The notes below the pieces were generated by a model, which was not told where the DNA came from, searched no databases, and saw nothing but the letters and a program-made list of their open reading frames with translations. DNA of 64,000 nt from Allobosea sp. BK604 (lineage in GTDB: Bacteria; Pseudomonadota; Alphaproteobacteria; Rhizobiales; Beijerinckiaceae): contig NZ_SLZF01000007.1 of assembly GCF_004341515.1 (NCBI RefSeq), forward strand, positions 186,001 to 250,000, read 5' to 3'. The position numbers and the translations under genes were made by a program. Each line of letters begins with the position of its first letter. Position 1 is the first letter of the stretch. Below are positions 1 through 64,000 of this stretch, piece by piece.

Positions 1-301
1 CCACGGCAAGCAGAACTATGACCCCGCCCGCATTCCCGGCGACGGCCACTGGGCGCTCGCCCCGGCCTCGATGGCCTGGGAGGGCAAGTCGCTCGGCCAG
101 ATCTGCGAGCAGCTCAAGGATCAGAACCGCAATGGCAGCCGCGACCTCGCCGCGCTGGTGAAGCACGTCACCACCGACACGCTGGTGCTCTGGGGCTGGC
201 GTCCGGGCGCGAGCCGCGAGCCGGCGCCCGGCACCGCGGCGCAATTCGGTGAACTGATGCAGGCCTGGGCGGATACAGGCGCGGCCTGCCCGGCGACTTA
301 G
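1..301 (+). CDS. C-terminal part of a possible isoquinoline 1-oxidoreductase-associated protein (partial)
   Basis: An open frame enters from the left edge and stops at TAG 299-301, giving about 99 C-terminal residues. The tail contains [16 protein letters not shown], the stretch [13 protein letters not shown], and a later [10 protein letters not shown]. These resemble small proteins often annotated as isoquinoline 1-oxidoreductase subunit, found beside molybdenum hydroxylases in Hyphomicrobiales. That name is a recollection of family resemblance and no catalytic residue identifies it. The N-terminus, where any haem-binding motif would lie, is outside the window. It could equally be called a conserved hypothetical protein. 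Confidence 0.55.
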
Positions 302-454
302 CTTTCCCTCTCCCCCTGCGCCCTGAAGGGGCGGATGAGGGGTCGCGCTGCCCTATCCGGTGATTGGGTCTCCCGCAGCCGACACTGCCATCGTCGCGCG
401 ACCCCTGATCCGTCTCGGCTTCGCCGAGCCACCTTCTCCCGCAAGGGGAGAAGG
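302..454. repeat. Palindromic intergenic repeat, same family as the element inside cobN
   Basis: The gap before scoA holds inverted arms ggatgaggggtcgcgc (333-348) and gcgcgacccctgatcc (396-411), matching at 15 of 16 positions. They are followed by a stretch ending in ccttctcccgcaaggggaga. The same arms and the same core recur at 13565-13710 inside cobN. An open frame runs from this repeat into scoA, but it is repeat sequence and not a scoA N-terminus. Nothing else was recognised between the repeat and scoA. Confidence 0.75.
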
Positions 455-578
455 CAGGCCCGCGGTTGCTGCACCTTCTCGTATTCGCGCTGCGCCATTT
501 CTCCATGTTGCAACTGCACCATCCGCTCGGCTAGTGCTTGAGGCCGGAGGCAACTTCCCAGCGGCAAAGGCTCTAGCG

Positions 579-1286
579 ATGAAGAAGGTTTATCCCGATG
601 CGGCGGCTGCGCTCGCCGGCATCGTCAAGGATGGCATGACCATCATGGCCGGCGGCTTCGGCCTTTGCGGCATTCCCGACAAGTTGATCGAGGCGATCCG
701 TGATTCCGGCGCGAAGAACCTGACCTTCGTCTCCAACAATGCCGGCATCGATGGCGCCGGCCTCGGCATCCTGCTCGAGACCCGCCAGATCAGCAAAATG
801 ATCTCGTCCTATGTCGGCGAGAACAAGCTCTTCGCCCAGCAATACCTCGCCGGCGAGCTCGAGCTCGAATTCACCCCGCAGGGCACGCTCGCCGAGCGCA
901 TCCGTGCCGGCGGCGCCGGCATCCCGGCCTTCTTCACCAAGACAGGCGTCGGCACCAAGATCGCCGAGGGCAAGGAGGAGCGCGAGTTCGACGGCGAGCG
1001 CTATATCATGGAGCGCGGCATTTTCGCCGATATCTCGATCGTCCATGCCTGGAAGGGCGATACCGAGGGTAACCTCGTCTACCGGAAGACGGCGCGGAAC
1101 TTCAATCCGATGATGGCGACCGCTTCGCGCTTCACCGTGGCGCAGGTCGAGAACCTCGTCGAGGCCGGCGAGATCGATCCTGACCACATGCACACGCCCG
1201 GCATCTTCGTGAAGCGCATCGTCCATATCGCCGATCCGGTGAAGCGCATCGAGCAGCGCACCACCCGTCCGCGCACCGCCGCCTGA
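579..1286 (+). CDS. scoA: Succinyl-CoA:3-ketoacid CoA transferase, subunit A
   Basis: This is the 235-residue alpha subunit of a class I CoA transferase. The enzyme moves CoA from succinyl-CoA to acetoacetate in ketone-body and PHB-related metabolism in the cytosol. The N-terminal half carries the glycine-rich CoA-binding stretch [11 protein letters not shown] (about residues 22-32), followed by the conserved SNNAG. The ATG at 579 is chosen because it opens directly on the family N-terminus ([12 protein letters not shown]) and has an AAAGG about 8 bases upstream. Longer in-frame starts run into the upstream palindromic repeat. The B subunit follows 11 bases downstream, so the two are surely co-transcribed. 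The substrate could be another 3-oxoacid, as in 3-oxoadipate transferases, but the sequence looks like the Sco type. Confidence 0.92.
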
Positions 1287-1297
1287 GGAGCATCGAC

Positions 1298-1954
1298 ATG
1301 GCCTGGACCCGTGACCAGATGGCCGCCCGCGCGGCCAAGGAACTCAAGGACGGTTACTACGTCAATCTCGGCATCGGCATCCCGACGCTGGTGCCGAACT
1401 TCATCCCGGACGGCATGAGCGTGCAGCTCCAGTCGGAGAACGGCATGCTCGGCATGGGTCCCTTCCCCTATGAGGGCGAGGAGGACCCGGACCTGATCAA
1501 TGCCGGCAAGCAGACCATCACCGAGCTGAAGACGACGAGCTATTTCTCCTCGGCGGATTCCTTCGGCATGATCCGCGGCGGCCATATCGACCTCTCCATC
1601 CTCGGCGCCATGCAGGTCGCCCAGAACGGCGACCTCGCCAACTGGATGATCCCCGGCAAGATGGTGAAGGGCATGGGCGGCGCGATGGACCTCGTCGCCG
1701 GCGTCAAGAACGTCATTGTCGTGATGGAACATGTCGCCAAGAACAAGGACGGCTCGGAATCGGCGAAGCTGCTCAAAGCCTGCGACCTGCCGCTGACCGG
1801 CACCAAGGTGGTCGACATGGTGATCACCGATCTCGGCGTCTTCACCGTCGACAAGGCCAATGGTGGCGGGCTGACGCTGATCGAGCTGGCCGATGGCGTC
1901 ACGCTCGACGAGATCAAGGCGAAGACCGAGGCCGAGTTCAAGGTCGCGGTCTGA
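1298..1954 (+). CDS. scoB: Succinyl-CoA:3-ketoacid CoA transferase, subunit B
   Basis: This 218-residue beta subunit pairs with ScoA. The catalytic glutamate of class I CoA transferases is expected in the SENG motif, seen here as [11 protein letters not shown] near residue 46. It is preceded by the family's [27 protein letters not shown] and the C-terminal domain are also typical. A GAGGAG ribosome-binding site sits 6-11 bases before the ATG and overlaps the scoA stop region. Length is normal for the family. The gene is followed by a 23-base hairpin shared with the convergent bluB. Confidence 0.93.
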
Positions 1955-1971
1955 GCGATCCCGCAATCGTC

Positions 1972-1994
1972 ATGGTCGGGCCTGACCCGACCAT
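1972..1994. repeat. Hairpin between convergent scoB and bluB (ATGGTCGGG palindrome family)
   Basis: Perfect 9-base arms ATGGTCGGG and CCCGACCAT flank a 5-base loop. Near-identical hairpins occur at 26776-26798 and 37159-37179, so this is a dispersed repeat. Lying between two convergent genes, it may also act as a transcription terminator in both directions. It has no T-tract. Confidence 0.7.
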
Positions 1995-2018
1995 CTCCAT
2001 AGGAGAGGCGCCTCGCGC

Positions 2019-2660
2019 TTAGCCATCTGGGGTGGGAGTTTCACGCCCCCGCCCGACCTCCCAGCCATGCCGAATAAGCTCCGGATCGGCATGTTCCTCC
2101 TGCGGGTAGCCGACACAGAGCCAGGCAATCAGCTTCCAGTCCGGCGGCGTATCCAGCGCGGCACTCACCGCCTCCGGCTCCAGGATCGACACCCAGCCGA
2201 CGCCGATGCCGCGCGCCCGCGCCGCCAGCCAGAACTGCGTGATCGCCGTGACGACCGAATAATCCAGCATCTCCGGCATGGTGCGCCGGCCGAGCCCATG
2301 GCCCTGGCCGGTGCCATGGTCGCAGAACACGGCGAACTGCTCCGGCGCATCGCGCAGCCCCTCGAGCTTGAGCCGCGCGTAGAGCGCCGCCTGCTCGCCC
2401 TGGTAATCGTCGAGCGCTTCCGCATTGCAGCGCGCAAAGCTCTCGCGCACGGCCTGACGCCGCGCCTCGTCACGGACGCGTATCCAGCGCCAGGGCTGCG
2501 AATGGCCGACCGAGGGCGAGAATTCGGTGAGCGCCAGCAGATGCGCGATCGACTCCTCCGGCAACGGCTCCGGCCGGAAACGGCGCACATCGCGCCGCCA
2601 GGCGATCAGCTCGTCGAGCTTGCCTGCGAACGCCTCGTCGAAGATGGGCGGCGTGCTCAT
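2019..2660 (-). CDS. bluB: 5,6-dimethylbenzimidazole synthase BluB
   Basis: BluB is a nitroreductase-fold flavoenzyme that fragments reduced FMN with oxygen to make dimethylbenzimidazole, the lower ligand of cobalamin. The 213-residue protein has the N-terminal RRDVRRFRP motif, the FSPSVGHSQPWRW segment and a nitroreductase-type C-terminus (GVGWVSILEP, LCVGYPQEE). Its start overlaps the end of cobB by 4 bases (ATGA), making it the last gene of the cobL-cobE-cobM-cobB-bluB run. The position inside a cob operon rules out a generic nitroreductase. Confidence 0.93.
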   Translation of the reverse strand: MSTPPIFDEAFAGKLDELIAWRRDVRRFRPEPLPEESIAHLLALTEFSPSVGHSQPWRWIRVRDEARRQAVRESFARCNAEALDDYQGEQAALYARLKLEGLRDAPEQFAVFCDHGTGQGHGLGRRTMPEMLDYSVVTAITQFWLAARARGIGVGWVSILEPEAVSAALDTPPDWKLIAWLCVGYPQEEHADPELIRHGWEVGRGRETPTPDG

Positions 2661-3979
2661 GCCGGCACGCTGGCGATGGCGTGGAAGAACGAGCCGGTGA
2701 CGTTCCCGCGGCGGCCGCCGGCGGGCGCGGGAGCCGAGCCATGCGGATCGGTCACCATGGCGAAGGGGGCATCCTCGCCCTGCGAGACGGTGGTGGCGTA
2801 GTGGAATTCATGGCCGGTCAACGCCCGCCCGGCCGGGCCGAGTGGCCCATCCGCTTCCAGGACGGCGCGACGGTAGCCCAGGTTCATCCTGCGCTTGGCG
2901 AAGGAGGTCTCGACCGAGAGCAGCCCGGCCATCGCATGCGAGATGCCGTCGGCATCGATCAGGCCCTTGCCCAAAACCATGTAGCCGCCGCATTCGCCAT
3001 GGACCCGCCGCGTCTCGGCGAAGCCGCGCAGGCCGGAGAGGAAGCGGCTCGCAGCCGCCAGTCTTGCCGCGTGCAGCTCCGGATAGCCGCCGGGCAGCCA
3101 GCAGGCGTCGCAATCCCCGGGGGGCGCCTCGTCCGCGAGCGGCGAAAACGGCACCAGCGCCGCGCCGGCCGCGCGCCAACCGGCCTCGACATGCGGATAG
3201 ACGAAGCTGAAGGCGGCATCGCGCGCGATGGCGATGCGCCGGCCGGGGGCGGGCAGGGCAGGCGCGGCAGGTGTCTCGATCGGCAGCACTGTTGCCCCAG
3301 CCACTGCGACCACCGCGTCCAGATCGACCGCCGCCGATACCGCTTCCGCCAGCGCATCGAGCCTTGCGTGCAGGCCTTCCGTCTCGCCGGCCTGCACGAG
3401 GCCGAGATGGCGCTCAGGCAGGATCAGGCTCGCCTCGCGCGGCAGCGCGCCAAGCACCGGCAGGCCGATCCGTTCCATGCCGGCGCAGGCGAGGCGGCGA
3501 TGGCGCTCGCTCGCGACCTTGTTGAGGATGACGCCGGCGACCCTGATGCGCTCGTCATAGCGGATGCAGCCGAGCGCCACGGCGCCGGCCGATTGCGCCT
3601 GTCCGGAGACGTCGACGACAAGCAGGACCGGCCAGCCGAACATGGCTGCGATATCGGCGCTCGCGCCAGTGTGACCTTCCGGGCCGGGCACTGCGTCGAA
3701 CAGGCCCATCGAGCCTTCGGCGATGACGATGTCGGCTTCATCAGACGCGTCCCGTGCGATCTGCCCGAGCAGGGCCTCCGGCATCGCGTAGGAATCGAGA
3801 TTGGCGCTCGGCGCAGCCGTGGCGGCGGCGTGGAAGGCCGGGTCGATATAATCCGGCCCGCATTTCAGCCCGCGCACGGTGAGCCCGCGCTTGACCAGCG
3901 CCCGCTGCAAGCCGAGCGTGATCGTGGTCTTGCCCGAGCCGGAGCGCGGCGCGGCGATCAGCAGCCCGCGCGCGCTCAT
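2657..3979 (-). CDS. cobB: Cobyrinic acid a,c-diamide synthase CobB
   Basis: CobB amidates the a and c side chains of hydrogenobyrinic acid using glutamine and ATP. The 440-residue protein begins with a P-loop ([10 protein letters not shown], residues 10-19) and the family motif [10 protein letters not shown]. The C-terminal glutamine-amidotransferase domain has the nucleophile cysteine in [12 protein letters not shown] (about residue 330). Length is normal. The gene overlaps cobM upstream and bluB downstream by 4 bases each, indicating tight translational coupling. CobQ-type enzymes share this fold, but the N-terminal motif and the length fit CobB. Confidence 0.94.
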
Positions 3980-4740
3980 AGCCCGCCGCCCGGCCGGAAG
4001 CGCCGATCATAGCCCGTCGAGTAAAGTGCGCTTTCGCCGAAATCCTCCGAGCCCAGGGCAGGACCGACCAGGATCAGCGCGGTGCGCTCGACGCCGGATT
4101 GCTGAACCAGCGTCGCGATGCTCGCGAGCGTCCCGCGCAGCACGCGCTCATCCGGCCAGGAGGCGCGGAAGACGATCGCGACCGGGCAATCGGCGCCGTA
4201 GAATGGTGTCAGCTCGGCCACCACCTGTCCGACCACATGGATCGAGAGATGGATCGCCAGCGTCGTGCCGGTGGCGGCAAAGGTGGCGAGCCTTTCCTTC
4301 TCCGGCATCGAGGAGGCCCGGCCCGATGTGCGGGTCAGCACCAGCGATTGCGCCACGCCGGGCAAGGTCAGCTCACGCTTCAGCGCCGCGGCCGCGGCGG
4401 CGAAGGCAGGCACGCCGGGCGTCACCGAATAGGGGATGCCGAGCGCATCGAGCCGGCGCATCTGCTCAGCCGTTGCGCTCCAGATCGAGAGATCGCCGGA
4501 ATGCAGCCGCGCCACGTCTCGCCCGGCCGCATGGGCAACCTGGATTTCCACGATGATCGCATCGAGATCGAGCGGGGCGGTGTCGACGATGCGCGCGCCC
4601 GGCGGGCACCAGTCGAGCATCGCCTTCGGGATCAGCGATCCCGCATAGAGACAGACCGGGCAGGCGGCGATCAGGTCGCGCCCGCGCAAGGTGATCAGGT
4701 CGGCGGCGCCGGGGCCGGCGCCGATGAAATGGACGGTCAT
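3976..4740 (-). CDS. cobM: Precorrin-4 C11-methyltransferase CobM
   Basis: CobM transfers a methyl from SAM to C-11 of precorrin-4. The 254-residue protein has the N-terminal SAM-binding motif [16 protein letters not shown] and the typical [12 protein letters not shown]. The central [11 protein letters not shown] and [15 protein letters not shown] segments also match. ATGA overlaps join it to cobE before it and cobB after it. It belongs to the tetrapyrrole methylase superfamily with CobI, CobJ and CobL. The YAGSL and SGDLSIW motifs identify the C11 enzyme. Confidence 0.94.
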
Positions 4741-5150
4741 GGTGCGTCGGGCTCCGCGCTTCTGGCCAGAGCGCAGGTGACGCGCGCTGTCGCGACGCGT
4801 GGCTGGATGAGCTCGCCTCCCGGTCCGGCTGCGGCAAGCGCTGCCGCTTCCGCGACGGAGCCGACGCCGTAGAGCGAGGCGATCCTTGTCGAGCGCGTGG
4901 CGCAGGCGGCCTCGAAGCCTTTCAGCGCCTCGTCGGGAATGGCGACGAGCTCGGCTTGGCGCGAGCGCGCTGCCGAGACGATGCCCGGCTCTTCGAACCG
5001 GCTGGCGAGCGTCGCGAGGCGCAAGCGCCCCTCGGCCGGCAGACCAGCCGCAGCCAGAGCATCATCCAGGCAGGCGAGGATATCGGCCTCGCTTGTGCCC
5101 GGGCGCAAGCCGATGCCGGCGACGAGCGTCACCGCTTCACCGCGCGCCAT
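4737..5150 (-). CDS. cobE: Cobalamin biosynthesis protein CobE
   Basis: This 137-residue protein matches CobE, equivalent to the C-terminal domain of CbiG. It opens with [11 protein letters not shown] and contains [13 protein letters not shown]. CobE is needed for B12 synthesis, but its exact reaction in the aerobic route is not settled. The start ATG at 5150 lies inside the end of cobL, giving a 22-base overlap, and the end overlaps cobM by 4 bases. Length is normal for stand-alone CobE. Confidence 0.87.
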
Positions 5151-6388
5151 TGCGTCACCGGCATGGCCGAACGCCAGCCATGCATCCCGCCGACCGCGTC
5201 GAGATGGCTGATGCCGATACGCCTGAGTGAGCCGCCATGCTCGGCATAGAGCGCTGCCAGACGCGCTTCGCCCTCGATCGTCACGACATTGGCGACGAGC
5301 CGCCCACCCGGCTTCAGCGCCGCCCAGGCCGCCTCGAACACGCCGGGATCGGTGATGCCGCCGCCGATGAAGACGGCATCTGGGCTCGCTTTACCGGTAA
5401 GTATGTCCGGCGCTGTGCCCATGACGATCTCGACCGCGAGTGCCCCCAGGCTCATGCGGTTGCGGCCGATGCGCTCGGCGCGCTCCGGCTTCCGCTCGAA
5501 GGCGATCGTCCGATTTCCCGGATTGCGCAGGCACCATTCGAGCCCGACCGAGCCGGAGCCGGCGCCGATATCCCAGAGCAACTCGCCGGCTCGGGGCTTC
5601 AGCGCGCTCAGCGTGATCGCGCGGATTTCCGACTTGGTGATCTGGCCGTCATGCTCGAACCAGTCCTCCTCGAGACCCGTCGCGAGTGGCAGCACGCGCG
5701 CCTCCGGCCCGGCGACGAGATCGAGGGCGATCAGGTTTAGCGGGTCGACCGTGCCGAAATCGAATGTATCGGCGGTGCATTCGCGGATCTGCTCGCGCGG
5801 CCCGCCCATCGCCTCCATCACGACCATGCGGGACGAGCCGAAGCCGCGCGCCTTCATCACCTCGGACAGGCGTTGCGGTGTCGTGCCGTCCCAGGCCAGC
5901 GCCAGCACGCGTCGGCCCGGCTGCAGGAACGGGATGATGCGCTGGAGCGCCCTGCCGTGGAGCGAGACCCGGCCGCATTCCTCCTGCGGCCAGCGCAGCC
6001 GGTTGCAGGCGAGCGCGAAGCAGGAGAGCTGCGGAAAGATCTCCATTTCCTCGGCCGGGATCGCCTTCGCGAGGCCGGCGCCGATGCCGTAATGGAACGG
6101 ATCGCCGGTCGCGACCACGCAGACCTTGCGGCCGCGTTGGCTCAGGATCATCGGCAGCGCGTTGCGGAAGGGCTGCGGCCATTCCGCCGCCTCGCCCGGC
6201 ACCGCGCCGATCAGCGCGATATGGCGCGCCCCGCCATAGACCAGCTCCGCCCCGTCCAGCGCCGCCGCAGCCTGCGGCGAAAGTCCGGCCCTGCCATCCT
6301 CGCCGAGCCCGACCAAAGAAAGCCACGGTTCAACCGAAACTTGGGCGGTTCTCGACAGTTCATCGATTTCAGGCGACAAGAATACCAT
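5129..6388 (-). CDS. cobL: Precorrin-6Y C5,15-methyltransferase (decarboxylating) CobL
   Basis: CobL methylates C-5 and C-15 of precorrin-6Y and decarboxylates the acetate chain. The 419-residue protein is a two-domain fusion. An N-terminal tetrapyrrole methylase starts at WLSLVGLGEDG (about residue 22) and contains ATGDPFHYGIG. A C-terminal CbiT-like domain has the SAM motif LWDIGAGSGSVGLEW and then PDAVFIGGG. The ATG at 6388 gives a 20-residue lead before the domain. No other good start was seen. This ATG shares two bases with the divergent cobK start. Confidence 0.93.
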   Translation of the reverse strand: MVFLSPEIDELSRTAQVSVEPWLSLVGLGEDGRAGLSPQAAAALDGAELVYGGARHIALIGAVPGEAAEWPQPFRNALPMILSQRGRKVCVVATGDPFHYGIGAGLAKAIPAEEMEIFPQLSCFALACNRLRWPQEECGRVSLHGRALQRIIPFLQPGRRVLALAWDGTTPQRLSEVMKARGFGSSRMVVMEAMGGPREQIRECTADTFDFGTVDPLNLIALDLVAGPEARVLPLATGLEEDWFEHDGQITKSEIRAITLSALKPRAGELLWDIGAGSGSVGLEWCLRNPGNRTIAFERKPERAERIGRNRMSLGALAVEIVMGTAPDILTGKASPDAVFIGGGITDPGVFEAAWAALKPGGRLVANVVTIEGEARLAALYAEHGGSLRRIGISHLDAVGGMHGWRSAMPVTQWRAVKR

Positions 6389-7151
6389 GACGGTTCTGAT
6401 CCTAGGCGGTACTAGCGAAGCTGCCGCGCTTGATCAGCTTCTGGCTGAACAGGCGCCGGATATTCGCGCGCTCATTTCTCTTGCCGGACATACGGTCGAT
6501 CCGAGGCCGTTGAACCTGCCCGTGCGCACGGGCGGTTTCGGCGGCATCGACGGCCTCAGGCGCTATCTGGTCGAGCAGGGCATTGTGGCCGTGGTCGACG
6601 CCACCCACCCCTTCGCCGCCATCATGCCCTTCCATGCCGAGGCGGCCTGCAAGGCCGAAGGCGTGCCGCTCCTGGCGATTCGCCGCGGTTCCTGGAAACC
6701 GCAGAACGGCGACCGCTGGAAGTCGGTTCCGGACATCCAGGCGGCAGTCGGGGCGCTCGGCACGGAGCCGCGCCGCGTCTTCCTGACGATCGGCCGGCTC
6801 GAGCTGCCGGCCTTCGCCGATGCGCCGCAGCATCGCTACCTCGTTCGCGCCATCGAGCCGATCGGCGACCGCCTGCCGCTGCACGGCGTCACCGTCATCC
6901 AGCAGCGCGGCCCGTTCGACACCGATGACGAGGAAGACCTGATGCGCCGCGAAGGCGTCGAGGTGCTCGTCAGCAAGAATTCCGGCGGTTCGGCGACGGC
7001 GGGCAAGCTCGTGGCGGCGCGCCGGCTCGGCCTTCCCGTCATCATGGTCGAGCGGCCGCCGAAGCCCGATGTCGAATATGTCGACCATATCGATCAGGTC
7101 CTGCCCTGGCTGGTCGCCCAGGGGCTCTTCGTCACCGAGCGCGGCGTATAG
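6387..7151 (+). CDS. cobK: Precorrin-6A reductase CobK
   Basis: CobK reduces precorrin-6A to 6B with NADPH. The 254-residue protein starts with MTVLILGGTSEAAALDQLL, the nucleotide-binding N-terminus of the family. It also has DATHPFAAIM and, near the C-terminus, LVSKNSGGSATAGKL. It is the only plus-strand gene in this part of the locus. Its ATG overlaps the divergent cobL start, and its last 58 bases overlap the 3' end of convergent cobJ. It has no room for a promoter outside cobL, so its promoter must lie within cobL. Confidence 0.94.
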   Translation: MTVLILGGTSEAAALDQLLAEQAPDIRALISLAGHTVDPRPLNLPVRTGGFGGIDGLRRYLVEQGIVAVVDATHPFAAIMPFHAEAACKAEGVPLLAIRRGSWKPQNGDRWKSVPDIQAAVGALGTEPRRVFLTIGRLELPAFADAPQHRYLVRAIEPIGDRLPLHGVTVIQQRGPFDTDDEEDLMRREGVEVLVSKNSGGSATAGKLVAARRLGLPVIMVERPPKPDVEYVDHIDQVLPWLVAQGLFVTERGV

Positions 7152-7945
7152 ACGATCGGGCGCTGGCCCGGTCGCTCGATCAGCCGCGTCGACGACGCGC
7201 CGATCATCACCAGCGTCGCCATGTCGGCGGTTTCGGCCGCCGCGACCGCCTCGCTCATCGCCAGCACGCGCAGGGCCTCGTCGCGCCGCCCGACGGCGCG
7301 GGCGAAGATGACGGGCGTCTCGGGTGGACGATGCCGGGCCGCGAGCTCGAGCGCCGCGCCCAGCTGCCAGGGCCGCGCCTTCGAGATCGGGTTGTAGAGA
7401 GAGATCACGAAATCGGCCGCGAGCGCAGCCTCCAGCCGGGCCGTGATCACCTCCCAGGGCTTCAGGTTGTCGGAGAGCGAGATCGCGCAGAAATCGCCGC
7501 CGAGCGGCGCGCCGGCCTTGGCGGCCGCCGCCAGCATTGCGGTGATGCCGGGCTCGACCGTGATCGGCAGCGCAAGCCAGGTCGGCTCGCCCGCCTCCAA
7601 CGCCTCGAACACAGCCGCAGCCATGGCGAAGACGCCGGGATCGCCGCCCGAGACGACTGCGACCTTGCCGCCCCGCGCCGCGAGCCCGAGCGCATGGCGG
7701 GCACGATCGAGTTCGACGCGGTTGTCGGAGCCGTGCTTGACGCAATCCGGTCGGTCCGGAATGCGATCGAGATAGGGGCCGTAGCCGACGAGGTCGCTCG
7801 CGCTCGCGAGGGCGTGCTGCGCCGCTGGCGTCAGCCAATGCGCTTCACCCGGGCCGAGCCCGACGACGGTCAGCGATCCCAGCCCGGCGCTCAGCCGGGT
7901 CGGGCCGGCATCGGGCAGGTCGAAATAGATCGGGCGCTCGCTCAT
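7094..7945 (-). CDS. cobJ: Precorrin-3B C17-methyltransferase CobJ
   Basis: CobJ methylates C-17 and contracts the macrocycle ring. The 283-residue protein has the SAM motif VVGLGPGEAHWLTP (about residue 27), VGYGPYLDRI, VVSGGDPGVFAMA and the signature SLYNPISKARPWQ. The domain proper ends around VYTPR, a typical family end, with about 14 further residues that run antisense to the cobK end. Its start overlaps cobI by 4 bases. It is the last gene of the riboswitch-led operon. Confidence 0.94.
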   Translation of the reverse strand: MSERPIYFDLPDAGPTRLSAGLGSLTVVGLGPGEAHWLTPAAQHALASASDLVGYGPYLDRIPDRPDCVKHGSDNRVELDRARHALGLAARGGKVAVVSGGDPGVFAMAAAVFEALEAGEPTWLALPITVEPGITAMLAAAAKAGAPLGGDFCAISLSDNLKPWEVITARLEAALAADFVISLYNPISKARPWQLGAALELAARHRPPETPVIFARAVGRRDEALRVLAMSEAVAAAETADMATLVMIGASSTRLIERPGQRPIVYTPRSVTKSPWATSQGRT

Positions 7946-8709
7946 AGCCGCCGCCCCTCGCCGGGCACCAGCACCATCGAGAAATAGGGCGCGGTGTCGT
8001 CGGGCTTGTCGGCGAGCCGCGTCACCATCTGTCCGGCCATGGTGGCGCGCTCGACATAGATAGCGCGGCCGATCAGCCCGGCGGCCTCGAGTGCGCGCCG
8101 CACCTTCGGCAGGTTGCGGCCGAGCTTCATGATCACGGCGGCGTCGGTGTCCTTCAGCCGGCGCGTCAGCTCGGCCTCGGCGAGCGTGCCGGGCAGCACG
8201 GTCATGACGTCGTCGCCCCAGGTGATCGGCGCCTCGGCGCGAACCCAGGCTCCCGCCATGCCGGTGACGCCGGGCACGACCTCGGTCGGGAAGCGATGCG
8301 CCAGGCGGCGCCAGAGATGCATGAAGGAGCCGTAGAAGAACGGATCGCCGTCGCAGAGCACGGCGACGGTGTGTCCCGCCGCCATCTCGCCGGCAAGCTG
8401 CTCGGCGGCTTCGTCATAGAACGCGGCGATCGGCCCGTCATAGGCCTCCTCGCCGACCTTGGCCTCGGTCGTGACCGGGAAGGCGAGCACGATCTCGCGC
8501 TCCGGGTCAGGCGCGATCACTGCGTCGGCCGTGGCGCGGGCATTGCCGCGGCTACCCTTCTTGCAGAAATGCACCAGCCTGTCGGCGCTCGCGATGATGT
8601 CGCGTGCCCTGACCGTCATGTAGTCGGGGTCGCCAGGGCCGAGCCCGACGCCGAACAGCAGGATTCCCGAGCGATCCGAGCTCACCTGATCATTCTTTCT
8701 CTCGCTCAT
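7942..8709 (-). CDS. cobI: Precorrin-2 C20-methyltransferase CobI
   Basis: CobI methylates C-20 of precorrin-2, the first committed step of the aerobic branch here. The 255-residue protein carries FGVGLGPGDPDYMTVRA near the N-terminus, LVHFCKKGSRGNA, LCDGDPFFYGSFMHLW and VVPGVTGMAGAW. All are C20-methyltransferase motifs. ATG 8709 is chosen because it overlaps the cobH stop as ATGA. A longer in-frame extension upstream reads antisense through cobH and has low-complexity composition, so it was dropped. Confidence 0.94.
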   Translation of the reverse strand: MSERKNDQVSSDRSGILLFGVGLGPGDPDYMTVRARDIIASADRLVHFCKKGSRGNARATADAVIAPDPEREIVLAFPVTTEAKVGEEAYDGPIAAFYDEAAEQLAGEMAAGHTVAVLCDGDPFFYGSFMHLWRRLAHRFPTEVVPGVTGMAGAWVRAEAPITWGDDVMTVLPGTLAEAELTRRLKDTDAAVIMKLGRNLPKVRRALEAAGLIGRAIYVERATMAGQMVTRLADKPDDTAPYFSMVLVPGEGRRL

Positions 8710-9338
8710 TCTTTTTCTTGGGCCAGCGCATTGACGGCTGCGGCCGCCATGGCCGAGCCGCCGCGCCTGCCATGCACCACGAGGAAGGGCACGCGCCCGT
8801 CCCGCGCCAGCGCGTCCTTCGATTCCGCCGCGCCGACGAAGCCGACGGGGATGCCGATCACGGCGGCCGGCTTCGGCGCGCCGGCATCGAGCATTTCCAG
8901 CAGCCGGAACAGCGAGGTCGGCGCGTTGCCGATGACGACGAGCGCACCGGCAAGCCGGGGGCGCCACAACTCCATCGCGGCGGCCGAGCGGGTCAGCCCC
9001 ATCTCCTTCGCGAGCGCCGGCACCTGCGGGTCGTCGAGCGTGCAGAGCACGGCATTGTCCACCGGCAGGCGCGAACGCGTGACGCCATTCGCAACCATTT
9101 TGGCATCGCAGAGGATCGGCGCGCCGGCCTTCAGCGCCGCCTCGGCAGCTGCCGCGAAATCCTCGGACATCGCGACGTCATCCGGCAGGTCGGTCATGCC
9201 GCAGGCATGGATCATGCGGACGACGACGCGCGAGGCCGCGCCGGAAAAGCGCGAGAGATCGGCCTCGGCCCGGATGATGGCGAAGGAGCGCTCATAGATC
9301 GCCGCGCCGTCGCGGATATAGTCGTAACGCTCGCTCAA
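8706..9338 (-). CDS. cobH: Precorrin-8X methylmutase CobH
   Basis: CobH moves the C-11 methyl to C-12, forming hydrogenobyrinic acid. The 210-residue protein starts with YDYIRDGAAIYERSFAIIR. It has the catalytic histidine in RMIHACGMTD (about residue 43) and the conserved VIGNAPTSLFRLLEML. PVGFVGAAESKDAL lies near the C-terminus. Length is normal. It overlaps cobG and cobI by 4 bases each. Confidence 0.95.
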   Translation of the reverse strand: MSERYDYIRDGAAIYERSFAIIRAEADLSRFSGAASRVVVRMIHACGMTDLPDDVAMSEDFAAAAEAALKAGAPILCDAKMVANGVTRSRLPVDNAVLCTLDDPQVPALAKEMGLTRSAAAMELWRPRLAGALVVIGNAPTSLFRLLEMLDAGAPKPAAVIGIPVGFVGAAESKDALARDGRVPFLVVHGRRGGSAMAAAAVNALAQEKE

Positions 9339-10630
9339 ACCTTTGGTCCTGAAGCCCGGCCCGATGTCAGGCGGGTGTGAAAATCCTGTCCCGGCTGCAG
9401 ACGCTGCACAATCTGCGAAAGGTCAAGCCGCCCGGCCGGCTTGTCCCGTGTCGTGCCGCTGAAAACCGCGTCGTAATGACCCTCATGGCCGACTAGGGTG
9501 AGATCGGCCGGGCCGGGATTGGCGCAGGATTTCACGCAGCCGGAGACGTGGAGCTTGAGGCCCGCGGCGAGCAGCGGCGCCGCAGCTTCGGCCAGGGTGG
9601 CGGCATCGCGGCTGGCCCGCGTCTCGCCGCGCAGGCAGGCCGGCGCGCCGGCGCAGGCCTGTACCGAGAGGCGCGGATCCGTGTTTTGGGTGATCAGGCC
9701 GAGTTCGTCCGCGAGGCCGACGAGAGCCTGCGCTTGAATCCAGTCGAGGTCGACGAAGGCAAGGCCGCGCCAGGGCGAGAAGCGGATTGTCGTGCTGCCG
9801 CGCGCTTCGGCGGCTGCGCCGAGTTGCGCCAGCGTCGCCGCATCGGAACGGCCGAATGGCAGGCCGATCAGGACCGCGAAACAGGACGGGCCGAGGCTCG
9901 GAACTCCCGCGCGCTTCGGCGCAGGGCGTCGCGCCGGGGGCTGGGTTTCCGCGAGACCGCACTTGGCGATCATCCCGCTAAGCCCGGCCTCCGGCAGATC
10001 GCGCATGCGGCGGACCGCCGCGAAGGTGGGAAGTCCGGCTGCGAAGCCATGCAGCAACGATGCGACGATGTCGGGAACAGCGGCAGGGGCGGCCGGTCCC
10101 AGCCAGCGGCCACGCGGCGTGCCGATCGCGACTTTGCCGGAACCGATCGCGACGACCCGCAGATCGGCTGCGACATGATCGAGCGAAAGCGTCCCGCCGC
10201 CATCGACGACGATGCAGGTCTTGGCCGGGAGGCCGGGGATCGACCGGCTGCTGGCTTCGATGGCAGCCGCCAGCGCCGCGGCATCGATCAGGTCGCTCGG
10301 ATCGTGTCCGGCGAGCGGTGAAGTCAACGTCAGGCGCTGCGGGCCGTCACCTTCGGCTTCGTCGACCAGCCCTTCGCTCAGAAGCGCTTCGACCAGCGCC
10401 GGATGCGTTTCCGCGGTCACGCCGCGGAGCTGGAGATTGCCGCGCGCGGAAATCTCGACGAGGCCGTTACCGTGCTCCTGCGCCAACTCCGCGATCCGCC
10501 CGAGCTGGCGCGGCGAGAGCGCGTTGCCCGGCGGGTGCAGCCGTACCAGCCAGCCATCGCCGGTCTCCATCGGCCGGAGCGTGCTCGGACACCAGCCGCG
10601 GCGGAGTGCCTCCTTCGGCAGAGCGCTCAT
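9335..10630 (-). CDS. cobG: Precorrin-3B synthase CobG
   Basis: CobG is an oxygen-using mono-oxygenase of the nitrite/sulfite reductase superfamily that makes precorrin-3B. Its presence marks the aerobic cobalamin route. The 431-residue protein has the N-terminal RRGWCPSTLRPMETGDGWLV and SARGNLQLRGV. The 4Fe-4S/sirohaem-type cysteines are in CAGAPACLRGE and VSGCVKSCANPG near the C-terminus. The ATG at 10630 is used because it forms an ATGA overlap with the cobN stop. The longer in-frame start lies inside cobN. Confidence 0.92.
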   Translation of the reverse strand: MSALPKEALRRGWCPSTLRPMETGDGWLVRLHPPGNALSPRQLGRIAELAQEHGNGLVEISARGNLQLRGVTAETHPALVEALLSEGLVDEAEGDGPQRLTLTSPLAGHDPSDLIDAAALAAAIEASSRSIPGLPAKTCIVVDGGGTLSLDHVAADLRVVAIGSGKVAIGTPRGRWLGPAAPAAVPDIVASLLHGFAAGLPTFAAVRRMRDLPEAGLSGMIAKCGLAETQPPARRPAPKRAGVPSLGPSCFAVLIGLPFGRSDAATLAQLGAAAEARGSTTIRFSPWRGLAFVDLDWIQAQALVGLADELGLITQNTDPRLSVQACAGAPACLRGETRASRDAATLAEAAAPLLAAGLKLHVSGCVKSCANPGPADLTLVGHEGHYDAVFSGTTRDKPAGRLDLSQIVQRLQPGQDFHTRLTSGRASGPKV

Positions 10631-13600
10631 TCCGCCGCCTCCCGCCCCTGCAGGAAAGCCGCGACCGAGTTGCGCCGGCTCGTCCAGAAGCCGCGTCGCT
10701 CGGCCTCCGCGAGGCGGGAGCGGATCGAGGCGGCGGCCGGGGCATTGGCGGCTTCGAGCGCGGTCCACACGGTCGGATCGGCGCAATAGGCCTGGAATAC
10801 GGCATCGAACAGGGCCTGCGGCACGGCATCGGTGCTGGCGGCATAGACGAAGAGCGTGTCGACCGTCTCGGCCAGTTCGGCCGCGCCGCGCCAGCCATGC
10901 TTGAGCTGCCCCTCGATCCAGCGGGGATGGCAGATGCGGCCATGGACGATGCGCGAGATGTCCTCGGCGAGCGCGCGCGCTTTCGGCATCTCCGGCTTCG
11001 AGCTGTCGAGGCTGTAGAGCGCCGCCTGCGAGCCGAGGCTTTCAGCGGCTGCCGCGAAGCCGCCGATCACGTCGGCGGCGCTGGACGCTTCGAGGATGTC
11101 GCGGCCGGGTGTGTCGCTGACATGGACGAAGGCGTCGGCTTCGGAAATCCGCTGCGCGAAGCCGGCATCGGCCTGCGCCGTTCCCTCCGGCCCGCCATAG
11201 GCGTGGCTGCTGGCGGCCAGATACGCCTCCGCGAGATCGGCGCGACCTGCCCACTCCCCGTCGAGCGCGCGATCGGCCATGGCTGCGCCGTAGCGGCCGG
11301 GCGCAGCGCCGAAGATGCGGGCACCGGCTTCGCCGCGGCGACGTGCGGCGGATGGCTCGTTCCATTCGTCCGGCTCGTCGAGCGCCGCGACAGCGCGGGC
11401 GGCGGCATCGAGCAGGGCGATCTGGCCTGGAAACGTATCGCGGAAGGCGCCGGAGATGCGGACCGTCACGTCGGCACGGGGCTGGACGAGTTTTGGCTGC
11501 GGGATGATCGCGAAGCCGGTCACCCGCGTCGAGCCATGGTCCCAGAGCGGCTCGACGCCCATCAGCGCCAGCGCATGCGCGATATCCTCGCCGCCCGAGC
11601 GCAGCGTCGGCGAGGCCCAGAGATCCATGACGACGCGGCGGGGGTAATCGCCGTGATCCTGGAGATGGCGCTCGACCACCGCCTTCGCCGCCAGCGCGCC
11701 GAGCCTTGCCGCCGAGCGGGTCGGGATCGCGCGCGGGTCGAGCGTCGAGAGATTGCGGCCGGTCGGCAGCACATCGGCCTGCCCGCGATGTGGCGAGCCG
11801 GCCGGGCCGGGCGGGATGAAGCGGCCGTCGAGGGCACGCAGCAGGTTCCGGCGCTCGCTTTGCGAGGAGGCGGGATCGTGCCCGGCCTGCCCGAAGACGT
11901 GCAGCCCGTCGCGGAAGGGCAGCTCGGCGATGTCGCAGAGATGCGCGTCGAGCGCGGTCAGGGCGCTTGCCATGTCGAGCTCGGGCGCGACGCCGCAGGC
12001 CTGAGCCAGCCCGCTCGCCTCGGCCCGTTCGCGAATCTCGCGCGCGACCAGCTCGGCCCGACGCGGATCGAGCACCTGCGCCTGCGAGAATTCCTCGACG
12101 AGATCACGTAGCAGGCCAACCTCACCGGCCGCCTCCGCCTGCATGATCTGCGGCGGCAGATGGCCGAGCGTCACGGCCGAGAGGCGGCGCTTGGCCGGAG
12201 CGGCCTCGCCGGGATCGTCGACCACATAGGGATAGATCACCGGCAGGCTGCCGATGGCGAGCCGCGGCCAGCAGGCTGCCGAGAGCGCCACCGCCTTGCC
12301 CGGCAGCCACTCGGTCGTGCCATGCGTGCCGAGATGGATCAGCGCATCGATCCCGGCGATCTCGCGCAGGCCGAGATAGAAGGCGAGATAGGCGTGGCCG
12401 GGCGGGCAATCGGGATCGTGATAGCGCGCCTTGCGGTCGGGCGATGCGTCGCGCGGCGGCTGGAGCGCAATGGTCAGCTCGCCGGCGGTGACGGCGCGGA
12501 AGTGGAACGCATGCCCGTCGCAGGCGGGGTCGGCTTCGGGCGCGCCATGGCTGGCGATGAGGGTGTCGCGGGCGGCTTGCGGGATCGTGCCGAGCCAGGC
12601 GCGGTAGGTCGCGAGCGGGGTGGCGAAGGTGGCTGGGCCGCCGGTCAGGGCCTGCATCAGCTTCGAGCCCTCATCCTGCGTCTCGAAGGGCGGTTCAGGG
12701 CGCGCCGACTCGGCTTCCTGCCTCGTCATTGCGAGCGTTGCGAAGCAATCCAGATTCGTAGAGCTCGACGGCCCCTGGATTGCTTCGCTCCGCTCGCAAT
12801 GACGGCCGACATCGTAGCCCGCCTCGGCCAGCAGCTCGCGGATCGCCGCGACGCTCGCCGGCGTGTCGAGCCCGACGGCGAAGCCGGCCCGGCCGCCGCG
12901 CGCCGGGTAGTCGGACATGACGAGCGCCAGCCGGCGCTCGGCGGCGGGCTTGCGCGCCAGCGCGATCCAGCTCGTGGCGAGATCGGCCAATGCCGCGACG
13001 CCCTCCGCATCCGGTACGAGCCGGCGAATGGTCAAGCCGGTCGCTGCATCGCTTTCCTCCGCCTTGAACGCGACGGGGATCGCGCCCAACCGTCCGTCGA
13101 ACTCCGGCAGCGCCACCTGCATCGCGAGATCGACGCCGGAAAGCCCGCGCGGCGAGGCTTCCCAGGCCTCGCGCGGACTGCCGACCGGCACCGCCTGCAG
13201 GATCGGACAATCGGCGGCGTCGAGGACGAAGCCGGCGCCGTCGCGGGACGAGAAGGCGGTCGTGGTAACGATCGCGGCCGGTTTGCGGACGGAGATCAGG
13301 GCCGTGAGCTCGGCTGTGACGATCGGGTCCTTCAGGCTGGTCAGCGCGAGGACGAGCGGGGCAAGGCCACGTGCGGCGAGCGCGTCCGCGATGGCCGCGC
13401 CGAGGGCCGTGTCGCCGGCGCTGACCGCGGAGCGATAGACGAAGACAGGGACGAGCGAGCGAGCTGTGGGGAGGGCCGCAAGGGCGTCCTGCCAGGATCG
13501 GGGCCCGCCCTCGGTGCCAAGCGCGAAGAGTGGGGGCAGATGGACGGGGTGCAAGCGTTGACCGGAAGCGTCGCGCGACCCCTCATCCGTCCCGGCTCCG

Positions 13601-14184
13601 CCGGGCCACCTTCTCCCGCAAGGGGAGAAGGGCGAAGCGGCCGACGTGGTCCTCTTCTCCCCTTGGGGGAGAAGGTGCCGGCAGGTGGATGAGGGGTCGC
13701 GCGACGCTTCCAGGTAATCGTGGATCAGTGCCAGCAACCGCCTCATATTCTCCGCGCCGCCCCCGGCGAGGAAATAGCCCAGCAGCGTCTCGGCGAATTC
13801 CGGCGCAACCGTCCCATATTCCGCCAGCCGCGCATCCGTCCGGTCGTCGCCGGGCAGCACGGCGAGCGCCACGCCCTCGCGGCGGCATGCCTGCGCCAGC
13901 TGCTCGATGCCATAGCGCCAGTAATCGAGCCCGCCCAGGCAGCGCACCAGCACGAAACGGCTGCGCGCGGCGGTCTTCTCGACCAGCAGGTCGACCGAGA
14001 GCGGGTGCTTCAGCCACCGCAGCGAGGCGAGGCGCAGGCTCAGCCCGCCGGCGCCAGCCGCCGCCAGCGCCGAGAGATCGCTGTCCGAGAACGAGAGCAC
14101 CAGCACATCCCCCGGCGGCAGGGCGAGATCGACGGCGTCTTCGCCGTCGTCGAGCCTGATCTCGCTGGAGGGGAGGAGGTGCAT
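10627..14184 (-). CDS. cobN: Cobaltochelatase subunit CobN, with two in-frame palindromic insertions
   Basis: CobN is the large subunit of the ATP-dependent aerobic cobaltochelatase, working with CobS and CobT. The 1185-residue protein has family motifs such as HLGTHGTTEWLPGKAVALS, DALIH, YPYVVDDPGEA and, near the C-terminus, RIVHGRICHPRWIEGQLKHG. Two segments are foreign to the family. Residues about 159-207 are encoded by the palindromic element 13565-13710, and residues about 461-487 by the element 12724-12804. Both keep the frame open. Usual CobN length is around 1,250-1,280, so the native part is slightly short, mainly in the poorly conserved N-terminal third. Function is likely retained, but the effect of the inserts is not known. 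Confidence 0.93.
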   Translation of the reverse strand: MHLLPSSEIRLDDGEDAVDLALPPGDVLVLSFSDSDLSALAAAGAGGLSLRLASLRWLKHPLSVDLLVEKTAARSRFVLVRCLGGLDYWRYGIEQLAQACRREGVALAVLPGDDRTDARLAEYGTVAPEFAETLLGYFLAGGGAENMRRLLALIHDYLEASRDPSSTCRHLLPQGEKRTTSAASPFSPCGRRWPGGAGTDEGSRDASGQRLHPVHLPPLFALGTEGGPRSWQDALAALPTARSLVPVFVYRSAVSAGDTALGAAIADALAARGLAPLVLALTSLKDPIVTAELTALISVRKPAAIVTTTAFSSRDGAGFVLDAADCPILQAVPVGSPREAWEASPRGLSGVDLAMQVALPEFDGRLGAIPVAFKAEESDAATGLTIRRLVPDAEGVAALADLATSWIALARKPAAERRLALVMSDYPARGGRAGFAVGLDTPASVAAIRELLAEAGYDVGRHCERSEAIQGPSSSTNLDCFATLAMTRQEAESARPEPPFETQDEGSKLMQALTGGPATFATPLATYRAWLGTIPQAARDTLIASHGAPEADPACDGHAFHFRAVTAGELTIALQPPRDASPDRKARYHDPDCPPGHAYLAFYLGLREIAGIDALIHLGTHGTTEWLPGKAVALSAACWPRLAIGSLPVIYPYVVDDPGEAAPAKRRLSAVTLGHLPPQIMQAEAAGEVGLLRDLVEEFSQAQVLDPRRAELVAREIRERAEASGLAQACGVAPELDMASALTALDAHLCDIAELPFRDGLHVFGQAGHDPASSQSERRNLLRALDGRFIPPGPAGSPHRGQADVLPTGRNLSTLDPRAIPTRSAARLGALAAKAVVERHLQDHGDYPRRVVMDLWASPTLRSGGEDIAHALALMGVEPLWDHGSTRVTGFAIIPQPKLVQPRADVTVRISGAFRDTFPGQIALLDAAARAVAALDEPDEWNEPSAARRRGEAGARIFGAAPGRYGAAMADRALDGEWAGRADLAEAYLAASSHAYGGPEGTAQADAGFAQRISEADAFVHVSDTPGRDILEASSAADVIGGFAAAAESLGSQAALYSLDSSKPEMPKARALAEDISRIVHGRICHPRWIEGQLKHGWRGAAELAETVDTLFVYAASTDAVPQALFDAVFQAYCADPTVWTALEAANAPAAASIRSRLAEAERRGFWTSRRNSVAAFLQGREAAE
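12724..12804. repeat. Palindromic repeat (CGTCATTGCGAGC family) in frame within cobN
   Basis: Arms at 12724-12753 and 12775-12804 are inverted repeats matching at 28 of 30 positions, starting with cgtcattgcgag and ending with gaagcaatccag. Read on the minus strand, the element gives a peptide containing HCERSEAIQ and DCFATLAMT. Related copies are at 16848-16972 and, as a half-site, at 28654-28673, so it is a dispersed element and not native cobN. Confidence 0.88.
13565..13710. repeat. 146-bp palindromic repeat in frame within cobN
   Basis: Perfect 24-base inverted arms lie at 13565-13588 and 13687-13710 (gaagcgtcgcgcgacccctc and on). The interior contains two more short hairpins built from ccttctcccgcaaggggaga and its partner. 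The same family lies upstream of scoA at about 302-454. On the minus strand it is translated as residues about 159-207 of CobN (for example CRHLLPQGEK and SPFSPCGRRWPG). Confidence 0.9.
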
Positions 14185-14190
14185 GCCGGA

Positions 14191-15237
14191 TCAGTCCGCG
14201 AGCGCGGCCTCTACGGCGGCGCGATCGAAGCCCTTCAGGCCGATCACCACCAGGCGCGCGTCGCGCTTCTCCTCCGCGCCCCAGGCCCGGTCGTAATGAT
14301 GCCCGACGCGCCGGCCGACGCCCTGCACGACGAGCCGCATCGGCTTGCCGGGAATGCCGGCAAAGCCCTTCAGCCGCAGCACGCCCTCGGCCTCGGCCGC
14401 CCTGGCGACGCGCGCCGTCAGCTCCTCCGGCGTCGCGACATCAGGCAGCGGCAGCGAGATCGAGTCGAAATCGTCGTGGTCGTGATCCTCGCCCTCGCCA
14501 TGATGCGAAGGACGCGCGGCGAGATCGCTCTCGGCGGCAGCGCCGAGGCCGACGATCAGCGCCGGCTCGACCTTGCCATGCGCGGTCTCGACGATCTTGA
14601 TCGCCTTGGGCAGGTGCTCGGCGATCTCGGCCTTGACCCGCTCGCGGCCGGCGGCGTCGACGAGGTCGCTCTTGTTGAGCAGGATCAGGTCGGCGCAGAG
14701 GATCTGGTCCTCGAAGACCTCCTCCAGCGGGTTGTCGTGATCGACCGAGGCGTCCTCGGCACGCAGCGTGGCGAGCGCCTCGGGATCATCCGCGAACTGG
14801 CCTTCGGCCACCGCCGGGCCGTCGACCACGGCGATGACGCCGTCGACTGTGACGCGCGCGCGGATCGCCGGCCAGTTGAAGGCCGAGACCAGCGGCTTCG
14901 GCAGGGCGAGGCCGGAGGTCTCGATCAGGATGTGCTCGGGCGGGTTCGGCCGGTTCAGCAGCTTTTCCAGCGCCGGCACGAAATCATCGGCGACGGTGCA
15001 GCAGATGCAGCCGTTGGGCAGCTCGACGATGTCCTCGGCCGTGCAGCCGGAGATGCCGCAGCCCGCGATAAAGGAGCCGTCGAAGCCGAGATCGCCGAAC
15101 TCGTTGACGAGCACGGCGAGGCGCTTGCCCTCGGCATTCTCCAGAAGGTGGCGGACGAGCGTGGTCTTTCCGGCGCCGAGGAAGCCGGTGATGATCGTGC
15201 AGGGCACCTTGCCCAATGACGGGGTGGGAGCGTTCAT
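14191..15237 (-). CDS. cobW: Cobalamin biosynthesis GTPase/metallochaperone CobW
   Basis: CobW is a G3E-family P-loop GTPase thought to deliver cobalt to the cobaltochelatase. The 348-residue protein has Walker A GFLGAGKTT (about residues 18-26), the metal-binding CxCC motif in NGCICCTV, and a GTP-specificity LNKSDLVD. A His/Asp-rich stretch, HHGEGEDHDHDD, near residue 245 is a likely metal-binding linker. The C-terminal CobW domain follows. It sits 6 bases before cobN and 3 bases after the DUF1636 gene, consistent with cobalt handling. Other G3E members serve zinc, but this context fixes the assignment. Confidence 0.94.
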   Translation of the reverse strand: MNAPTPSLGKVPCTIITGFLGAGKTTLVRHLLENAEGKRLAVLVNEFGDLGFDGSFIAGCGISGCTAEDIVELPNGCICCTVADDFVPALEKLLNRPNPPEHILIETSGLALPKPLVSAFNWPAIRARVTVDGVIAVVDGPAVAEGQFADDPEALATLRAEDASVDHDNPLEEVFEDQILCADLILLNKSDLVDAAGRERVKAEIAEHLPKAIKIVETAHGKVEPALIVGLGAAAESDLAARPSHHGEGEDHDHDDFDSISLPLPDVATPEELTARVARAAEAEGVLRLKGFAGIPGKPMRLVVQGVGRRVGHHYDRAWGAEEKRDARLVVIGLKGFDRAAVEAALAD

Positions 15238-15240
15238 GGC

Positions 15241-15633
15241 TTATCCTTGCTGTGGCGCGGCCGGCAGGGGTGGCACGCGCGCGACCACGCCCTTGCGGAA
15301 CGAGGCCGGTCTGTCCTTCCAGGCGACGATGCCGTTCGTGCTCGCGGCGTAATGCGTCGCGGCGCTGACGATCTCGTCGGGGTGAGTGGCGCTGTCGAGA
15401 TCGCCGATCAGGTAGGTCCATTTGCCACCTGCCGCGAAGGCGACGGTGCAGGGCCGGTTGCAGACGGCGAGGCAATCGACGGGCTCGACCGGGATTGTGC
15501 TGCCTGCCGATGCGATGCGCTGGCGCAAGGCCTCTGCGAGCTCGGGTCCCGGCTTGTCAAAGCCCTCGGGGAGGTCGGCCCGCGGGCGCTGGCAGGCGAC
15601 GCAGACGAAGATCGTGAGGTCGCCCTCCGACAT
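15241..15633 (-). CDS. DUF1636 family cysteine-rich protein in the cobalt operon
   Basis: The 130-residue protein resembles DUF1636 (predicted metal-binding). It has CVAC near residue 11 and a CLAVCNRPC cluster near residue 54, recalling thioredoxin-like 2Fe-2S ferredoxin folds. Then come a conserved KWTYLIGDLD and HPDEIV. ATG 15633 is chosen because it opens on this conserved sequence. The in-frame extension upstream is antisense to cbtA. It lies between cbtA and cobW, behind the cobalamin riboswitch. A role in cobalt handling or electron transfer to CobG is an inference. No function is established from the sequence. Confidence 0.82.
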   Translation of the reverse strand: MSEGDLTIFVCVACQRPRADLPEGFDKPGPELAEALRQRIASAGSTIPVEPVDCLAVCNRPCTVAFAAGGKWTYLIGDLDSATHPDEIVSAATHYAASTNGIVAWKDRPASFRKGVVARVPPLPAAPQQG

Positions 15634-15662
15634 GTCCGGTTCCTTAGCGTTCGGCCTGAAAC

Positions 15663-16406
15663 TCAGGCCGTAGCGGGTGCAGCGGCTGCGCGGCGGCTCA
15701 TCCAGGGCCAGAGCACGCCGACCGCGAAGCCGGTGACCAGCCAGAGCGCGGCCTGGATGCCAAGCGAGAGTGCGGTGAAATGCGCCGCGATCTCGGCCGG
15801 GACCTTGCTCTCGGGAGCGGCCGGATGCGGCGCGCCGATGACATGCGGAGCGAGTATCGCCAGCACGGCGAGCGCCCGCAGCCAGGGCGCTTCCATGCGC
15901 AGGAAGACGAAGAGCCCGCCCGCCGTGACGAGCGCGGTGGCGATCCACCAGATTTGCCGGTGCACCAGTTCGGCCGCGGCGCTGCCGGGTAGTTCCGGCG
16001 CCAGCCCCGCCGCGGGCACGAGCCCAAAGGCGAGGAAGCCGCAGGCGGCCCAGGCCAGCGCGGTGCGATCGTCGATCCGGTCGCCGGCCGCAATCATGCC
16101 GCCGAGCAGCAGCGCGGCGAAGCCGATCGCGGTCGCGATGGTGACGAGCGTGGTGAGGGCGGTGCGCTGGAACCCGTCTTCCGGCTTCCATTCAGGATGC
16201 TCGCCGCCCTCATGGCCGCTATGGGCGAGGACAACCTTCGCATCGCCGGAGAAGGCCGCCTGCTGCGCCTCGAGCGCACGCATGGCTGTCTCGAAGGTCT
16301 CTGCCTTGAGAATCAGCGGGGTGGTGGTGACGTGCTGGAGTGCGCCGATCAACAGCCCAGCCAGAAGCCCGGCCAGAAGACTGACCGTGAGAACACGATT
16401 GACCAT
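15663..16406 (-). CDS. cbtA: Cobalt transporter subunit CbtA
   Basis: This 247-residue inner-membrane protein matches CbtA, the main subunit of a predicted cobalt transporter found downstream of B12 riboswitches. It has about five hydrophobic segments. The first is at residues 5-27 (LLAGLLAGLLIGALQHV), followed by a long loop with HSGHEGGEHPEW that could bind metal. Others are near residues 85-105, 120-135, 155-170 and 210-230. It is preceded by cbtB at a 12-base spacing. Confidence 0.9.
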   Translation of the reverse strand: MVNRVLTVSLLAGLLAGLLIGALQHVTTTPLILKAETFETAMRALEAQQAAFSGDAKVVLAHSGHEGGEHPEWKPEDGFQRTALTTLVTIATAIGFAALLLGGMIAAGDRIDDRTALAWAACGFLAFGLVPAAGLAPELPGSAAAELVHRQIWWIATALVTAGGLFVFLRMEAPWLRALAVLAILAPHVIGAPHPAAPESKVPAEIAAHFTALSLGIQAALWLVTGFAVGVLWPWMSRRAAAAPATA

Positions 16407-16418
16407 GATGCTTTTCCC

Positions 16419-16598
16419 TCAGTGGCAGGGAAAGGCGAGGGTGTGGCGCGTGTCGTGAGCGGCGTTGTGGACGCTGGTCGAGTGGGCGAAACCGACCGTG
16501 AAGACCAGCACCGAGCCGAGCACGAGTGCCGCGGCAGCGGCCTTCACCCGTTCGGAAACGCTGGCCTGGCTCGAAATCGAAGCCGTATTCGTGTTCAT
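16419..16598 (-). CDS. cbtB: Cobalt transporter subunit CbtB
   Basis: The 59-residue CbtB has one membrane segment (about residues 23-42, LVLGSVLVFTVGFAHS). Its conserved C-terminal His/Cys-containing tail, HNAAHDTRHTLAFPCH, is thought to bind cobalt. ATG 16598 is supported by AAGGAGAC about 8 bases upstream. A longer frame upstream runs into the riboswitch and is not used. It is the first gene of the operon, 54 bases after the riboswitch. Confidence 0.9.
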   Translation of the reverse strand: MNTNTASISSQASVSERVKAAAAALVLGSVLVFTVGFAHSTSVHNAAHDTRHTLAFPCH

Positions 16599-16651
16599 CG
16601 TCGTCTCCTTGGCCACCCCACCGGCGGCCGATTGGATTGCAGCACTAGGAC

Positions 16652-16805
16652 GGCAGGTCTCCTGGCTCGCGGGTCCCAATCTCGTGCCGCCTTCCCGGTG
16701 TCACCCAGTGGCCGATGGCGCGAAACTCGCCGCTTACAGTTGCGGGGGCAGCCGCGGTATCGCACCGCGTTCCCTTTTCACCTCGTTGCCGAGGCACCGT
16801 CGGGA
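16652..16805 (-). promoter_or_regulatory. Cobalamin (AdoCbl) riboswitch upstream of cbtB
   Basis: On the minus strand the sequence shows the class hallmarks in order. A GGTGCC-containing 5' part is followed by GTGAAAAGGGAACGCGGTG. Next are GCTGCCCCCGCAACTGTAAG, GCCACTGGGTGACACCGG and GAAGGCGGC, and finally GAGCCAGGAGACCTGCC. It lies just before cbtB, so coenzyme B12 would be expected to repress the whole cbtB-to-cobJ operon, probably through translation initiation or a terminator. The off-state structure was not resolved by eye. Confidence 0.95.
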
Positions 16806-16847
16806 TGATCATTAGCCATCTGTGTGGCGCTGTGCAATGCAGTGCGC

Positions 16848-16972
16848 CGTCATTGCGAGCACCCGGGTCTTGCCTTCGGCAAGCCCGGGTACAGGCTCCG
16901 TGAAGCAATCCAAGGGGGCTTGGCGCCCGGTCCACCTGGATTGCTTCGTCGCTGGGCTCCTCGCAATGACGC
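16848..16972. repeat. Palindromic repeat (CGTCATTGCGAGC family) between riboswitch and cobP
   Basis: A left arm beginning cgtcattgcgagc, with gaagcaatccaagg further in, is mirrored by cctggattgcttcg and ctcgcaatgacg on the right. An inner hairpin acccgggtcttgcc / ggcaagcccgggt is inserted in the left half. It is related to the element in cobN. It occupies most of the divergent gap before cobP, so any cobP promoter must be within or beside it. Confidence 0.85.
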
Positions 16973-16996
16973 ATTTTCGCTTTAAAGGCCCCTGTC

Positions 16997-17515
16997 GTGG
17001 CGACGATTCTTCCTGCTCTTACCCTCGTTCTCGGCGGCGCCCGCTCGGGCAAGAGCCGGCATGCCGAGGCGCTGATCGAGGCCCTGCCGCCGCCCTGGAC
17101 CTATGTCGCGACGGCGCAGGCCTATGACGAGGAGATGGAGGCGCGGATTTCCGAGCACCGCGCCCGGCGCTCGGACAACTGGATGACTGTCGATGCGCCG
17201 CTCGCCTTGCCTGAGGCGATTCGCGGGGTCCCGGCTGGCCGGGCGGTTCTCGTGGATTGCCTGACGCTCTGGCTGACCAACCTGATCCTGGCCGAGCGCG
17301 ACATCGTGGCCGCGAGTGCGGACCTGATCGCGGCCTGCGCGGTGGCCTCAGGCCCGATCGTGCTGGTCTCGAACGAGGTCGGGCTCGGCATCGTGCCGGA
17401 GAATGCGCTCGCCAGACGCTTCCGTGACGAGGCCGGACGGCTGCATCAGCAGCTTGCGGCAAAGGCCGACCGCGTGATCCTCATGGTCGCCGGGCTGCCG
17501 ATGCAGGTGAAGTGA
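16997..17515 (+). CDS. cobP: Adenosylcobinamide kinase / adenosylcobinamide-phosphate guanylyltransferase CobP
   Basis: This bifunctional enzyme (CobU in enteric bacteria) phosphorylates adenosylcobinamide and then adds GMP. The 172-residue protein has the P-loop LVLGGARSGKSRHAE near the N-terminus, a conserved TYVATAQAYDEEM and EHRARRSDNW with the guanylylated histidine. LVDCLTLWLTNL and VSNEVGLGIVPENALAR follow. Translation starts at GTG 16997, with AAAGG 8 bases upstream. cobO follows after 7 bases. Confidence 0.94.
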   Translation: MATILPALTLVLGGARSGKSRHAEALIEALPPPWTYVATAQAYDEEMEARISEHRARRSDNWMTVDAPLALPEAIRGVPAGRAVLVDCLTLWLTNLILAERDIVAASADLIAACAVASGPIVLVSNEVGLGIVPENALARRFRDEAGRLHQQLAAKADRVILMVAGLPMQVK

Positions 17516-17522
17516 GGACATC

Positions 17523-18134
17523 ATGACGATCGACGCCGACGAGGTCGCCCGCCACAAGGCCAAGATGGCAAAGCGCAAGGCGGTGCAGGATGCAGAGGTC
17601 GCTGGCAAGAGCATCGAAAAGGGTCTGCTCATCGTCAATACCGGGCCGGGCAAGGGCAAGTCGACGGCAGCCTTCGGCCTGATCCTGCGGGCGCTCGGCT
17701 ATGGCTGGCGCATCGGCGTCGTGCAGTTCATCAAGGGCGCCTGGTCGACCGGCGAGCGCAAGGCGCTGGAGGCGTTTGGCGACCAGGTCGTCTGGCACAG
17801 CATGGGCGAGGGTTTCACCTGGGAGACGCAGGACAAGGCCCGCGACATCGCCGCCGCCGAGCGCGCCTTCGCCAAGGCGCGGGAGCTGATGGCCGATCCG
17901 GAGATCCGCCTGCTGGTGCTGGACGAGCTGAACATCGCCCTGCGTTACGACTACCTTCCGCTGGCCGAGGTGGTCGAGGTGCTCAGGAGCCGACGTCCCG
18001 ACCTGCACATCGTCGTCACCGGCCGCAACGCCAAGCCGGAACTGATCGAGGCGGCGGATCTCGTTACCGAGATGACGCTGGTGAAGCATCATTTCGCGGC
18101 GGGCGTGAAGGCGCAGGAGGGGATTGAGTTTTAG
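17523..18134 (+). CDS. cobO: Cob(I)yrinic acid a,c-diamide adenosyltransferase CobO
   Basis: CobO (BtuR/CobA type) transfers the 5'-deoxyadenosyl group of ATP to cobalt(I). The 203-residue protein has an N-terminal basic helix and the P-loop VNTGPGKGKSTAAFG near residue 39. VQFIKGAW, HSMGEGFTWETQ, LVLDELNIALRY and HIVVTGRNA follow. The ribosome-binding site GAGGA lies 5 bases before the ATG. Its TAG stop overlaps the stop of convergent cobD by 4 bases. Confidence 0.95.
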   Translation: MTIDADEVARHKAKMAKRKAVQDAEVAGKSIEKGLLIVNTGPGKGKSTAAFGLILRALGYGWRIGVVQFIKGAWSTGERKALEAFGDQVVWHSMGEGFTWETQDKARDIAAAERAFAKARELMADPEIRLLVLDELNIALRYDYLPLAEVVEVLRSRRPDLHIVVTGRNAKPELIEAADLVTEMTLVKHHFAAGVKAQEGIEF

Positions 18135-19117
18135 GCGAAGAAGGTGAGTACGATGGCGGTACCGGCCGCGGCCATCCCCCACAGCAGCGCGCACGCCTTT
18201 CGATAAAGCCGCAGCGCGCGCCTGATATCCGCTGCGTTGGCTTCGGCCCGGCCATCCCCCATCCAGCCATCCTCGACGCGGACAGCGCCATAGATGCGTG
18301 GCCCGGCGAGCCTCAAGCCTAGCGCCCCCGCCATGGCAGCCTCCGGCCAGCCGGCATTGGGCGAGCGGTGATGGCCGGCATCGCGCTTGACCGCACGCCA
18401 GGCCTCGGCAGGGCTCGCATCGCGCTCGAGCGCGGCGGCCCCGATCAGCAGCAGCGCTGTCAGTCTTGAGGCCGGAAGGTTCACCAGATCGTCGAGCCGC
18501 GCCGCCGCCCACCCGAAGGCGAGATGGCGCGGCGTCTTGTGGCCGATCATGGAATCTGCGGTGTTCACCGCCTTGTAGAGCGCCGCGCCCGGCAGCCCGC
18601 CAATTCCGAGCCAGAAGGCCGGGGCGGTGATGCCGTCCGAAAAATTCTCGGCCAGGCTCTCGATCGCGGCCCGCGCCACCCCGGCTTCGTCGAGGCTCTC
18701 GGGGTTGCGGCCGACGATCATCGAGACCGCCTTGCGGCCCTCGGCCAGTCCGCCGATCTCGAGCCCCTCGGCGACGCGCGCGACATGCTGATGCAGGCTG
18801 CGCTGCGCCAGCAGGCTGGAGGCGATGAGCGCCAGCGGTAGCAGGCCGAATGGGCCAAGCGCCCGGCAAAACGCGGTCAGGGCGAGGGAGGTGGCAAGCG
18901 TGATTGCCAGCAGCACGAGCAGCGCCAGAACGCCGGCAAGCCTGCGCTGTGCAAACGAATCGCCGTCCCGGTTCAGCCCGCGGTCGAGCCGTGCGATCAG
19001 CGCGCCGATCCAGGTGACGGGATGGCCGATCCGTGCGTACAAGCCCTGCGGATAGCCGCAGGCCGCCTCGATCACGAGCGCGGCGAGGAGGAGCGGCAGG
19101 GTTTCGGACGGGCTCAT
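18131..19117 (-). CDS. cobD: Adenosylcobinamide-phosphate synthase CobD (CbiB)
   Basis: CobD joins the aminopropanol arm to adenosylcobyric acid at the inner membrane. The 328-residue protein has several membrane segments (for example residues about 7-25, 52-80 and 85-105). Family motifs are RIGHPVTWIGALIARLD, VGRNPESLDEAGVARAAIESLAENFSDG (spanning about residues 130-160) and NTADSMIGHKTPRH. Only the ATG at 19117 gives the normal N-terminus. The longer frame is antisense to cobC. It shares two bases with the divergent cobC start. Confidence 0.93.
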   Translation of the reverse strand: MSPSETLPLLLAALVIEAACGYPQGLYARIGHPVTWIGALIARLDRGLNRDGDSFAQRRLAGVLALLVLLAITLATSLALTAFCRALGPFGLLPLALIASSLLAQRSLHQHVARVAEGLEIGGLAEGRKAVSMIVGRNPESLDEAGVARAAIESLAENFSDGITAPAFWLGIGGLPGAALYKAVNTADSMIGHKTPRHLAFGWAAARLDDLVNLPASRLTALLLIGAAALERDASPAEAWRAVKRDAGHHRSPNAGWPEAAMAGALGLRLAGPRIYGAVRVEDGWMGDGRAEANAADIRRALRLYRKACALLWGMAAAGTAIVLTFFA

Positions 19118-20150
19118 GCGGGCGGAGAAGGCTTTGGTTGAGGGCGAGGTCTGGCATGGCGGCGATCTGGCGACAGCGAAGGCGCTGTTCCCGGAGGCGC
19201 CCGAGCCCTGGATCGATCTCTCGACCGGGATCAATCCCATCCCGTATCCGGTTCCGGCGCTGCCGTTAAGCCTGTGGCAGCGCCTGCCGGGCAAGGCGGA
19301 GGAGGCGGCGCTGCTCGAAGCGGCCCGCAAGGCCTACCGCGTGGCTGCTGGGGCGGGCCTCGTCGCGGCGCCGGGCACGCAGATCCTGATCGAGGCGCTG
19401 CCGCGCATTGCCGGCGAAGGGCCGGTCGCGGTGCTCGGCCCGACCTACGCCGAGCACGCCCTGTCCTGGCGCAAGGCCGGTGCATCGGTGCGGGAGATCG
19501 CGACTCCGGACGACGCCGGCGACGCGCCTGTGGTCGTGCTGGTCAATCCGAACAATCCCGACGGCCGCGTCATCGGCCGCGAGGCGCTCGCCTCGCTCGC
19601 GCGCCGGCTTGCCGAACGCGGCGGCCTGCTGATCATCGACGAGGCCTTCGTCGACTTCACGCCACGGGACAGCCTCATCCCCGAGCTGCCGCCTTCGACC
19701 CTTGTGCTGCGCTCCTTCGGCAAGACCTATGGGCTCGCCGGCTTGAGACTGGGTTTCGCCGTCGCCGAGCCGCGTCTGACCGATGCCCTGCGCACGGCGC
19801 TCGGGCCGTGGTCGGTGGCCGGACCGGCCTTGCATGTCGGCGCGCTCGCGCTGGCGGATCGAGCCTGGCTCGACGCTGCCGCCCGAGCGCGCGCGGCCGA
19901 TGCCATCAGGCTCGACACTCTGCTCGCGCCACACGGCCGGATCGTCGGCGGCACCGCGCTCTACCGGCTGCTCGCCACGCCGGACGCGTCCGCGCTCTTC
20001 GCCCATCTTGGCCGCAACGGCATCTATGCCCGCCGGTTCCAGAACGATGCGAGCTGGTTGCGCTTCGGCCTGCCGGGCGATGAGCCGGCCTGGGTGAGAC
20101 TTGGCGAGGCTCTGGCCTCGTTCGTGCCGGCGCGCCATGGCGCCGCGTAG
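19116..20150 (+). CDS. cobC: Threonine-phosphate decarboxylase CobC
   Basis: This PLP-dependent, aminotransferase class I/II fold enzyme makes (R)-1-amino-2-propanol phosphate from threonine phosphate. That product is the substrate for the arm added by CobD. The 344-residue protein contains IDLSTGINPIPYP, NPNNPDGR, IIDEAFVDF and the PLP lysine in RSFGKTYGLAGLRLGF (about residue 206). A histidinol-phosphate aminotransferase is a possible confusion, but the STGINP motif and the cob context favour CobC. Its ATG overlaps the start of divergent cobD. Confidence 0.92.
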   Translation: MRAEKALVEGEVWHGGDLATAKALFPEAPEPWIDLSTGINPIPYPVPALPLSLWQRLPGKAEEAALLEAARKAYRVAAGAGLVAAPGTQILIEALPRIAGEGPVAVLGPTYAEHALSWRKAGASVREIATPDDAGDAPVVVLVNPNNPDGRVIGREALASLARRLAERGGLLIIDEAFVDFTPRDSLIPELPPSTLVLRSFGKTYGLAGLRLGFAVAEPRLTDALRTALGPWSVAGPALHVGALALADRAWLDAAARARAADAIRLDTLLAPHGRIVGGTALYRLLATPDASALFAHLGRNGIYARRFQNDASWLRFGLPGDEPAWVRLGEALASFVPARHGAA

Positions 20151-20229
20151 CGGCCGCATGCGCCGAACGCGGAGACGAGCCGGATTTCCACCGATAAGCT
20201 TGCGACCAACGACAATCAGGGGATGACGA

Positions 20230-21201
20230 ATGCAGCCTTTGCCTGACGAGCGCGATCTGACGATCGGCTTCGCCCATGCCGCCTATCAGCTCGAAGCCGA
20301 GTTCGCGACGCGCGGGCGGGCGGCGAAGACCTTCGAAGTCCGCTCGCTCGACGAGTTCAAGACTCGTGCCCCCGAGGCGGATGTGATCGTCGTCTCCGGC
20401 CTCTGGCGCAACGAGCTGATCGCGGCCTGTCCCAAGCTGCGCTTCGTCCAGTCGATCAGCGCCGGCACCGACCAGTTCGACAAGCCGGCCTTCGCGAGCG
20501 CCGGCCTGCGTCTCGCCAGCGCCCAGGGCGGCAATGAGCGCGCCGTCGCCGAGCACGCCATGGCGCTGATCCTCGGCCTCACCCGCCAGATCCATCTCTG
20601 CCGCGACAACCAGAGCGCCAAGTTCTGGCGGCCCATGATCGGCGATCGCGGCAAGCGCGAGGACGAACTCGGCGGCAAGACGCTGGTCATCGTCGGGCTC
20701 GGCCGCATCGGGCTGAGGCTCGCCGCGCTCGCCTCGGCCTTCGGCATTCGCGTCGTCGGCGTGCGCCGCCAGCCGCGCAAGGAGCCGAATGTCGACGTCG
20801 TCGTCACGCCCGATCACCTGCACGAGGTTCTGGCCGAGGCCGATCTGGTGGCGCTGACCTGCCCTCTGACGCCGGAGACCGAAGGGCTGATCGGCAAGGC
20901 CGCGCTCGCCGCGATGAAGCCGGGGTCCTTCCTGATCAACGTCGCGCGGGGAAAGGTCGTCGATGAGCAGGCGTTGTTCGGGGCGCTGACCTCGGGGCGA
21001 GTGGCCGGCGCCGGACTCGACTGCTTCCACGACGAGCCGCTGCCAGCCGACTCGCCTTTCTGGGCGCTGCCGAACCTCATCGTCACCCCGCATAGCGCCG
21101 GCGAGACCCGCGCCTACGAGACCAATGTCGTCGACATCCTCCTCGACAATCTCGGCCGGCTTTCGCGCGGCGAGACGGCTCTGCGCAATCAGATCGTGTG
21201 A
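20230..21201 (+). CDS. D-2-hydroxyacid dehydrogenase (NAD(P)-dependent)
   Basis: This 323-residue protein belongs to the D-isomer-specific 2-hydroxyacid dehydrogenases, which interconvert 2-oxoacids and D-2-hydroxyacids. The dinucleotide-binding motif is VGLGRIGLRLA (about residue 157). The catalytic set is Arg in NVARGKVVDE, Glu in HDEPLP and His in VTPHSAGE. Length is typical. It starts 79 bases after cobC and may or may not be co-transcribed with it. The substrate cannot be told from sequence. Glyoxylate/hydroxypyruvate or another 2-oxoacid is possible. Confidence 0.9.
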   Translation: MQPLPDERDLTIGFAHAAYQLEAEFATRGRAAKTFEVRSLDEFKTRAPEADVIVVSGLWRNELIAACPKLRFVQSISAGTDQFDKPAFASAGLRLASAQGGNERAVAEHAMALILGLTRQIHLCRDNQSAKFWRPMIGDRGKREDELGGKTLVIVGLGRIGLRLAALASAFGIRVVGVRRQPRKEPNVDVVVTPDHLHEVLAEADLVALTCPLTPETEGLIGKAALAAMKPGSFLINVARGKVVDEQALFGALTSGRVAGAGLDCFHDEPLPADSPFWALPNLIVTPHSAGETRAYETNVVDILLDNLGRLSRGETALRNQIV

Positions 21202-21419
21202 GCAGACCAAATCTGCCCGCCGGAAGTTGCCGAAAGGTCACGTGGATGACATTCCGACGGGCTGCGAACGGCCGTCAATTGGCGAACCAGTGACCTTGCG
21301 GCATCATATTCGGTGGACTGGGGAACGGGTCGGTTTGGCGTGTTGATTCGCCGCCGGGGTGAGGTTCGTGCCTTGCCTGTCGTGTCGGGTGCTGGTCCGC
21401 AGGGCGTTTGGGGGCTGGC

Positions 21420-24400
21420 ATGGGTGATCGCGGGCAGTTTGCAGTCGGGCGGCTGATCGCGGCTTCGCGCCTTTCATTTGGTCCGCACCGCTCGCTGCTA
21501 TCGATGCGTACCAGCCTGTTCGCCTTGATGGCGGCGCTCGCGCCCGCCACCGCCGCTCGGGCGGACGGCTTCGCCACGGATACAGCCTCGCTCAACGCGC
21601 AGATCGCCGCGGCCAACGTCTCGGCGAGCGCCTACACGATCACCATCCAGAACGACATCACGCTGACCTCGGCCCTGGCGGCGATCAACAACGCCTCGGG
21701 CGCCACCGTCACCGTCAGGAGCGCCGATGGCAGCGCCTTCACCATCAATGGCGCCAATAGCTTCCAGATCTTCACCGTCAATGGCGGCCTGGCCTCCTTC
21801 GAGAACCTCACGCTCACCAACGGCCTGGCGCGGGGCGGCAACGGGGCGATTGGGCAGGACAACATCGCCGGTGGCGGCGGGGGCGGTGGTGGCCTCGGCG
21901 CGGGTGGCGGACTCTTCGTCGCGGCCGGGGCGAGCGTCGACGTCGCAGGTGTGAGCTTTGCTGATAATCGTGCCGTCGGTGGAAACGGTGGGTCCGCAGC
22001 GTCCTCATCGTCCAGTGTCGGAGGTGACGGCGGTGGCTTGAATGGCGCCGCGGGCGCAGCGGGGGGCGCTGCCAATGGCGGTTCGGGCGCTTCCGGAGGC
22101 TTCGGTGAGGGCGGCGGCGGTAGCGGCGGCAGCACGGTGGGCCTCTCCGGAAACGGGGGAAGCGGCGGCTTTGGTGCCGGCGGTGGCGGCGCGGGTGGAG
22201 GAAGCTCGAACGGAACGCCGGGCCTTGGCGGCACCGGTGGCGGAAACGGAGGCGCTGCCGGAGTAGGACTATATGGCGGCGGCGGCGGTGGCGGCGCCGG
22301 CTTCGGCGGTGCGCTCTTCGTCGATCAGGGTGGCTCGCTCACGCTGCGCGACACGGGAATCGTCTCGAGTGATTTTGCCAATGCTGTCGCAGGTGGTGCA
22401 GGCGGGGCTGAGCTTGGCACGATTGCCGGTGCTCAACCGGGTTCTGCCGGCTCGGCCGCGGGGCAGGCGCTCTATCTGCGCGGGACAACCGCGACCATTT
22501 CCGTCGACGCGGCGGCGTCGCCGTCCGGCCGGACCTATGCCGGCACGATCAGCGGCGATGGCGGCCTCATCAAGCAGGGCAGCGGCCTGCTCGCGCTGAC
22601 CGCGGCCAACAGCTTCACCGGCGACTTCACCCTCGACGGCGGCACCGTCAGCGCCGGCCATGCTTCTGCTCTCGGCGGCGGAACATTCATTGCGAGGAGC
22701 GGCACGCTCGACATCCAGAACGGCATCACGCTCGGCAACGCCGCCAGTCTCGAAGGCAATATCGCCATCAACGTGGCATCGAGCGCGTCGGGCAGCTATG
22801 CCGGCGTGATCGGAGAAAGTGGCGGGGCTTTCGGGATCGCCAAGACGGGCGCGGGCACCTTGACGCTCACCGCCGCCAATACCTTCACCGGCGACTTCAC
22901 CCTCGATGGCGGCACCGTTCGCGCAGAGAATGACAGCGCGCTCGGCGGCGGCCTGCTGCTGGTCAAGAACGGCACGCTCGACATCGCGCCTGCCGTCAGC
23001 ATCGGCAACACCGCCGTCCTGGAGAACAACTTCACCATCAATGTGGGGCCCGGCCCGGCGGCCACCTATAGCGGCGACATCCTGGAAAGCACCGGCTCGT
23101 TCGGCGTCACCAAGACGGGCGACGGCACGCTCGCGCTGAGGGGAGCCAACAACTATTCGGGCGCCACCATCGTCAATGGCGGCACGCTGCTGATCCAGTC
23201 CGACGGCGCCCTGCCCAACGCCAGCGACGTCACGGTGAATGCCGGCGCCACGCTCCAGATCGAGGACGGCTTCGTCGAGCCCTGGATCGGCTCGCTGGCC
23301 GGCGCCGGCAACGTCGTCATCGGCTCCGACTCGACCCTGACGATCGGCTTCAATCCTGTTGCCACTGTCTTTTCCGGCTCGATCACGGGCAATGGCTCGC
23401 TCGCGATGGAAGGCCCGGGCCAGCTCAAGCTGACCGGCACAAGCGCCATCGGAGGCGCACTGATCATGTGCGGCAGCTGCGCCAGCGCGCTGCTCGAGAT
23501 CAGTGGCGGCTCGCTGAGTGTCGGCGACCCCCTCAGCTTCAGCGGTGGCGGCGTACTGATCGGCGGCGGCACCTTGCGCGTGAGCAATGGCGGAACGCTG
23601 ACTCTGGTGAGTCCGGGTGACGTTCTCTCCGTCCAGTCCAAGCTCGAGGTCACGGGCGCCGGCTCCAGCGTCACGGTGGAAGGCCTGACCCAGATCGGTG
23701 GCCCCGACCCGACGACCATGGCGATCAGCGCCGGCGGCGTCGTGAACAGCAGATCCGGCGTCATGCTGGAGGGGCTCTTCAACAACGCCATTGTGACGGT
23801 GGACGGCGCCGGCTCGACCTGGAATGTCGATAACGTCCTGTTCGTCGGAGGTTTTATCGGCGTCGGTACCGGAACGGTCGTCGTTTCCGCGGGCGGCATC
23901 GTCAATTCCACGGGTTTCGTAGAGATCGGCTCGGATCCCGATCCCCTGCTCGGCCTCGCCACCGCGAGCGTCACGGTGACCGGGGCCGGCTCGATCCTGA
24001 ACGCCGATAACGGACTCACCGTCGGCCATCCCGGCTGCGGCTGCGGCAGCGCCGACTATGCCGGCATTCTGACCATCGCCGATGGCGGCGCAGTCAATGC
24101 CGCTGCGGGTATGGAGATCGGCGTCGCCGGCACGCTCAATCTCGGCATAGGCGGGCTTGCCGGTTCTCTGGTCACGCCGACGCTCAGCAATGATGGCCGC
24201 ATCGTTGCCGATTTCACCGACAGCGCGACGCTTGCCGCCGATATCAGCGGTAGCGGCACGCTGACCAAGCAGGGTTCCGGCACGCTCGTCCTGACCGGCA
24301 ACAACAGCTATACCGGCACGACTTTCCTCAACGGCGGCAGCCTCAGCATTTCCTCGAACGCCAATCTCGGCGACATCTCGAGCACGCTTGCCATGAACGG

Positions 24401-26696
24401 CGGCATCCTGCGCGTCACCGGCACGGGGCTCGCCTCGCTCGGCACGCGCGCCTTCAGCTTCGGCGGGTCCGGCGGTGGCTTCGATATCGCTGAGGCCGCC
24501 AACAGCTTCACGGTCGCGCAGCCGCTCTCGGGGGCCGGCTCGCTTGAAAAGCTCGGCGCTGGCACGTTGCTGCTGACGGGCGCGAATTCCTACACGGGCG
24601 CAACCCATGTCGCTGGCGGCACCTTGCAGGCCGGCGCGGCCGGCGCCTTCTCGGCCGGCTCCGCCTTCACGGTCGATGCCGGGGCGCGCCTCGTCCTCGC
24701 CGGGCTCGACCAGAGCGTCGGCTCGCTTGCAGGCGCCGGCTCCGTCGATCTCGGCACTGCCCGGCTGAACACCGGCGGCAATGGCGCCTCGACCCTGTTC
24801 TCGGGCGTCATCTCCGGCACCGGCTCGCTGGTCAAGGAGGGGGCGGGCACGCTGACGCTCACGGGTCCCAACGCCTATACGGGCGGCACCACGATCAGCG
24901 GCGGCACGCTCATCGGCAATACGACGAGCCTCCAAGGCGCGATCCTGAACAACGCTGCCCTGGTCTTCGATCAGGCCACGGCGGGAACCTTCGCCGGCGC
25001 CATCTCCGGCACAGGCGCGCTGACCAAGCAGGGCGCGGGCGCGCTGAACCTCACCGGCACGAGCACGATGAGCGGCCCGACCATGGTGACGGGCGGGTTG
25101 CTCTCGGTGAACGGCTCGCTGGCCAATTCGGTGGTGACGCTGAACGGCGGCACGCTCGGTGGCAATGGCACGGTCGGCGGCATCAATGTGCTGAATGGCA
25201 TGGTCGCGCCGGGCAATTCGATCGGAACGGTCAACGTTGCCGGCAATGTGAGCTTCGCTGCCGGCACAACCTATCAGGTCGAGCTCGATGGGACCGGCGC
25301 CAGCGACCGGATCGTCGCGACGGGCACGGCCACGCTCAGTGGTGGCCAGGTCCAGGTGCTGGCTGCGACCGGCAGCTATGCGCAATCGACCAGTTACAGC
25401 ATCCTGACGGCGCAGGGCGGGATCAGCGGCCAATTTGCGAGCGCCACGTCCGATCTCGCCTTCCTGACACCGTCGCTCAGCTACGGCCCCACGGCCGTCG
25501 TGCTGACGATGATGCGCAACGACACCGATTTCGGGCCGCAGCCGGGACCGCGCGCCTTCGTCGCCGCGACCCGGAATCAGGCCGGCGTCGCCAATGCCGC
25601 GCAAGCGCTTGGCAGCGGCAACCGCGTCTATGAGGCCCTGCTGGGAACCACGGCCGATCAGGCCCGTGCCGGCTTCGACCTGCTCTCCGGCGAGGTGCAT
25701 GCGCAGGCCGTCTCGGTCGCGATCGAGAACAGCCATCTCATCCGCGACTCGATCCTCAACCGGCTGCGTGCGCCCTATGGCAGCACGGCGGCCGGCGGCA
25801 GCGTCTCCGGCGGATTCACCGCCGATCTGCCCGGCCGCAAGTCGGTCACGGTCATGCCGGCCCCGGCTTTCGACACGCGCCGCTTCACGCTCTGGGGCGA
25901 GGCCATCGGTGCGCAGGGCTCGGTCGACCGCGATGGCAATGCCGCCTCGCTCAGCTATCGCGGCGGCGGCATGCTGTTCGGCGCCGAGCTGGAGCAGGGG
26001 CAATGGCGGCTCGGCGCCGCCGGCGGCTATACCAACACCGATTTCGATGTCGATGCGCGCCGGTCGAATGGCGAACTGTCGAGCTTCCACGGTGCGCTCT
26101 ATGGCGGCGCCCGCCTCGGCGCCTTTGCGTTGCGGGCCGGTGCCGCCTATTCGTGGAACGATGTCGACGTGAAGCGCAGCGTCGCCTTCCCCGGCTTCTC
26201 CGATTACCTGAAGCTCGACGGCCGCAGCGCCACGGCCCAGGCCTTTGCCGAGATCGGCTACGGGCTGACGCTCGGCCAGGTCGCACTCGAGCCCTTCGCC
26301 CAGATCGCCGCAGTCAATATCCGCAGCGAGCGCGAGGCCGAGCAGGGCGGCGCGGCCGCGCTCACGGTGCTCGGCCGCGACCAGACGCTGGGTTTCACCA
26401 CGCTCGGCCTGCGTGGCGAGATGCAGTTCGGCTCCCTGCCCTTGGTGGCGCGCGGCATGCTCGGCTGGCGCTATGCGTTCGGCGACATCACCCCGACGGC
26501 AGATCTGGCCTTCGTCGCCGGCGGCCTGCCGTTCCAGACCTATGCCGCGCCGGTTGCGCGCAACACGCTCGTGGCCGAGGCGGGCCTGGCCTGGAAATTG
26601 TCGGGTTCGACGACGCTGGGTATCAGCTACGGCGCGGCGGTCAGCGACAAGGCCCGTAACCAGGCGGTCAAGGGCCGGATCGACATCGCGTTCTGA
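21420..26696 (+). CDS. Large autotransporter (type Va secreted protein) with PATR-repeat passenger
   Basis: The 1758-residue protein has an export signal, a long beta-helical passenger and a C-terminal outer-membrane barrel. A Gly-rich zone spans residues about 150-300. Autotransporter-associated strand repeats follow (for example GTLTLTAANTFTGDFTLDGG and GSGTLVLTGNNSYTGTT), recurring many times up to about residue 1260. The barrel runs from about residue 1485 (RFTLWGEAIG) to the terminal phenylalanine in DIAF. ATG 21420 is taken because GGGGG lies about 6 bases upstream. ATG 21504 would give a standard signal peptide (MRTSLFALMAALAPATAARA) but has no visible ribosome-binding site. Function of the passenger (adhesion or surface interaction) is a guess, as no protease triad was seen. 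Confidence 0.92.
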   Translation: MGDRGQFAVGRLIAASRLSFGPHRSLLSMRTSLFALMAALAPATAARADGFATDTASLNAQIAAANVSASAYTITIQNDITLTSALAAINNASGATVTVRSADGSAFTINGANSFQIFTVNGGLASFENLTLTNGLARGGNGAIGQDNIAGGGGGGGGLGAGGGLFVAAGASVDVAGVSFADNRAVGGNGGSAASSSSSVGGDGGGLNGAAGAAGGAANGGSGASGGFGEGGGGSGGSTVGLSGNGGSGGFGAGGGGAGGGSSNGTPGLGGTGGGNGGAAGVGLYGGGGGGGAGFGGALFVDQGGSLTLRDTGIVSSDFANAVAGGAGGAELGTIAGAQPGSAGSAAGQALYLRGTTATISVDAAASPSGRTYAGTISGDGGLIKQGSGLLALTAANSFTGDFTLDGGTVSAGHASALGGGTFIARSGTLDIQNGITLGNAASLEGNIAINVASSASGSYAGVIGESGGAFGIAKTGAGTLTLTAANTFTGDFTLDGGTVRAENDSALGGGLLLVKNGTLDIAPAVSIGNTAVLENNFTINVGPGPAATYSGDILESTGSFGVTKTGDGTLALRGANNYSGATIVNGGTLLIQSDGALPNASDVTVNAGATLQIEDGFVEPWIGSLAGAGNVVIGSDSTLTIGFNPVATVFSGSITGNGSLAMEGPGQLKLTGTSAIGGALIMCGSCASALLEISGGSLSVGDPLSFSGGGVLIGGGTLRVSNGGTLTLVSPGDVLSVQSKLEVTGAGSSVTVEGLTQIGGPDPTTMAISAGGVVNSRSGVMLEGLFNNAIVTVDGAGSTWNVDNVLFVGGFIGVGTGTVVVSAGGIVNSTGFVEIGSDPDPLLGLATASVTVTGAGSILNADNGLTVGHPGCGCGSADYAGILTIADGGAVNAAAGMEIGVAGTLNLGIGGLAGSLVTPTLSNDGRIVADFTDSATLAADISGSGTLTKQGSGTLVLTGNNSYTGTTFLNGGSLSISSNANLGDISSTLAMNGGILRVTGTGLASLGTRAFSFGGSGGGFDIAEAANSFTVAQPLSGAGSLEKLGAGTLLLTGANSYTGATHVAGGTLQAGAAGAFSAGSAFTVDAGARLVLAGLDQSVGSLAGAGSVDLGTARLNTGGNGASTLFSGVISGTGSLVKEGAGTLTLTGPNAYTGGTTISGGTLIGNTTSLQGAILNNAALVFDQATAGTFAGAISGTGALTKQGAGALNLTGTSTMSGPTMVTGGLLSVNGSLANSVVTLNGGTLGGNGTVGGINVLNGMVAPGNSIGTVNVAGNVSFAAGTTYQVELDGTGASDRIVATGTATLSGGQVQVLAATGSYAQSTSYSILTAQGGISGQFASATSDLAFLTPSLSYGPTAVVLTMMRNDTDFGPQPGPRAFVAATRNQAGVANAAQALGSGNRVYEALLGTTADQARAGFDLLSGEVHAQAVSVAIENSHLIRDSILNRLRAPYGSTAAGGSVSGGFTADLPGRKSVTVMPAPAFDTRRFTLWGEAIGAQGSVDRDGNAASLSYRGGGMLFGAELEQGQWRLGAAGGYTNTDFDVDARRSNGELSSFHGALYGGARLGAFALRAGAAYSWNDVDVKRSVAFPGFSDYLKLDGRSATAQAFAEIGYGLTLGQVALEPFAQIAAVNIRSEREAEQGGAAALTVLGRDQTLGFTTLGLRGEMQFGSLPLVARGMLGWRYAFGDITPTADLAFVAGGLPFQTYAAPVARNTLVAEAGLAWKLSGSTTLGISYGAAVSDKARNQAVKGRIDIAF

Positions 26697-26709
26697 TTTG
26701 CGCTCGGTC

Positions 26710-26802
26710 CGTCATGCTCGGCCTTGTGCCGAGCATCCACGCCTTGAACACCGCCCTCGACCAGCGAAGACGTGGATGGTCGGGACAAGCCCGACCATGA
26801 CG
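26710..26802. repeat. Composite double-hairpin repeat between the autotransporter and ABC exporter genes
   Basis: Two perfect 9-base-arm hairpins, 26714-26736 (ATGCTCGGC arms) and 26776-26798 (ATGGTCGGG arms), lie head to tail in an outer inverted repeat (cgtcatg ... catgacg). The gene pair here is convergent. The second hairpin is the same family as 1972-1994 and 37159-37179. It may terminate transcription from both sides. Confidence 0.78.
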
Positions 26803-26825
26803 GGGAGCGGCGACCCCGAGGCCGC

Positions 26826-28529
26826 CTAAGCCTCGTGCAGCCGCCGATAGATGCCGTCGGCCTTGACCAGGTCGGCATGGCTGCCCTGTTCGGCGATGCC
26901 GTTGGTGTCGACCACGACGATGCGGTCGGCATCGCGGATCGTCGCCAGCCGATGTGCGATCATCAGCGTGGTGCGGCCCTGCGACAGCTCGGAGAGCGAT
27001 TGCTGGATGGCGCGCTCGGTCTGCGTGTCCAGCGCCGAGGTCGCCTCGTCCAGGATCAGGATCGGCGGGTTCTTCAGAAAGATGCGGGCGATGGCCAATC
27101 GTTGCTTCTGGCCGCCCGAGAGCTTGACCCCGCGCTCGCCGATGATCGTGTCGAGCCCCTCCGGCATTGCGGCGATGACCTCGTCGAGCCGGGCACGCCC
27201 TGCGGCATCCAGGATCTCGTCCTCCGTGGCCTCGAGCCGGCCATAGGCGATGTTCTCTCGCAGCGTCCCGGCGAAGAGGAAGACATCCTGCTGCACGATG
27301 CCGATCTGCCCGCGCAGCGAGCCCAGCGTCATGTCGCGGATATCGATGCCGTCGATCGTGATGCGCCCGCCTGTCACCTCGTAGAAGCGCGGCAGCAGCG
27401 AGCAGATCGTCGTCTTGCCGGCGCCGGACGGGCCGACGAAAGCGATGGTCTCGCCCGGCTTGATCGTCAGGTCGATGCCGGCCAGCACCTGCCGGCCGGT
27501 CTGATAGGAGAACGAGACCTTCTCATAGGCGATCTCGCCCTTCAGACGCGGCACGTCTTGGGCGCCCGGCCGGTCGGCGATGTCGGGCTCGGTATCCAGG
27601 AACTCGGTATAGCGGCGAAAACCCGCAATGCCTTTCGGATAGGTCTCGATCACCGAGTTGATCTTCTCGATCGGCCGGAAGAACACGGTGACGAGCAGCA
27701 GGAAGCCGACGAAGCCGCCCTGGCTGAGCGAGCCGGTGATGACGAAATAGCTGCCGGCGACCATCACCACCATCTGGGTCAGGCGCATGCTGAGATAGCT
27801 CAGCGAGGTCGTCGCCGCCATGATCCGGTAGGCGTTGAGCTTGGTCTCGCGGTATTTCTGGTTGTCGCTGGCGAAGAGCCGGCGCTCATGGTCCTCGTTG
27901 GCGAAGGCCTGGACCACGCGGATGCCGCCGACCGCCTCCTCGATGCGGGCATTGAAGCTGCCGACGCGGCGGAAGAGCTGCTGCCAGTTCTGCGTCATGC
28001 GCCCGCCATAGCGGCTGGTCAGCCAGCCGGTCAGCGGCACGACGCAGGCCGTGATCAGCGCGAGTTCGACGCTGACCATGAACATCAGCGCGAAGGCGCC
28101 GAGCAGCGTCATGATCGCGATGAACAGGTCTTCCGGCCCATGATGCGCGACCTCGCCGATCTCCTCCAGGTCCTTGGTCAGCCTGGCGACGAGATGGCCG
28201 GTCTTCTGGTTGTCGAAATAGCTGAATGAGAGCTTCTGCAGATGGTCGAAGGCCTTGCGGCGCATCTCGGTCTCGATGTTGATGCCGAGCATGTGGCCCC
28301 AATAGGTCACGATCGCCATCAGCCCGCCATTGAGCAGGTAGATCGCCATCAGCCCCGCGGCGCAGGCGAGGATCAGCCCCCAGTTCTGGCTCGGCAGCAA
28401 CTGGTCGATGAACAGCTTGACCGCGATCGGGAAGGCGAGCTCGAGCACGCCGGACAGGACCGCGCAGGAGAAATCCAGCACGAACAGCCCGCGATGCGGC
28501 GCGTAATAGGCGAAGAAGCGGCGAAGCAT
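26826..28529 (-). CDS. MsbA-like ABC exporter (fused permease and ATPase)
   Basis: This 567-residue half-transporter has an N-terminal six-helix exporter domain (residues about 15-300) and a C-terminal ATPase. The ATPase shows Walker A VGPSGAGKTTICS (about residue 367), signature KLSGGQKQRLAIA, Walker B ILILDEATSALD and the switch histidine in LMIAHRL. It presumably works as a homodimer, exporting lipid, peptide or drug. The substrate is not inferable. ATG 28529 gives the usual N-terminus MLRRFFAYYAPHRG. A 36-residue longer frame reads into non-conserved sequence. Confidence 0.92.
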   Translation of the reverse strand: MLRRFFAYYAPHRGLFVLDFSCAVLSGVLELAFPIAVKLFIDQLLPSQNWGLILACAAGLMAIYLLNGGLMAIVTYWGHMLGINIETEMRRKAFDHLQKLSFSYFDNQKTGHLVARLTKDLEEIGEVAHHGPEDLFIAIMTLLGAFALMFMVSVELALITACVVPLTGWLTSRYGGRMTQNWQQLFRRVGSFNARIEEAVGGIRVVQAFANEDHERRLFASDNQKYRETKLNAYRIMAATTSLSYLSMRLTQMVVMVAGSYFVITGSLSQGGFVGFLLLVTVFFRPIEKINSVIETYPKGIAGFRRYTEFLDTEPDIADRPGAQDVPRLKGEIAYEKVSFSYQTGRQVLAGIDLTIKPGETIAFVGPSGAGKTTICSLLPRFYEVTGGRITIDGIDIRDMTLGSLRGQIGIVQQDVFLFAGTLRENIAYGRLEATEDEILDAAGRARLDEVIAAMPEGLDTIIGERGVKLSGGQKQRLAIARIFLKNPPILILDEATSALDTQTERAIQQSLSELSQGRTTLMIAHRLATIRDADRIVVVDTNGIAEQGSHADLVKADGIYRRLHEA

Positions 28530-28653
28530 GGTTTTTCGGGCCTCGTCTCGTCCAGCGTAGCCGGCGCGAACGGCGTTTTGCCTTCTATAGGCGGCGCGAC
28601 CGCGCTGCGAAACATATCTGCACGCATGGTGGGGCATTCTGCGAGCAGTGTGG

Positions 28654-28673
28654 CCCGGGTGCTCGCAATGACG
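28654..28673. repeat. Half copy of the CGTCATTGCGAGC palindromic repeat
   Basis: The stretch cccgggtgctcgcaatgacg is the reverse complement of the outer left arm of the element at 16848-16972. The matching partner arm is missing, so this looks like a decayed or half element. It lies between the ABC exporter start and the tonB stop. Confidence 0.6.
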
Positions 28674-28687
28674 TGGACGTGTCGATC

Positions 28688-29581
28688 CTAGCGATTGAAC
28701 CGGACCGGCACTGCCAGGGCGATGGCGCCGCCACCACCGACGCCGGCCGGCGGGGCCGGGACCGGGCTGGCCCGACGGACCATCGAGACGGCCTCGTCAT
28801 CGAGCGCCGGATCGCCAGACGAGCCGGTGAGCCGGGCCGACAGCACGCGCCCGCCGCGATCGATGCTGAAGGCGACCTGCACCGTGCCGGTGCGCGCGCC
28901 CGGCGGGAAGCGCTTGTAGCGGTTGAGATGCGCGATCAGCAGGCCACGCCAGGAAGCGGTGGACATTGACGGCGCAGTGGACGCGCCGACGGGCGCGGAC
29001 GTGGGCGCGGCCGCCGTGGCAGGCGCGGGCGGCGGCGCGGCAGCACGTTCGGCCTTCGGCTTTTGGCGCTCGACCGGCTTGCGGCGCTCGACGACCTTCG
29101 GCCTGGGCGGCTTCGGCTTGGGCTCGACGATCTTCGGCTCCGGCTTCTCGATCTTGGGCGGCGGCGGCGGCGCCAGCACGGCGGCTGGGTCCGGCAGCTG
29201 CGGCAGTTCCGGCAGCTTGATCTCGGGCTCCGGCAGCTTCACCGGCTCGGGCTCAGGTTCGGGCACAGGCTCGGGCGGCGGCGGCTCGGGTTCCGGCTCC
29301 TTGACCGGCTCGGGCTCCGGCGGGGGCGGCTCCGGCTCGGTCTGGGTCGGCTGCGGGGCCGGCGGCAGCTCCTCCGGCGGCGCTTCGGGCGCCACCGAAA
29401 CAGCAGCGAGCTCGATCATCACGGCCGGCTCGGGCGCGCCGGCCGCCGCTTCGTTCGGGCGCCAGCTCAGCGCGAACCAGGCGAGGCTGCCATGGGCGGA
29501 GACGACGACCAGCGCGGCCATGGTCCACCGCAGCAGCGCCGGCCAGATCCGCCGCGGCGTGCTCTCGCTGCCGAGCATCAT
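28688..29581 (-). CDS. tonB: Energy transducer TonB
   Basis: TonB passes proton-motive energy from ExbB-ExbD to outer-membrane receptors. The 297-residue protein has one N-terminal membrane anchor (about residues 17-38). A long Pro-Glu then Pro-Lys-rich periplasmic spacer covers about residues 60-190. The C-terminal TonB domain contains LIAHLNRYKRFPPGAR and GTVQVAFSIDRGGRV. Its start overlaps the exbD stop by 4 bases. The likely client in the window is the siderophore receptor at 43367-45592. Confidence 0.94.
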   Translation of the reverse strand: MMLGSESTPRRIWPALLRWTMAALVVVSAHGSLAWFALSWRPNEAAAGAPEPAVMIELAAVSVAPEAPPEELPPAPQPTQTEPEPPPPEPEPVKEPEPEPPPPEPVPEPEPEPVKLPEPEIKLPELPQLPDPAAVLAPPPPPKIEKPEPKIVEPKPKPPRPKVVERRKPVERQKPKAERAAAPPPAPATAAAPTSAPVGASTAPSMSTASWRGLLIAHLNRYKRFPPGARTGTVQVAFSIDRGGRVLSARLTGSSGDPALDDEAVSMVRRASPVPAPPAGVGGGGAIALAVPVRFNR

Positions 29582-30039
29582 GGCTTTGCACCCGCGCTCG
29601 GGGCCGGCGCGTTGCCCTGGCCGGTATCCTCGAGCCCGACCAGCGCGATCTTGAGGTAGCCGGCATTGCGCAGGAGGTTCATCACCTCCATCAGGTCGCG
29701 ATAGGCGACCGTGCCGTCGGCGCGCAGGAAGACGCGCTGCTCGCGGTCGCTGCCGGTCTGCTGGTCGAGCACTGCCTGCAGCGCCTCGCGCGGCACGCCG
29801 TCATTGCCGAGCGCGAGGGAGAGATCGCCCTTCACCGTCAGGAAGACCGGCTTGTCGGGGCGCGGCTGCGGCCTGGCGTTCGAGACCGGCAGGTCGACCG
29901 CGACATCGACGGTCGAGAGCGGCGCGGCGACCATGAAGATGATCAGCAGCACCAGGATGACGTCGATGAAGGGCGTGACGTTGATATCGGCGACTTCGCC
30001 GAGATCGCCATCCTGCGGATCCTTGAGCGAGACGGCCAT
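29578..30039 (-). CDS. exbD: TonB-system biopolymer transport protein ExbD
   Basis: The 153-residue ExbD has a short cytoplasmic lead and one membrane helix. The helix carries the essential aspartate in DINVTPFIDVILVLLIIFMV (residue about 26). A periplasmic domain follows. It forms the proton channel with ExbB. Spacing is 3 bases from exbB and it overlaps tonB. The acidic lead (DPQDGDLGEV) is typical of rhizobial ExbD. Confidence 0.94.
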   Translation of the reverse strand: MAVSLKDPQDGDLGEVADINVTPFIDVILVLLIIFMVAAPLSTVDVAVDLPVSNARPQPRPDKPVFLTVKGDLSLALGNDGVPREALQAVLDQQTGSDREQRVFLRADGTVAYRDLMEVMNLLRNAGYLKIALVGLEDTGQGNAPAPSAGAKP

Positions 30040-30042
30040 GGC

Positions 30043-31086
<1,044 letters not shown>

Positions 31087-31159
31087 TCCGATGAACTCTC
31101 TGTCACGCGCAGGCAGATGAGATTCAAGATTACGAAGCATTCGAGCAGATTAGTTTCTC

Positions 31160-31176
31160 TTTAGAAGAAATCTAAA
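31160..31176 (-). promoter_or_regulatory. Candidate Irr box (iron control element) upstream of exbB
   Basis: The 17-base sequence TTTAGAAGAAATCTAAA resembles the rhizobial Irr/ICE palindrome TTTAGAA-N3-TTCTAAA with one mismatch. It lies 74 bases upstream of the exbB ATG in an otherwise AT-rich patch. Iron control of exbB-exbD-tonB is expected in this order, but the consensus is recalled and binding is inferred. Confidence 0.5.
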
Positions 31177-31434
31177 CAGATCAAATCTCATCTTTGGCGT
31201 TACTGGCGAGTTGAGTGCCCATTGTCAAAGCGAAACATCAGTCTGGCGATGACGCGACGCGATTGTTTCCTTGCAGAGGGCGCATAAGGTGCGAACTGCG
31301 CGCTGCGCATGCCACCACGGACACTGCGCGGCAGGCCCGGCGCAAACGAACGAAAAGGCTTGCATCTCCCGCACGGGAATGCTGCGACAGGAGGTCCCGC
31401 CGCCTTTGCGTCGGAAGGAGACCGCCGCAAGACG

Positions 31435-32646
31435 ATGCCCAGCCTGCCAGCACCGCTCGGCCGCCACGGCCTCAGCCTCATCATCGCCCTCGGCATCACC
31501 CAGGTCGTCGGCTACGGCGCCCTCTACTATGCCTTCGCCGTGCTGGCGCCGCGCATGACCGAGAGTTTCGGCTGGGCTCCGGAATGGACCTATGGCGGCT
31601 TCGCAACCGGGCTCCTGGTCGGCGGGGCCATCGCCCCGATCACCGGGCGGATGATCGATCGCCATGGCACGAGGCTGGTGATGACGCTCGGTTCGGTCCT
31701 GGCCGGGCTGTCATTGCTGTTGCTCGCCGAGGCGCGCGGGCCGGTGAGCTATTTCGCTGCGATGATCGCGGTCGCGGCCGTATCGACCATGGTCTTCTAC
31801 GAGGCCGCCTTCGCCGCGCTGACCCAGGCGCGTGGCGCCGGTGCCCGGCGCGCCATCAGCCAGCTCACCCTGATCGGCGGCTTTTCCTCCACTCTGTTCT
31901 GGCCGTTGACCACGGCGCTGCTGGCTTATCTCGACTGGCGCGGAATCTACCGCGCCTATGCGCTGCTGACGCTGGCGCTTTGCGTGCCACTCCATCTCTT
32001 CCTGCTGCCGGGGCGGGTGAAGCGCTCCACTGCGCCAGCGCTGGCAGGCGCCGGCGTGGCGGCGCCTGCCGCGACATATCTCGAGGGCGGGGAGCGTCGC
32101 CGTGCCTTCATCCTGCTCGCCTTCGCCTTTTCGTTGCAGGGCTTCGTCGTCTCGGCCATGTCGGTGCATCTGCTGTCCATGCTGCAGGGGCTCGGCCTCA
32201 GCGCCGCAGTTGCAGTAACGATCGGCGCCATGGTCGGCCCTTCGCAGGTCGCGGGGCGGCTGTTCGAGATGCTGTTCGGCGCCGAGGTTTCGCCGGTGAC
32301 GACCGCCTGGCTCTCGGCCCTGCTGATGCCGCTCGGCTTCCTGCTGCTGATGCTCGGCACCACCACGGCGACGCTCGCAGGACTCTTCGCCATCGCCTAT
32401 GGCATCAGCGTGGGGTTGGGCTCGATCGTGCGCGGCACCGTGCCGCTCCAGCTTTTCGGCCCGGCCGGCTACGGTGCCATGCTCGGCAAGCTCGCTGCGC
32501 CCGGCCTCGTCATCAAGGCAGCCGCGCCGCTCGCCTTCGCCATGCTGATCGAGCGCGCCGGGCTGATGCCGGGCAATGGCCTCTTGCTGCTTTTGTCCGC
32601 CCTTTCCGCCGGCGCGCTGTTCCTGCTGGCACGCAAGATCCACTGA
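31435..32646 (+). CDS. Major facilitator superfamily transporter
   Basis: The 403-residue protein has about 12 hydrophobic segments spread evenly and the MFS loop motif GRMIDRHGTRLVMT between helices 2 and 3. It starts with IIALGITQVVGYGALYYAFAV, a pattern seen in a family of MFS transporters with unassigned substrates in Alphaproteobacteria. The ATG at 31435 is chosen for the N-terminus. A GGAG lies further upstream than ideal. It is divergent from exbB and followed by a DUF6494 gene. Substrate is unknown. Confidence 0.88.
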   Translation: MPSLPAPLGRHGLSLIIALGITQVVGYGALYYAFAVLAPRMTESFGWAPEWTYGGFATGLLVGGAIAPITGRMIDRHGTRLVMTLGSVLAGLSLLLLAEARGPVSYFAAMIAVAAVSTMVFYEAAFAALTQARGAGARRAISQLTLIGGFSSTLFWPLTTALLAYLDWRGIYRAYALLTLALCVPLHLFLLPGRVKRSTAPALAGAGVAAPAATYLEGGERRRAFILLAFAFSLQGFVVSAMSVHLLSMLQGLGLSAAVAVTIGAMVGPSQVAGRLFEMLFGAEVSPVTTAWLSALLMPLGFLLLMLGTTTATLAGLFAIAYGISVGLGSIVRGTVPLQLFGPAGYGAMLGKLAAPGLVIKAAAPLAFAMLIERAGLMPGNGLLLLLSALSAGALFLLARKIH

Positions 32647-32743
32647 GCCGGACTCGCCATGGCGAAGCGGGATTACGGTCTATAGAATTCCCCTCCCACC
32701 TTGGGCGGGCGGTGGGTTCGCCACGCGACTTTGGAGACCGACC

Positions 32744-32938
32744 ATGAATGAAGACCGTTTCAACATGGCTGTCCGCAAATTCCTGAAGGAAGTGGGCGTG
32801 ACCTCGCAGCGCGAGATCGAGCGCATCGTGCGGGAAGGGGCGGGCGAAGGACGCAGCCTGCGGCTGCGCATGACCCTGACCTCCGAAGACGCACCCGCGC
32901 TCAAGCATGTCGTCGAGACGACGATCGATCTGCATTGA
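32744..32938 (+). CDS. DUF6494 family small protein
   Basis: This 64-residue protein has an N-terminal helical half (MNEDRFNMAVRKFLKEVGVT, then SQREIERIVREG) and a short beta C-terminus (LRLRMTLTSEDAPALKHVVE). It matches DUF6494, small proteins common in Hyphomicrobiales with no known function. A GGAG lies about 8 bases before the ATG. It lies 97 bases after the MFS gene and converges with the membrane protein gene at 32963. Confidence 0.85.
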   Translation: MNEDRFNMAVRKFLKEVGVTSQREIERIVREGAGEGRSLRLRMTLTSEDAPALKHVVETTIDLH

Positions 32939-32962
32939 CCGGCTCCGGAGCCGGGCCTTCGG

Positions 32963-33484
32963 TCAGGCGCGGCTCTCGCGCCACCAGCGCCGCACGGCAT
33001 CGCGCATCTGCATCGCGGCGGCATAGACCGCGCTCGCCCTGAGCCAGGCCAGCAGCGTCTCGCGCAGCGCGACCACGTTGCCCATCGTCCAGGCGAGCCA
33101 GCGATAGGTCAGCAGCTTGTCGCGCCCGGCATGGTAGATGCGCTCGACGATCAGGAAGCTTGCCAGATAGGCGAAGATCAGGATGACGGCGCCGGAGACG
33201 ATCTTGCCGTCCGCGACCAGCAACAGGCCGATGAGCTTCAGCGGCTCGGCGACGGCGAAGGGCACGGCCAGGGTGAGCAGGATGGCGAGGCGCGGCATCC
33301 GGGCGATCGCCGCTTCCGCCTGCGCGACGAAGCGTCGCTGCGCCACCCAGTCCGCGATCGGCCGGTAGAGCGGACGGACCAGCTCGTCGAGCAGGATCAG
33401 GACGGAGAGCACGCCCTGGACAACGAGCAGGACGGCCCGGCGCAGGCCGAATTGTCCCGGTTTTGGCGGTGGCGCTGCAGTCAT
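32963..33484 (-). CDS. Unknown inner-membrane protein
   Basis: The 173-residue protein was not recognised. It has three likely membrane segments: residues about 16-33 (AVLLVVQGVLSVLILLDEL), 65-90 and 95-113 (IVSGAVILIFAYLASFLIVE). A basic C-terminal helix with Trp (AVRRWWRESRA) follows. Codon use matches the neighbours, and the ATG at 33484 overlaps no gene. It stands alone on its strand between the DUF6494 gene and the sulfide-dehydrogenase set. Confidence 0.75.
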   Translation of the reverse strand: MTAAPPPKPGQFGLRRAVLLVVQGVLSVLILLDELVRPLYRPIADWVAQRRFVAQAEAAIARMPRLAILLTLAVPFAVAEPLKLIGLLLVADGKIVSGAVILIFAYLASFLIVERIYHAGRDKLLTYRWLAWTMGNVVALRETLLAWLRASAVYAAAMQMRDAVRRWWRESRA

Positions 33485-33662
33485 GGCGCTCTCTTACGCT
33501 GTCGCAGGCGCTGGATGAAGGGCCGATATGCGGCTCCCCCGCTCGCGCCGGCCTGACAGGATCGTGAAAGATCGGAGCTACGAACTCTTCCAAAAAGAAG
33601 CTTAGTTCCGTGGCATCGCTGTCTGCGTCGGTTGCGGCGCGCGGTGTCGGTGGGCGAAGCGA

Positions 33663-34031
33663 ATGCTGCGAAAGGGTGTCCGGTTGAACGACGGCTGGAG
33701 ACAGGGGCGCGACAGGGAAAGCCCGCCGGCGGGCTCCGCCCTGCTGGTCGCTGCCCTGCTGGCGGCCGTGCCCGCGCAGGCGGCCGGGGACAAGGCGCTC
33801 GGCGAATATCTCTCCTCCGAATGCACCTCGTGCCACCAGCTTTCGGGCCGCTCCACCGGCGGCATCCCGCCGATCATCGGCTGGCCGCAACAGCAATTCG
33901 TCGCCGTTCTCGAGGCGTATGGCCGCAAGGAACGTGAGAACCAGGTGATGCAGACCATTGCCGCGCGCCTGAGCCGCGACGACATGGCCGCGCTCGCCGC
34001 CTATTTCGGCGCGCTGACGCCAAAGCCCTGA
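33663..34031 (+). CDS. Small c-type cytochrome, likely electron-accepting subunit of a sulfide dehydrogenase
   Basis: The 122-residue protein has a signal-like stretch (SALLVAALLAAVPAQA, about residues 25-40) and one haem-binding motif CTSCH (residues 54-58). It is a monohaem class I cytochrome of about 80 mature residues. The flavoprotein follows 24 bases downstream, so it is probably the cytochrome partner of an FccAB/SoxEF-like enzyme that oxidises sulfide in the periplasm. The first 20 residues before the signal are hydrophilic, and a downstream start cannot be excluded. Confidence 0.85.
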   Translation: MLRKGVRLNDGWRQGRDRESPPAGSALLVAALLAAVPAQAAGDKALGEYLSSECTSCHQLSGRSTGGIPPIIGWPQQQFVAVLEAYGRKERENQVMQTIAARLSRDDMAALAAYFGALTPKP

Positions 34032-34055
34032 GACCGATATGCGGAGGACAGGCAG

Positions 34056-35333
34056 ATGACACTCACCCGACGCGATCTGGCTGCCGGTTCCGGCGCCCTC
34101 CTGGCCGCGAGCACGCTCACGGCGCCCGCCGTGCTCGGCCAGGCCAAGCCGCGCGTCGTCGTGATCGGCGGCGGTCCGGGCGGCGCGACCGCCGCGAAAT
34201 ACATCGCCAGGGACGCAGGCGGCGCAATCGCGGTGACTCTGGTCGAGGAGGACGAGACCTACCAGACCTGCTTCCACTCCAACCTCTATATCGGCGGCTT
34301 CAAGCCCTATGACGCGCTGGTCCATCGCTATGACACGCTCGTCTCGGCTTATGGCATCATCCTCGCCCGCACCCGCGCCACCCAGGTCGATCGCGAGAAG
34401 AAGGAGGTCGTGCTGAGCGATGGCCGCCGCCTTCCCTATGACCGTCTGGTGCTCTCGCCCGGCATCGACCTGAAATATGATTCCGTGCCCGGCTGGTCGC
34501 AGGCCGCCGAGGAGATCATGCCGCATGGCTGGAAGCCGGGGCGGCAGACACAGCTGATCAGGGAGAAGCTCGACGCGGTGCCCGATGGCGGCACCATCGT
34601 GATGATCGCGCCGCCCAATCCCTATCGCTGCCCGCCCGGCCCCTATGAGCGTGCCTCGATGTTCGCGCATGTGCTGATGCAGACGAACCGCAAGCAGGCC
34701 AAGATCGTCATTCTCGATCCGAAGGAGAGCTTTTCCAAGCAGGGCGTGTTCCAGCCCGATTGGGAAAAGCGCTATGGCGCGATGATCGAATGGCTCGGCC
34801 CGAAGGTGCATGACGGCATCAAGTCGGTCGACCCGAAGACCGGCACGGTCGTGACCGGCTTCGAGACCTACGAGAACTGCGCCTTCGTCAACGTCATTCC
34901 GGCCCAGATGGCCGGCCAGATCGCGCGCGATGCGGGGCTCGCCCCGGCGGGCGGCTATTGCGCCATCGACCCGGCGACGATGAAATCGACCGCCGATCCC
35001 AGCATCTTCGTGCTCGGCGATGCCTGCAATGCTGGCGACATGCCGAAATCGGCCTTCTCGGCCAATAACCAGGCCAAGGTCGCGGCAATGATCGTGCGCA
35101 GCGAATTGGCCAATGGCCCGAGCTTCCCGGCCCGCTATCTCAACACCTGCTGGAGCCTGGTCGACACCGACGACGCCATCAAGGTCGGCGGCCGCTATGA
35201 GCCGAGGGACGGGCGCATCGCCGCGATCGATACCTTCATCTCGCAGCCCGGCGAGAGCGACGAGGTCCGCAAGCAGACCCAGGCCGAGAACACCGCCTGG
35301 TACGCCGCCATCACCGCGGACATGTTTACGTGA
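34056..35333 (+). CDS. FAD-dependent sulfide dehydrogenase flavoprotein (FccB/SoxF-like)
   Basis: The 425-residue protein begins with a Tat signal (TRRDLAAGSGALLAAST) and then the FAD motif VVVIGGGPGGATAAKYI (about residue 35). The redox-cysteine segment APPNPYRCPPGPYERASM is characteristic of flavocytochrome c sulfide dehydrogenases. The second conserved part, FVLGDACNAGDMPKSAFSANNQA, leads into the FCSD flavin-binding C-terminal domain. It would take electrons from sulfide and pass them to the cytochrome encoded just upstream. Related sulfide:quinone reductases lack the Tat signal, so FccB/SoxF is preferred. Confidence 0.9.
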   Translation: MTLTRRDLAAGSGALLAASTLTAPAVLGQAKPRVVVIGGGPGGATAAKYIARDAGGAIAVTLVEEDETYQTCFHSNLYIGGFKPYDALVHRYDTLVSAYGIILARTRATQVDREKKEVVLSDGRRLPYDRLVLSPGIDLKYDSVPGWSQAAEEIMPHGWKPGRQTQLIREKLDAVPDGGTIVMIAPPNPYRCPPGPYERASMFAHVLMQTNRKQAKIVILDPKESFSKQGVFQPDWEKRYGAMIEWLGPKVHDGIKSVDPKTGTVVTGFETYENCAFVNVIPAQMAGQIARDAGLAPAGGYCAIDPATMKSTADPSIFVLGDACNAGDMPKSAFSANNQAKVAAMIVRSELANGPSFPARYLNTCWSLVDTDDAIKVGGRYEPRDGRIAAIDTFISQPGESDEVRKQTQAENTAWYAAITADMFT

Positions 35334-35420
35334 TGGCCGCAATTGCCGCTTAGAACGATTCGAACTTATGTGAACCCCGCACGTTTGTGTGCGGGCTTAC
35401 TCGCCGACGAAGGACAGACG

Positions 35421-35813
35421 ATGAAAGCGATTCTTGCCAGCGCCACGCTCCTGACCGCCGCAATGCTGCTCGGGACCTCCGCCAACGCCCAGGACGTCGC
35501 CGCGGGCGAGCGCTCCTTCAACAAGTGCCGCGCCTGCCACCAGATCGGCGAGACCGCGAAGAACACGGTCGGCCCGGTCCTGAACGGTCTGTTCGGCCGG
35601 CATACCGGCGCGGTCGAGGGCTACAGCTATTCCAACGCCAACAAGGGCGCCAACATCACCTGGGACGAGGCGACCTTCGCCGAATACATCAAGGATCCGC
35701 GCGCAAAGATCCCCGGCACCAAGATGGTCTTCGCGGGCATCAAGAACGAGCAGGAGATCAAGGACCTGACCGCCTTCCTCAAGCAGTTCGACAAGGACGG
35801 CAAGAAGATCTGA
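35421..35813 (+). CDS. Cytochrome c2/c550-type electron carrier
   Basis: The 130-residue protein has a Sec signal (MKAILASATLLTAAMLLGTSANAQ), haem motif CRACH (residues 36-40) and the class I motifs GPVLNGLFGR and YSYSNANK. The axial Met lies in GTKMVFAG. AAGGA lies 8 bases before ATG 35421, and longer in-frame starts lack this. It follows the flavoprotein by 87 bases and could carry its electrons to the terminal oxidase. A general respiratory cytochrome c2 is equally possible. Confidence 0.92.
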   Translation: MKAILASATLLTAAMLLGTSANAQDVAAGERSFNKCRACHQIGETAKNTVGPVLNGLFGRHTGAVEGYSYSNANKGANITWDEATFAEYIKDPRAKIPGTKMVFAGIKNEQEIKDLTAFLKQFDKDGKKI

Positions 35814-35861
35814 GCAGCCGGATCGCCATCCCGGACGCAGCGAAGCGGCGCCGCCGCAAGG

Positions 35862-35970
35862 CTAGAGCATTTCCGCGTTTCTTCGAATCGCAAAAATGCT
35901 CTATCTATCTGTTTTGACGCATTTTCTTCACGCGAACCGGCATCCACTTCGCTCGAAAATGCGCTAGAGC
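35862..35970. repeat. CTAGAGCATTT...AAAATGCGCTAGAGC intergenic repeat
   Basis: About 109 bases bounded by ctagagcattt and aaaatgcgctagagc, with an interior of aaatgctct and gacgcattttcttcacgcg. This is a familiar class of Hyphomicrobiales intergenic repeat. It lies between the convergent cytochrome and deacylase genes. The function is not known. Confidence 0.7.
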
Positions 35971-36037
35971 ACGCGCCGATCTGATCGTGAGGCGATCGGA
36001 TCGGATTCGGCTCTTGTCCGGGCTGACGTGGTCTTGA

Positions 36038-37075
36038 CTACAGCGTCCCCTTGTAGGGCGCGGCCACGATCAGGCAGCAATTGCCCGGCCTGACCCTGCC
36101 CGGCTGGCGGCGGCCGTAGAGGATGCCGTCGGCGGCGTAGTGCAGCAGCTCCGGCGGCCGCGTCGGGTCCCAGGTGCAGTGGATGCGTCCCGCCGGCTGG
36201 CCGGTGCTGACCTTCTCGCCATTGGCGTGGAACGGCTCGAAGATGCCGTCGGCCGAAGCGTAGACATAGGCCGCGGTTCCCGGCAGCTCGAGGATGGTGC
36301 TGTCGCCGCGCTTCGGCTCCGGCGTCTCGTGGGCGACGATGCCGAGGTGGTCGAGCACATTGGCGACGCCGCGCCGGCAGACCTTGAGCGCCTCCAGCGA
36401 GACCGTGCCGCCGCCCGCCATCTCCGTGCCGACCGTGACCAGCCCCTGCCGGCAGGCCGTCGCGGTCGCGGTGCGGGGCTCGCCGAGATTGCTGATCACC
36501 ACCGTCATCGGCGCGTCGAAGGCCTGCACGGCCGCGACATTGCGCTTGTGCAGGGTGGGGTCGTCCGTCGGCTCGACGATTGCGCTCGGGATGATGTCGA
36601 GCGAGGAGCCGCCCGAATGCAGGTCGAGGAAGGCGTCGCCGAGCGGCAGGATATGGTCGCTGACATAGGCTGCGATCTGCTGCGTGATCGTTCCGCGCGG
36701 ATCGCCCGGGAAGCTGCGGTTGAAGTTCAGCCCGTCGACCGAGGAGGTGCGTTTTCCTGCGATCACCGCATGGACATTGTTGGCCGGCATCAGGATGAGC
36801 CGTCCTTGCACCCGCCCGGGATCGAGATCGCGGATCATGTCGCAGATCGTGATCGGCCCCTCGTATTCGTCGCCATGGTTGCCGCCCTCGAGGATCGCGG
36901 TCGGCCCCGAGCCGTTCTTGATGACAGCGACGGGAATGCGCGTTGCACCCCAGGCATCGTCATCGGGCGAATGCGGGATCATCAGGAAGCCGACCTGCTT
37001 GCCGTCGCGCTCCGGATCGACCGTGAGGAAGGCGGAGGAGGGGCGGGGCGTAGGCTTTGGGCGGGGGCTAGTCAT
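36038..37075 (-). CDS. Succinylglutamate desuccinylase/aspartoacylase-family deacylase (DoeB-like)
   Basis: This 345-residue zinc-dependent enzyme removes an N-acyl group. Zinc ligands are expected in EGGNHGDEYEGP (His and Glu, about residue 64) and DLHSGGSSLD (His, about residue 145). It resembles DoeB, which deacetylates N-alpha-acetyl-diaminobutyrate in ectoine breakdown. No doeA-like ectoine hydrolase is in the window, so the substrate is open. It lies last in the direction of an amino-acid ABC transporter, 187 bases beyond it, and may belong to the same regulon. ATG 37075 gives the normal start. The longer frame crosses a repeat. Confidence 0.85.
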   Translation of the reverse strand: MTSPRPKPTPRPSSAFLTVDPERDGKQVGFLMIPHSPDDDAWGATRIPVAVIKNGSGPTAILEGGNHGDEYEGPITICDMIRDLDPGRVQGRLILMPANNVHAVIAGKRTSSVDGLNFNRSFPGDPRGTITQQIAAYVSDHILPLGDAFLDLHSGGSSLDIIPSAIVEPTDDPTLHKRNVAAVQAFDAPMTVVISNLGEPRTATATACRQGLVTVGTEMAGGGTVSLEALKVCRRGVANVLDHLGIVAHETPEPKRGDSTILELPGTAAYVYASADGIFEPFHANGEKVSTGQPAGRIHCTWDPTRPPELLHYAADGILYGRRQPGRVRPGNCCLIVAAPYKGTL

Positions 37076-37158
37076 GGCGGGCTCGTGGATATGATCGCGT
37101 TTCAGGGATGAGCACGGAGAACCCCCTCCCATAGGAGGGGGCGGCTCGGAGTGCGTCT

Positions 37159-37179
37159 TGGTCGGGCTTGACCCGACCA
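37159..37179. repeat. Hairpin of the TGGTCGGG palindrome family
   Basis: Perfect 8-base arms TGGTCGGG and CCCGACCA flank a 5-base loop. It matches 1972-1994 and 26776-26798 and lies in the gap between the substrate-binding protein and deacylase genes. Confidence 0.7.
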
Positions 37180-37213
37180 TCTCGGGACGGAAGAGCGCCC
37201 CGTTCTGAAAGGG

Positions 37214-37247
37214 ATTCCCGGGTCCGCGCTTCGCTACGCCCGAGAAT
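37214..37247. repeat. ATTCCCGGG...CCCGAGAAT imperfect hairpin
   Basis: Arms attcccggg and cccgagaat pair with one mismatch around a 16-base loop. It lies just downstream of the substrate-binding protein stop and may terminate or stabilise the 3' end of the transporter mRNA. It resembles another common rhizobial intergenic repeat. Confidence 0.55.
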
Positions 37248-37262
37248 GACGCTCTCGGCCGT

Positions 37263-38045
37263 TCACAGCGTCGGCAGCGGGTCCATCGGCATGTCCAGGT
37301 ACTTCCTGTGCAGCCGGTCGATCTCGCCGTTCATCGTGTTGAAGAAGATGAAGCTGTCGAGCCAGCGCACCAGATTGTGCTGGTCCATCTGCACGGCCAT
37401 ATGGGCCGGGCTGCGGCGAATGACGAATTTGCGCTCGAATTCCTTGTTTGGATTCTGCTTGGCGAGCGCTTGCGCGACGATGCTGTTGGTGGCGATCAGA
37501 TCGGCCTGGCCGGTGATATAGGCCGCGGCTGCGGTGGCGTCGTCCTCGGTGCGCATCAGGTTGGCCTTGGGCGCGGCGGCGCTGATCGCGAGTTCCTGCG
37601 TCGTGCCCTTGGCGGCGGCGATACGGGTCGAGCCGAGCGTCTCCGGGCTGGTGACGTTCGAGGATTTCGGCCCGAAGACGGCGAGGAAGGTGTTGGCATA
37701 GGGCGCGGTGAACATCACCTGCCGGGCGCGCTCGGGGGTCAGGCCGAGCACCGAGATGACGATGTCGACCTTGTCGGTCATCAGGAACGGGATGCGGTTG
37801 GCGCCGGTGATCTGCTGCATCTCCAGCTTCACGCCGAGACCCTTGGCGACCATCTCGGCGAATTCGATATCGAAGCCGATCGGGTTGCGGTTGGCGTCCT
37901 GCGCGCCGAATGGCGGCGCGTCGAGCGGCACGCCGATGCGGACAACGCCCTTTTGCAGGATGTCCTGGAGCTTGTCGGCATGGGCCTCGACCGAGCCGAA
38001 GGCGGCGACGGCCAGGGCTGCGAGACCGGCGAAGAATGAACGCAT
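37263..38045 (-). CDS. Polar amino-acid ABC transporter, periplasmic substrate-binding protein
   Basis: The 260-residue family 3 solute-binding protein has a Sec signal (FFAGLAALAVAAFGSVEAHA). The domain start is LQDILQKGVVRIGVPLDAPPFG, with the family signature GFDIEFAEMVAKGLG near residue 58. It would capture an amino acid or opine-like solute. Ectoine, glutamate or N-acetyl-amino acids cannot be told apart here. It is 42 bases downstream of the ATPase gene. Confidence 0.92.
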   Translation of the reverse strand: MRSFFAGLAALAVAAFGSVEAHADKLQDILQKGVVRIGVPLDAPPFGAQDANRNPIGFDIEFAEMVAKGLGVKLEMQQITGANRIPFLMTDKVDIVISVLGLTPERARQVMFTAPYANTFLAVFGPKSSNVTSPETLGSTRIAAAKGTTQELAISAAAPKANLMRTEDDATAAAAYITGQADLIATNSIVAQALAKQNPNKEFERKFVIRRSPAHMAVQMDQHNLVRWLDSFIFFNTMNGEIDRLHRKYLDMPMDPLPTL

Positions 38046-38087
38046 GATGTTTCTCCCCTCGTTAACGACTGATACGAAACGGCTTCC

Positions 38088-38819
38088 TCAGTGCAGGACC
38101 GCGCTGAGGAAGGTCTGCAGTTCGGGCGTCTTCGGCTCGGCGAGCACCGCCGCGGCCTGGCCTTCTTCGTGGATTCTGCCCTCGTGCATGAAGACCACGC
38201 GTGAGCCGAAGCGGCGCGCGAAGCCCATCTCATGGGTGACGAGGATCATGGTCATGCCCTCCTTCGCCACGGATTCGAGCACTTTCAGCACCTCGCCGGT
38301 CAACTCGGGATCGAGCGCCGAGGTGACCTCGTCGAACAACATGACCTTGGGCCGCATCGCCAGCGAGCGGGCAATGGCGACGCGCTGCTGCTGGCCGCCC
38401 GAGAGCTGCGAGGGGAAGGCGTCGAGCTTCTCCTCGAGCCCGACCCGGCGCAGCACCTCGCGCGCGACCTCGCGGGCCGCATCCGGCGCCTGCTTCTTCA
38501 CGACGCGCGGGGCGAGGGTGATGTTGTCGCTGACCGAGAGATGCGGGAACAGGTTGAAGCTCTGGAACACGATGCCGACCTCCTGCCTGAGCTTGCGCAG
38601 GTTGGTCCTGGGATCGTTGACCTTGACGCCGTCGACGCTGATCGAGCCGGCCTGGATCGGCTCCAGCCCGTTGATGCAGCGAAGCATCGTGCTCTTGCCG
38701 GAGCCGGAGCGGCCGATCACCGCCACGACCTCGCCCTTGGCGATGTCGAGCGAAACATCCTTCAGCACTTGAACGGTGCCGTAGCTCTTGCTGATCCCGT
38801 GGATTTCAACGAGCGACAT
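38088..38819 (-). CDS. Polar amino-acid ABC transporter, ATP-binding protein
   Basis: The 243-residue ATPase has Walker A VIGRSGSGKSTMLRCIN (about residue 37), Q-loop FQSFNLFPHLSV and signature QLSGGQQQRVAIA. Walker B is VMLFDEVTSALDPE and the switch region is TMILVTHEM. This is the GlnQ-type set of motifs. Its start overlaps the permease gene by 14 bases. Confidence 0.94.
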   Translation of the reverse strand: MSLVEIHGISKSYGTVQVLKDVSLDIAKGEVVAVIGRSGSGKSTMLRCINGLEPIQAGSISVDGVKVNDPRTNLRKLRQEVGIVFQSFNLFPHLSVSDNITLAPRVVKKQAPDAAREVAREVLRRVGLEEKLDAFPSQLSGGQQQRVAIARSLAMRPKVMLFDEVTSALDPELTGEVLKVLESVAKEGMTMILVTHEMGFARRFGSRVVFMHEGRIHEEGQAAAVLAEPKTPELQTFLSAVLH

Positions 38820-39456
38820 CGAGCCTCCGCTCGAGCGAGCGGCTCCATTGCGTGAGGGGGAAGCACATCGCGAAATAGATGCAGGCGACGGTGATATAGA
38901 CCGCGAAGGGCTTGTAGGTGCCGGCTGCCGTGAGCTGGCCCTCGCGGGTGAGCTCGACCAGGCCGATCGTCGCCGCCAGCGAGGTGTTCTTGATCAGCTG
39001 GACGAGGAAGCCGACCGTCGGCGGGATCGCGACGCGGATCGATTGCGGCACGATGACGTGGCGGAGTTGCTCGTAGAGCGAGAGGCCGAGCGAGGCGCCG
39101 GCCTCCCATTGCGTCTTGGCGATCGAGATCAACGCTCCTCGCCAGATCTCGCCCAGGAAAGCGCTGCCATAGATCGAGAAGGCGACGGCGGCCGCGAGCC
39201 ACGGATTCACCGAGATGCCGATCAGCGGCAGGCCGAAGAAGATCAGGAACAGCCAGACCAGCAGCGGCGTGCCCTGGACGACATGGATATAGGCGGCGGT
39301 GAACCAGCGTAGCGGCGCGATCGGCGAGATCCGCGCGAGGGCGAGGATGAGCCCGATCACGGCCGAGCCGGCGAAGGCGGCCGCGGTCAGCGCCAGCGTC
39401 CAGCGCGCCGCGGCGATCAGGTACAGGACATCGATGGTGCCGAATGTCCTGATCAT
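38806..39456 (-). CDS. Polar amino-acid ABC transporter, permease (second subunit)
   Basis: The 216-residue HisM/GlnP-type permease has about five membrane segments. The EAA loop that meets the ATPase is GALISIAKTQWEAGASLGLS (about residue 126). VVQGTPLLVWLFLIFFGLPL is a family motif. It overlaps the other permease by 4 bases and the ATPase by 14. Confidence 0.92.
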   Translation of the reverse strand: MIRTFGTIDVLYLIAAARWTLALTAAAFAGSAVIGLILALARISPIAPLRWFTAAYIHVVQGTPLLVWLFLIFFGLPLIGISVNPWLAAAVAFSIYGSAFLGEIWRGALISIAKTQWEAGASLGLSLYEQLRHVIVPQSIRVAIPPTVGFLVQLIKNTSLAATIGLVELTREGQLTAAGTYKPFAVYITVACIYFAMCFPLTQWSRSLERRLDVAR

Positions 39457-40115
39457 CGCCTGACGAACGCCATGTAGTAGATGCCGGCGAAGAGGCCGCG
39501 GAAGGCGAAGGCCAGGCCCAGATAGAGCACCCCGATCACGGTATAGACCTCGAAATCGCGGAAGGTGCGCGACTGCACGATCGAGGCGGCGTGGAACAGG
39601 TCCTGCACCGAGATCTGCGAGACCACGCTGGTCGCCAGCATCAAGAGCACGAACTGGCTGGCGAGCGCCGGGAACATCGCCTTCAGCGCCGGGAACATCA
39701 CGATATAGCGGAAGACCTGCAGGCCGGAGAGCCCGAGCGAATGCCCGGCCTCGACCTGCGCCTTCGGCACCGCCTCCAGTCCGGCCCGCACGATCTCGGT
39801 CGTATAGGCGCCGAGATTGATGACGAGCGCGATGATCGCCGCCGTCAGCCCGTCGAGCCTGAGGCCGAAGCTCGGCAGGCCGAAGAAGATCAGGAAGAGC
39901 TGCACCAGGAGCGGCGTGTTGCGGATGACCTCGACATAAACAGTGACGATCCGCTTCAGCCAGCCCGGCCCATAGACCTTCGCTGCCGCGCAGGCGACGC
40001 CGATGACGAGCCCGCCCACCATGGTGCAGGCCGAGAGCAGCAGCGTGGTGAGGACGCCGTCGAGAATGGACTCCCAGGCCGCAAAGATGTCGCGAAACTG
40101 CAGCCCGTATTTCAT
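39453..40115 (-). CDS. Polar amino-acid ABC transporter, permease (first subunit)
   Basis: The 220-residue permease has about five membrane segments, a VIRNTPLLVQLFLIFFGLPS motif (about residue 62) and the EAA loop RAGLEAVPKAQVEAGHSLG (about residue 110). It is the first gene of the minus-strand transporter operon and is divergent from the IclR gene across 138 bases. Confidence 0.92.
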   Translation of the reverse strand: MKYGLQFRDIFAAWESILDGVLTTLLLSACTMVGGLVIGVACAAAKVYGPGWLKRIVTVYVEVIRNTPLLVQLFLIFFGLPSFGLRLDGLTAAIIALVINLGAYTTEIVRAGLEAVPKAQVEAGHSLGLSGLQVFRYIVMFPALKAMFPALASQFVLLMLATSVVSQISVQDLFHAASIVQSRTFRDFEVYTVIGVLYLGLAFAFRGLFAGIYYMAFVRR

Positions 40116-40246
40116 CGCGTTCAGACCGGCCGGATCATGGCTGCGGCGCTCGCGCAGGCGGATTCGTGGCTCGGAATGGCAGGCAGTCGCGTCATGTTTC
40201 CCCTCTTTACGGAGAGGCTAGGTTGGCTTCTTATTTGATGTCAAGC

Positions 40247-40258
40247 TTCATATATGAA
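40247..40258. promoter_or_regulatory. Candidate IclR operator (TTCATATATGAA) over the iclR start
   Basis: A perfect 12-base palindrome, extended imperfectly to gcttcatatatgaaac, includes the ATG at 40254. It lies between the iclR gene and the divergent transporter operon. IclR-family proteins bind such short palindromes and usually control their own gene. The assignment is inferred. Confidence 0.5.
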
Positions 40259-41051
40259 ACAAGACGACATGGCCGATCTCCCGGACAGCGACAACGGCGA
40301 CAAGGCCTCCTACGCCGCTCCGGCCCTGGAGAAGGGTCTCGACATCCTCGAATTGCTGGCCGAGGTCGGCGAGCCCTTGTCGACGCGGACGATCGCCGAG
40401 CGCCTGCAGCGCTCGAAGAGCGAGATCTTCCGCATGGTCTTCGTGCTGCAGCAGCGCGGCTATCTCGTGCGCGAGGCCGGCACCGACCGGCTCGCGCTCT
40501 CGCGCCGCCTGTTCGATCTCGGCATCAGGTCGCCGAGCGGGCGCCAGCTCACCTCGGTCGTACTGCCGCTGATGGAGCGTTTCAGCGAGGAGAGCGGGCA
40601 GGCGGCCCATCTCGTCGTGCTCAGCCGGGCGCAGACCGTGGTGCTCGCCACCACCTCCGGCCATCTCGACGCGACCGTGACTGTGCGGCCGGGCTATGGC
40701 CGCCCGGCGCTCGAGGCCAATTCCGGCCGGCTCATCCTCGCCTTCCAGCCCGAGGCGCGCCGCCGCTCGCTGATGCGGGACGATCCGGCCGAGCAGGCGA
40801 GGCTCGATAGGCCCGAGATCAAGGAGGCGCTGGCCCTGATCGTCACGCAGGGGCACCAGATCGCGCCGAGCCGCGACATTCTCGCTGTCACCGACATCGC
40901 CTGCCCGGTTATCGGGCCCGCAGGCCAGGCGCAGGCTGCGATCCTCGTGCCCTGCCTGCAGCGCCACGGCGTCACGACCGACGAGAAGGCGATCCTGACG
41001 GCACTCAAGGCCTGCTGCCACGAGGCAGGCCTGCGCCTCGCCTATAGCTAG
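40254..41051 (+). CDS. IclR-family transcriptional regulator
   Basis: The 265-residue protein has an N-terminal winged helix (about residues 22-85, with PALEKGLDILELLAE and TRTIAERLQRSKSEIFRMV). A C-terminal IclR effector domain follows (VTDIACPVIGPAGQAQAAILVP). It probably controls the divergent amino-acid transporter and the deacylase in response to a small acidic ligand. ATG 40254 is inside the candidate operator. ATG 40269 (MADLPDSD) is an alternative that would leave the operator upstream. Confidence 0.9.
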   Translation: MKQDDMADLPDSDNGDKASYAAPALEKGLDILELLAEVGEPLSTRTIAERLQRSKSEIFRMVFVLQQRGYLVREAGTDRLALSRRLFDLGIRSPSGRQLTSVVLPLMERFSEESGQAAHLVVLSRAQTVVLATTSGHLDATVTVRPGYGRPALEANSGRLILAFQPEARRRSLMRDDPAEQARLDRPEIKEALALIVTQGHQIAPSRDILAVTDIACPVIGPAGQAQAAILVPCLQRHGVTTDEKAILTALKACCHEAGLRLAYS

Positions 41052-41126
41052 GCCGTCGACTCACCAACCCAGCCGCAGCTGAACCCGGCACGCTCGGCCC
41101 ACTTGCGTGCGGCCCGTTTGCGCGCT

Positions 41127-41154
41127 AAATACTGAACCATATGGTTCAGTATTT
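41127..41154. promoter_or_regulatory. 28-bp perfect palindrome centred on the ArsR start codon
   Basis: Arms aaatactgaaccat and atggttcagtattt are exact complements with no spacer. The ArsR ATG (41141-41143) is the first codon of the right arm, with no Shine-Dalgarno sequence in the usual place. It is most likely the ArsR operator, shutting off its own gene. Confidence 0.75.
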
Positions 41155-41506
41155 GACAGCCCGTCTCGACGCCTCGTTCGCCGCGCTCTCGGACGCCACA
41201 AGGCGCGGCGTCCTGGAGCAGCTCGGGCGTGCGGACGCTTCGATCACCGAGCTTGCCGAGACATTCCACATGACCCTCACGGGCATGAAGAAGCATGTCG
41301 GCGTCCTCGAGCAGGCGGGGCTCGTCACCACCAGGAAGGTCGGGCGCGTGCGGACCTGCAAGCTGCGTCCGGGCGGGCTGGAGGAGGAGGCGGCCTGGAT
41401 CGAGGGATATCGCCAGCTCTGGGCCTCACGGTTCGACGAGTTGGACACAATCGTCAAGGAACTGAAACAGAAGGAAGAGGTCGATGGACGCAAAGGGAAT
41501 GAGTGA
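41141..41506 (+). CDS. ArsR-family winged-helix transcriptional regulator
   Basis: The 121-residue protein has the ArsR fold: LSDATRRGVLEQL, ITELAETFHMTLTGMKKHVGVLEQAGLV (recognition helix about residues 45-60) and then VRTCKLRPGGLEE. It carries no cysteine metal site of the ArsB/CadC type, so it belongs to the non-metal subgroup usually paired with AHSA1 proteins. It overlaps the AHSA1 gene by 23 bases. The start codon lies in a large palindrome, implying self-repression. Confidence 0.92.
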   Translation: MVQYLTARLDASFAALSDATRRGVLEQLGRADASITELAETFHMTLTGMKKHVGVLEQAGLVTTRKVGRVRTCKLRPGGLEEEAAWIEGYRQLWASRFDELDTIVKELKQKEEVDGRKGNE

Positions 41507-41993
41507 GCCCACCTCCGGGAAGAGTCCTACGACGGTCGAGCGGGCGTCCGAGCGTGAACTGGTCGTCACGCGGACCTTCAACGGCCCCGCGCGCATCGTG
41601 TTCGAGGCCTGGACCAGGCCCGAACTGCTCCAGCGCTGGTGGGCGCCGAAGTCGTTCGGGATATCCTTCATCTCCTGCGAGGCCGATGTCCGCACGGGCG
41701 GCACCTACCGTTTCGTATTCGGCCATCCGGCCTCGGAGCAGCCCATGGCGTTCTTCGGCCGCTACATCGAAGTCATACCGCATTCCCGCCTTGTCTGGAC
41801 GAATGAGGAAGGCGGTGACGGAGGGGCGGTGACCACGGTGACCTTTGAGGAGCGGGCCGGACAGACCGTCGTCACCTTGCACGATCTCTATCCGTCGAAG
41901 GAGGCTCTCGACGCCGCCATCGCCTCCGGAAGCACGAGCGGGTTCAGCGAGACCTTCGAGCAGCTGGACGAGCTTCTCGCGACCCTAGGCTGA
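41484..41993 (+). CDS. SRPBCC/AHSA1-family protein
   Basis: The 169-residue protein is an AHSA1-like (START/SRPBCC fold) ligand-binding domain. The conserved start is LVVTRTFNGPARIVFEAWTRPELLQRWWAPK (about residues 26-56), followed by GGTYRFVFGHP and GRYIEVIPHSRLVWT. The ArsR-AHSA1 pairing is very common, but ligands are unknown. ATG 41499 is an in-frame alternative (MSEPTSG) that would shorten the overlap with arsR. Confidence 0.88.
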   Translation: MDAKGMSEPTSGKSPTTVERASERELVVTRTFNGPARIVFEAWTRPELLQRWWAPKSFGISFISCEADVRTGGTYRFVFGHPASEQPMAFFGRYIEVIPHSRLVWTNEEGGDGGAVTTVTFEERAGQTVVTLHDLYPSKEALDAAIASGSTSGFSETFEQLDELLATLG

Positions 41994-42097
41994 AGCGTGG
42001 GGCGGTCATGAGGTCGATCTCATGGCCGGTTCCTTGCGCTGCCCCGCCGCTTCGCCTCACGCCGCGATTCACGGTGCGGAAATGATGGTGTCGGCGA

Positions 42098-43111
42098 TTA
42101 GCTCAAGTGGGCAGCGTTGCTCTTAAGCTGAGAGGGCGACTGGCCGTAGCGCTTGCGGAACGAGCGGTTGAAATAGGAGAGGTCGCCGAAGCCGACCTCA
42201 TAGGCGATGCCGGAAATCGTCAGCCCGGACTCGTCCGACGCGATCAGCTTGTACCAGGCCCGTTCGAGCCGGCGTTCCAGCACATATTCCGAGAAGGTGC
42301 GCGCCTCGCTTTCGAACAGCTTCTGGATCGAGCGCGCGCTGACGCCATAAAGGCTGGCGATCGTCTCGATGCTGAGATCGCGCCGCTCCAGCCGCGTCTC
42401 GATATCGGCCTTGACCGCCCCGAGCCGCGCCGCGCGCCGGTCGAGCGGATTGGCCGGCTGGGCCGGGCTGCGGTCGCGCAGCATCGCGCCGATCAGATCG
42501 TGGATATGGGCGATGGCGAGCCCCTGCAATTCGGCCGAGTTCAGCGGCAGCAGGCCGCGCAGCAGCAGTGCGCCGTAATTGGCCAGCGCCTGCAGCGCGC
42601 GGTTGCCGCGCGCGACCGGCTGCATCAGCCGGGCTTCCAGGGGCGTGATGAAGCCTTGCAGCCGCTCCGTCTCGAGCTGGATCAGGTCGAGCCGGCCGAC
42701 CTGGAGCAAGGTGAAGCGCAGCTCGCTCCGGGCTTCGGCGATCAGCGCCTCGCGCGCCCGCAGGATGGTGCGGCGGCCGTCATGCTCGATGATCACCCGC
42801 CCGTCGGCCGGCCGCAGCAGCAGATAGCGCGAGACCTGGCCGAGCGCGGCGTCCGGCCAGCGCCAGTGGCCCGCCGGGTGGAAGCAGGACATCAGGCCGA
42901 GCTCCGGCCGCGTCGTCAGGACGCTGCTGGCGCCGAAGGGCAGGATCGCCCCGGCCGCCATGGTCTCGCGCGCCGCCGAGCGTCCGAGGAAGCGGTGCGA
43001 CAGGGCCTGCGCTTCCTGGCGGCTGAGGCTGTCGGAGATGCGCCAGAGCGGCGCCAGCGCTTCATCATCCTCTTCGGCAAGGCCGGGCCGTGTCGCGTCC
43101 GCCACATCCAT
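42098..43111 (-). CDS. AraC-family regulator of the siderophore-uptake locus
   Basis: The 337-residue protein has a unique N-terminal sensor domain. A C-terminal AraC DNA-binding domain covers about residues 240-335, with IETIASLYGVSARSIQKLFE for the first helix-turn-helix and GISGIAYEVGF-like and SYFNRSFRKRYGQSP for the second. The ATG at 43111 is preferred. The frame extends upstream only to a TTG at 43192. It is divergent from the TonB receptor, as in known siderophore-sensing AraC regulators that activate receptor genes. Confidence 0.88.
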   Translation of the reverse strand: MDVADATRPGLAEEDDEALAPLWRISDSLSRQEAQALSHRFLGRSAARETMAAGAILPFGASSVLTTRPELGLMSCFHPAGHWRWPDAALGQVSRYLLLRPADGRVIIEHDGRRTILRAREALIAEARSELRFTLLQVGRLDLIQLETERLQGFITPLEARLMQPVARGNRALQALANYGALLLRGLLPLNSAELQGLAIAHIHDLIGAMLRDRSPAQPANPLDRRAARLGAVKADIETRLERRDLSIETIASLYGVSARSIQKLFESEARTFSEYVLERRLERAWYKLIASDESGLTISGIAYEVGFGDLSYFNRSFRKRYGQSPSQLKSNAAHLS

Positions 43112-43253
43112 CGTCGTCGTTGCTTTGCTTCGCTGCAGTCCAAGGACGAGTTCGCGCCCGTCCAAGATTAAGCCTCTATCGCGACGATACAAGAATTCAC
43201 TGGAGGGCGCTACGAAGCATTACTAGACTCCGTATCAGGAATGGGATTGCTAA

Positions 43254-43270
43254 TTTAAAACAATTCCAAA
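43254..43270 (+). promoter_or_regulatory. Weak candidate Irr box upstream of the TonB-dependent receptor
   Basis: TTTAAAACAATTCCAAA matches the TTTAGAA-N3-TTCTAAA pattern with two mismatches. It is 97 bases upstream of the receptor ATG, in AT-rich sequence unlike the rest of the window. Iron control is plausible for this locus, but the site is weak. Confidence 0.3.
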
Positions 43271-43366
43271 CAAGACTGAATACATTCGAGTGAAAGTAAT
43301 TCTTTGCTGCGGAGACCGCCGCTTTATTTGACTGGCCGCTTACATGGCCTCGCAGGTTCGAGATCG

Positions 43367-45592
43367 ATGCGCAGCACCTTTGCTTTTTCCTCCAGCCTTC
43401 TGGCCCTGGTCGTCTCCTCCGCCGCGCTGGCGCAAGCCCAGCCGCAGGCGCCGATCGAGCTCGACGAGATCACCGTGACCGCCGCGCGTGCCGATCGCGC
43501 CATCGCCGACGTGCCGCAATCGGTCCAGGTGCTGAACCGAGAGCAGATCGAGGACCAGCTCAAGCAGAGCTCGAGCGCCGCGGCCGCGCTGGCCAAGCTC
43601 GTTCCGGGCTATTCGATGCCGACCCAGACGGTCTCCAGCGCCTCGGAGAATTATCGCGGCCGCGACCTGCTGGTCCTGCTCGACGGCGTGCCGATGAACA
43701 CGCCGTTGCGTGACGTCTCGCGCATCCTCGCGCTGATCGACCTCAACAGCGTCGAGCGCATCGAGGTCGTCGCCGGCGCCTCCAGCCTCTATGGCGCCGG
43801 CGCCACCGGCGGCACGGTCAATTTCATCACCAAGAAGGCGACCGACGGCAAGCCGACGGTCTCGGTCAACACGGCGATCCGCGGCTTCACCGAAAGCCTC
43901 GGCCGCTCGCTCGCGCCGGAGGCCTCGGTCACGGTATCCGGCAAGGTGCCGAATGGCTTCGACTACATGATCACCGGCACGGGCAAGGGGGCGGGTCGCA
44001 CCTATGACGGCGCCGGGCGGGAGTTGCCGTCGGACGGCCTGCTCGGCCAGGGCGGCGGCGACCGCTATCGCCAGGGCAATTTTTTCGCCAAGCTCGGCTA
44101 TGATTTCGACGCCTCGAAGCGGATCGAGGGCTCGGTCAACTGGCTCTATTTCAACCAGGATCCGAAATATCTCACCAATTACACCCCGCCCTTCGCCCGG
44201 CCCGACCGGACGGCGCCCTATACCGGCGACAGCGTGCTGGAGGACACCAAGTCCTTCTCGCTTCGCTACAGCGACAGTGATTTCGCGCTCGGCAAGCTCA
44301 GCGTGCTCGGCTTCTACAACGACATCGAGAAGCGCTTCAATTTCTCGACCTTCTCCTACCCCTATAATTCCCAGGTCTACTACTCGTTCAACCCGGCCTC
44401 GCCGACGAGCCCGGCCAACCAGACCACGCTTTATTCCCAGCGCGGCGGCGTCAACGTCACCGTCGACACGCCGCTCGACCGGCTCCTGCCCGGCGCGAAA
44501 TTCACCTGGGGCGGCGACTACATCAAGGAAAAGACCTGGCAGACCCTGACCAACGGTCAGGACGTCTTCACGCCGCTGCAGCAGGATACGCTCGCCGGCT
44601 TCGGCCAGCTCCAGATCCCGATCGGCGAGCGCGTCGTCGTCCGCGGCGGCCTGCGTTACGAGCATTTCGCGCTCTCGGTCAGCAATTATACCCGCCCGGC
44701 CGCCTATGCCGCGGTCGCCGCCCGCACGCCGCTCGGCTACCAGGCCTTCGTCCTGCCGGCGCTCAACGTCATCGGCGGCGATTTCGACTATTCGGCCCTG
44801 ACCGGCAATCTTGGCGCGACCGTCAAGCTGACCGAGACGAGCGAGCTCTTCGGCGGTTTCTCGCAGGGCTTTGCGCTGCCGGATGTCGGCGCCTTCACCC
44901 GCCGTGCCGGCATCTCGACCGCCTATGCCTGCCCGGTTGCGACGCCGAACTGCCTGCCCACGAGCCGCAGCACCGTGAGCTACGCCTCGATCGCGCCTGA
45001 AGCGCAGATCGTCAACAATTACGAGATCGGCATCCGCGGCAGCTATGACCGCTTCAAGGGCTCGCTCTCCGGCTATATCAGCACCTCCGACGAGGGTGTG
45101 ACCTTCGACCAGATCACCAACACGCTCTCGCAGCAGAAGGAGCGCATCTGGGGCGTCGAGGCGACCGGCGACTATGCCGCGACCGATAATTTCACCCTTG
45201 GCACCGTGCTTTCGTTCCGTGAAGGCCGCTACGACACCAATGGCGACGGTAGGCTCGACAGCAGCCTGCCCAATAACCGCATCGGCTCGCCCTGGCGCGG
45301 CATGCTCTACGGCAGCTACAAGTTCGTGAACGGCATGCAGCTGCGCGTCGAGGGCGAGGCCTTCTCCGACCGCAATGTCGCGATCGACCTGAACGGCACG
45401 CGCTACAGGCTAAAGGGCGCCGCGACGATGAATGTCGCGCTGACCGCGCCGGTCTGGGCGGGCGAGGCCTATCTCGCGGTCAACAACCTGTTCGACCGCA
45501 CCTACCAGAACCCGACCGGCACCTCGGTGCGCAACCTCGCCAATTATGCCTGGGGCCGCACCATCACCCTCGGCTTCCGCAAAACGTTCTGA
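43367..45592 (+). CDS. TonB-dependent siderophore receptor
   Basis: The 741-residue outer-membrane receptor has a Sec signal (MRSTFAFSSSLLALVVSSAA), a TonB-box-like ELDEITVTAARAD just after it and a plug domain (about residues 45-160, LVLLDGVPMNTPLRD and GAGATGGTVNFITKK). The 22-strand barrel ends in phenylalanine (TLGFRKTF). ATG 43367 fits the signal peptide. A 21-residue longer frame reads unlikely sequence. With the downstream RhtX-type permease it would import a ferric siderophore. The siderophore itself is not identifiable, but citrate/hydroxamate types such as rhizobactin-like ones fit the permease. Confidence 0.92.
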   Translation: MRSTFAFSSSLLALVVSSAALAQAQPQAPIELDEITVTAARADRAIADVPQSVQVLNREQIEDQLKQSSSAAAALAKLVPGYSMPTQTVSSASENYRGRDLLVLLDGVPMNTPLRDVSRILALIDLNSVERIEVVAGASSLYGAGATGGTVNFITKKATDGKPTVSVNTAIRGFTESLGRSLAPEASVTVSGKVPNGFDYMITGTGKGAGRTYDGAGRELPSDGLLGQGGGDRYRQGNFFAKLGYDFDASKRIEGSVNWLYFNQDPKYLTNYTPPFARPDRTAPYTGDSVLEDTKSFSLRYSDSDFALGKLSVLGFYNDIEKRFNFSTFSYPYNSQVYYSFNPASPTSPANQTTLYSQRGGVNVTVDTPLDRLLPGAKFTWGGDYIKEKTWQTLTNGQDVFTPLQQDTLAGFGQLQIPIGERVVVRGGLRYEHFALSVSNYTRPAAYAAVAARTPLGYQAFVLPALNVIGGDFDYSALTGNLGATVKLTETSELFGGFSQGFALPDVGAFTRRAGISTAYACPVATPNCLPTSRSTVSYASIAPEAQIVNNYEIGIRGSYDRFKGSLSGYISTSDEGVTFDQITNTLSQQKERIWGVEATGDYAATDNFTLGTVLSFREGRYDTNGDGRLDSSLPNNRIGSPWRGMLYGSYKFVNGMQLRVEGEAFSDRNVAIDLNGTRYRLKGAATMNVALTAPVWAGEAYLAVNNLFDRTYQNPTGTSVRNLANYAWGRTITLGFRKTF

Positions 45593-45595
45593 ACC

Positions 45596-45970
45596 ATGGT
45601 CAGCCTCGAAACCGGCGCCGATTCGGTCGTCACCCTGCGTTACCTGCCGCCCTATGAGGCGGAGGACGAGCGCGCCTATCTCGATGCGCTCGCCGAGATC
45701 GGCCGGCGCGACGAGCCCTTCCTGCTGCTCACCATCTTCGGCGGCGGCGGCAAGCTCTCACGCGAGGGCGAGCGCGAGCAGGCGCTCTGGTTCAAGGCGA
45801 CCCGGGCGCATTTCGGCCGGCTCTGCGGCGCCTGTGCCATCGTGCGGCCGGGCGCCAACGAGCAGATGGCCGAGACCTTCCGCAAGCTCTGGCCCTTCCC
45901 GATCAGCCTCGAGCTGGACGAGGCGGCGGGCCGCGCCTTCCTGCTCCGGCACAAGGCGAAAGCGGCATGA
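45596..45970 (+). CDS. Small unknown protein of the siderophore-uptake operon
   Basis: The 124-residue soluble protein was not recognised. It has a central hydrophobic strand (PFLLLTIFGGGGKL, about residues 41-54), a FGRLCGACAIVRPG with two cysteines (about residue 79), and helical ends. It starts 3 bases after the receptor stop and overlaps the permease start by 4 bases, so it is part of the operon. No signal peptide was seen, so it should be cytoplasmic. A role in siderophore or iron handling is inferred only from position. Confidence 0.85.
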   Translation: MVSLETGADSVVTLRYLPPYEAEDERAYLDALAEIGRRDEPFLLLTIFGGGGKLSREGEREQALWFKATRAHFGRLCGACAIVRPGANEQMAETFRKLWPFPISLELDEAAGRAFLLRHKAKAA

Positions 45971-47211
45971 GCGCGACCGGTATCGCCATGGCCGGATCGG
46001 CTTCGACAAGGGCCCGCTACCGGCTCTTCGCCGTGCTCGGCGGGCTTTATCTGGCGCAGGCGATCCCGTCCTATCTCTTCGTCGCCGCGCTGCCGCCGAT
46101 CATGCGCGAGCTCGGCGTCTCCCGCACCGCCATCGGCTATATGAGCATCCTGCTGCTGCCGCTGGTCATCAAGTTCTTCTGGGCGCCCTGGGTCGACCGC
46201 ATCCGCCCCTTCGCCCGGGCTCACCGCGCCGGCTGGGTCCTGATCACGCAGACCGGCGTGATCCTCTGCATCCTCGGCCTGCTCGCCATCACCCCCACCA
46301 ATGTGACCGGCATCATCGCGATCGGCTTCATCGCCTCCTTGCTGATCTCGACGCAGGACATCGCCACCGACGGCTATGCCGCGAAATACCTGCCGGAGTC
46401 CGACCGGCCGATCGGCAACGCCATCCAGGGCGGCTCGATCGCCTTCGGCGTCGTCATCGGCGGCACGCTCGGGCTGGTGCTCTACCATCACATCGGCTGG
46501 ACCGGCATGCTCCTCACCATCGCCGCGATCTCGCTGCTGCCGCTGATCGCCGCGGCGGTGATGCGCGAGGACGATCCGGTGCCGGATGTTGCCGCCAGGC
46601 GCCCCTCGATCCGCGCTTTCCTGAAGCGCCCTGAAGCACGGCAGATCCTCTGGATCGCGCTGATCTACCGGGCGAGCGAAGGCCTGGTGAAGGCGATGGA
46701 AGGGTCCTACCTGGTCGATGCCGGCGTGCCGCTGACCCAGATCGGCTATCTCTCCGGCATCTCGGCGACGACGGCTGGCCTGGGTGGCTCCGTGTTGGCG
46801 GCCTGGCTGCTGAAGAGGCGCGGTCTTGGCTTCGTGCTCGCGCTGCTCGGCAGCCTGCGCACGCTCTGCTTCCTGCTTTTCGCCTGCCACGCCTTCGGCG
46901 CGGTGGTCGGCGCCTGGCCGCTCTTTGGCGCCGCCGGCTTCCAGACGCTGATTCGCTATATGGAGATCGTCGCGCTCTATTCGCTGTTCATGGCGGTGAC
47001 GAGCTCTGACCAGCCCGGCACGGATTTCACCATTCTCGCCTGCGCCCAGCTGCTGGTCTATCTCGCGGGCTCGATGCTGGCCGGGAAGCTCGCCGATACG
47101 CTCGGCTATGGCGTCCTGTTCTCGCTCGCGACCGCGATTTCGGCGCTGGCGGTCCTCGTCACGCTGCGCCTGATCGCCAGGACCGGGGCCGCGCGGCACG
47201 CGCCTGCCTGA
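45967..47211 (+). CDS. RhtX/FptX-type MFS siderophore importer
   Basis: The 414-residue MFS permease has about 12 membrane segments and the family-typical YLAQAIPSYLFVAALPPIMR, YMSILLLPLVIKFFWAPWVDR and STQDIATDGYAAK. RhtX and FptX are single-protein inner-membrane carriers for rhizobactin and pyochelin. This protein should move the ferric siderophore brought in by the upstream receptor. An AmpG-like muropeptide permease is a distant alternative, but the operon decides. It starts within the previous gene (ATGA). Confidence 0.9.
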   Translation: MSATGIAMAGSASTRARYRLFAVLGGLYLAQAIPSYLFVAALPPIMRELGVSRTAIGYMSILLLPLVIKFFWAPWVDRIRPFARAHRAGWVLITQTGVILCILGLLAITPTNVTGIIAIGFIASLLISTQDIATDGYAAKYLPESDRPIGNAIQGGSIAFGVVIGGTLGLVLYHHIGWTGMLLTIAAISLLPLIAAAVMREDDPVPDVAARRPSIRAFLKRPEARQILWIALIYRASEGLVKAMEGSYLVDAGVPLTQIGYLSGISATTAGLGGSVLAAWLLKRRGLGFVLALLGSLRTLCFLLFACHAFGAVVGAWPLFGAAGFQTLIRYMEIVALYSLFMAVTSSDQPGTDFTILACAQLLVYLAGSMLAGKLADTLGYGVLFSLATAISALAVLVTLRLIARTGAARHAPA

Positions 47212-47532
47212 TAGCGGCCCGTCCCCACAGACCTTCCGGCCCCTGTCGTAACGGAACGATATGTCGCAGGGGGAAGAACTGCCGTCCGCGCCATTGCAAC
47301 ATAACAGTTAAAAACCGCTGCTAAGCCAGCTTTCCATGCGTCATGTGCTGCTGGTGACGCATCCGGGCCGAAGCACGTCGAAACACGTCGCCATTCACCC
47401 GAAACTCCGCACAGCGTCTGGAGCATGATGCCGAAAAGTGGGAACCGGTTTTCGGGCGACATCATGCTCCAAATTGTTGGTGAGAGACGGATTCAGACAT
47501 GACATGAAACCGCCCCGTCGCGGCTTCTTTCC
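47212..47532. other. Intergenic region before the redox cassette
   Basis: This 321-base gap has no credible gene. Apart from the repeat at 47420-47470 it has a short AT-rich stretch (about 47296-47313, ataacagttaaaaacc) that could hold the cassette promoter. Clear -35/-10 boxes were not identified. Confidence 0.5.
47420..47470. repeat. GGAGCATGATG hairpin repeat
   Basis: Perfect 11-base arms GGAGCATGATG and CATCATGCTCC enclose a second hairpin, CCGAAAA/TTTTCGG. The motif with inner gtgggaaccgg is a very common Hyphomicrobiales intergenic repeat. It is in the gap upstream of the cytochrome gene at 47533. Confidence 0.75.
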
Positions 47533-48108
47533 ATGTCATCCGGCTCTGGTGTTTTGGAGCCGAGAGTGGGCGGTTCGGTCGAATCCCGGCGCGAGCAGGG
47601 CGAGCAGTCGCTGCTTTGGGCGGGCGGGCTTGCCTTCGCGGCTTTGCTCTGCCTGGTGGCTGCAGCCGGGCTCTTGCTCTCGCAGCGTGGCCGCATCGAG
47701 CGCGCGAGCTTCATCGAGCCGCTCTCGCATGAACGGCTCGAGACGGGCTTCGCGCTCTATCGCCAGCATTGTGCCTCCTGCCACGGCGCCTTCCTCGGCG
47801 GCGCGCCGGGCTGGCAGGCCGATGCCCAACGCGCGCCGGCGCTCAACGAAACCGGCCATGCCTTCAATCACAGCGATGTCGATCTCTATCAGCGGGTTGC
47901 GGCCGGCTCGCGCGCGCCGGGAGGCCGTATCAGCATGCCGGCCTTTCGCGGTGCGCTGTCGGATGAGGAGATCGTGACCGTGCTCTCCTATATCGCCGCC
48001 TGGTGGCCCGAGCAGGAGCGGCTGCGACGCCTCGATCCCAACTGGGTCTTCCCCGCGACCTGCTCTCCGGGCGAGGCGGGTGCCGCCGCTGCGGCAGGTC
48101 GAAGCTGA
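47533..48108 (+). CDS. Membrane-anchored c-type cytochrome
   Basis: The 191-residue protein has one N-terminal membrane segment (about residues 28-50) and a periplasmic monohaem domain. CASCH is at residues 80-84 and the likely axial Met is in RISMPAFRG (residue 135). The distance between haem motif and Met suits class I cytochromes. The domain ends near ALSDEEIVTVLSYIAAWWP. It is the first gene of a four-gene redox cassette. Its TGA overlaps the ATG of the membrane protein gene. Confidence 0.9.
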   Translation: MSSGSGVLEPRVGGSVESRREQGEQSLLWAGGLAFAALLCLVAAAGLLLSQRGRIERASFIEPLSHERLETGFALYRQHCASCHGAFLGGAPGWQADAQRAPALNETGHAFNHSDVDLYQRVAAGSRAPGGRISMPAFRGALSDEEIVTVLSYIAAWWPEQERLRRLDPNWVFPATCSPGEAGAAAAAGRS

Positions 48109-49226
48109 TGCTGCTTGCCGCATCGAGACGCCGCGTCGATTTCGCGGCTCTGCCTGCCGCGCCTGCAAGCCTGTTCGGACCGCCGCGCGGCATCGGGCGC
48201 GGGTTGCTCGGCGCCCTGGTCCTGCTGCCTGCGCTCGGTGGCCGGGCCGAGGCGCATGTGAAATGGTTTGCGGCTTATAATGTCGCGGCCAGCCCGCTGC
48301 CGCTGCCGGAAGTCTTCTCGGGCGCGTTCCTGATCGTGCTTGCGCTGTCCGCCCTCTTCATCCTGACGGTCTATATTTGCGACCGCACGATCGAGGCGTT
48401 CCTGCCCGAGGAGATCATCGAGAACCTCTTCGTGGCGGTGAAGCCGCTCTCCTCCGACATCCTCAGGATCTGCCTCGGCGCTTTCTTCCTCTGTCTCTGG
48501 GTGCTCGGCGGCATCATCCTGACCCCGGAGCTGAAGACCGATATCGAGGCGATCTCCTGGTTTCAGCTGGTCCTGGCGCTGTCGACACTGTCCTGGCGGA
48601 CAGTTTGGATAGCCGGCTTAGGTATTTTCGTCCTTTACGCAATCGCGATCGCGGATTATGGCGTTTTCCACCTGATGGACTATCCGCTCTTCCTCGGGAT
48701 TGCGGCCTATCTCATCATCGAGTCGCTGAAGATCGAGCGGCTCCAACCTTACGCGTTGTCGATCCTTTACGTCGCCATGGCTCAGACACTACTCTGGGCT
48801 TCCGTCGAGAAATGGGCCTTTGGGGCGTGGACCATGCCGTTGCTCGCGCAACATGAGCGCATCACTCTCGGCATCGACCATCGCGTCTATATGATATTAG
48901 CCGGCTTTGTAGAGTTCGTCGCATCCTTCCTGCTCTTGTACGGACGCACCAGTCAAAGGCTGGTCGCTGCGATGCTTCTGGTGATTTTCCTCGCCGCCAT
49001 CATCGATTTCGGCAAGATCGACGCAGTTGGGCATAGCATGATCATCGCCTCGCTGGCGGTCATGGTCATGAACGGCAATACGATCGTCAATCGTGTCCTC
49101 CAGAACCATATTCCGTCTTTCATGATCGGCGGCGCGGAAGCGGTCGTGACCTATCTCGGTTACCTGCTGCTGTTCTTCACGATGTACTACGGCCTGCACG
49201 GCTTCATTTACGGCAGCTGGGGCTGA
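48108..49226 (+). CDS. Unknown multi-pass membrane protein of the redox cassette
   Basis: The 372-residue protein was not assigned. It has a signal-like N-terminus (GLLGALVLLPALGGRAEAH) ending before HVKWFAAYNVAASPLPLPEVF. About eight or nine membrane helices follow (for example FLIVLALSALFILTVYI, IFVLYAIAIADYGVF and YLGYLLLFFTMYYGLHGF). HVKWF is a motif I have seen in uncharacterised bacterial membrane proteins, and a DoxX-like or quinone-linked role is possible. ATG 48108 overlaps the upstream TGA (TGATG). Neither a copper nor a haem motif is obvious, though several His are present in the helices. Confidence 0.85.
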   Translation: MLLAASRRRVDFAALPAAPASLFGPPRGIGRGLLGALVLLPALGGRAEAHVKWFAAYNVAASPLPLPEVFSGAFLIVLALSALFILTVYICDRTIEAFLPEEIIENLFVAVKPLSSDILRICLGAFFLCLWVLGGIILTPELKTDIEAISWFQLVLALSTLSWRTVWIAGLGIFVLYAIAIADYGVFHLMDYPLFLGIAAYLIIESLKIERLQPYALSILYVAMAQTLLWASVEKWAFGAWTMPLLAQHERITLGIDHRVYMILAGFVEFVASFLLLYGRTSQRLVAAMLLVIFLAAIIDFGKIDAVGHSMIIASLAVMVMNGNTIVNRVLQNHIPSFMIGGAEAVVTYLGYLLLFFTMYYGLHGFIYGSWG

Positions 49227-49246
49227 AGGCGGGGGATCGACGGCCG

Positions 49247-50431
49247 ATGGATCAGCAGCTCAACGGTGCGGGACAGGGCAGGGGCCGCGGCGCGGCCCGG
49301 CGCCGGCATGTCTCCATGCTGGCCGGGGCGCTGCTGGTCTCGCTCGTCGCCGGCTGCTCGACCTTGGAGGACATTGTCGAGGATTCGCAGCCCGAGGTCG
49401 CGCAGGCGAGCCTGGCGCTGACCCCCGAGGCGCAGGAGCAGAGGGCGCGCGCCCTGGCGCGCCGTCCGAGCACGGCTGCCCTGCGCGCCGCCTATCGCCG
49501 TCCCGCTGCCCTGCCATCCGATGCGCATGCTTCCGAGGCGATCGTCAGCCTCGGCGACAAGCTCTTCCGCTCCCGCGAGCTGTCGCGCCAGCGCAGCATT
49601 TCCTGCATGAGCTGCCACGAGCCGCGCGCCGCCTGGTCGGATCTGCGCGCCAAGCCTGTCGCCGATAACGGCGTGCCGATGCCGCGCCGTTCGCAGACCC
49701 TCTACGACATGGCCTGGCAGAGCAGCTTCCTCTGGGACGGGCGGCAGGACTCGCTCGAGAGCATGGTCAACGGGCCGATCGCCTCGCCAGACATCATGGG
49801 CCTGCCGCTCGACGCCATGGTCGCGCGCCTGCAGGGCCTGCCCGAATACGTCGCGGATTTCCAGAAGGCCTATCCGGATTACGGCATCACGCCGGAAACC
49901 GTGTCGCATGCGCTCTCCGCCTTCATGCGCACGCTGCGTTCGCCCGCCACCCGCTTCGACCGCTGGGTGAACGGCGACGACAAGGCGCTCAGCCCCGCCG
50001 AGCTGCGCGGCTTCCAGCTCTTCAACGGCAAGGCCAATTGCTTCGCCTGCCATTCCGGCTGGCGCTTCACCGACGAGGGTTTTCGCGATATCGGCCTGCC
50101 CGCGACGAGCGATCGCGGCCGCGGCAAGATCAAGCCGCAGATCGAGAGCCTCGCCTTCGCCTTCAAGACGCCGACGCTGCGCGGCGTCGCCGACCGGCCG
50201 CCCTATATGCATGACGGCTCGGTGCGCAGCCTGGAGGCGGTGGTCGAGCATTATGATCGCGGCGGCGTCCGGCGCCCGAGCCTGTCGCCCGACATGTTCC
50301 CGCTCGGCCTGACCGCGCAGGAGAAGAGCGACCTCGTCGCCTTCATGCGCACGCTTTCGCCCGGCCCGCGCGACGCCAGGACGGCGAGCACGGCCGGCAC
50401 GGCAACCACGGAGGAGGCGCAACAGCCATGA
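49247..50431 (+). CDS. Di-haem cytochrome c peroxidase/MauG-family lipoprotein
   Basis: The 394-residue protein has a lipobox (LVSLVAGC, Cys 37) and two haem motifs: CMSCH at 120-124 and CFACH at 265-269. These match the two-haem CcpA/MauG family, which reduces hydrogen peroxide or oxidises a protein partner. The conserved SFLWDGRQDSLE and PTLRGVADRPPYMHDGSVRSL are present. It should face the periplasm, anchored to a membrane. It overlaps the cupredoxin gene by 4 bases, so that protein is a natural electron partner. Confidence 0.93.
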   Translation: MDQQLNGAGQGRGRGAARRRHVSMLAGALLVSLVAGCSTLEDIVEDSQPEVAQASLALTPEAQEQRARALARRPSTAALRAAYRRPAALPSDAHASEAIVSLGDKLFRSRELSRQRSISCMSCHEPRAAWSDLRAKPVADNGVPMPRRSQTLYDMAWQSSFLWDGRQDSLESMVNGPIASPDIMGLPLDAMVARLQGLPEYVADFQKAYPDYGITPETVSHALSAFMRTLRSPATRFDRWVNGDDKALSPAELRGFQLFNGKANCFACHSGWRFTDEGFRDIGLPATSDRGRGKIKPQIESLAFAFKTPTLRGVADRPPYMHDGSVRSLEAVVEHYDRGGVRRPSLSPDMFPLGLTAQEKSDLVAFMRTLSPGPRDARTASTAGTATTEEAQQP

Positions 50432-50754
50432 CCAGAACCGGAGTTTTCGTTGCGGCCCTGCTCGCCGCCGGCACCATTGCCCTCTCGCCCGCGCTGGCAA
50501 AGGAATTCACCGTCACGCAGAAGGGCCAGCAATTCACGCCGCGCACGCTCACCCTCAAGGTCGGCGACGAGATCGTCTTCATCAACGACGATACCGGCAC
50601 CCATAACGTCTTCTCGGAAAGCCCCGGCAACGCCTTCGACCTGAAGGCCCAGCGTCCGGGCTCGAAGACCAACGTCACCTTCTCCGCGGCCGGCCAGGTC
50701 GATGTCCGCTGCGCCATCCATCCGACGATGCGCCTCTCGGTCACCGTCGAATAG
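50428..50754 (+). CDS. Amicyanin-like type I copper protein (cupredoxin)
   Basis: The 108-residue protein has a Sec signal (MTRTGVFVAALLAAGTIALS, then PALA) and a plastocyanin-like domain. The four copper ligands fit His 59 (GTHNVFS), Cys 95, His 98 and Met 101 in VRCAIHPTM. This C-x2-H-x2-M spacing resembles amicyanin, the partner of methylamine dehydrogenase. No methylamine dehydrogenase is here. It likely shuttles electrons to or from the di-haem enzyme encoded just upstream. Confidence 0.92.
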   Translation: MTRTGVFVAALLAAGTIALSPALAKEFTVTQKGQQFTPRTLTLKVGDEIVFINDDTGTHNVFSESPGNAFDLKAQRPGSKTNVTFSAAGQVDVRCAIHPTMRLSVTVE

Positions 50755-50868
50755 GCCGCGGCGCACAGCAAATCATCAGCTTACCCGGTGAGCGCGCATG
50801 TCCATGCGTGCAACTGTCATATTCGTGCGGTCCTGTGCCCGGCTGGATACGTGCCACGAGGATCATCG

Positions 50869-52527
50869 GTGAAAATGACGGTCAAGCGTAAACTCTACGG
50901 CCTGGTCGCGCTCGGGATCTTCATCGCGGCGCTCGTCGCCTCGGTCGCGGTCTATGGCGTCGCCTCGATGTCGCGCGCCAGCCATTCGATTTTCGACAAT
51001 GCGCTCCTCGTCAACAAGAACGTCTCGACGCTGGTCGTGCTCTTCGAGCAGAGCCGCTCGCTGGTGCGCAGCGTCTCTTCCGATTCCAACACGCAGGCGG
51101 TCGAGAAGGCCTTCGCCGCCTTCGACGCGATCGACCAGAAGCTGGCCGACACCTCGATCGACGTCTTCCGCTCGATCACGAACGAGGGCGTCCGCGAGGT
51201 CGTGACCTCCTTCATCGCCAGTCTGGACCGTTCGCGCCAGGTCTCGCAGGATATTTTCAAGGCCTGGCTCCAGGGCGACAAGGCCAGCGCCGCGATCCTC
51301 AGCAATGTCGACGAGACCCGTAACGAGGCGGCGATGCGCGAGTCACTGGCGACGCTGACCGCCTTCGTCGACCGCCTGGCTGCGGACGATCTCGCCGCGC
51401 TCGAACGGACGCAGCGCGTCACCATCATGGTCGCGGTCGCGGTCGCGGCGGTGATGCCCTTCCTGATCTATCTCGCGTTCCTGGTCGCAAGGCAGATCGC
51501 GCTGCCGATCGCCTCGCTGACCTTCGCGGCGCGTGATGTCGAGCGCCGCAAGTTCGAGCCGGTCTCGATCGAGCATGTCGCGGTCCAGCGCAACGAGCTC
51601 GGCTCGCTCGCCCGCGTCTTCCAGAAGATGGCAGTCGACGTGCAGCGCCGGCAGGAAGAGCTCGAGGCCGAGGTCGAGGCGCGCACGCATGATCTTGCCG
51701 CCAAGAACGAGCTTCTCGAGAAGTCGCAGCATCGCATGGAGACCGAGCTCGACATCGCCCGCTCGCTCCAGGGCGCGATGCTGCCACAGCGCATGCCGAA
51801 GCATCCGAGCTATTCCGGCCGTGCCATCATGCGCCCGGCTCGCGAGCTCGGCGGCGATTTCTACGACTTCTTCATCATCGGCGAGGACGAGATCGGCCTC
51901 GTCATCGCCGACGTCTCCGGCAAGGGCGTGCCGGCCGCCTTCTTCATGGCGATCTCGCGCACGGTGCTGCAGGCGAGCGCCCGCGAGCGCCGCTCCGCCG
52001 GCGAATGCCTGGCCGAGACCAACAGCATCCTGTGCGAGCAGAACCCGCTGGAGATGTTCGTCACCGTCTTCTACGGCATCCTCAACCTGCGCACCGGCGT
52101 GCTGCAATACGCCAATGGCGGCCACAACCCGCCGGTCGTGGTCAAGGATGATGGCGAGGTCACCCAGCTGCCGCAGACCGGCGGCATGGCGATGGGCATC
52201 ATGGCCGGCCTGACCTACCAGGAAGGCAGCGTCACGCTTTCGGCCGGCGACACGCTCTTCCTCTATACCGACGGCATCTCCGAGGCGATGGATGGCGAGG
52301 GCCATGAATTCACGGTCGATCGGCTGCTCGCCTCGCTCTCTGAGAGCCATCGCCAGTCGCTCGATATCGTCGTCTCCAACGTCACCGACGCGGTCAGCGA
52401 TTTCGTCGGCGATGCGCCCCAGCATGACGACATGACCTATCTCGTCGTGCGCTATAAGGGCCCGCCCGTGGCGCCGATGGCGGTCGCTGCCGGCCGCGAC
52501 GGCGCCGAACTCGCCCAGCCGGTCTGA
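50869..52527 (+). CDS. HAMP-domain SpoIIE-type protein serine/threonine phosphatase
   Basis: The 552-residue protein has a first membrane helix (about residues 10-28), a periplasmic sensor, a second helix (about residues 184-206), a HAMP domain to about 260 and a coiled coil. A SpoIIE/PP2C-type phosphatase follows: RELGGDFYDFF about residue 316, VIADVSGKGVPAAF about 345, QHDDMTYLVV about 518. It should dephosphorylate phosphoserine or phosphothreonine in response to an outside signal. GTG 50869 has GAGG 7 bases upstream, and ATG 50875 is the alternative. It sits directly before the T6SS operon, which encodes an FHA protein. Confidence 0.9.
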   Translation: MKMTVKRKLYGLVALGIFIAALVASVAVYGVASMSRASHSIFDNALLVNKNVSTLVVLFEQSRSLVRSVSSDSNTQAVEKAFAAFDAIDQKLADTSIDVFRSITNEGVREVVTSFIASLDRSRQVSQDIFKAWLQGDKASAAILSNVDETRNEAAMRESLATLTAFVDRLAADDLAALERTQRVTIMVAVAVAAVMPFLIYLAFLVARQIALPIASLTFAARDVERRKFEPVSIEHVAVQRNELGSLARVFQKMAVDVQRRQEELEAEVEARTHDLAAKNELLEKSQHRMETELDIARSLQGAMLPQRMPKHPSYSGRAIMRPARELGGDFYDFFIIGEDEIGLVIADVSGKGVPAAFFMAISRTVLQASARERRSAGECLAETNSILCEQNPLEMFVTVFYGILNLRTGVLQYANGGHNPPVVVKDDGEVTQLPQTGGMAMGIMAGLTYQEGSVTLSAGDTLFLYTDGISEAMDGEGHEFTVDRLLASLSESHRQSLDIVVSNVTDAVSDFVGDAPQHDDMTYLVVRYKGPPVAPMAVAAGRDGAELAQPV

Positions 52528-52557
52528 CCCTAGCAAATCGAACGGCTATTCATGCCG

Positions 52558-52574
52558 CGGCCGTAAAGCGGCCG
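52558..52574. other. Small hairpin in the gap before tssA
   Basis: Six-base arms CGGCCG flank taaag, just after the phosphatase stop. It might end that transcript ahead of the T6SS operon, but it has no T-tract. The rest of the 150-base gap is where a tssA promoter would be. None could be read with confidence. Confidence 0.35.
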
Positions 52575-52677
52575 GGGTGTCGTAAAGTCATATAACAGTC
52601 ATCGAAGCTTCAAGAACGAGCGTCATCACTGTCCGGCGCGGCCGAGCTTGCGCGTCTTGCGGCCGCTGTGGGCGTCG

Positions 52678-54327
52678 ATGTCAGAAACCGAAACTCCCTT
52701 CGATCAACGCATCCTGATCGGAGCGGCGGCTGTGTCCGAGGGCGCACCTGCCGGCGCCGACCCGCGTGGTGGTCCCGAGTTCGAGGAGCTCGAGACCGAG
52801 CTGCGGCGGATGGAGACCGACGGCCCGGCTGCGGTGAACTGGCGCCGCGTCATCGACAATTCCAGCGCGATCATCGGCGCACGCGGCAAGGATCTGCTGA
52901 TCGGCGTCTGGCTCGCCTATGCGCTGACCCGCGAGGAGCGTTATCACGGGCTCGCCACCGGCCTCGGCGTGATCAGGGGCATGGTCGCCGAGCATTGGGA
53001 CGGCATGCAGCCGCCGGTGGCGCGTGAGCGCGCCCGCGTCGGCGCGCTCGAATGGCTGGTTGGCCGCGTCACGCCCTTGCTCGAGGGCGAGGTCGCCGAG
53101 AGCGACTGGCCGGCCGTCCTCTATGCCTATGACCAGCTGGGCGAAATCGACACGCTGACCAGCGAGAAGCTGAAGAAGGAGCAGGTCGCCTATGGCGACC
53201 TCCTGCGTGCGCTCCGCCCGCATCGTGATACCGCCCGCCGCGGCATGGAAGAGGCCGCGCAGAAGCTGGCGCAGGCCGAGGCCGAAGCCAAGGCACGCGA
53301 GGAACAGGCGGCGCAGCAGGATGCCGCTCCCGCAGAGCCGGCAGCGCCCGCACCGGCGGCAGCGCCCTCGGCCGCGCCCGCTGCGGCCTCCACGCCTCTT
53401 GCCCAACCGGCCGCGGCGCCCGCTTCAGCCAGTTTCGACCTGTCATCGCTCGATCAGTTGCCGGACACGCTGCGCAATCTCGCAGCCGCCATGATCGCGC
53501 GCAGCACGGCCGATCCCGGCGCCTATCTGTTGGCGCGAGTCGCCTCCTGGTGGCGCATCCGCCAGCTGCCGCTGAACGAGGGCGGTCGCACGGCGGCCAT
53601 GCCGCCGGTCGACGAGTTCGCCGCAGTCACCACGATGCGCGGCGCCGGCCAGAACGCCGAGGCTCTGCGTGCCCTGAACGATCTGGTCTGGACGGCGCCG
53701 TTCTGGCTCGAAGGTCATCGCCTCACGGCCGAGATCCTCGGCTCGCTCGGGCCGGACCATGCGGCCGCGCAGGCGACCGTGGCCGGCGCGATGCCGCTCC
53801 TGCTCGCGCGCTTCCCCGAATTGCTCGATCTCACCTTCGGCGACGGCCGGCCCTTCGCCGATCCGGCGACGCGCAGCTGGATCGAGGAGACCGGCGGCGC
53901 CGGCGGCGGCGGTTCGGGCGGCCCGTCCGATGGGGTCGATCGCGCCATCAGCGAGGCGCGCGCGCTCGTCGCCAATGGCAAGGCGCCCGATGCGCTCGAA
54001 CTCCTTGCCGGCCTGACGCGCGGCGAGATCGGCGGGCGCGCCCGCCTGGTCCGCCAGGTCGCCCAGGCCCGCTTCTGCCTCGATGTCGGGCTGATCGGCG
54101 CGGCCCTGCCGCTGCTCGACCATCTCGAGGCGATGCTGAAGACACATGATCTCGAATCCTGGGAGCCCGCGCTCGCGGTTCAGGTCGCGGAGCTCCGCTT
54201 CCGTGCCCTGACCCATTCCGACGCGACGCGGCTGATGCTCGAGGAGCGTCGCAGGACTGCTCTGGAGGAGACGCGCCTGCGCCTCGTCCGGCTCGATCTC
54301 GCGACGGCCGCGAAACTGTTCCGCTGA
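52678..54327 (+). CDS. tssA: Type VI secretion protein TssA
   Basis: The 549-residue TssA has an N-terminal ImpA domain (about residues 55-180, NWRRVIDNSSAIIGARGKDLLI and VIRGMVAEHWDGMQPPV). An Ala/Pro-rich linker covers about residues 205-260. A C-terminal VasJ-like domain follows (ASWWRIRQLPLNEGGRT onward). TssA caps the growing sheath and helps baseplate assembly. ATG 52678 gives MSETETPFDQ. A start 30 bases earlier has no support. It is the first gene of the T6SS run. Confidence 0.9.
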   Translation: MSETETPFDQRILIGAAAVSEGAPAGADPRGGPEFEELETELRRMETDGPAAVNWRRVIDNSSAIIGARGKDLLIGVWLAYALTREERYHGLATGLGVIRGMVAEHWDGMQPPVARERARVGALEWLVGRVTPLLEGEVAESDWPAVLYAYDQLGEIDTLTSEKLKKEQVAYGDLLRALRPHRDTARRGMEEAAQKLAQAEAEAKAREEQAAQQDAAPAEPAAPAPAAAPSAAPAAASTPLAQPAAAPASASFDLSSLDQLPDTLRNLAAAMIARSTADPGAYLLARVASWWRIRQLPLNEGGRTAAMPPVDEFAAVTTMRGAGQNAEALRALNDLVWTAPFWLEGHRLTAEILGSLGPDHAAAQATVAGAMPLLLARFPELLDLTFGDGRPFADPATRSWIEETGGAGGGGSGGPSDGVDRAISEARALVANGKAPDALELLAGLTRGEIGGRARLVRQVAQARFCLDVGLIGAALPLLDHLEAMLKTHDLESWEPALAVQVAELRFRALTHSDATRLMLEERRRTALEETRLRLVRLDLATAAKLFR

Positions 54328-54354
54328 TCCACCATTGAAGCTGGGGAGATAGTC

Positions 54355-54858
54355 ATGTCGAAGGAAGTCTCGGTGGCTCCGAAAGAGCGCGTCAACATCA
54401 AGTTCAAGCCCGCCACGGGCAACGCCAAGGAAGAGGTCGAGCTCCCGCTCAAGCTGATGATGGTCGGCGACTTCACCGGCCGTCCCGATGACCGCACGGT
54501 CGAGGAGCGCTCGCTGGTCGACATCAACAAGGACAATTTCGACGATGTCCTCAAGGGCCATGAGCTCAAGCTCGACCTCGCCGTCACCAACAAGCTCGAG
54601 GACGGCGCCGATGCGCCGGACGTGAAGGCCAATCTCTCCTTCGGCAAGCTCAAGGATTTCGAGCCGGAGCAGGTCGCCCGCCAGGTGCCGGAGCTGCGCA
54701 AGCTGCTCGAACTGCGCGAGGCGCTGGTCGCCATGAAAGGCCCGCTCGGCAACGTTCCCGCCTTCCGCAAGGCGATCCAGAACGTGCTCGACGACGAAGG
54801 CGCCCGCGAGCGCCTGCTCAAGGAACTGACCGGCCCGGCGCCGGACAAGACGCCCTGA
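54355..54858 (+). CDS. tssB: Type VI secretion sheath protein TssB
   Basis: TssB (VipA) is the small sheath subunit. The 167-residue protein has the family motifs RVNIKFKPATGNAKEEVELPLKL in its first third and VGDFTG. The C-terminal part contains PELRKLLELREALVAMKGPLGN, the helix that packs with TssC. GGGGAG lies 6 bases before the ATG. It is followed by tssC after 24 bases. Confidence 0.95.
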   Translation: MSKEVSVAPKERVNIKFKPATGNAKEEVELPLKLMMVGDFTGRPDDRTVEERSLVDINKDNFDDVLKGHELKLDLAVTNKLEDGADAPDVKANLSFGKLKDFEPEQVARQVPELRKLLELREALVAMKGPLGNVPAFRKAIQNVLDDEGARERLLKELTGPAPDKTP

Positions 54859-54882
54859 TCTGCTGACCAACAGGACATCGCC

Positions 54883-56364
54883 ATGAACAACCCGCAACTC
54901 CAGTCTGAGGGCGCTACGCTCGTCCAGACCGAGGACTCGATCCTCGACCAGATCCTCGGCGAGACCAAGCTGCAGCCGAGCGACGAGGGCTATGACGTCG
55001 CCCGCCGTGGCGTCGCCGCCTTCATCGCCGAGCTGATGCAGCCGTCGCGCAAGGACGAGAAGATCAACAATGCGGTCATCGACCAGATGATCGCGACGAT
55101 CGACCAGAAGATGTCGGCCCAGCTCGACGTCATCCTGCACGACGAGACGTTCCAGAAGCTGGAATCGGCCTGGCGCGGCCTGAAATTCGTCGTCGACCGC
55201 ACCGATTTCCGCCAGAACATCCGCCTCGAGATGCTCAACGTCTCGAAGGACGAGCTCCTGGCCGATTTCGAGGACAGCCCGGAAGTCGTCAAGTCCGGCC
55301 TCTACAAGCACATCTACTCGGCCGAGTTCGGCCAGTTCGGCGGCAAGCCCTACGGCGCGGTCATCGCCAATTACGAGATGTCGGCCGGCGCCCAGGACGT
55401 CAAGCTGATGCAGTTCATGTCGAGCGTCGGCGCGATCTCGCATGCGCCGGTCATCGCCTCGGCGGGCCCGCAGATGTTCGGCGTCGAGAAATACGAGGAC
55501 ATCGCCAACCTCAAGGATCTCGAGTCGATCTTCGAGGGGCCGAAATACGCCAAGTGGAACGCCTTCCGCGAGACGGAAGATGCGCGCTATCTCGGCCTGA
55601 CCGTGCCGCGCTTCCTGCTGCGCCTGCCCTACGGCCCGGAAACCGTTCCGGTGAAGTCGTTCAACTACCAGGAGACCACGGCCGGCGACACGGACCGCTA
55701 TCTCTGGGGCAACGCCGCCTATACCTTCGCGACCCGTCTCACCGATTCCTTCGCGCAGTATCGCTGGTGCCCGAACATCATCGGCCCGCAATCGGGCGGT
55801 GCGGTCGAGAACCTGCCGGTCCATACCTTCGAGTCGATGGGCCAGACCCAGTCGAAGGTGCCGACCGAGGTGCTCGTCACCGACCGTCGCGAATACGAGC
55901 TGGCGGAGCAGGGCTTCATCGCGCTGACCATGCGCAAGGGCTCGGACAACGCCGCCTTCTTCTCGGCCAACTCGGTCCAGAAGCCGAAGAACTTCGGCAA
56001 CACCGCCGACGGCAAGCAGGCTGAGCTGAACTACAAGCTCGGCACGCAGCTGCCTTACATGATGATGATCAACCGCCTGGCGCACTACATCAAGGTGCTG
56101 CAGCGCGAGAATATCGGTTCCTGGAAGAGCCGCGAGGAACTCCAGGACGAGCTCTCCAAGTGGATCAGCCAGTATGTCGCCGACCAGGAGAACCCCTCTG
56201 CCGAGGTGCGCTCCCGCCGGCCGCTGCGCAAGGCCGAGATCCGCGTCGAGGATGTCGAGGGCGAGCCGGGCTGGTATCGCGTTGGCATGTCGGTCGTCCC
56301 GCACTTCAAGTACATGGGCGCCGACTTCACGCTCTCGCTCAAGGGCAAGCTCGACAAGCAGTGA
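54883..56364 (+). CDS. tssC: Type VI secretion sheath protein TssC
   Basis: TssC (VipB) is the large sheath subunit. The 493-residue protein shows ESAWRGLKFVVDRTDFRQNI (about residues 90-108), KPYGAVIANYEMS, PRFLLRLPYGPET and the C-terminal GWYRVGMSVVPHFKYMGADF. With TssB it forms the contractile tube whose contraction drives the Hcp-spike complex out. Length is normal. It is followed by two strong hairpins before tssE. Confidence 0.95.
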   Translation: MNNPQLQSEGATLVQTEDSILDQILGETKLQPSDEGYDVARRGVAAFIAELMQPSRKDEKINNAVIDQMIATIDQKMSAQLDVILHDETFQKLESAWRGLKFVVDRTDFRQNIRLEMLNVSKDELLADFEDSPEVVKSGLYKHIYSAEFGQFGGKPYGAVIANYEMSAGAQDVKLMQFMSSVGAISHAPVIASAGPQMFGVEKYEDIANLKDLESIFEGPKYAKWNAFRETEDARYLGLTVPRFLLRLPYGPETVPVKSFNYQETTAGDTDRYLWGNAAYTFATRLTDSFAQYRWCPNIIGPQSGGAVENLPVHTFESMGQTQSKVPTEVLVTDRREYELAEQGFIALTMRKGSDNAAFFSANSVQKPKNFGNTADGKQAELNYKLGTQLPYMMMINRLAHYIKVLQRENIGSWKSREELQDELSKWISQYVADQENPSAEVRSRRPLRKAEIRVEDVEGEPGWYRVGMSVVPHFKYMGADFTLSLKGKLDKQ

Positions 56365-56371
56365 GACCGGC

Positions 56372-56400
56372 GCCGCGGCGCGTGACATGCGCGCCGCGGC
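56372..56400 (+). other. Strong hairpin after tssC
   Basis: Perfect 11-base arms GCCGCGGCGCG and CGCGCCGCGGC flank a 7-base loop, starting 7 bases after the tssC stop. No T-tract follows. It may protect the tssB-tssC message from 3' decay or partly end transcription, giving more sheath than baseplate protein. Confidence 0.6.
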
Positions 56401-56417
56401 ATTCCGGCTGAATCTTA

Positions 56418-56438
56418 GGCCCGCCGTCGCGGCGGGCC
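56418..56438 (+). other. Second hairpin between tssC and tssE
   Basis: Perfect 8-base arms GGCCCGCC and GGCGGGCC flank a 5-base loop, 10 bases before the tssE start. It could also hide the tssE ribosome-binding region. No clear Shine-Dalgarno lies between this hairpin and ATG 56449. Confidence 0.55.
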
Positions 56439-56448
56439 CGCTCCCGTC

Positions 56449-56877
56449 ATGGGCGAGATCATGTTTTCGAAGAGCCTGTTCGACCGCCTTGAGACCGCCA
56501 CGGAGGGGATGCCGTCCCCAAGCGGTAGCATCGACCGCTGGGAGCTTGCCGACAGCGTTCTCGCCAGCGTGCGGCGCATCCTCAACGCGCGCCAGGGCTG
56601 CTGCGAGACCCGCACCGATTTCGGAATGCCCGATCTCAACGACATCTCGAACGAGGCCTCCGAGACGGTTCCGGCGATCGCGCGGGCGGTGAAGTACCAG
56701 CTCGAGACCTTCGAGCCGCGCCTGTCGCAGGTCCAGGTCCGGGCGCTGGCCGAGACCGATCGGCCGGGCGACTTCGCCTTCACCGTCAGCGCCACGCTCA
56801 AGGTCGGCGAGGATGGCGAGGCGATGAAGTTCGATACCGTGCTCGGCAGCGACCGGCAGATGCGGCTGCGGACCTGA
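56449..56877 (+). CDS. tssE: Type VI secretion baseplate protein TssE
   Basis: The 142-residue TssE is a gp25-like baseplate wedge subunit. It has LFDRLETATEGMP near the start, SVLASVRRILNARQGCCETRTDFGMPDLNDIS spanning residues about 38-70, and QVRALAETDRPGDFAFTVSATL. ATG 56449 or 56461 (MFSKSLFDRL) may be the start, and the second gives a more typical N-terminus. It comes between the hairpins and tssF, 13 bases upstream of tssF. Confidence 0.92.
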   Translation: MGEIMFSKSLFDRLETATEGMPSPSGSIDRWELADSVLASVRRILNARQGCCETRTDFGMPDLNDISNEASETVPAIARAVKYQLETFEPRLSQVQVRALAETDRPGDFAFTVSATLKVGEDGEAMKFDTVLGSDRQMRLRT

Positions 56878-56890
56878 AGGCACCTGGACG

Positions 56891-58639
56891 ATGTCGCTCA
56901 ACGCCTATTACGAAGACGAACTCTCCTATTTGCGCGAGCTCGGCCAGGAATTCTCGCTGGCCAATCCCAAGCTCGCCGGCTTCCTCTCGCGCGAGGCCAA
57001 TGACCCGGATGTCGAGCGTCTGCTGGAGGGCTTCGCCTTCCTCGTCGCGCGCCTGCGCCAGAAGCTCGAAGACGAGATGCCGGAGCTGGTCCATGGCCTG
57101 ATCCGGCTGCTCTGGCCGCATTATCTTCGTCCGCTGCCGCCGATGAGCGTCGTCGCCTTCGACGCCGCGGCGAGCGCCGGCCAGACCACGATCCGCGTCG
57201 CGCCCGGCACCACGCTGGCCGCGCGCCCGGTCGATGGCGTCAGCTGCCGGTTCAGGACCTGCTATCCGGTCGATGTCCTGCCCTTCGCCATCGCCAAGGT
57301 CGAAACCGAGAACCGGCCGACCACGGCGCGGCTCTCGCTGACTCTGCAGGCGGTCGGGCGCGGCACCTTGCACGCACTCGATGGCGGCCGTGTCCGCCTG
57401 TTCTTCAACACCGAGCGCGAGCCGCAGATCGGCCGCACGCTGCTGCTCTGGCTGCAACGCTCGCTCAGGAGCATCACCGCGACCGTCGAGAGCGGCGAGA
57501 GCCTGACCTTGCCGGCCAATTCGGTGCGCGCCGTCGGCTTCGAGGATGACGAGGGCGTGCTGCCCTATCCGGCCAACGCCTTCATCGGCTTCCGCCATAT
57601 CCAGGAATATCTCGCCTTCCCGGCCAAATTCCTCTTCGTCGATATCGAGAACCTCGCCGGGCTCGCCCAGTTCACCGGCCGCCAGGTCACGCTGAACTTC
57701 GAGTTCTCACGGCCCTTCCCCGACCAGATCCGCATTGCCGACGGCCATGTCCGGCTGAACTGCACGCCGGTCGTCAACCTCTTCGGCCATGATGCGCATC
57801 CCCTGCGCATCGACCGCTCCCGCAGCGAGTATCGCATCGCACCCGGCGGCCATCAGGGCGCCGCGATCTACAGCGTCGACAAGGTTGTCGGCTATGTGCA
57901 GGGCAGGGCGGAGCGCATCGAATACGAGCCCTTCGAGGCCTTCCGCCACGATATTCCCGGCCAGGCCGATCAGAAGCTGTTCTATCGCGAGCGCCTGCGC
58001 CCGGCGACGGTCGGGCGCGGCGTCGACCACTACATCTCCTTCGTCTCGCGCGCCGACAAGACGGTCAATCCGCCGGCCGAGATCATCTCGGTCGCGTTGA
58101 CCTGCACCAACGGCGCGCTGGCCGAGCGCCTCGCCATCGGCGCCATCGACCAGCCGACCTCCGAGACGCCGGCGACGGTGACCTTCGCCAACATCATGTC
58201 GGTGAGCGCGCAGGTGCCGCCGCCGATCGGCGAGAACCTGCTCTGGCGGCTGGTCTCGAACCTGTCGCGCAATTTCGGCTCGCTGGTCGATGTCGGCGCG
58301 CTCAGGACCATCGTCGCCAGCTACGATTTCCGCGCCGTGCACGATGCCCAGGCCCGCCGGCGGCTCGAATTGCTGCTGGAAGGGCTGGAGAGCTTCGAAT
58401 CGCATGTCGAGGACGGGCTCGTCCGCGGCATGCCGGTGCGGGTGCGCCGCATCACCCTGAGCGCAGCCGAGAGCAAGGTCGGCGGCGAGCCGGAGCTCTT
58501 CCTGCTCGGCTCGGTGCTTGAGCGCTTCTTCTCCGTCTATGCCAGCATCAACAGCCTGCATCGCTTCGCGATCAGGGGCTCGGAAAGCAAGGTCGACTAT
58601 CTATGGCCGCTGAGAACGGGGACGACGAGCGCGATCTGA
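56891..58639 (+). CDS. tssF: Type VI secretion baseplate protein TssF
   Basis: The 582-residue TssF has the family start YYEDELSYLRELGQEFS, then FLSREANDPDVERLLEGFAF (about residues 35-55) and PHYLRPLPPMSVV. It forms the wedge with TssE, TssG and TssK. The start is at the normal N-terminus, and the end overlaps tssG by 37 bases. Confidence 0.95.
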   Translation: MSLNAYYEDELSYLRELGQEFSLANPKLAGFLSREANDPDVERLLEGFAFLVARLRQKLEDEMPELVHGLIRLLWPHYLRPLPPMSVVAFDAAASAGQTTIRVAPGTTLAARPVDGVSCRFRTCYPVDVLPFAIAKVETENRPTTARLSLTLQAVGRGTLHALDGGRVRLFFNTEREPQIGRTLLLWLQRSLRSITATVESGESLTLPANSVRAVGFEDDEGVLPYPANAFIGFRHIQEYLAFPAKFLFVDIENLAGLAQFTGRQVTLNFEFSRPFPDQIRIADGHVRLNCTPVVNLFGHDAHPLRIDRSRSEYRIAPGGHQGAAIYSVDKVVGYVQGRAERIEYEPFEAFRHDIPGQADQKLFYRERLRPATVGRGVDHYISFVSRADKTVNPPAEIISVALTCTNGALAERLAIGAIDQPTSETPATVTFANIMSVSAQVPPPIGENLLWRLVSNLSRNFGSLVDVGALRTIVASYDFRAVHDAQARRRLELLLEGLESFESHVEDGLVRGMPVRVRRITLSAAESKVGGEPELFLLGSVLERFFSVYASINSLHRFAIRGSESKVDYLWPLRTGTTSAI

Positions 58640-59583
58640 GCGGGGTCGAACCGCTCGACGCGGCCGCGATCCAGTTCTTCGAACTCTGCGTGCGTCTGGA
58701 AGAGATGTACCCGCAGGCCGGCGGCATCGGCGGCACCGCTGCGCCCGGGCAGGAGACGGTGCGCTTCCGCGCCAATGCGACGCTCGGCTTCCCACCCGAG
58801 GAGGTCTCCGCCGTCCAGCTGCCGGCAGCCCCTGGCGGGCGGGTCGAGGTCGTCGCCAACCTGCTCGGCCTGCATGGCCCGTCCTCGCCCATGCCGCCAT
58901 CCTATACGGAGCGCATGATCTTCGCCGAGGATGGCGGCGCGCTTCGCGATTTCTCCGATTTCTTCAACCATCGCCTGCTGGCGCTGCTGTTCCGGGTCTG
59001 GAAGCATTACCGCCATCATCACCGCTATGTGCCCGGCGCCACCGACCCGATCTCGGGCTCGGTCGCGGCCCTGTTCGGCATGCACGGAACCAAGGCCGAC
59101 CATGAGCTGCCGGCGCGCACCTTGCTCCTGCCCTATGCCGGCATTCTCGCGCTCTACAGCCATTCGGCGCCGATCGTCGCCGGCGTCGTCCGCCATTATT
59201 TCGGCATTCCCTGCACGATCGAGGAATTCGTGCCGCGCGAGATCACGATCCCGCCGGAGGACCGCTTCATGCTCGGCGGCGAGAATGGCGAGCTCGGCAT
59301 CGGCACCGTCGCCGGCGAGACCATGCGCGACGTCATGGGCAAGTTCCGCATCCGGCTCGGCCCGCTGACCGCGGCGCAATGCAACGAGCTGCTGCCGGAT
59401 GGCGACGCCTTCCGCACCTTGCAGGATCTGATTCGGTTGTCGATCCGCGAGCCCTATACCTGGGATCACGCCTACGTCCTGGCGAAGGGCGAAGCGGCCC
59501 CGGCCAGGCTCGGCGAATCCCGCCTCGGCTGGTCCGGCTGGCTCGACCCGGATTCGACGCAGGATATTGAATTTGTCGTATAA
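58603..59583 (+). CDS. tssG: Type VI secretion baseplate protein TssG
   Basis: The 326-residue TssG has PAAIQFFELCVRLEEMYP-like sequence near residue 20, VVANLLGLHGPSSPMPPSYTE, DFFNHRLLALLFRVWKHYR and the C-terminal LGESRLGWSGWL. Usual TssG length is about 330. The ATG at 58603 lies inside the tssF end. The next gene, tagH, follows after a 218-base gap that holds a hairpin. Confidence 0.93.
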   Translation: MAAENGDDERDLSGVEPLDAAAIQFFELCVRLEEMYPQAGGIGGTAAPGQETVRFRANATLGFPPEEVSAVQLPAAPGGRVEVVANLLGLHGPSSPMPPSYTERMIFAEDGGALRDFSDFFNHRLLALLFRVWKHYRHHHRYVPGATDPISGSVAALFGMHGTKADHELPARTLLLPYAGILALYSHSAPIVAGVVRHYFGIPCTIEEFVPREITIPPEDRFMLGGENGELGIGTVAGETMRDVMGKFRIRLGPLTAAQCNELLPDGDAFRTLQDLIRLSIREPYTWDHAYVLAKGEAAPARLGESRLGWSGWLDPDSTQDIEFVV

Positions 59584-59691
59584 GCTGACCTACCGTCACA
59601 TCACTGTCTTTCAACTGTCCCAAACACCTCCAGGGCGGCGGATTTTGACGCGGTGACGCGAACGAACCCGCATGCTCCGAGCGCTGTGAAG

Positions 59692-59715
59692 CGCGGCGAA
59701 CCCCGGTTCGCCGCG
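59692..59715 (+). other. Perfect hairpin between tssG and tagH
   Basis: 11-base arms CGCGGCGAACC and GGTTCGCCGCG enclose 2 bases. The 218-base gap is the longest in the T6SS operon. The hairpin may be a processing site, attenuator or protein site. No T-tract follows. No gene was found in the gap. Confidence 0.55.
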
Positions 59716-59801
59716 GATGGCGCGTCGGGGCGAAGGCAGCGGGCAGTGATCCGGATCGCGAGGTTCGGGGAGCGCGTCGGCGATATCGTGAGGGGGGCGG
59801 A

Positions 59802-61556
59802 ATGAGACTGTTGCTGACCGTGCTCAGCGCACAACGCAGCAACCTCGGAGAGCGCTCCACCCACGCCTTCGACATGGGCGGCGGCATCATCGGCCGCAAT
59901 TCCGGCTGCGAGTGGAGCCTGCCCGATGCCAGCAACACGCTGTCTTCGCGGCACGCGACGATTTCGCATAACGGCCATGGCTTCGTCGTGACCGATACCA
60001 GCACGAACGGCGTCTATCTCAACAGCGTCGATACGCCGATCGGGCGTGGTCAGTCGGCGCCGCTCTCGAACGGCGATACGCTCTATATTTCCGACTACAT
60101 CATCTCTGTGGCGTTGCTGAGGGACCAGCCGCAGCAGGCTTCGCCGCTGCATATGGCGCCGCCTGCACCGGCGCCGTTCCTGTCTGCCTCTCCGCTGCCG
60201 GGCACGGTGTCGCCGACATTCTCGGCCCTGCCGACCTCGATCGGCACCATGCCGGCCGCGGCCCCATCGCGGCCGTCCGTGGACCGGATCGGCCTTTCGA
60301 TGGAGGACCTCCTCGGGCCCGCCCCGACGCCAGCCACCCAGTCGCCCGCTGCCACGGTCGCCCTGCCGTCCTTCCCGGCCGCGCCTGCCGCTCCGCCGGT
60401 TCAACTGCCGCCGCTCGCTCCCGCGGCTGTCGCGCCGCCATCGCCGCCCCCGGCTGCGGTCATCCCGGACGATTTCGATTTCAGCGACCTGATGCCCGGG
60501 GGAGTTCCGGCTACGGCGCCCCTGGCGCCACCGCCTCCGCCGCCGGCGGCCGCCACGCTGACGAGCCTCAACGCGCCGCGGCCCGTGCCGCAGGCTCCGC
60601 CCGGCCCTCCGGCGGCGATCCCAGCCAATTTCTCCCTGATGGGGGAGGTGGCCGCCCCGGCACCTGTCGCGACGGCGCCGGAGCCGACCGGCTTCGCGCT
60701 GCCGAATCTGCCGCCGCAGCCCGCGCCGCCATTTCCCGCGTCGCCCCCTGTGGCCATGCCCGCACCGGTACCTGCTCCAGAGGCCGCGCTTGCTCCGGCG
60801 CTCGATCCGCTCGCGATGCTGCGCCATCGCGCCATCGCGCGCGCGGCTTCGATCGACCTGTCGCGGCCGAATGGCGAGGCCGCGCCGCGCATGCCGGAGC
60901 CCGCTCCGGCAGCAGCGCCCCGTCCTGCGATCGGCGCGGTCGCCATGCCCGGCGGCATGGCTGCCGATGCGGGCTCGGATGCAGAGGTGTTCTGGCAGGC
61001 ACTCGGCCTCGATGCCGACGCCATCCCCGCCGCCTCGCGCCAGGACATGCTGGCCGAACTCGGCCGCGCCATGCGCGAGACGGCCTCAGGACTCGTCGCC
61101 ATCCTCTCGGCGCGCAAATCGCTGAAGGACGAGTTCCGCATCGACCAGACCAGGCTGGCGGCGCTGGAGAACAATCCGTTCAAGTTCTTCCGTAGCGGCG
61201 ACGACGCGCTGCGCCGCGTCATCGTCGAGGGCAAGCCCGGCTATCTGCCGCTCGATCGCGCGGTCAAGCAGGGCTTTTCCGACATCCAGGCGCACGAGGT
61301 CGCGACCGTCGTCGCGATGCAGAGCGCCTTGCGCAAGCTCCTCGCCCGCATGGCGCCTGTCGCGATCGAGAGCGGCACCGAGCCCGGTCTGCTCGGCCGC
61401 CGGCCCGACAAGGGCAAGCTCTGGGACCGCTATGTCGAGGCGCATGGCGGCCTCTCCAGCGATCTCGACCGGACGACGCGTGAGATGCTGGCCGAGGAAT
61501 TCGCTCGTGCCTATGCCGAGCAGACAAAAGGCGATGCGGCGGAGACCGGACGATGA
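59802..61556 (+). CDS. tagH: T6SS-associated FHA-domain protein TagH
   Basis: The 584-residue protein begins with an FHA domain (about residues 1-105: GGIIGRNSGCEWSLPDASNTLSSRHATIS spans the phosphothreonine-binding loops, then TSTNGVYLN). A Pro/Ala-rich linker covers about residues 106-390. The C-terminal TagH domain follows (about 391-570, FWQALGLDADAIP, NPFKFF). FHA proteins read threonine phosphorylation to switch T6SS on. The upstream membrane phosphatase could be part of that circuit. No kinase (PpkA) was found in the window. GAGGGGGGCGGA precedes the ATG. Confidence 0.92.
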   Translation: MRLLLTVLSAQRSNLGERSTHAFDMGGGIIGRNSGCEWSLPDASNTLSSRHATISHNGHGFVVTDTSTNGVYLNSVDTPIGRGQSAPLSNGDTLYISDYIISVALLRDQPQQASPLHMAPPAPAPFLSASPLPGTVSPTFSALPTSIGTMPAAAPSRPSVDRIGLSMEDLLGPAPTPATQSPAATVALPSFPAAPAAPPVQLPPLAPAAVAPPSPPPAAVIPDDFDFSDLMPGGVPATAPLAPPPPPPAAATLTSLNAPRPVPQAPPGPPAAIPANFSLMGEVAAPAPVATAPEPTGFALPNLPPQPAPPFPASPPVAMPAPVPAPEAALAPALDPLAMLRHRAIARAASIDLSRPNGEAAPRMPEPAPAAAPRPAIGAVAMPGGMAADAGSDAEVFWQALGLDADAIPAASRQDMLAELGRAMRETASGLVAILSARKSLKDEFRIDQTRLAALENNPFKFFRSGDDALRRVIVEGKPGYLPLDRAVKQGFSDIQAHEVATVVAMQSALRKLLARMAPVAIESGTEPGLLGRRPDKGKLWDRYVEAHGGLSSDLDRTTREMLAEEFARAYAEQTKGDAAETGR

Positions 61557-62083
61557 TGCAACGCCCTGGCCTTCTGCCCATGCCGACGCGACGCCTCTTC
61601 TGCCGAAACATCCTGATCCTGCCGGGCCTTGCTGCACTCGGCGGCTGCGGCGGCGCCGCCAGCGTCAAGACCAACTCTCTGGAATTCACCATCCAGGCTG
61701 ATCAGGAGATCAACCTCAACGAGAACAACGAGCCCTCCCCGATCGTGATCAGGGTCTACGAGCTCAAGACCAAGACGGCCTTCGAGCAGGCGAGCTTCTT
61801 CGAGCTGCTCGACAGCGACACGACCAAACTCGGCGCCGAACTCGTGGCCAAGCGCGAATTCGAGGTCAAGCCGGGCGACAAGAGCACTTTCACCCGCGAT
61901 TCTCCGACGGATGCCAAGCATATCGGCGTCATCGCCGGCTTCCGTCAGATCGAAGCGGCGACCTGGCGCTCGGTCGTGGACATCGTCCAGGACCGCAACA
62001 ACAGCTTTGTAATATCAGTGACAGCACTCGCAGTGAAAATCGAACTCGCGGGCGCCACGCGCTCGGTCCCCGGCCTGTTCTGA
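61553..62083 (+). CDS. tssJ: Type VI secretion outer-membrane lipoprotein TssJ
   Basis: TssJ anchors the membrane complex to the outer membrane. The 176-residue protein has an N-terminal hydrophobic segment and a lipobox LAALGGCGG, with Cys about residue 32. The family's EINLNENNEPSPIVIRVYEL follows. Residues 1-12 before the signal could reflect a later true start (MPTRRLFCRNILIL). It overlaps tagH by 4 bases. Confidence 0.92.
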   Translation: MMQRPGLLPMPTRRLFCRNILILPGLAALGGCGGAASVKTNSLEFTIQADQEINLNENNEPSPIVIRVYELKTKTAFEQASFFELLDSDTTKLGAELVAKREFEVKPGDKSTFTRDSPTDAKHIGVIAGFRQIEAATWRSVVDIVQDRNNSFVISVTALAVKIELAGATRSVPGLF

Positions 62084-62157
62084 CCCTTGGGGCAGGGCGG
62101 GCAGGGCACAGCATTGAAGCAGACGATGAGCATGGACAGGCGCGAGGGTTCCCGCTG

Positions 62158-63489
62158 ATGACGCTGATGAGCAAACCGCTCTGGTCGGAAGGCATGCTGA
62201 TCCGGCCGCAGCATTTCCAGCAATATGACCGCTGGATCGAGCATGTCATCGAGGGGCGCGCCGCCGGGCTCGACGCCTTCGGCTGGGGCCTGCGTTCGCT
62301 CTCGCTCGCGAGCGAACTGCTGCCACTCGGCCGCATCGGCATCACCGGCATCGGCGGGGTCATGCCTGATGGTACCGTGCTCGGCAACGCCTCCCATGCC
62401 GGCTTCGAGGCGCGCTCGATTCCGCCCAACACCAAGAATGCCCTGATCAAGGTCGCGGTCTCGGTGCGCGGCCTCGACGGCGCCGAGATCGGCGCCGACG
62501 GACGCCAGCGCCGCTACGAGTCGATCGAGCAGCCGATGCGCGACACCACCGCCCCGGGCAAGGGCGCGGTCTCGCTACGTGTCGCCAGGCTGGTTCCGCG
62601 CATCCTGATCGAGGGCGAGTCCGAGGACGATCTCGTCACCATGCCGATCGCTCGCATCAAGGAGCTCGATGCGACCGGCGCGATCATCCTCGACGAGAAC
62701 TACATCCCGCCCTGTCTCGATTTCCATGTCTCGCAGCGCATGGTCAGGATCGTCAACGAGATCCGCTCGCTGCTGCGCAGCCGCGCCGAGGCGCTCGCCG
62801 GCCATGATCCCGCGCAGGCGACCGCCGAGAGCGGCGGCCTCGTCGACCTGATCATCCTCTCGATCGTCAACGGCCAGGAAGCGGTCTTCGACCATTTCGC
62901 CGCGACGCCGGGCCTCCATCCCGAGACGGTCTATCGTGCCGCGCTTTCGCTCGCCGGCCATCTCTCGACCTTCACCCGCACGCGCCGGCGCAGCGCCGAT
63001 TTCCCGGCCTATCGCCATCCCGATCTCGACGCCGCCTTCGCACCGGTGCTCGACCAGCTCAGGCAGCTCCTGGCGACCCTGGTCGAACGCAACGCCATCG
63101 CGCTGCCGCTGCAGGATCGCGGCTATGGCATCAGGCTCTCGACCATCTCCGACCGGACCCTGTTCCAGGATTGCCGCTTCGTCCTGATCGCGGTCGCGAG
63201 CGTGCCGACCGAGAGCCTGCGCAGCCAATTGCCGATCTCGATGAAGATCGGCTCGGTCGAGCAGATCCGCGACCTCGTCAACCTGCAATTGCCGGGCATT
63301 CCGCTCAGGGCGCTGCCGGTGGCGCCGCGTGAGCTGCCCTTCCTGCAGAGCGGCGTCTATTTCGAGCTCGATCAGAGCGTCGAGCTCTGGCGCAACCTGA
63401 CGCGCTCCGCGGCCGTCGCCTTCCATGTCAGCGGCGACTATCCCGACCTGCATCTCGAATTCTGGGCGATCCGCGGGAAACGTTCGTGA
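62158..63489 (+). CDS. tssK: Type VI secretion baseplate protein TssK
   Basis: The 443-residue TssK links the baseplate to the TssL-TssM membrane complex. It begins with the family signature KPLWSEGMLIRPQHFQQYDRW and has a conserved LDFHVSQRMVRIVNEIRSL near residue 180. The C-terminal QLPGIPLRALPVAPRELPF and AVAFHVSGDYPDLHLEFW match the TssK membrane-side domain. It overlaps tssL by 4 bases. Confidence 0.95.
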   Translation: MTLMSKPLWSEGMLIRPQHFQQYDRWIEHVIEGRAAGLDAFGWGLRSLSLASELLPLGRIGITGIGGVMPDGTVLGNASHAGFEARSIPPNTKNALIKVAVSVRGLDGAEIGADGRQRRYESIEQPMRDTTAPGKGAVSLRVARLVPRILIEGESEDDLVTMPIARIKELDATGAIILDENYIPPCLDFHVSQRMVRIVNEIRSLLRSRAEALAGHDPAQATAESGGLVDLIILSIVNGQEAVFDHFAATPGLHPETVYRAALSLAGHLSTFTRTRRRSADFPAYRHPDLDAAFAPVLDQLRQLLATLVERNAIALPLQDRGYGIRLSTISDRTLFQDCRFVLIAVASVPTESLRSQLPISMKIGSVEQIRDLVNLQLPGIPLRALPVAPRELPFLQSGVYFELDQSVELWRNLTRSAAVAFHVSGDYPDLHLEFWAIRGKRS

Positions 63490-64000
63490 AGCAGGTCCCG
63501 GATCCGAGCCTGGACGCTCCCACCGTCGTCGGTCACAAGCCGACGGGGCTGCTGCAGCCACGCGCGCCGTCGCCCTCCGTGCTCGATATCCCGACCACGC
63601 CGATCATACCGCCGCCGCCGCGGCAGATGGCGCCCGCGCCGGGCAACGCCATGCGCGCCCAGACCGTGCCCGGCCTCGCCGGCACCGATCTCGCCGCGCG
63701 CCAGTCGCGCGAGCCGGCGCCGCGCGAGGCGGGCGGCCGCAGCGTCAGCATGCAGCTCGCCAGCGAGCCGGCCGGGCCCTCCGACGCGATCATCGCCGCC
63801 GCCGGGCCGCTGCTCGTGCTGGTGGCGCAACTGCGTGACGCGGTCGAGTTCGCCGATGTCACGACCCTGCGCAACGAGGTGGTCAACCAGATCCAGAAAT
63901 TCGAGGAGATGGCGGTCAAGTTCGGCGCCTCCGCCGGCGATGTCAGCGCCGCCCGTTACATCCTCTGCTCGCTGATCGACGAGACGGTGATGACCACGCC
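63486..64000 (+). CDS. tssL: Type VI secretion inner-membrane protein TssL (DotU-like), partial
   Basis: The frame starts at GTG 63486, overlapping the tssK stop (GTGA), and runs off the right edge after about 171 residues. A Pro-rich cytoplasmic lead (about residues 1-95) is followed by the DotU domain start, with LLVLVAQLRDAVEFADVTTLRNEV and ARYILCSLIDETVMTT. The membrane anchor and any OmpA-like C-terminal part are outside the window. Confidence 0.92.
   Translation, partial: MKQVPDPSLDAPTVVGHKPTGLLQPRAPSPSVLDIPTTPIIPPPPRQMAPAPGNAMRAQTVPGLAGTDLAARQSREPAPREAGGRSVSMQLASEPAGPSDAIIAAAGPLLVLVAQLRDAVEFADVTTLRNEVVNQIQKFEEMAVKFGASAGDVSAARYILCSLIDETVMTT

Follow-up and report, generated by a model that had tools for sequence, protein, structure and literature searches.

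The closest described systems are the Rickettsia palindromic elements (RPEs), dispersed palindromes of approximately 100-150 bp that, in the available part of the published account (PMC2229807), lie both between genes and in frame inside conserved open genes. Like an RPE, the element analysed here is multi-copy, dispersed and palindromic, and sits in frame in a conserved intact gene, cobN. Unlike the RPEs, as far as that partial account describes them, its in-frame copies are found in one enzyme gene (in relatives, in cobG too) instead of being spread over many, the same loops are shared by several families, and there is evidence for in-place inversion in Bosea cobN. The gene lies in the window, by which we mean the whole 64,000-nucleotide stretch of DNA that was analysed. 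The genome is Bosea-like, and Bosea is a free-living genus, in contrast with Rickettsia.

According to the available portion of Di Nocera 2013 (PMC3733652), which deals with intragenic REPs of the GTAG and CGTC families, RPE-6 and RPE-4 are CGTC repeats, and the CGTC REPs are mainly alphaproteobacterial, occur predominantly as head-to-head pairs and are mostly intergenic, sometimes lying within ORFs; the same portion describes different REPs at about the same recB site in two Xanthomonas. Of the two families considered here, family B resembles these REPs in starting with CGTC, the tag lying at one end of the repeat (arm 12724-12753). Family A units are longer, with two hairpins apiece, and are only possible members of the CGTC class. 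A CGTC REP has an 8-9 bp stem, a 4-5 nt loop, a CCA tail and a CGTC tag; by inspection, many family A units carry CGTC at one end, but a clear CCA tail is lacking and each unit has a pair of hairpins. A further difference from the intragenic REPs, within what that source covers, is that the present comparison spans 41 distinct cobN genes from a single group and showed three recurrent sites. For palindromic insertions in cobN, no paper was found among the top-ranked matches in the openly licensed literature. Intragenic invertons, in which inverted repeats lie within a gene and inversion recodes the protein, were reportedly described by Chanin et al. in Nature in 2024. The cobN element likewise has inverted repeats inside the gene, and its inversion would recode a loop; it differs in that what would invert is a repeat lodged in a disordered loop, both orientations are open, and the evidence comes from comparison between species.

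Two palindromic repeats within cobN

The first-pass annotation had placed a palindrome with perfect 24-bp arms at 13565-13710, encoding CobN residues about 159-207, and a second, unrelated palindrome in frame in the same gene. Measurement bore out all three points, the arms being 25 nt long and the span 13564-13711. The features are as follows.

10627-14184, minus strand: cobN, cobaltochelatase subunit; intact single-copy ORF of 1185 aa with no internal stop
13564-13711, minus strand: family A palindromic element, in frame at site 163, CobN residues about 159-207
13687-13711, minus strand: element A outer arm, 5' in gene sense; 25 nt, 100% complementary to its partner
13654-13677, minus strand: element A inner hairpin unit (CTTCTCC..GGAGAAG), 5' in gene sense; inner inverted pair, 96%
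13631-13653, minus strand: element A spacer between the inner hairpins, 23 bp
13607-13630, minus strand: element A inner hairpin unit, 3' in gene sense; inner inverted pair, 96%
13564-13588, minus strand: element A outer arm, 3' in gene sense; 25 nt, 100% complementary to its partner
12724-12804, minus strand: family B palindromic repeat, in frame at site 462; starts CGTCATTGCGAG.., peptide RHCERSEAIQ..
9335-10786, minus strand: cobG ORF, encoding precorrin-3B synthase; its domain starts at residue 62 and its loop is empty in the window
392-454, plus strand: family A half-unit preceding scoA; an opposed half lies immediately before it

In a profile search, CobN scored 1419.8 bits with its NCBIfam equivalog (cut-off 1235), and a protein search of the genome with CobN returned, beyond cobN itself, weak short matches only, mostly at repeat copies. 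The proposal that cobN might be a pseudogene, with a second functional copy elsewhere, is thus ruled out by the intact ORF and by that search. The predicted RNA fold of element A (−122.2 kcal/mol) is far more stable than the shuffle mean of −70.85 (z −13.4; 0/200 shuffles as good).

Family A occupies at least 44 genomic places, a few of which are two halves of one pair. A sibling that had been reported upstream of scoA (about 302-454) is present as the half-unit and opposed half listed above; scoA was confirmed as TIGR02429 and its domain begins at residue 74 of the ORF at 360-1286, which suggests that this sibling probably lies upstream of the true start. Families A and B show no preference for in-frame positions in genes: in their own genome, the sole in-frame open intragenic copy found of each is the one in cobN (1/44 places for A; 1/42 for B, of which 39 were testable). 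The frame caller used here was correct at 693/700 test positions, all within window genes on which it had also been trained; an earlier, poorly trained caller (96/700 correct) was discarded, having contributed the element list and the cobG lead only. Mobilisation by a RAYT partner was also considered and rejected, as a search for the RAYT-type Y1 tyrosine transposase (PF01797) gave 0 matches in the genome and matched in 5/14 control genomes.

Insertion sites in related cobN genes

The insertion state of relatives, which the first-pass annotation had proposed as a check, was read from 41 distinct Bosea-group cobN genes. All insertions of at least 12 aa fell at three sites only, after residues 45, 163 and 462, which were filled in nine, 22 and 34 genes, respectively; at least one loop insert was present in 37/41. 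A fetched locus was assigned to the group if its ORF had at least 430 four-letter words in common with the query, and records titled Rhizobiales or Beijerinckiaceae are among them; identical CobN proteins were collapsed, the query duplicate of L089 was dropped from the 41-gene count and the truncated L039 was excluded. The cobN match of genome G032 holds a TAG. Matches to DNA outside cobN (E ≤ 0.01) were found for 20/22 inserts at site 163 and 32/34 at site 462, leaving 4 of the 56 inserts at these sites that match none. When the longer inserts were clustered, those at site 163 were all family A (17/17) and those at site 462 formed several clusters, different repeat families being carried there in different species. 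The fewest changes on a cobN-core tree were 20 for site 462, 10 for presence at site 163 and seven for site 45, with states labelled by eye on a quick tree with 12 open forks, and with L039, L118 and L020 omitted from some state counts.

It had been argued that two families in frame in one gene would be unlikely unless the region tolerates insertion or readability has evolved in the repeats themselves. The first part stands: besides the restriction to three sites, no other stretches of pLDDT below 50 in the window CobN are as long as its two filled loops (165-209 and 462-502). The second does not, because openness is equal to or below that of shuffled sequence; the cobN copy is open in 4/6 frames, compared with 4.23 in dinucleotide shuffles; for 23 long copies in the genome the mean is 2.39 open frames, compared with 2.78.

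Control genes were clean or nearly so. No insert was seen in cobW, cobH or cobI (n = 27 each) or in MetH (0/63 full-length matches), and DnaE had one in 2/64; of 67 genomes, those without a single full-length match were uncounted (G049, G036, G045 and G032 for MetH; G032, G045 and G065 for DnaE). In the cobJ comparison, L025 is the wrong ORF. One CobG loop is filled by palindromic families in some relatives and is empty in the window genome. The occupancy of site 462 (34/41) exceeds that of gaps near cobN (26/142), a rough count since cobG went unseen by the caller once cobN was masked, and this difference suggests that tolerance alone may not suffice.

Origin and orientation of the site 163 element

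The site 163 elements share a tail-to-tail architecture around a 23-bp spacer. Using a pattern allowing 20-27 bp across 67 genomes, we found the 23-bp spacer in 19/20 cobN matches, and in 13/14 using a wider pattern. The double hairpin was present in 10/30 fetched pattern-match loci, all ten of them in cobN, and was absent from all 19 inspected non-cobN matches to the spacer pattern (19 inspected of 41); 16 other double hairpins in the fetched DNA were 85-118 bp apart. The spacers are, in addition, alike between species in mixed orientation, with a statistic of 581, where 300 shuffles reached at most 372. A first test, with hairpin order as a preset label, was weak (16/252 label sets as good); the later tests without preset labels are stronger, although they pick the best orientation, in the null too. 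From these comparisons between species, the site 163 element looks like one old insertion that has probably been inverted in place.

The element has inverted repeats within the ORF and is open in both orientations, as is characteristic of an inverton, and inverted versions of the elements remain open (15/15 and 14/14). Spacer and hairpin orientation are discordant in 2/10 cases (L012 and L097), and the window's own spacer orientation is ambiguous (12 vs 11 matches). The orientation of the halves requires five changes on the tree, no fewer than with shuffled labels (mean 4.85). All element lengths keep frame (19/19), which is no independent evidence because the comparison was confined to open genes.

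The strongest competing explanation is that site 163 is an insertion hot spot, at which a mobile subfamily has inserted more recently and independently in each species, in either orientation and either open frame. In two species, L019 and L021, family A is read in the other open frame, pointing to a second insertion or to paired indels; the module types of the halves differ between species; different families have evidently inserted at site 462 and in cobG; and the inspected set covers 19 of the 41 non-cobN pattern matches. We nevertheless consider this explanation unlikely, because the architecture was found, among the inspected matches, only in cobN, the spacers resemble each other across species, and no other repeat family clusters at the site among the longer inserts.

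Interpretation and significance

We propose, with a probability of about 0.72, that cobN carries a translated palindromic repeat that arose by one early in-frame insertion of family A into a disordered loop, was inherited, trimmed or lost and probably inverted, and has persisted neutrally, while other loops took other families. A pair of inverted family A hairpin units, drawn from an otherwise mostly intergenic, dispersed family, would have entered the loop early in the Bosea lineage and been inherited with cobN, with frame-preserving deletions trimming or removing it. Inversion would probably proceed in place via the inverted arms, an event in which the frame could not shift and would stay open. 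Sites 462 and 45 and one CobG loop would have taken other palindromic families, repeatedly at site 462. The inserts could persist without any benefit to the host, because the loops would tolerate extra residues and frame-breaking copies would be removed. The CobN inserts are probably neutral insertions in disordered loops that work like the protein-coding palindromes of Rickettsia.

The palindromes might instead be kept for a function, either as an mRNA hairpin (slowing ribosomes, directing RNase III cutting or tuning the cob operon) or as a loop peptide that adjusts CobN, and the stability of the element A hairpin, the high occupancy and the involvement of two neighbouring enzymes of one pathway are consistent with this. 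Changes on both sides that keep pairing were also seen at 8/38 predicted pairs among 15 site 163 elements; however, such covariation can stem from subfamily diversity, and family C shows it at only 1/35 pairs, a negligible level. In many species, moreover, the orthologous loop sites are empty or seem to retain just a scar, and families unrelated in sequence replace each other at site 462, so that we regard a retained function as improbable, slightly more so than independent insertion at site 163. That two common repeats simply landed in one otherwise unremarkable gene is scarcely credible, for although both families are dispersed in dozens of copies and several frames are commonly open in GC-rich repeats, the genus-wide comparison, with inserts in nearly all Bosea-group cobN genes at three sites only and few or none in control genes, contradicts it, in agreement with the original expectation.

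A bolder reading, which we offer tentatively as possible but doubtful, is that cobN holds a naturally invertible translated cassette, whose flips erase the phylogenetic signal of orientation and give two loop sequences in an otherwise constant enzyme, and that several unrelated palindromic families preferentially land and are retained in particular loops of two cobalamin enzymes, which are filled more often than nearby intergenic gaps.

What appears to be new is the recurrent use of the same loops by multiple families, together with the flips. The range of translated palindromic repeats thereby reaches beyond Rickettsia and scattered cases of REPs to a genus in which one gene can be traced through dozens of species, and in which inserts can be followed as they are gained, replaced, nested, apparently inverted and lost at fixed cobN codon positions. 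This allows tests of how protein arises from selfish hairpin DNA, and of whether loops are preferentially hit or merely survive being hit, and it points to natural sites of insertion tolerance in cobaltochelatase.

Palindromic elements within cobN

The first-pass annotation described a palindrome in frame in cobN at 13565-13710, and another, unrelated one in the same gene; both are real, the first with slightly longer arms, and the window features are listed below.

Features around cobN in the window
10627-14184, minus strand: cobN, intact, 1185 aa, NCBIfam CobN equivalog
13564-13711, minus strand: family A element, a palindrome in frame in cobN, with outer arms of 25 nt each and 100% complementarity
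13607-13630 and 13654-13677: inner arms of the family A element, separated by a 23-nt spacer
12724-12804, minus strand: family B palindrome, of a family separate from A and likewise in frame in cobN
16635-16816, minus strand: cobalamin riboswitch (132.1 bits; bases 1-30000 searched), upstream of the cob genes

As single-stranded RNA, the family A element folds with -122.2 kcal/mol (z -13.4). The neighbours of cobN include cobW, cobG, cobH, cobI and cobJ, and among the named cobN sequences found, the nearest is that of Bosea caraganae (80% over the best-matching segment). The proposal that cobN might be a pseudogene with a functional copy elsewhere fails, as the gene is intact and a protein search found no second copy in the 7.63 Mb genome. 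A long open reading frame at 21408-26696 (plus strand) matches autotransporter beta-barrel and repeat sequences.

Family A occupies at least 44 places in the genome, a few being two halves of one pair, and family B at least 42; both counts are lower bounds, because scoring reached 40 of the 88 and 40 of the 183 candidates from the first look. A family A unit carries small hairpins, two in number, with an outer stretch reading GTCGCGCGAC, and many units are arranged as inverted pairs. Both families are mostly intergenic: coding flanks in one frame, with the element open, were found at 1/44 places for A and 1/42 for B (39 testable), in each case the cobN copy, using a frame caller that was correct at 693 of 700 test positions from genes also used in its training. 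At another family A place (L155), the coding flanks share a single frame, yet there is an internal stop. The cobN copy of A is open in four of six frames, against 4.23 in shuffles, and in two of the three gene-sense frames, while 23 long genomic copies average 2.39 open frames against 2.78; among cobN genes, the element is used in two different frames. Openness is thus what composition gives and, with two frames open and used, the repeats are not visibly shaped for readability, contrary to one of two earlier alternatives, that they had evolved to stay readable.

Filled loops in CobN and neighbouring proteins

A long open cobN frame was present in 110 fetched loci, duplicates counted. Of the cobN matches listed for the 67 genomes of the genus set, one (G032) has a stop (TAG) and a few are broken up between contigs; in several genomes, CobN is absent or represented by distant relatives alone. 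In the 41 distinct cobN genes of the Bosea group, insertions of at least 12 aa occur after residue 45 (site 45) in nine genes, after residue 163 (site 163) in 22 and after residue 462 (site 462) in 34, and nowhere else; at least one site is filled in 37/41. Inserts matched DNA outside cobN (E <= 0.01) in 20/22 cases at site 163 and 32/34 at site 462, the exceptions being loci L024 and L029, and L028 and L106, respectively. The longer inserts at site 163 all cluster as family A (17/17); those at site 45 form one cluster of eight, with a single insert of another, and those at site 462 fall into three or more clusters, among them one that unites two peptide types and is found in other genera too. 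On a quickly built tree (1018 core columns), with the states assigned by eye, a minimum of 20 changes was needed at site 462, of 10 for presence at site 163 and of seven at site 45. Different families often occupy site 462 in close relatives (L026 versus L102; L014 versus L015).

Other genera fill other loops, Microvirga and Chelatococcus (L038-L048) after about residue 225 (seven rows) and Methylobacterium (among L047-L088) after about residue 567 (18 rows); several of these inserts are repeat-like, and part of them were shown to be repeats. The two filled sites of the window's CobN are its two longest stretches with pLDDT <50, 165-209 and 462-502, in an AlphaFold2 model with a mean pLDDT of 77.4, whose best solved match is Mycobacterium tuberculosis CobN (7c6o; TM-score 0.71).

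No such insert was found in cobW, cobH or cobI of the same loci (n = 27 each). In cobG (own copy 9335-10786), the precorrin-3B synthase loop after residue 107 is filled in 4/27 (L021, L022, L023 and L046), in frame, and three of the four inserts match three different palindromic element types; L019 has an insert near the cobG start. Inserts at the cobJ start (L021, L023, L027) may lie upstream of the true start. Of 34 element places in the cobN flanks of other species (two untestable), five are open and in frame; three of these are the cobG inserts, and the other two lie in L118 and L046; 26/142 intergenic gaps near cobN hold an element, a rough count because cobG was missed. Across the genus, every full-length MetH match (63/63) covers 3555 or 3558 bp, and among full-length DnaE matches 2/64 are longer (G056 and G057, by about 45 and 96 bp). 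In L010 and L034, cobG, downstream of cobN, carries extra C-terminal sequence resembling cobH, which looks like a gene fusion.

Origin and probable inversion of the site 163 element

Site 163 appears to carry one old element, probably inverted in place. The inner hairpins of the A pair in cobN face each other over 23 bp in 13/14 cases and over 20 bp in one. A search of the 67 genomes for this pattern, with spacers of 20-27 bp permitted, produced 61 forward matches. Twenty are in cobN, of which 19 have a 23 bp spacer and one a 20 bp spacer, and 41 lie elsewhere. The double hairpin was present in 10 of 30 fetched loci, all cobN, and absent from all 19 loci inspected out of the 41 non-cobN matches; the remaining locus was the cobN of G006, where the strict hairpin pattern failed. 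Sixteen other double hairpins in the DNA compared lie 85-118 bp apart. Element lengths preserve the frame in 19/19, necessarily so because open genes were compared, and several 'empty' sites (L110, L027, L116 and others) resemble, by eye, in-frame deletion scars. Within the element A hairpins at site 163, L010 (twice) and L034 (once) carry, nested in frame, another sequence, with a peptide resembling PISGLPEMGNPECQSRQQPTLM.

The 19 spacers agree best with some read in reverse complement (statistic 581; the highest of 300 shuffles reached 372), and their mean best identity is 13.3/23 against a shuffle maximum of 9.94. The halves of the element differ in having a short or a long second hairpin, and their order, scored by eye, is short-long in six species and long-short in eight; it is opposite in the sisters L011 and L105 (99% support), and the variant CCTGCCGGGAC is common to L011 and L026/L031, of one clade, but in opposite halves. 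On the tree, the order of the halves switches five times, which is not below the mean of 4.85 for shuffled labels. Scripted inversion of each element left the frame open in 15/15 and 14/14. Against inversion, however, the labelled spacer test is weak (16 of 252 label sets are as good), spacer and hairpin orientation conflict in 2/10, the spacer in the window itself gives an ambiguous reading (12 versus 11 matches), and two species have the element in another reading frame.

Known systems and a possible mechanism

In the parts of the literature consulted, translated palindromes are described in Rickettsia (PMC2229807), intragenic REPs in several genera, with two Xanthomonas carrying different REPs at a recB position that is roughly shared (PMC3733652), and intragenic inversions that recode proteins (cited in PMC11868660); the best matches among openly licensed papers included none on cobN insertions. 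The kind of phenomenon is already known, and what appears to be new is that, across the group, several families use the same loops, together with the inferred flips. The palindromic inserts most likely ride along as neutral, or almost neutral, passengers. The hairpin DNA would insert at scattered places (no Y1 transposase was found in the own genome), copies breaking the frame would die, and those in disordered loops would survive and pass down with the gene, rearranging via their own inverted arms and being shortened by multiples of three. The high occupancy of the loops leaves room for a true insertion preference or a use.
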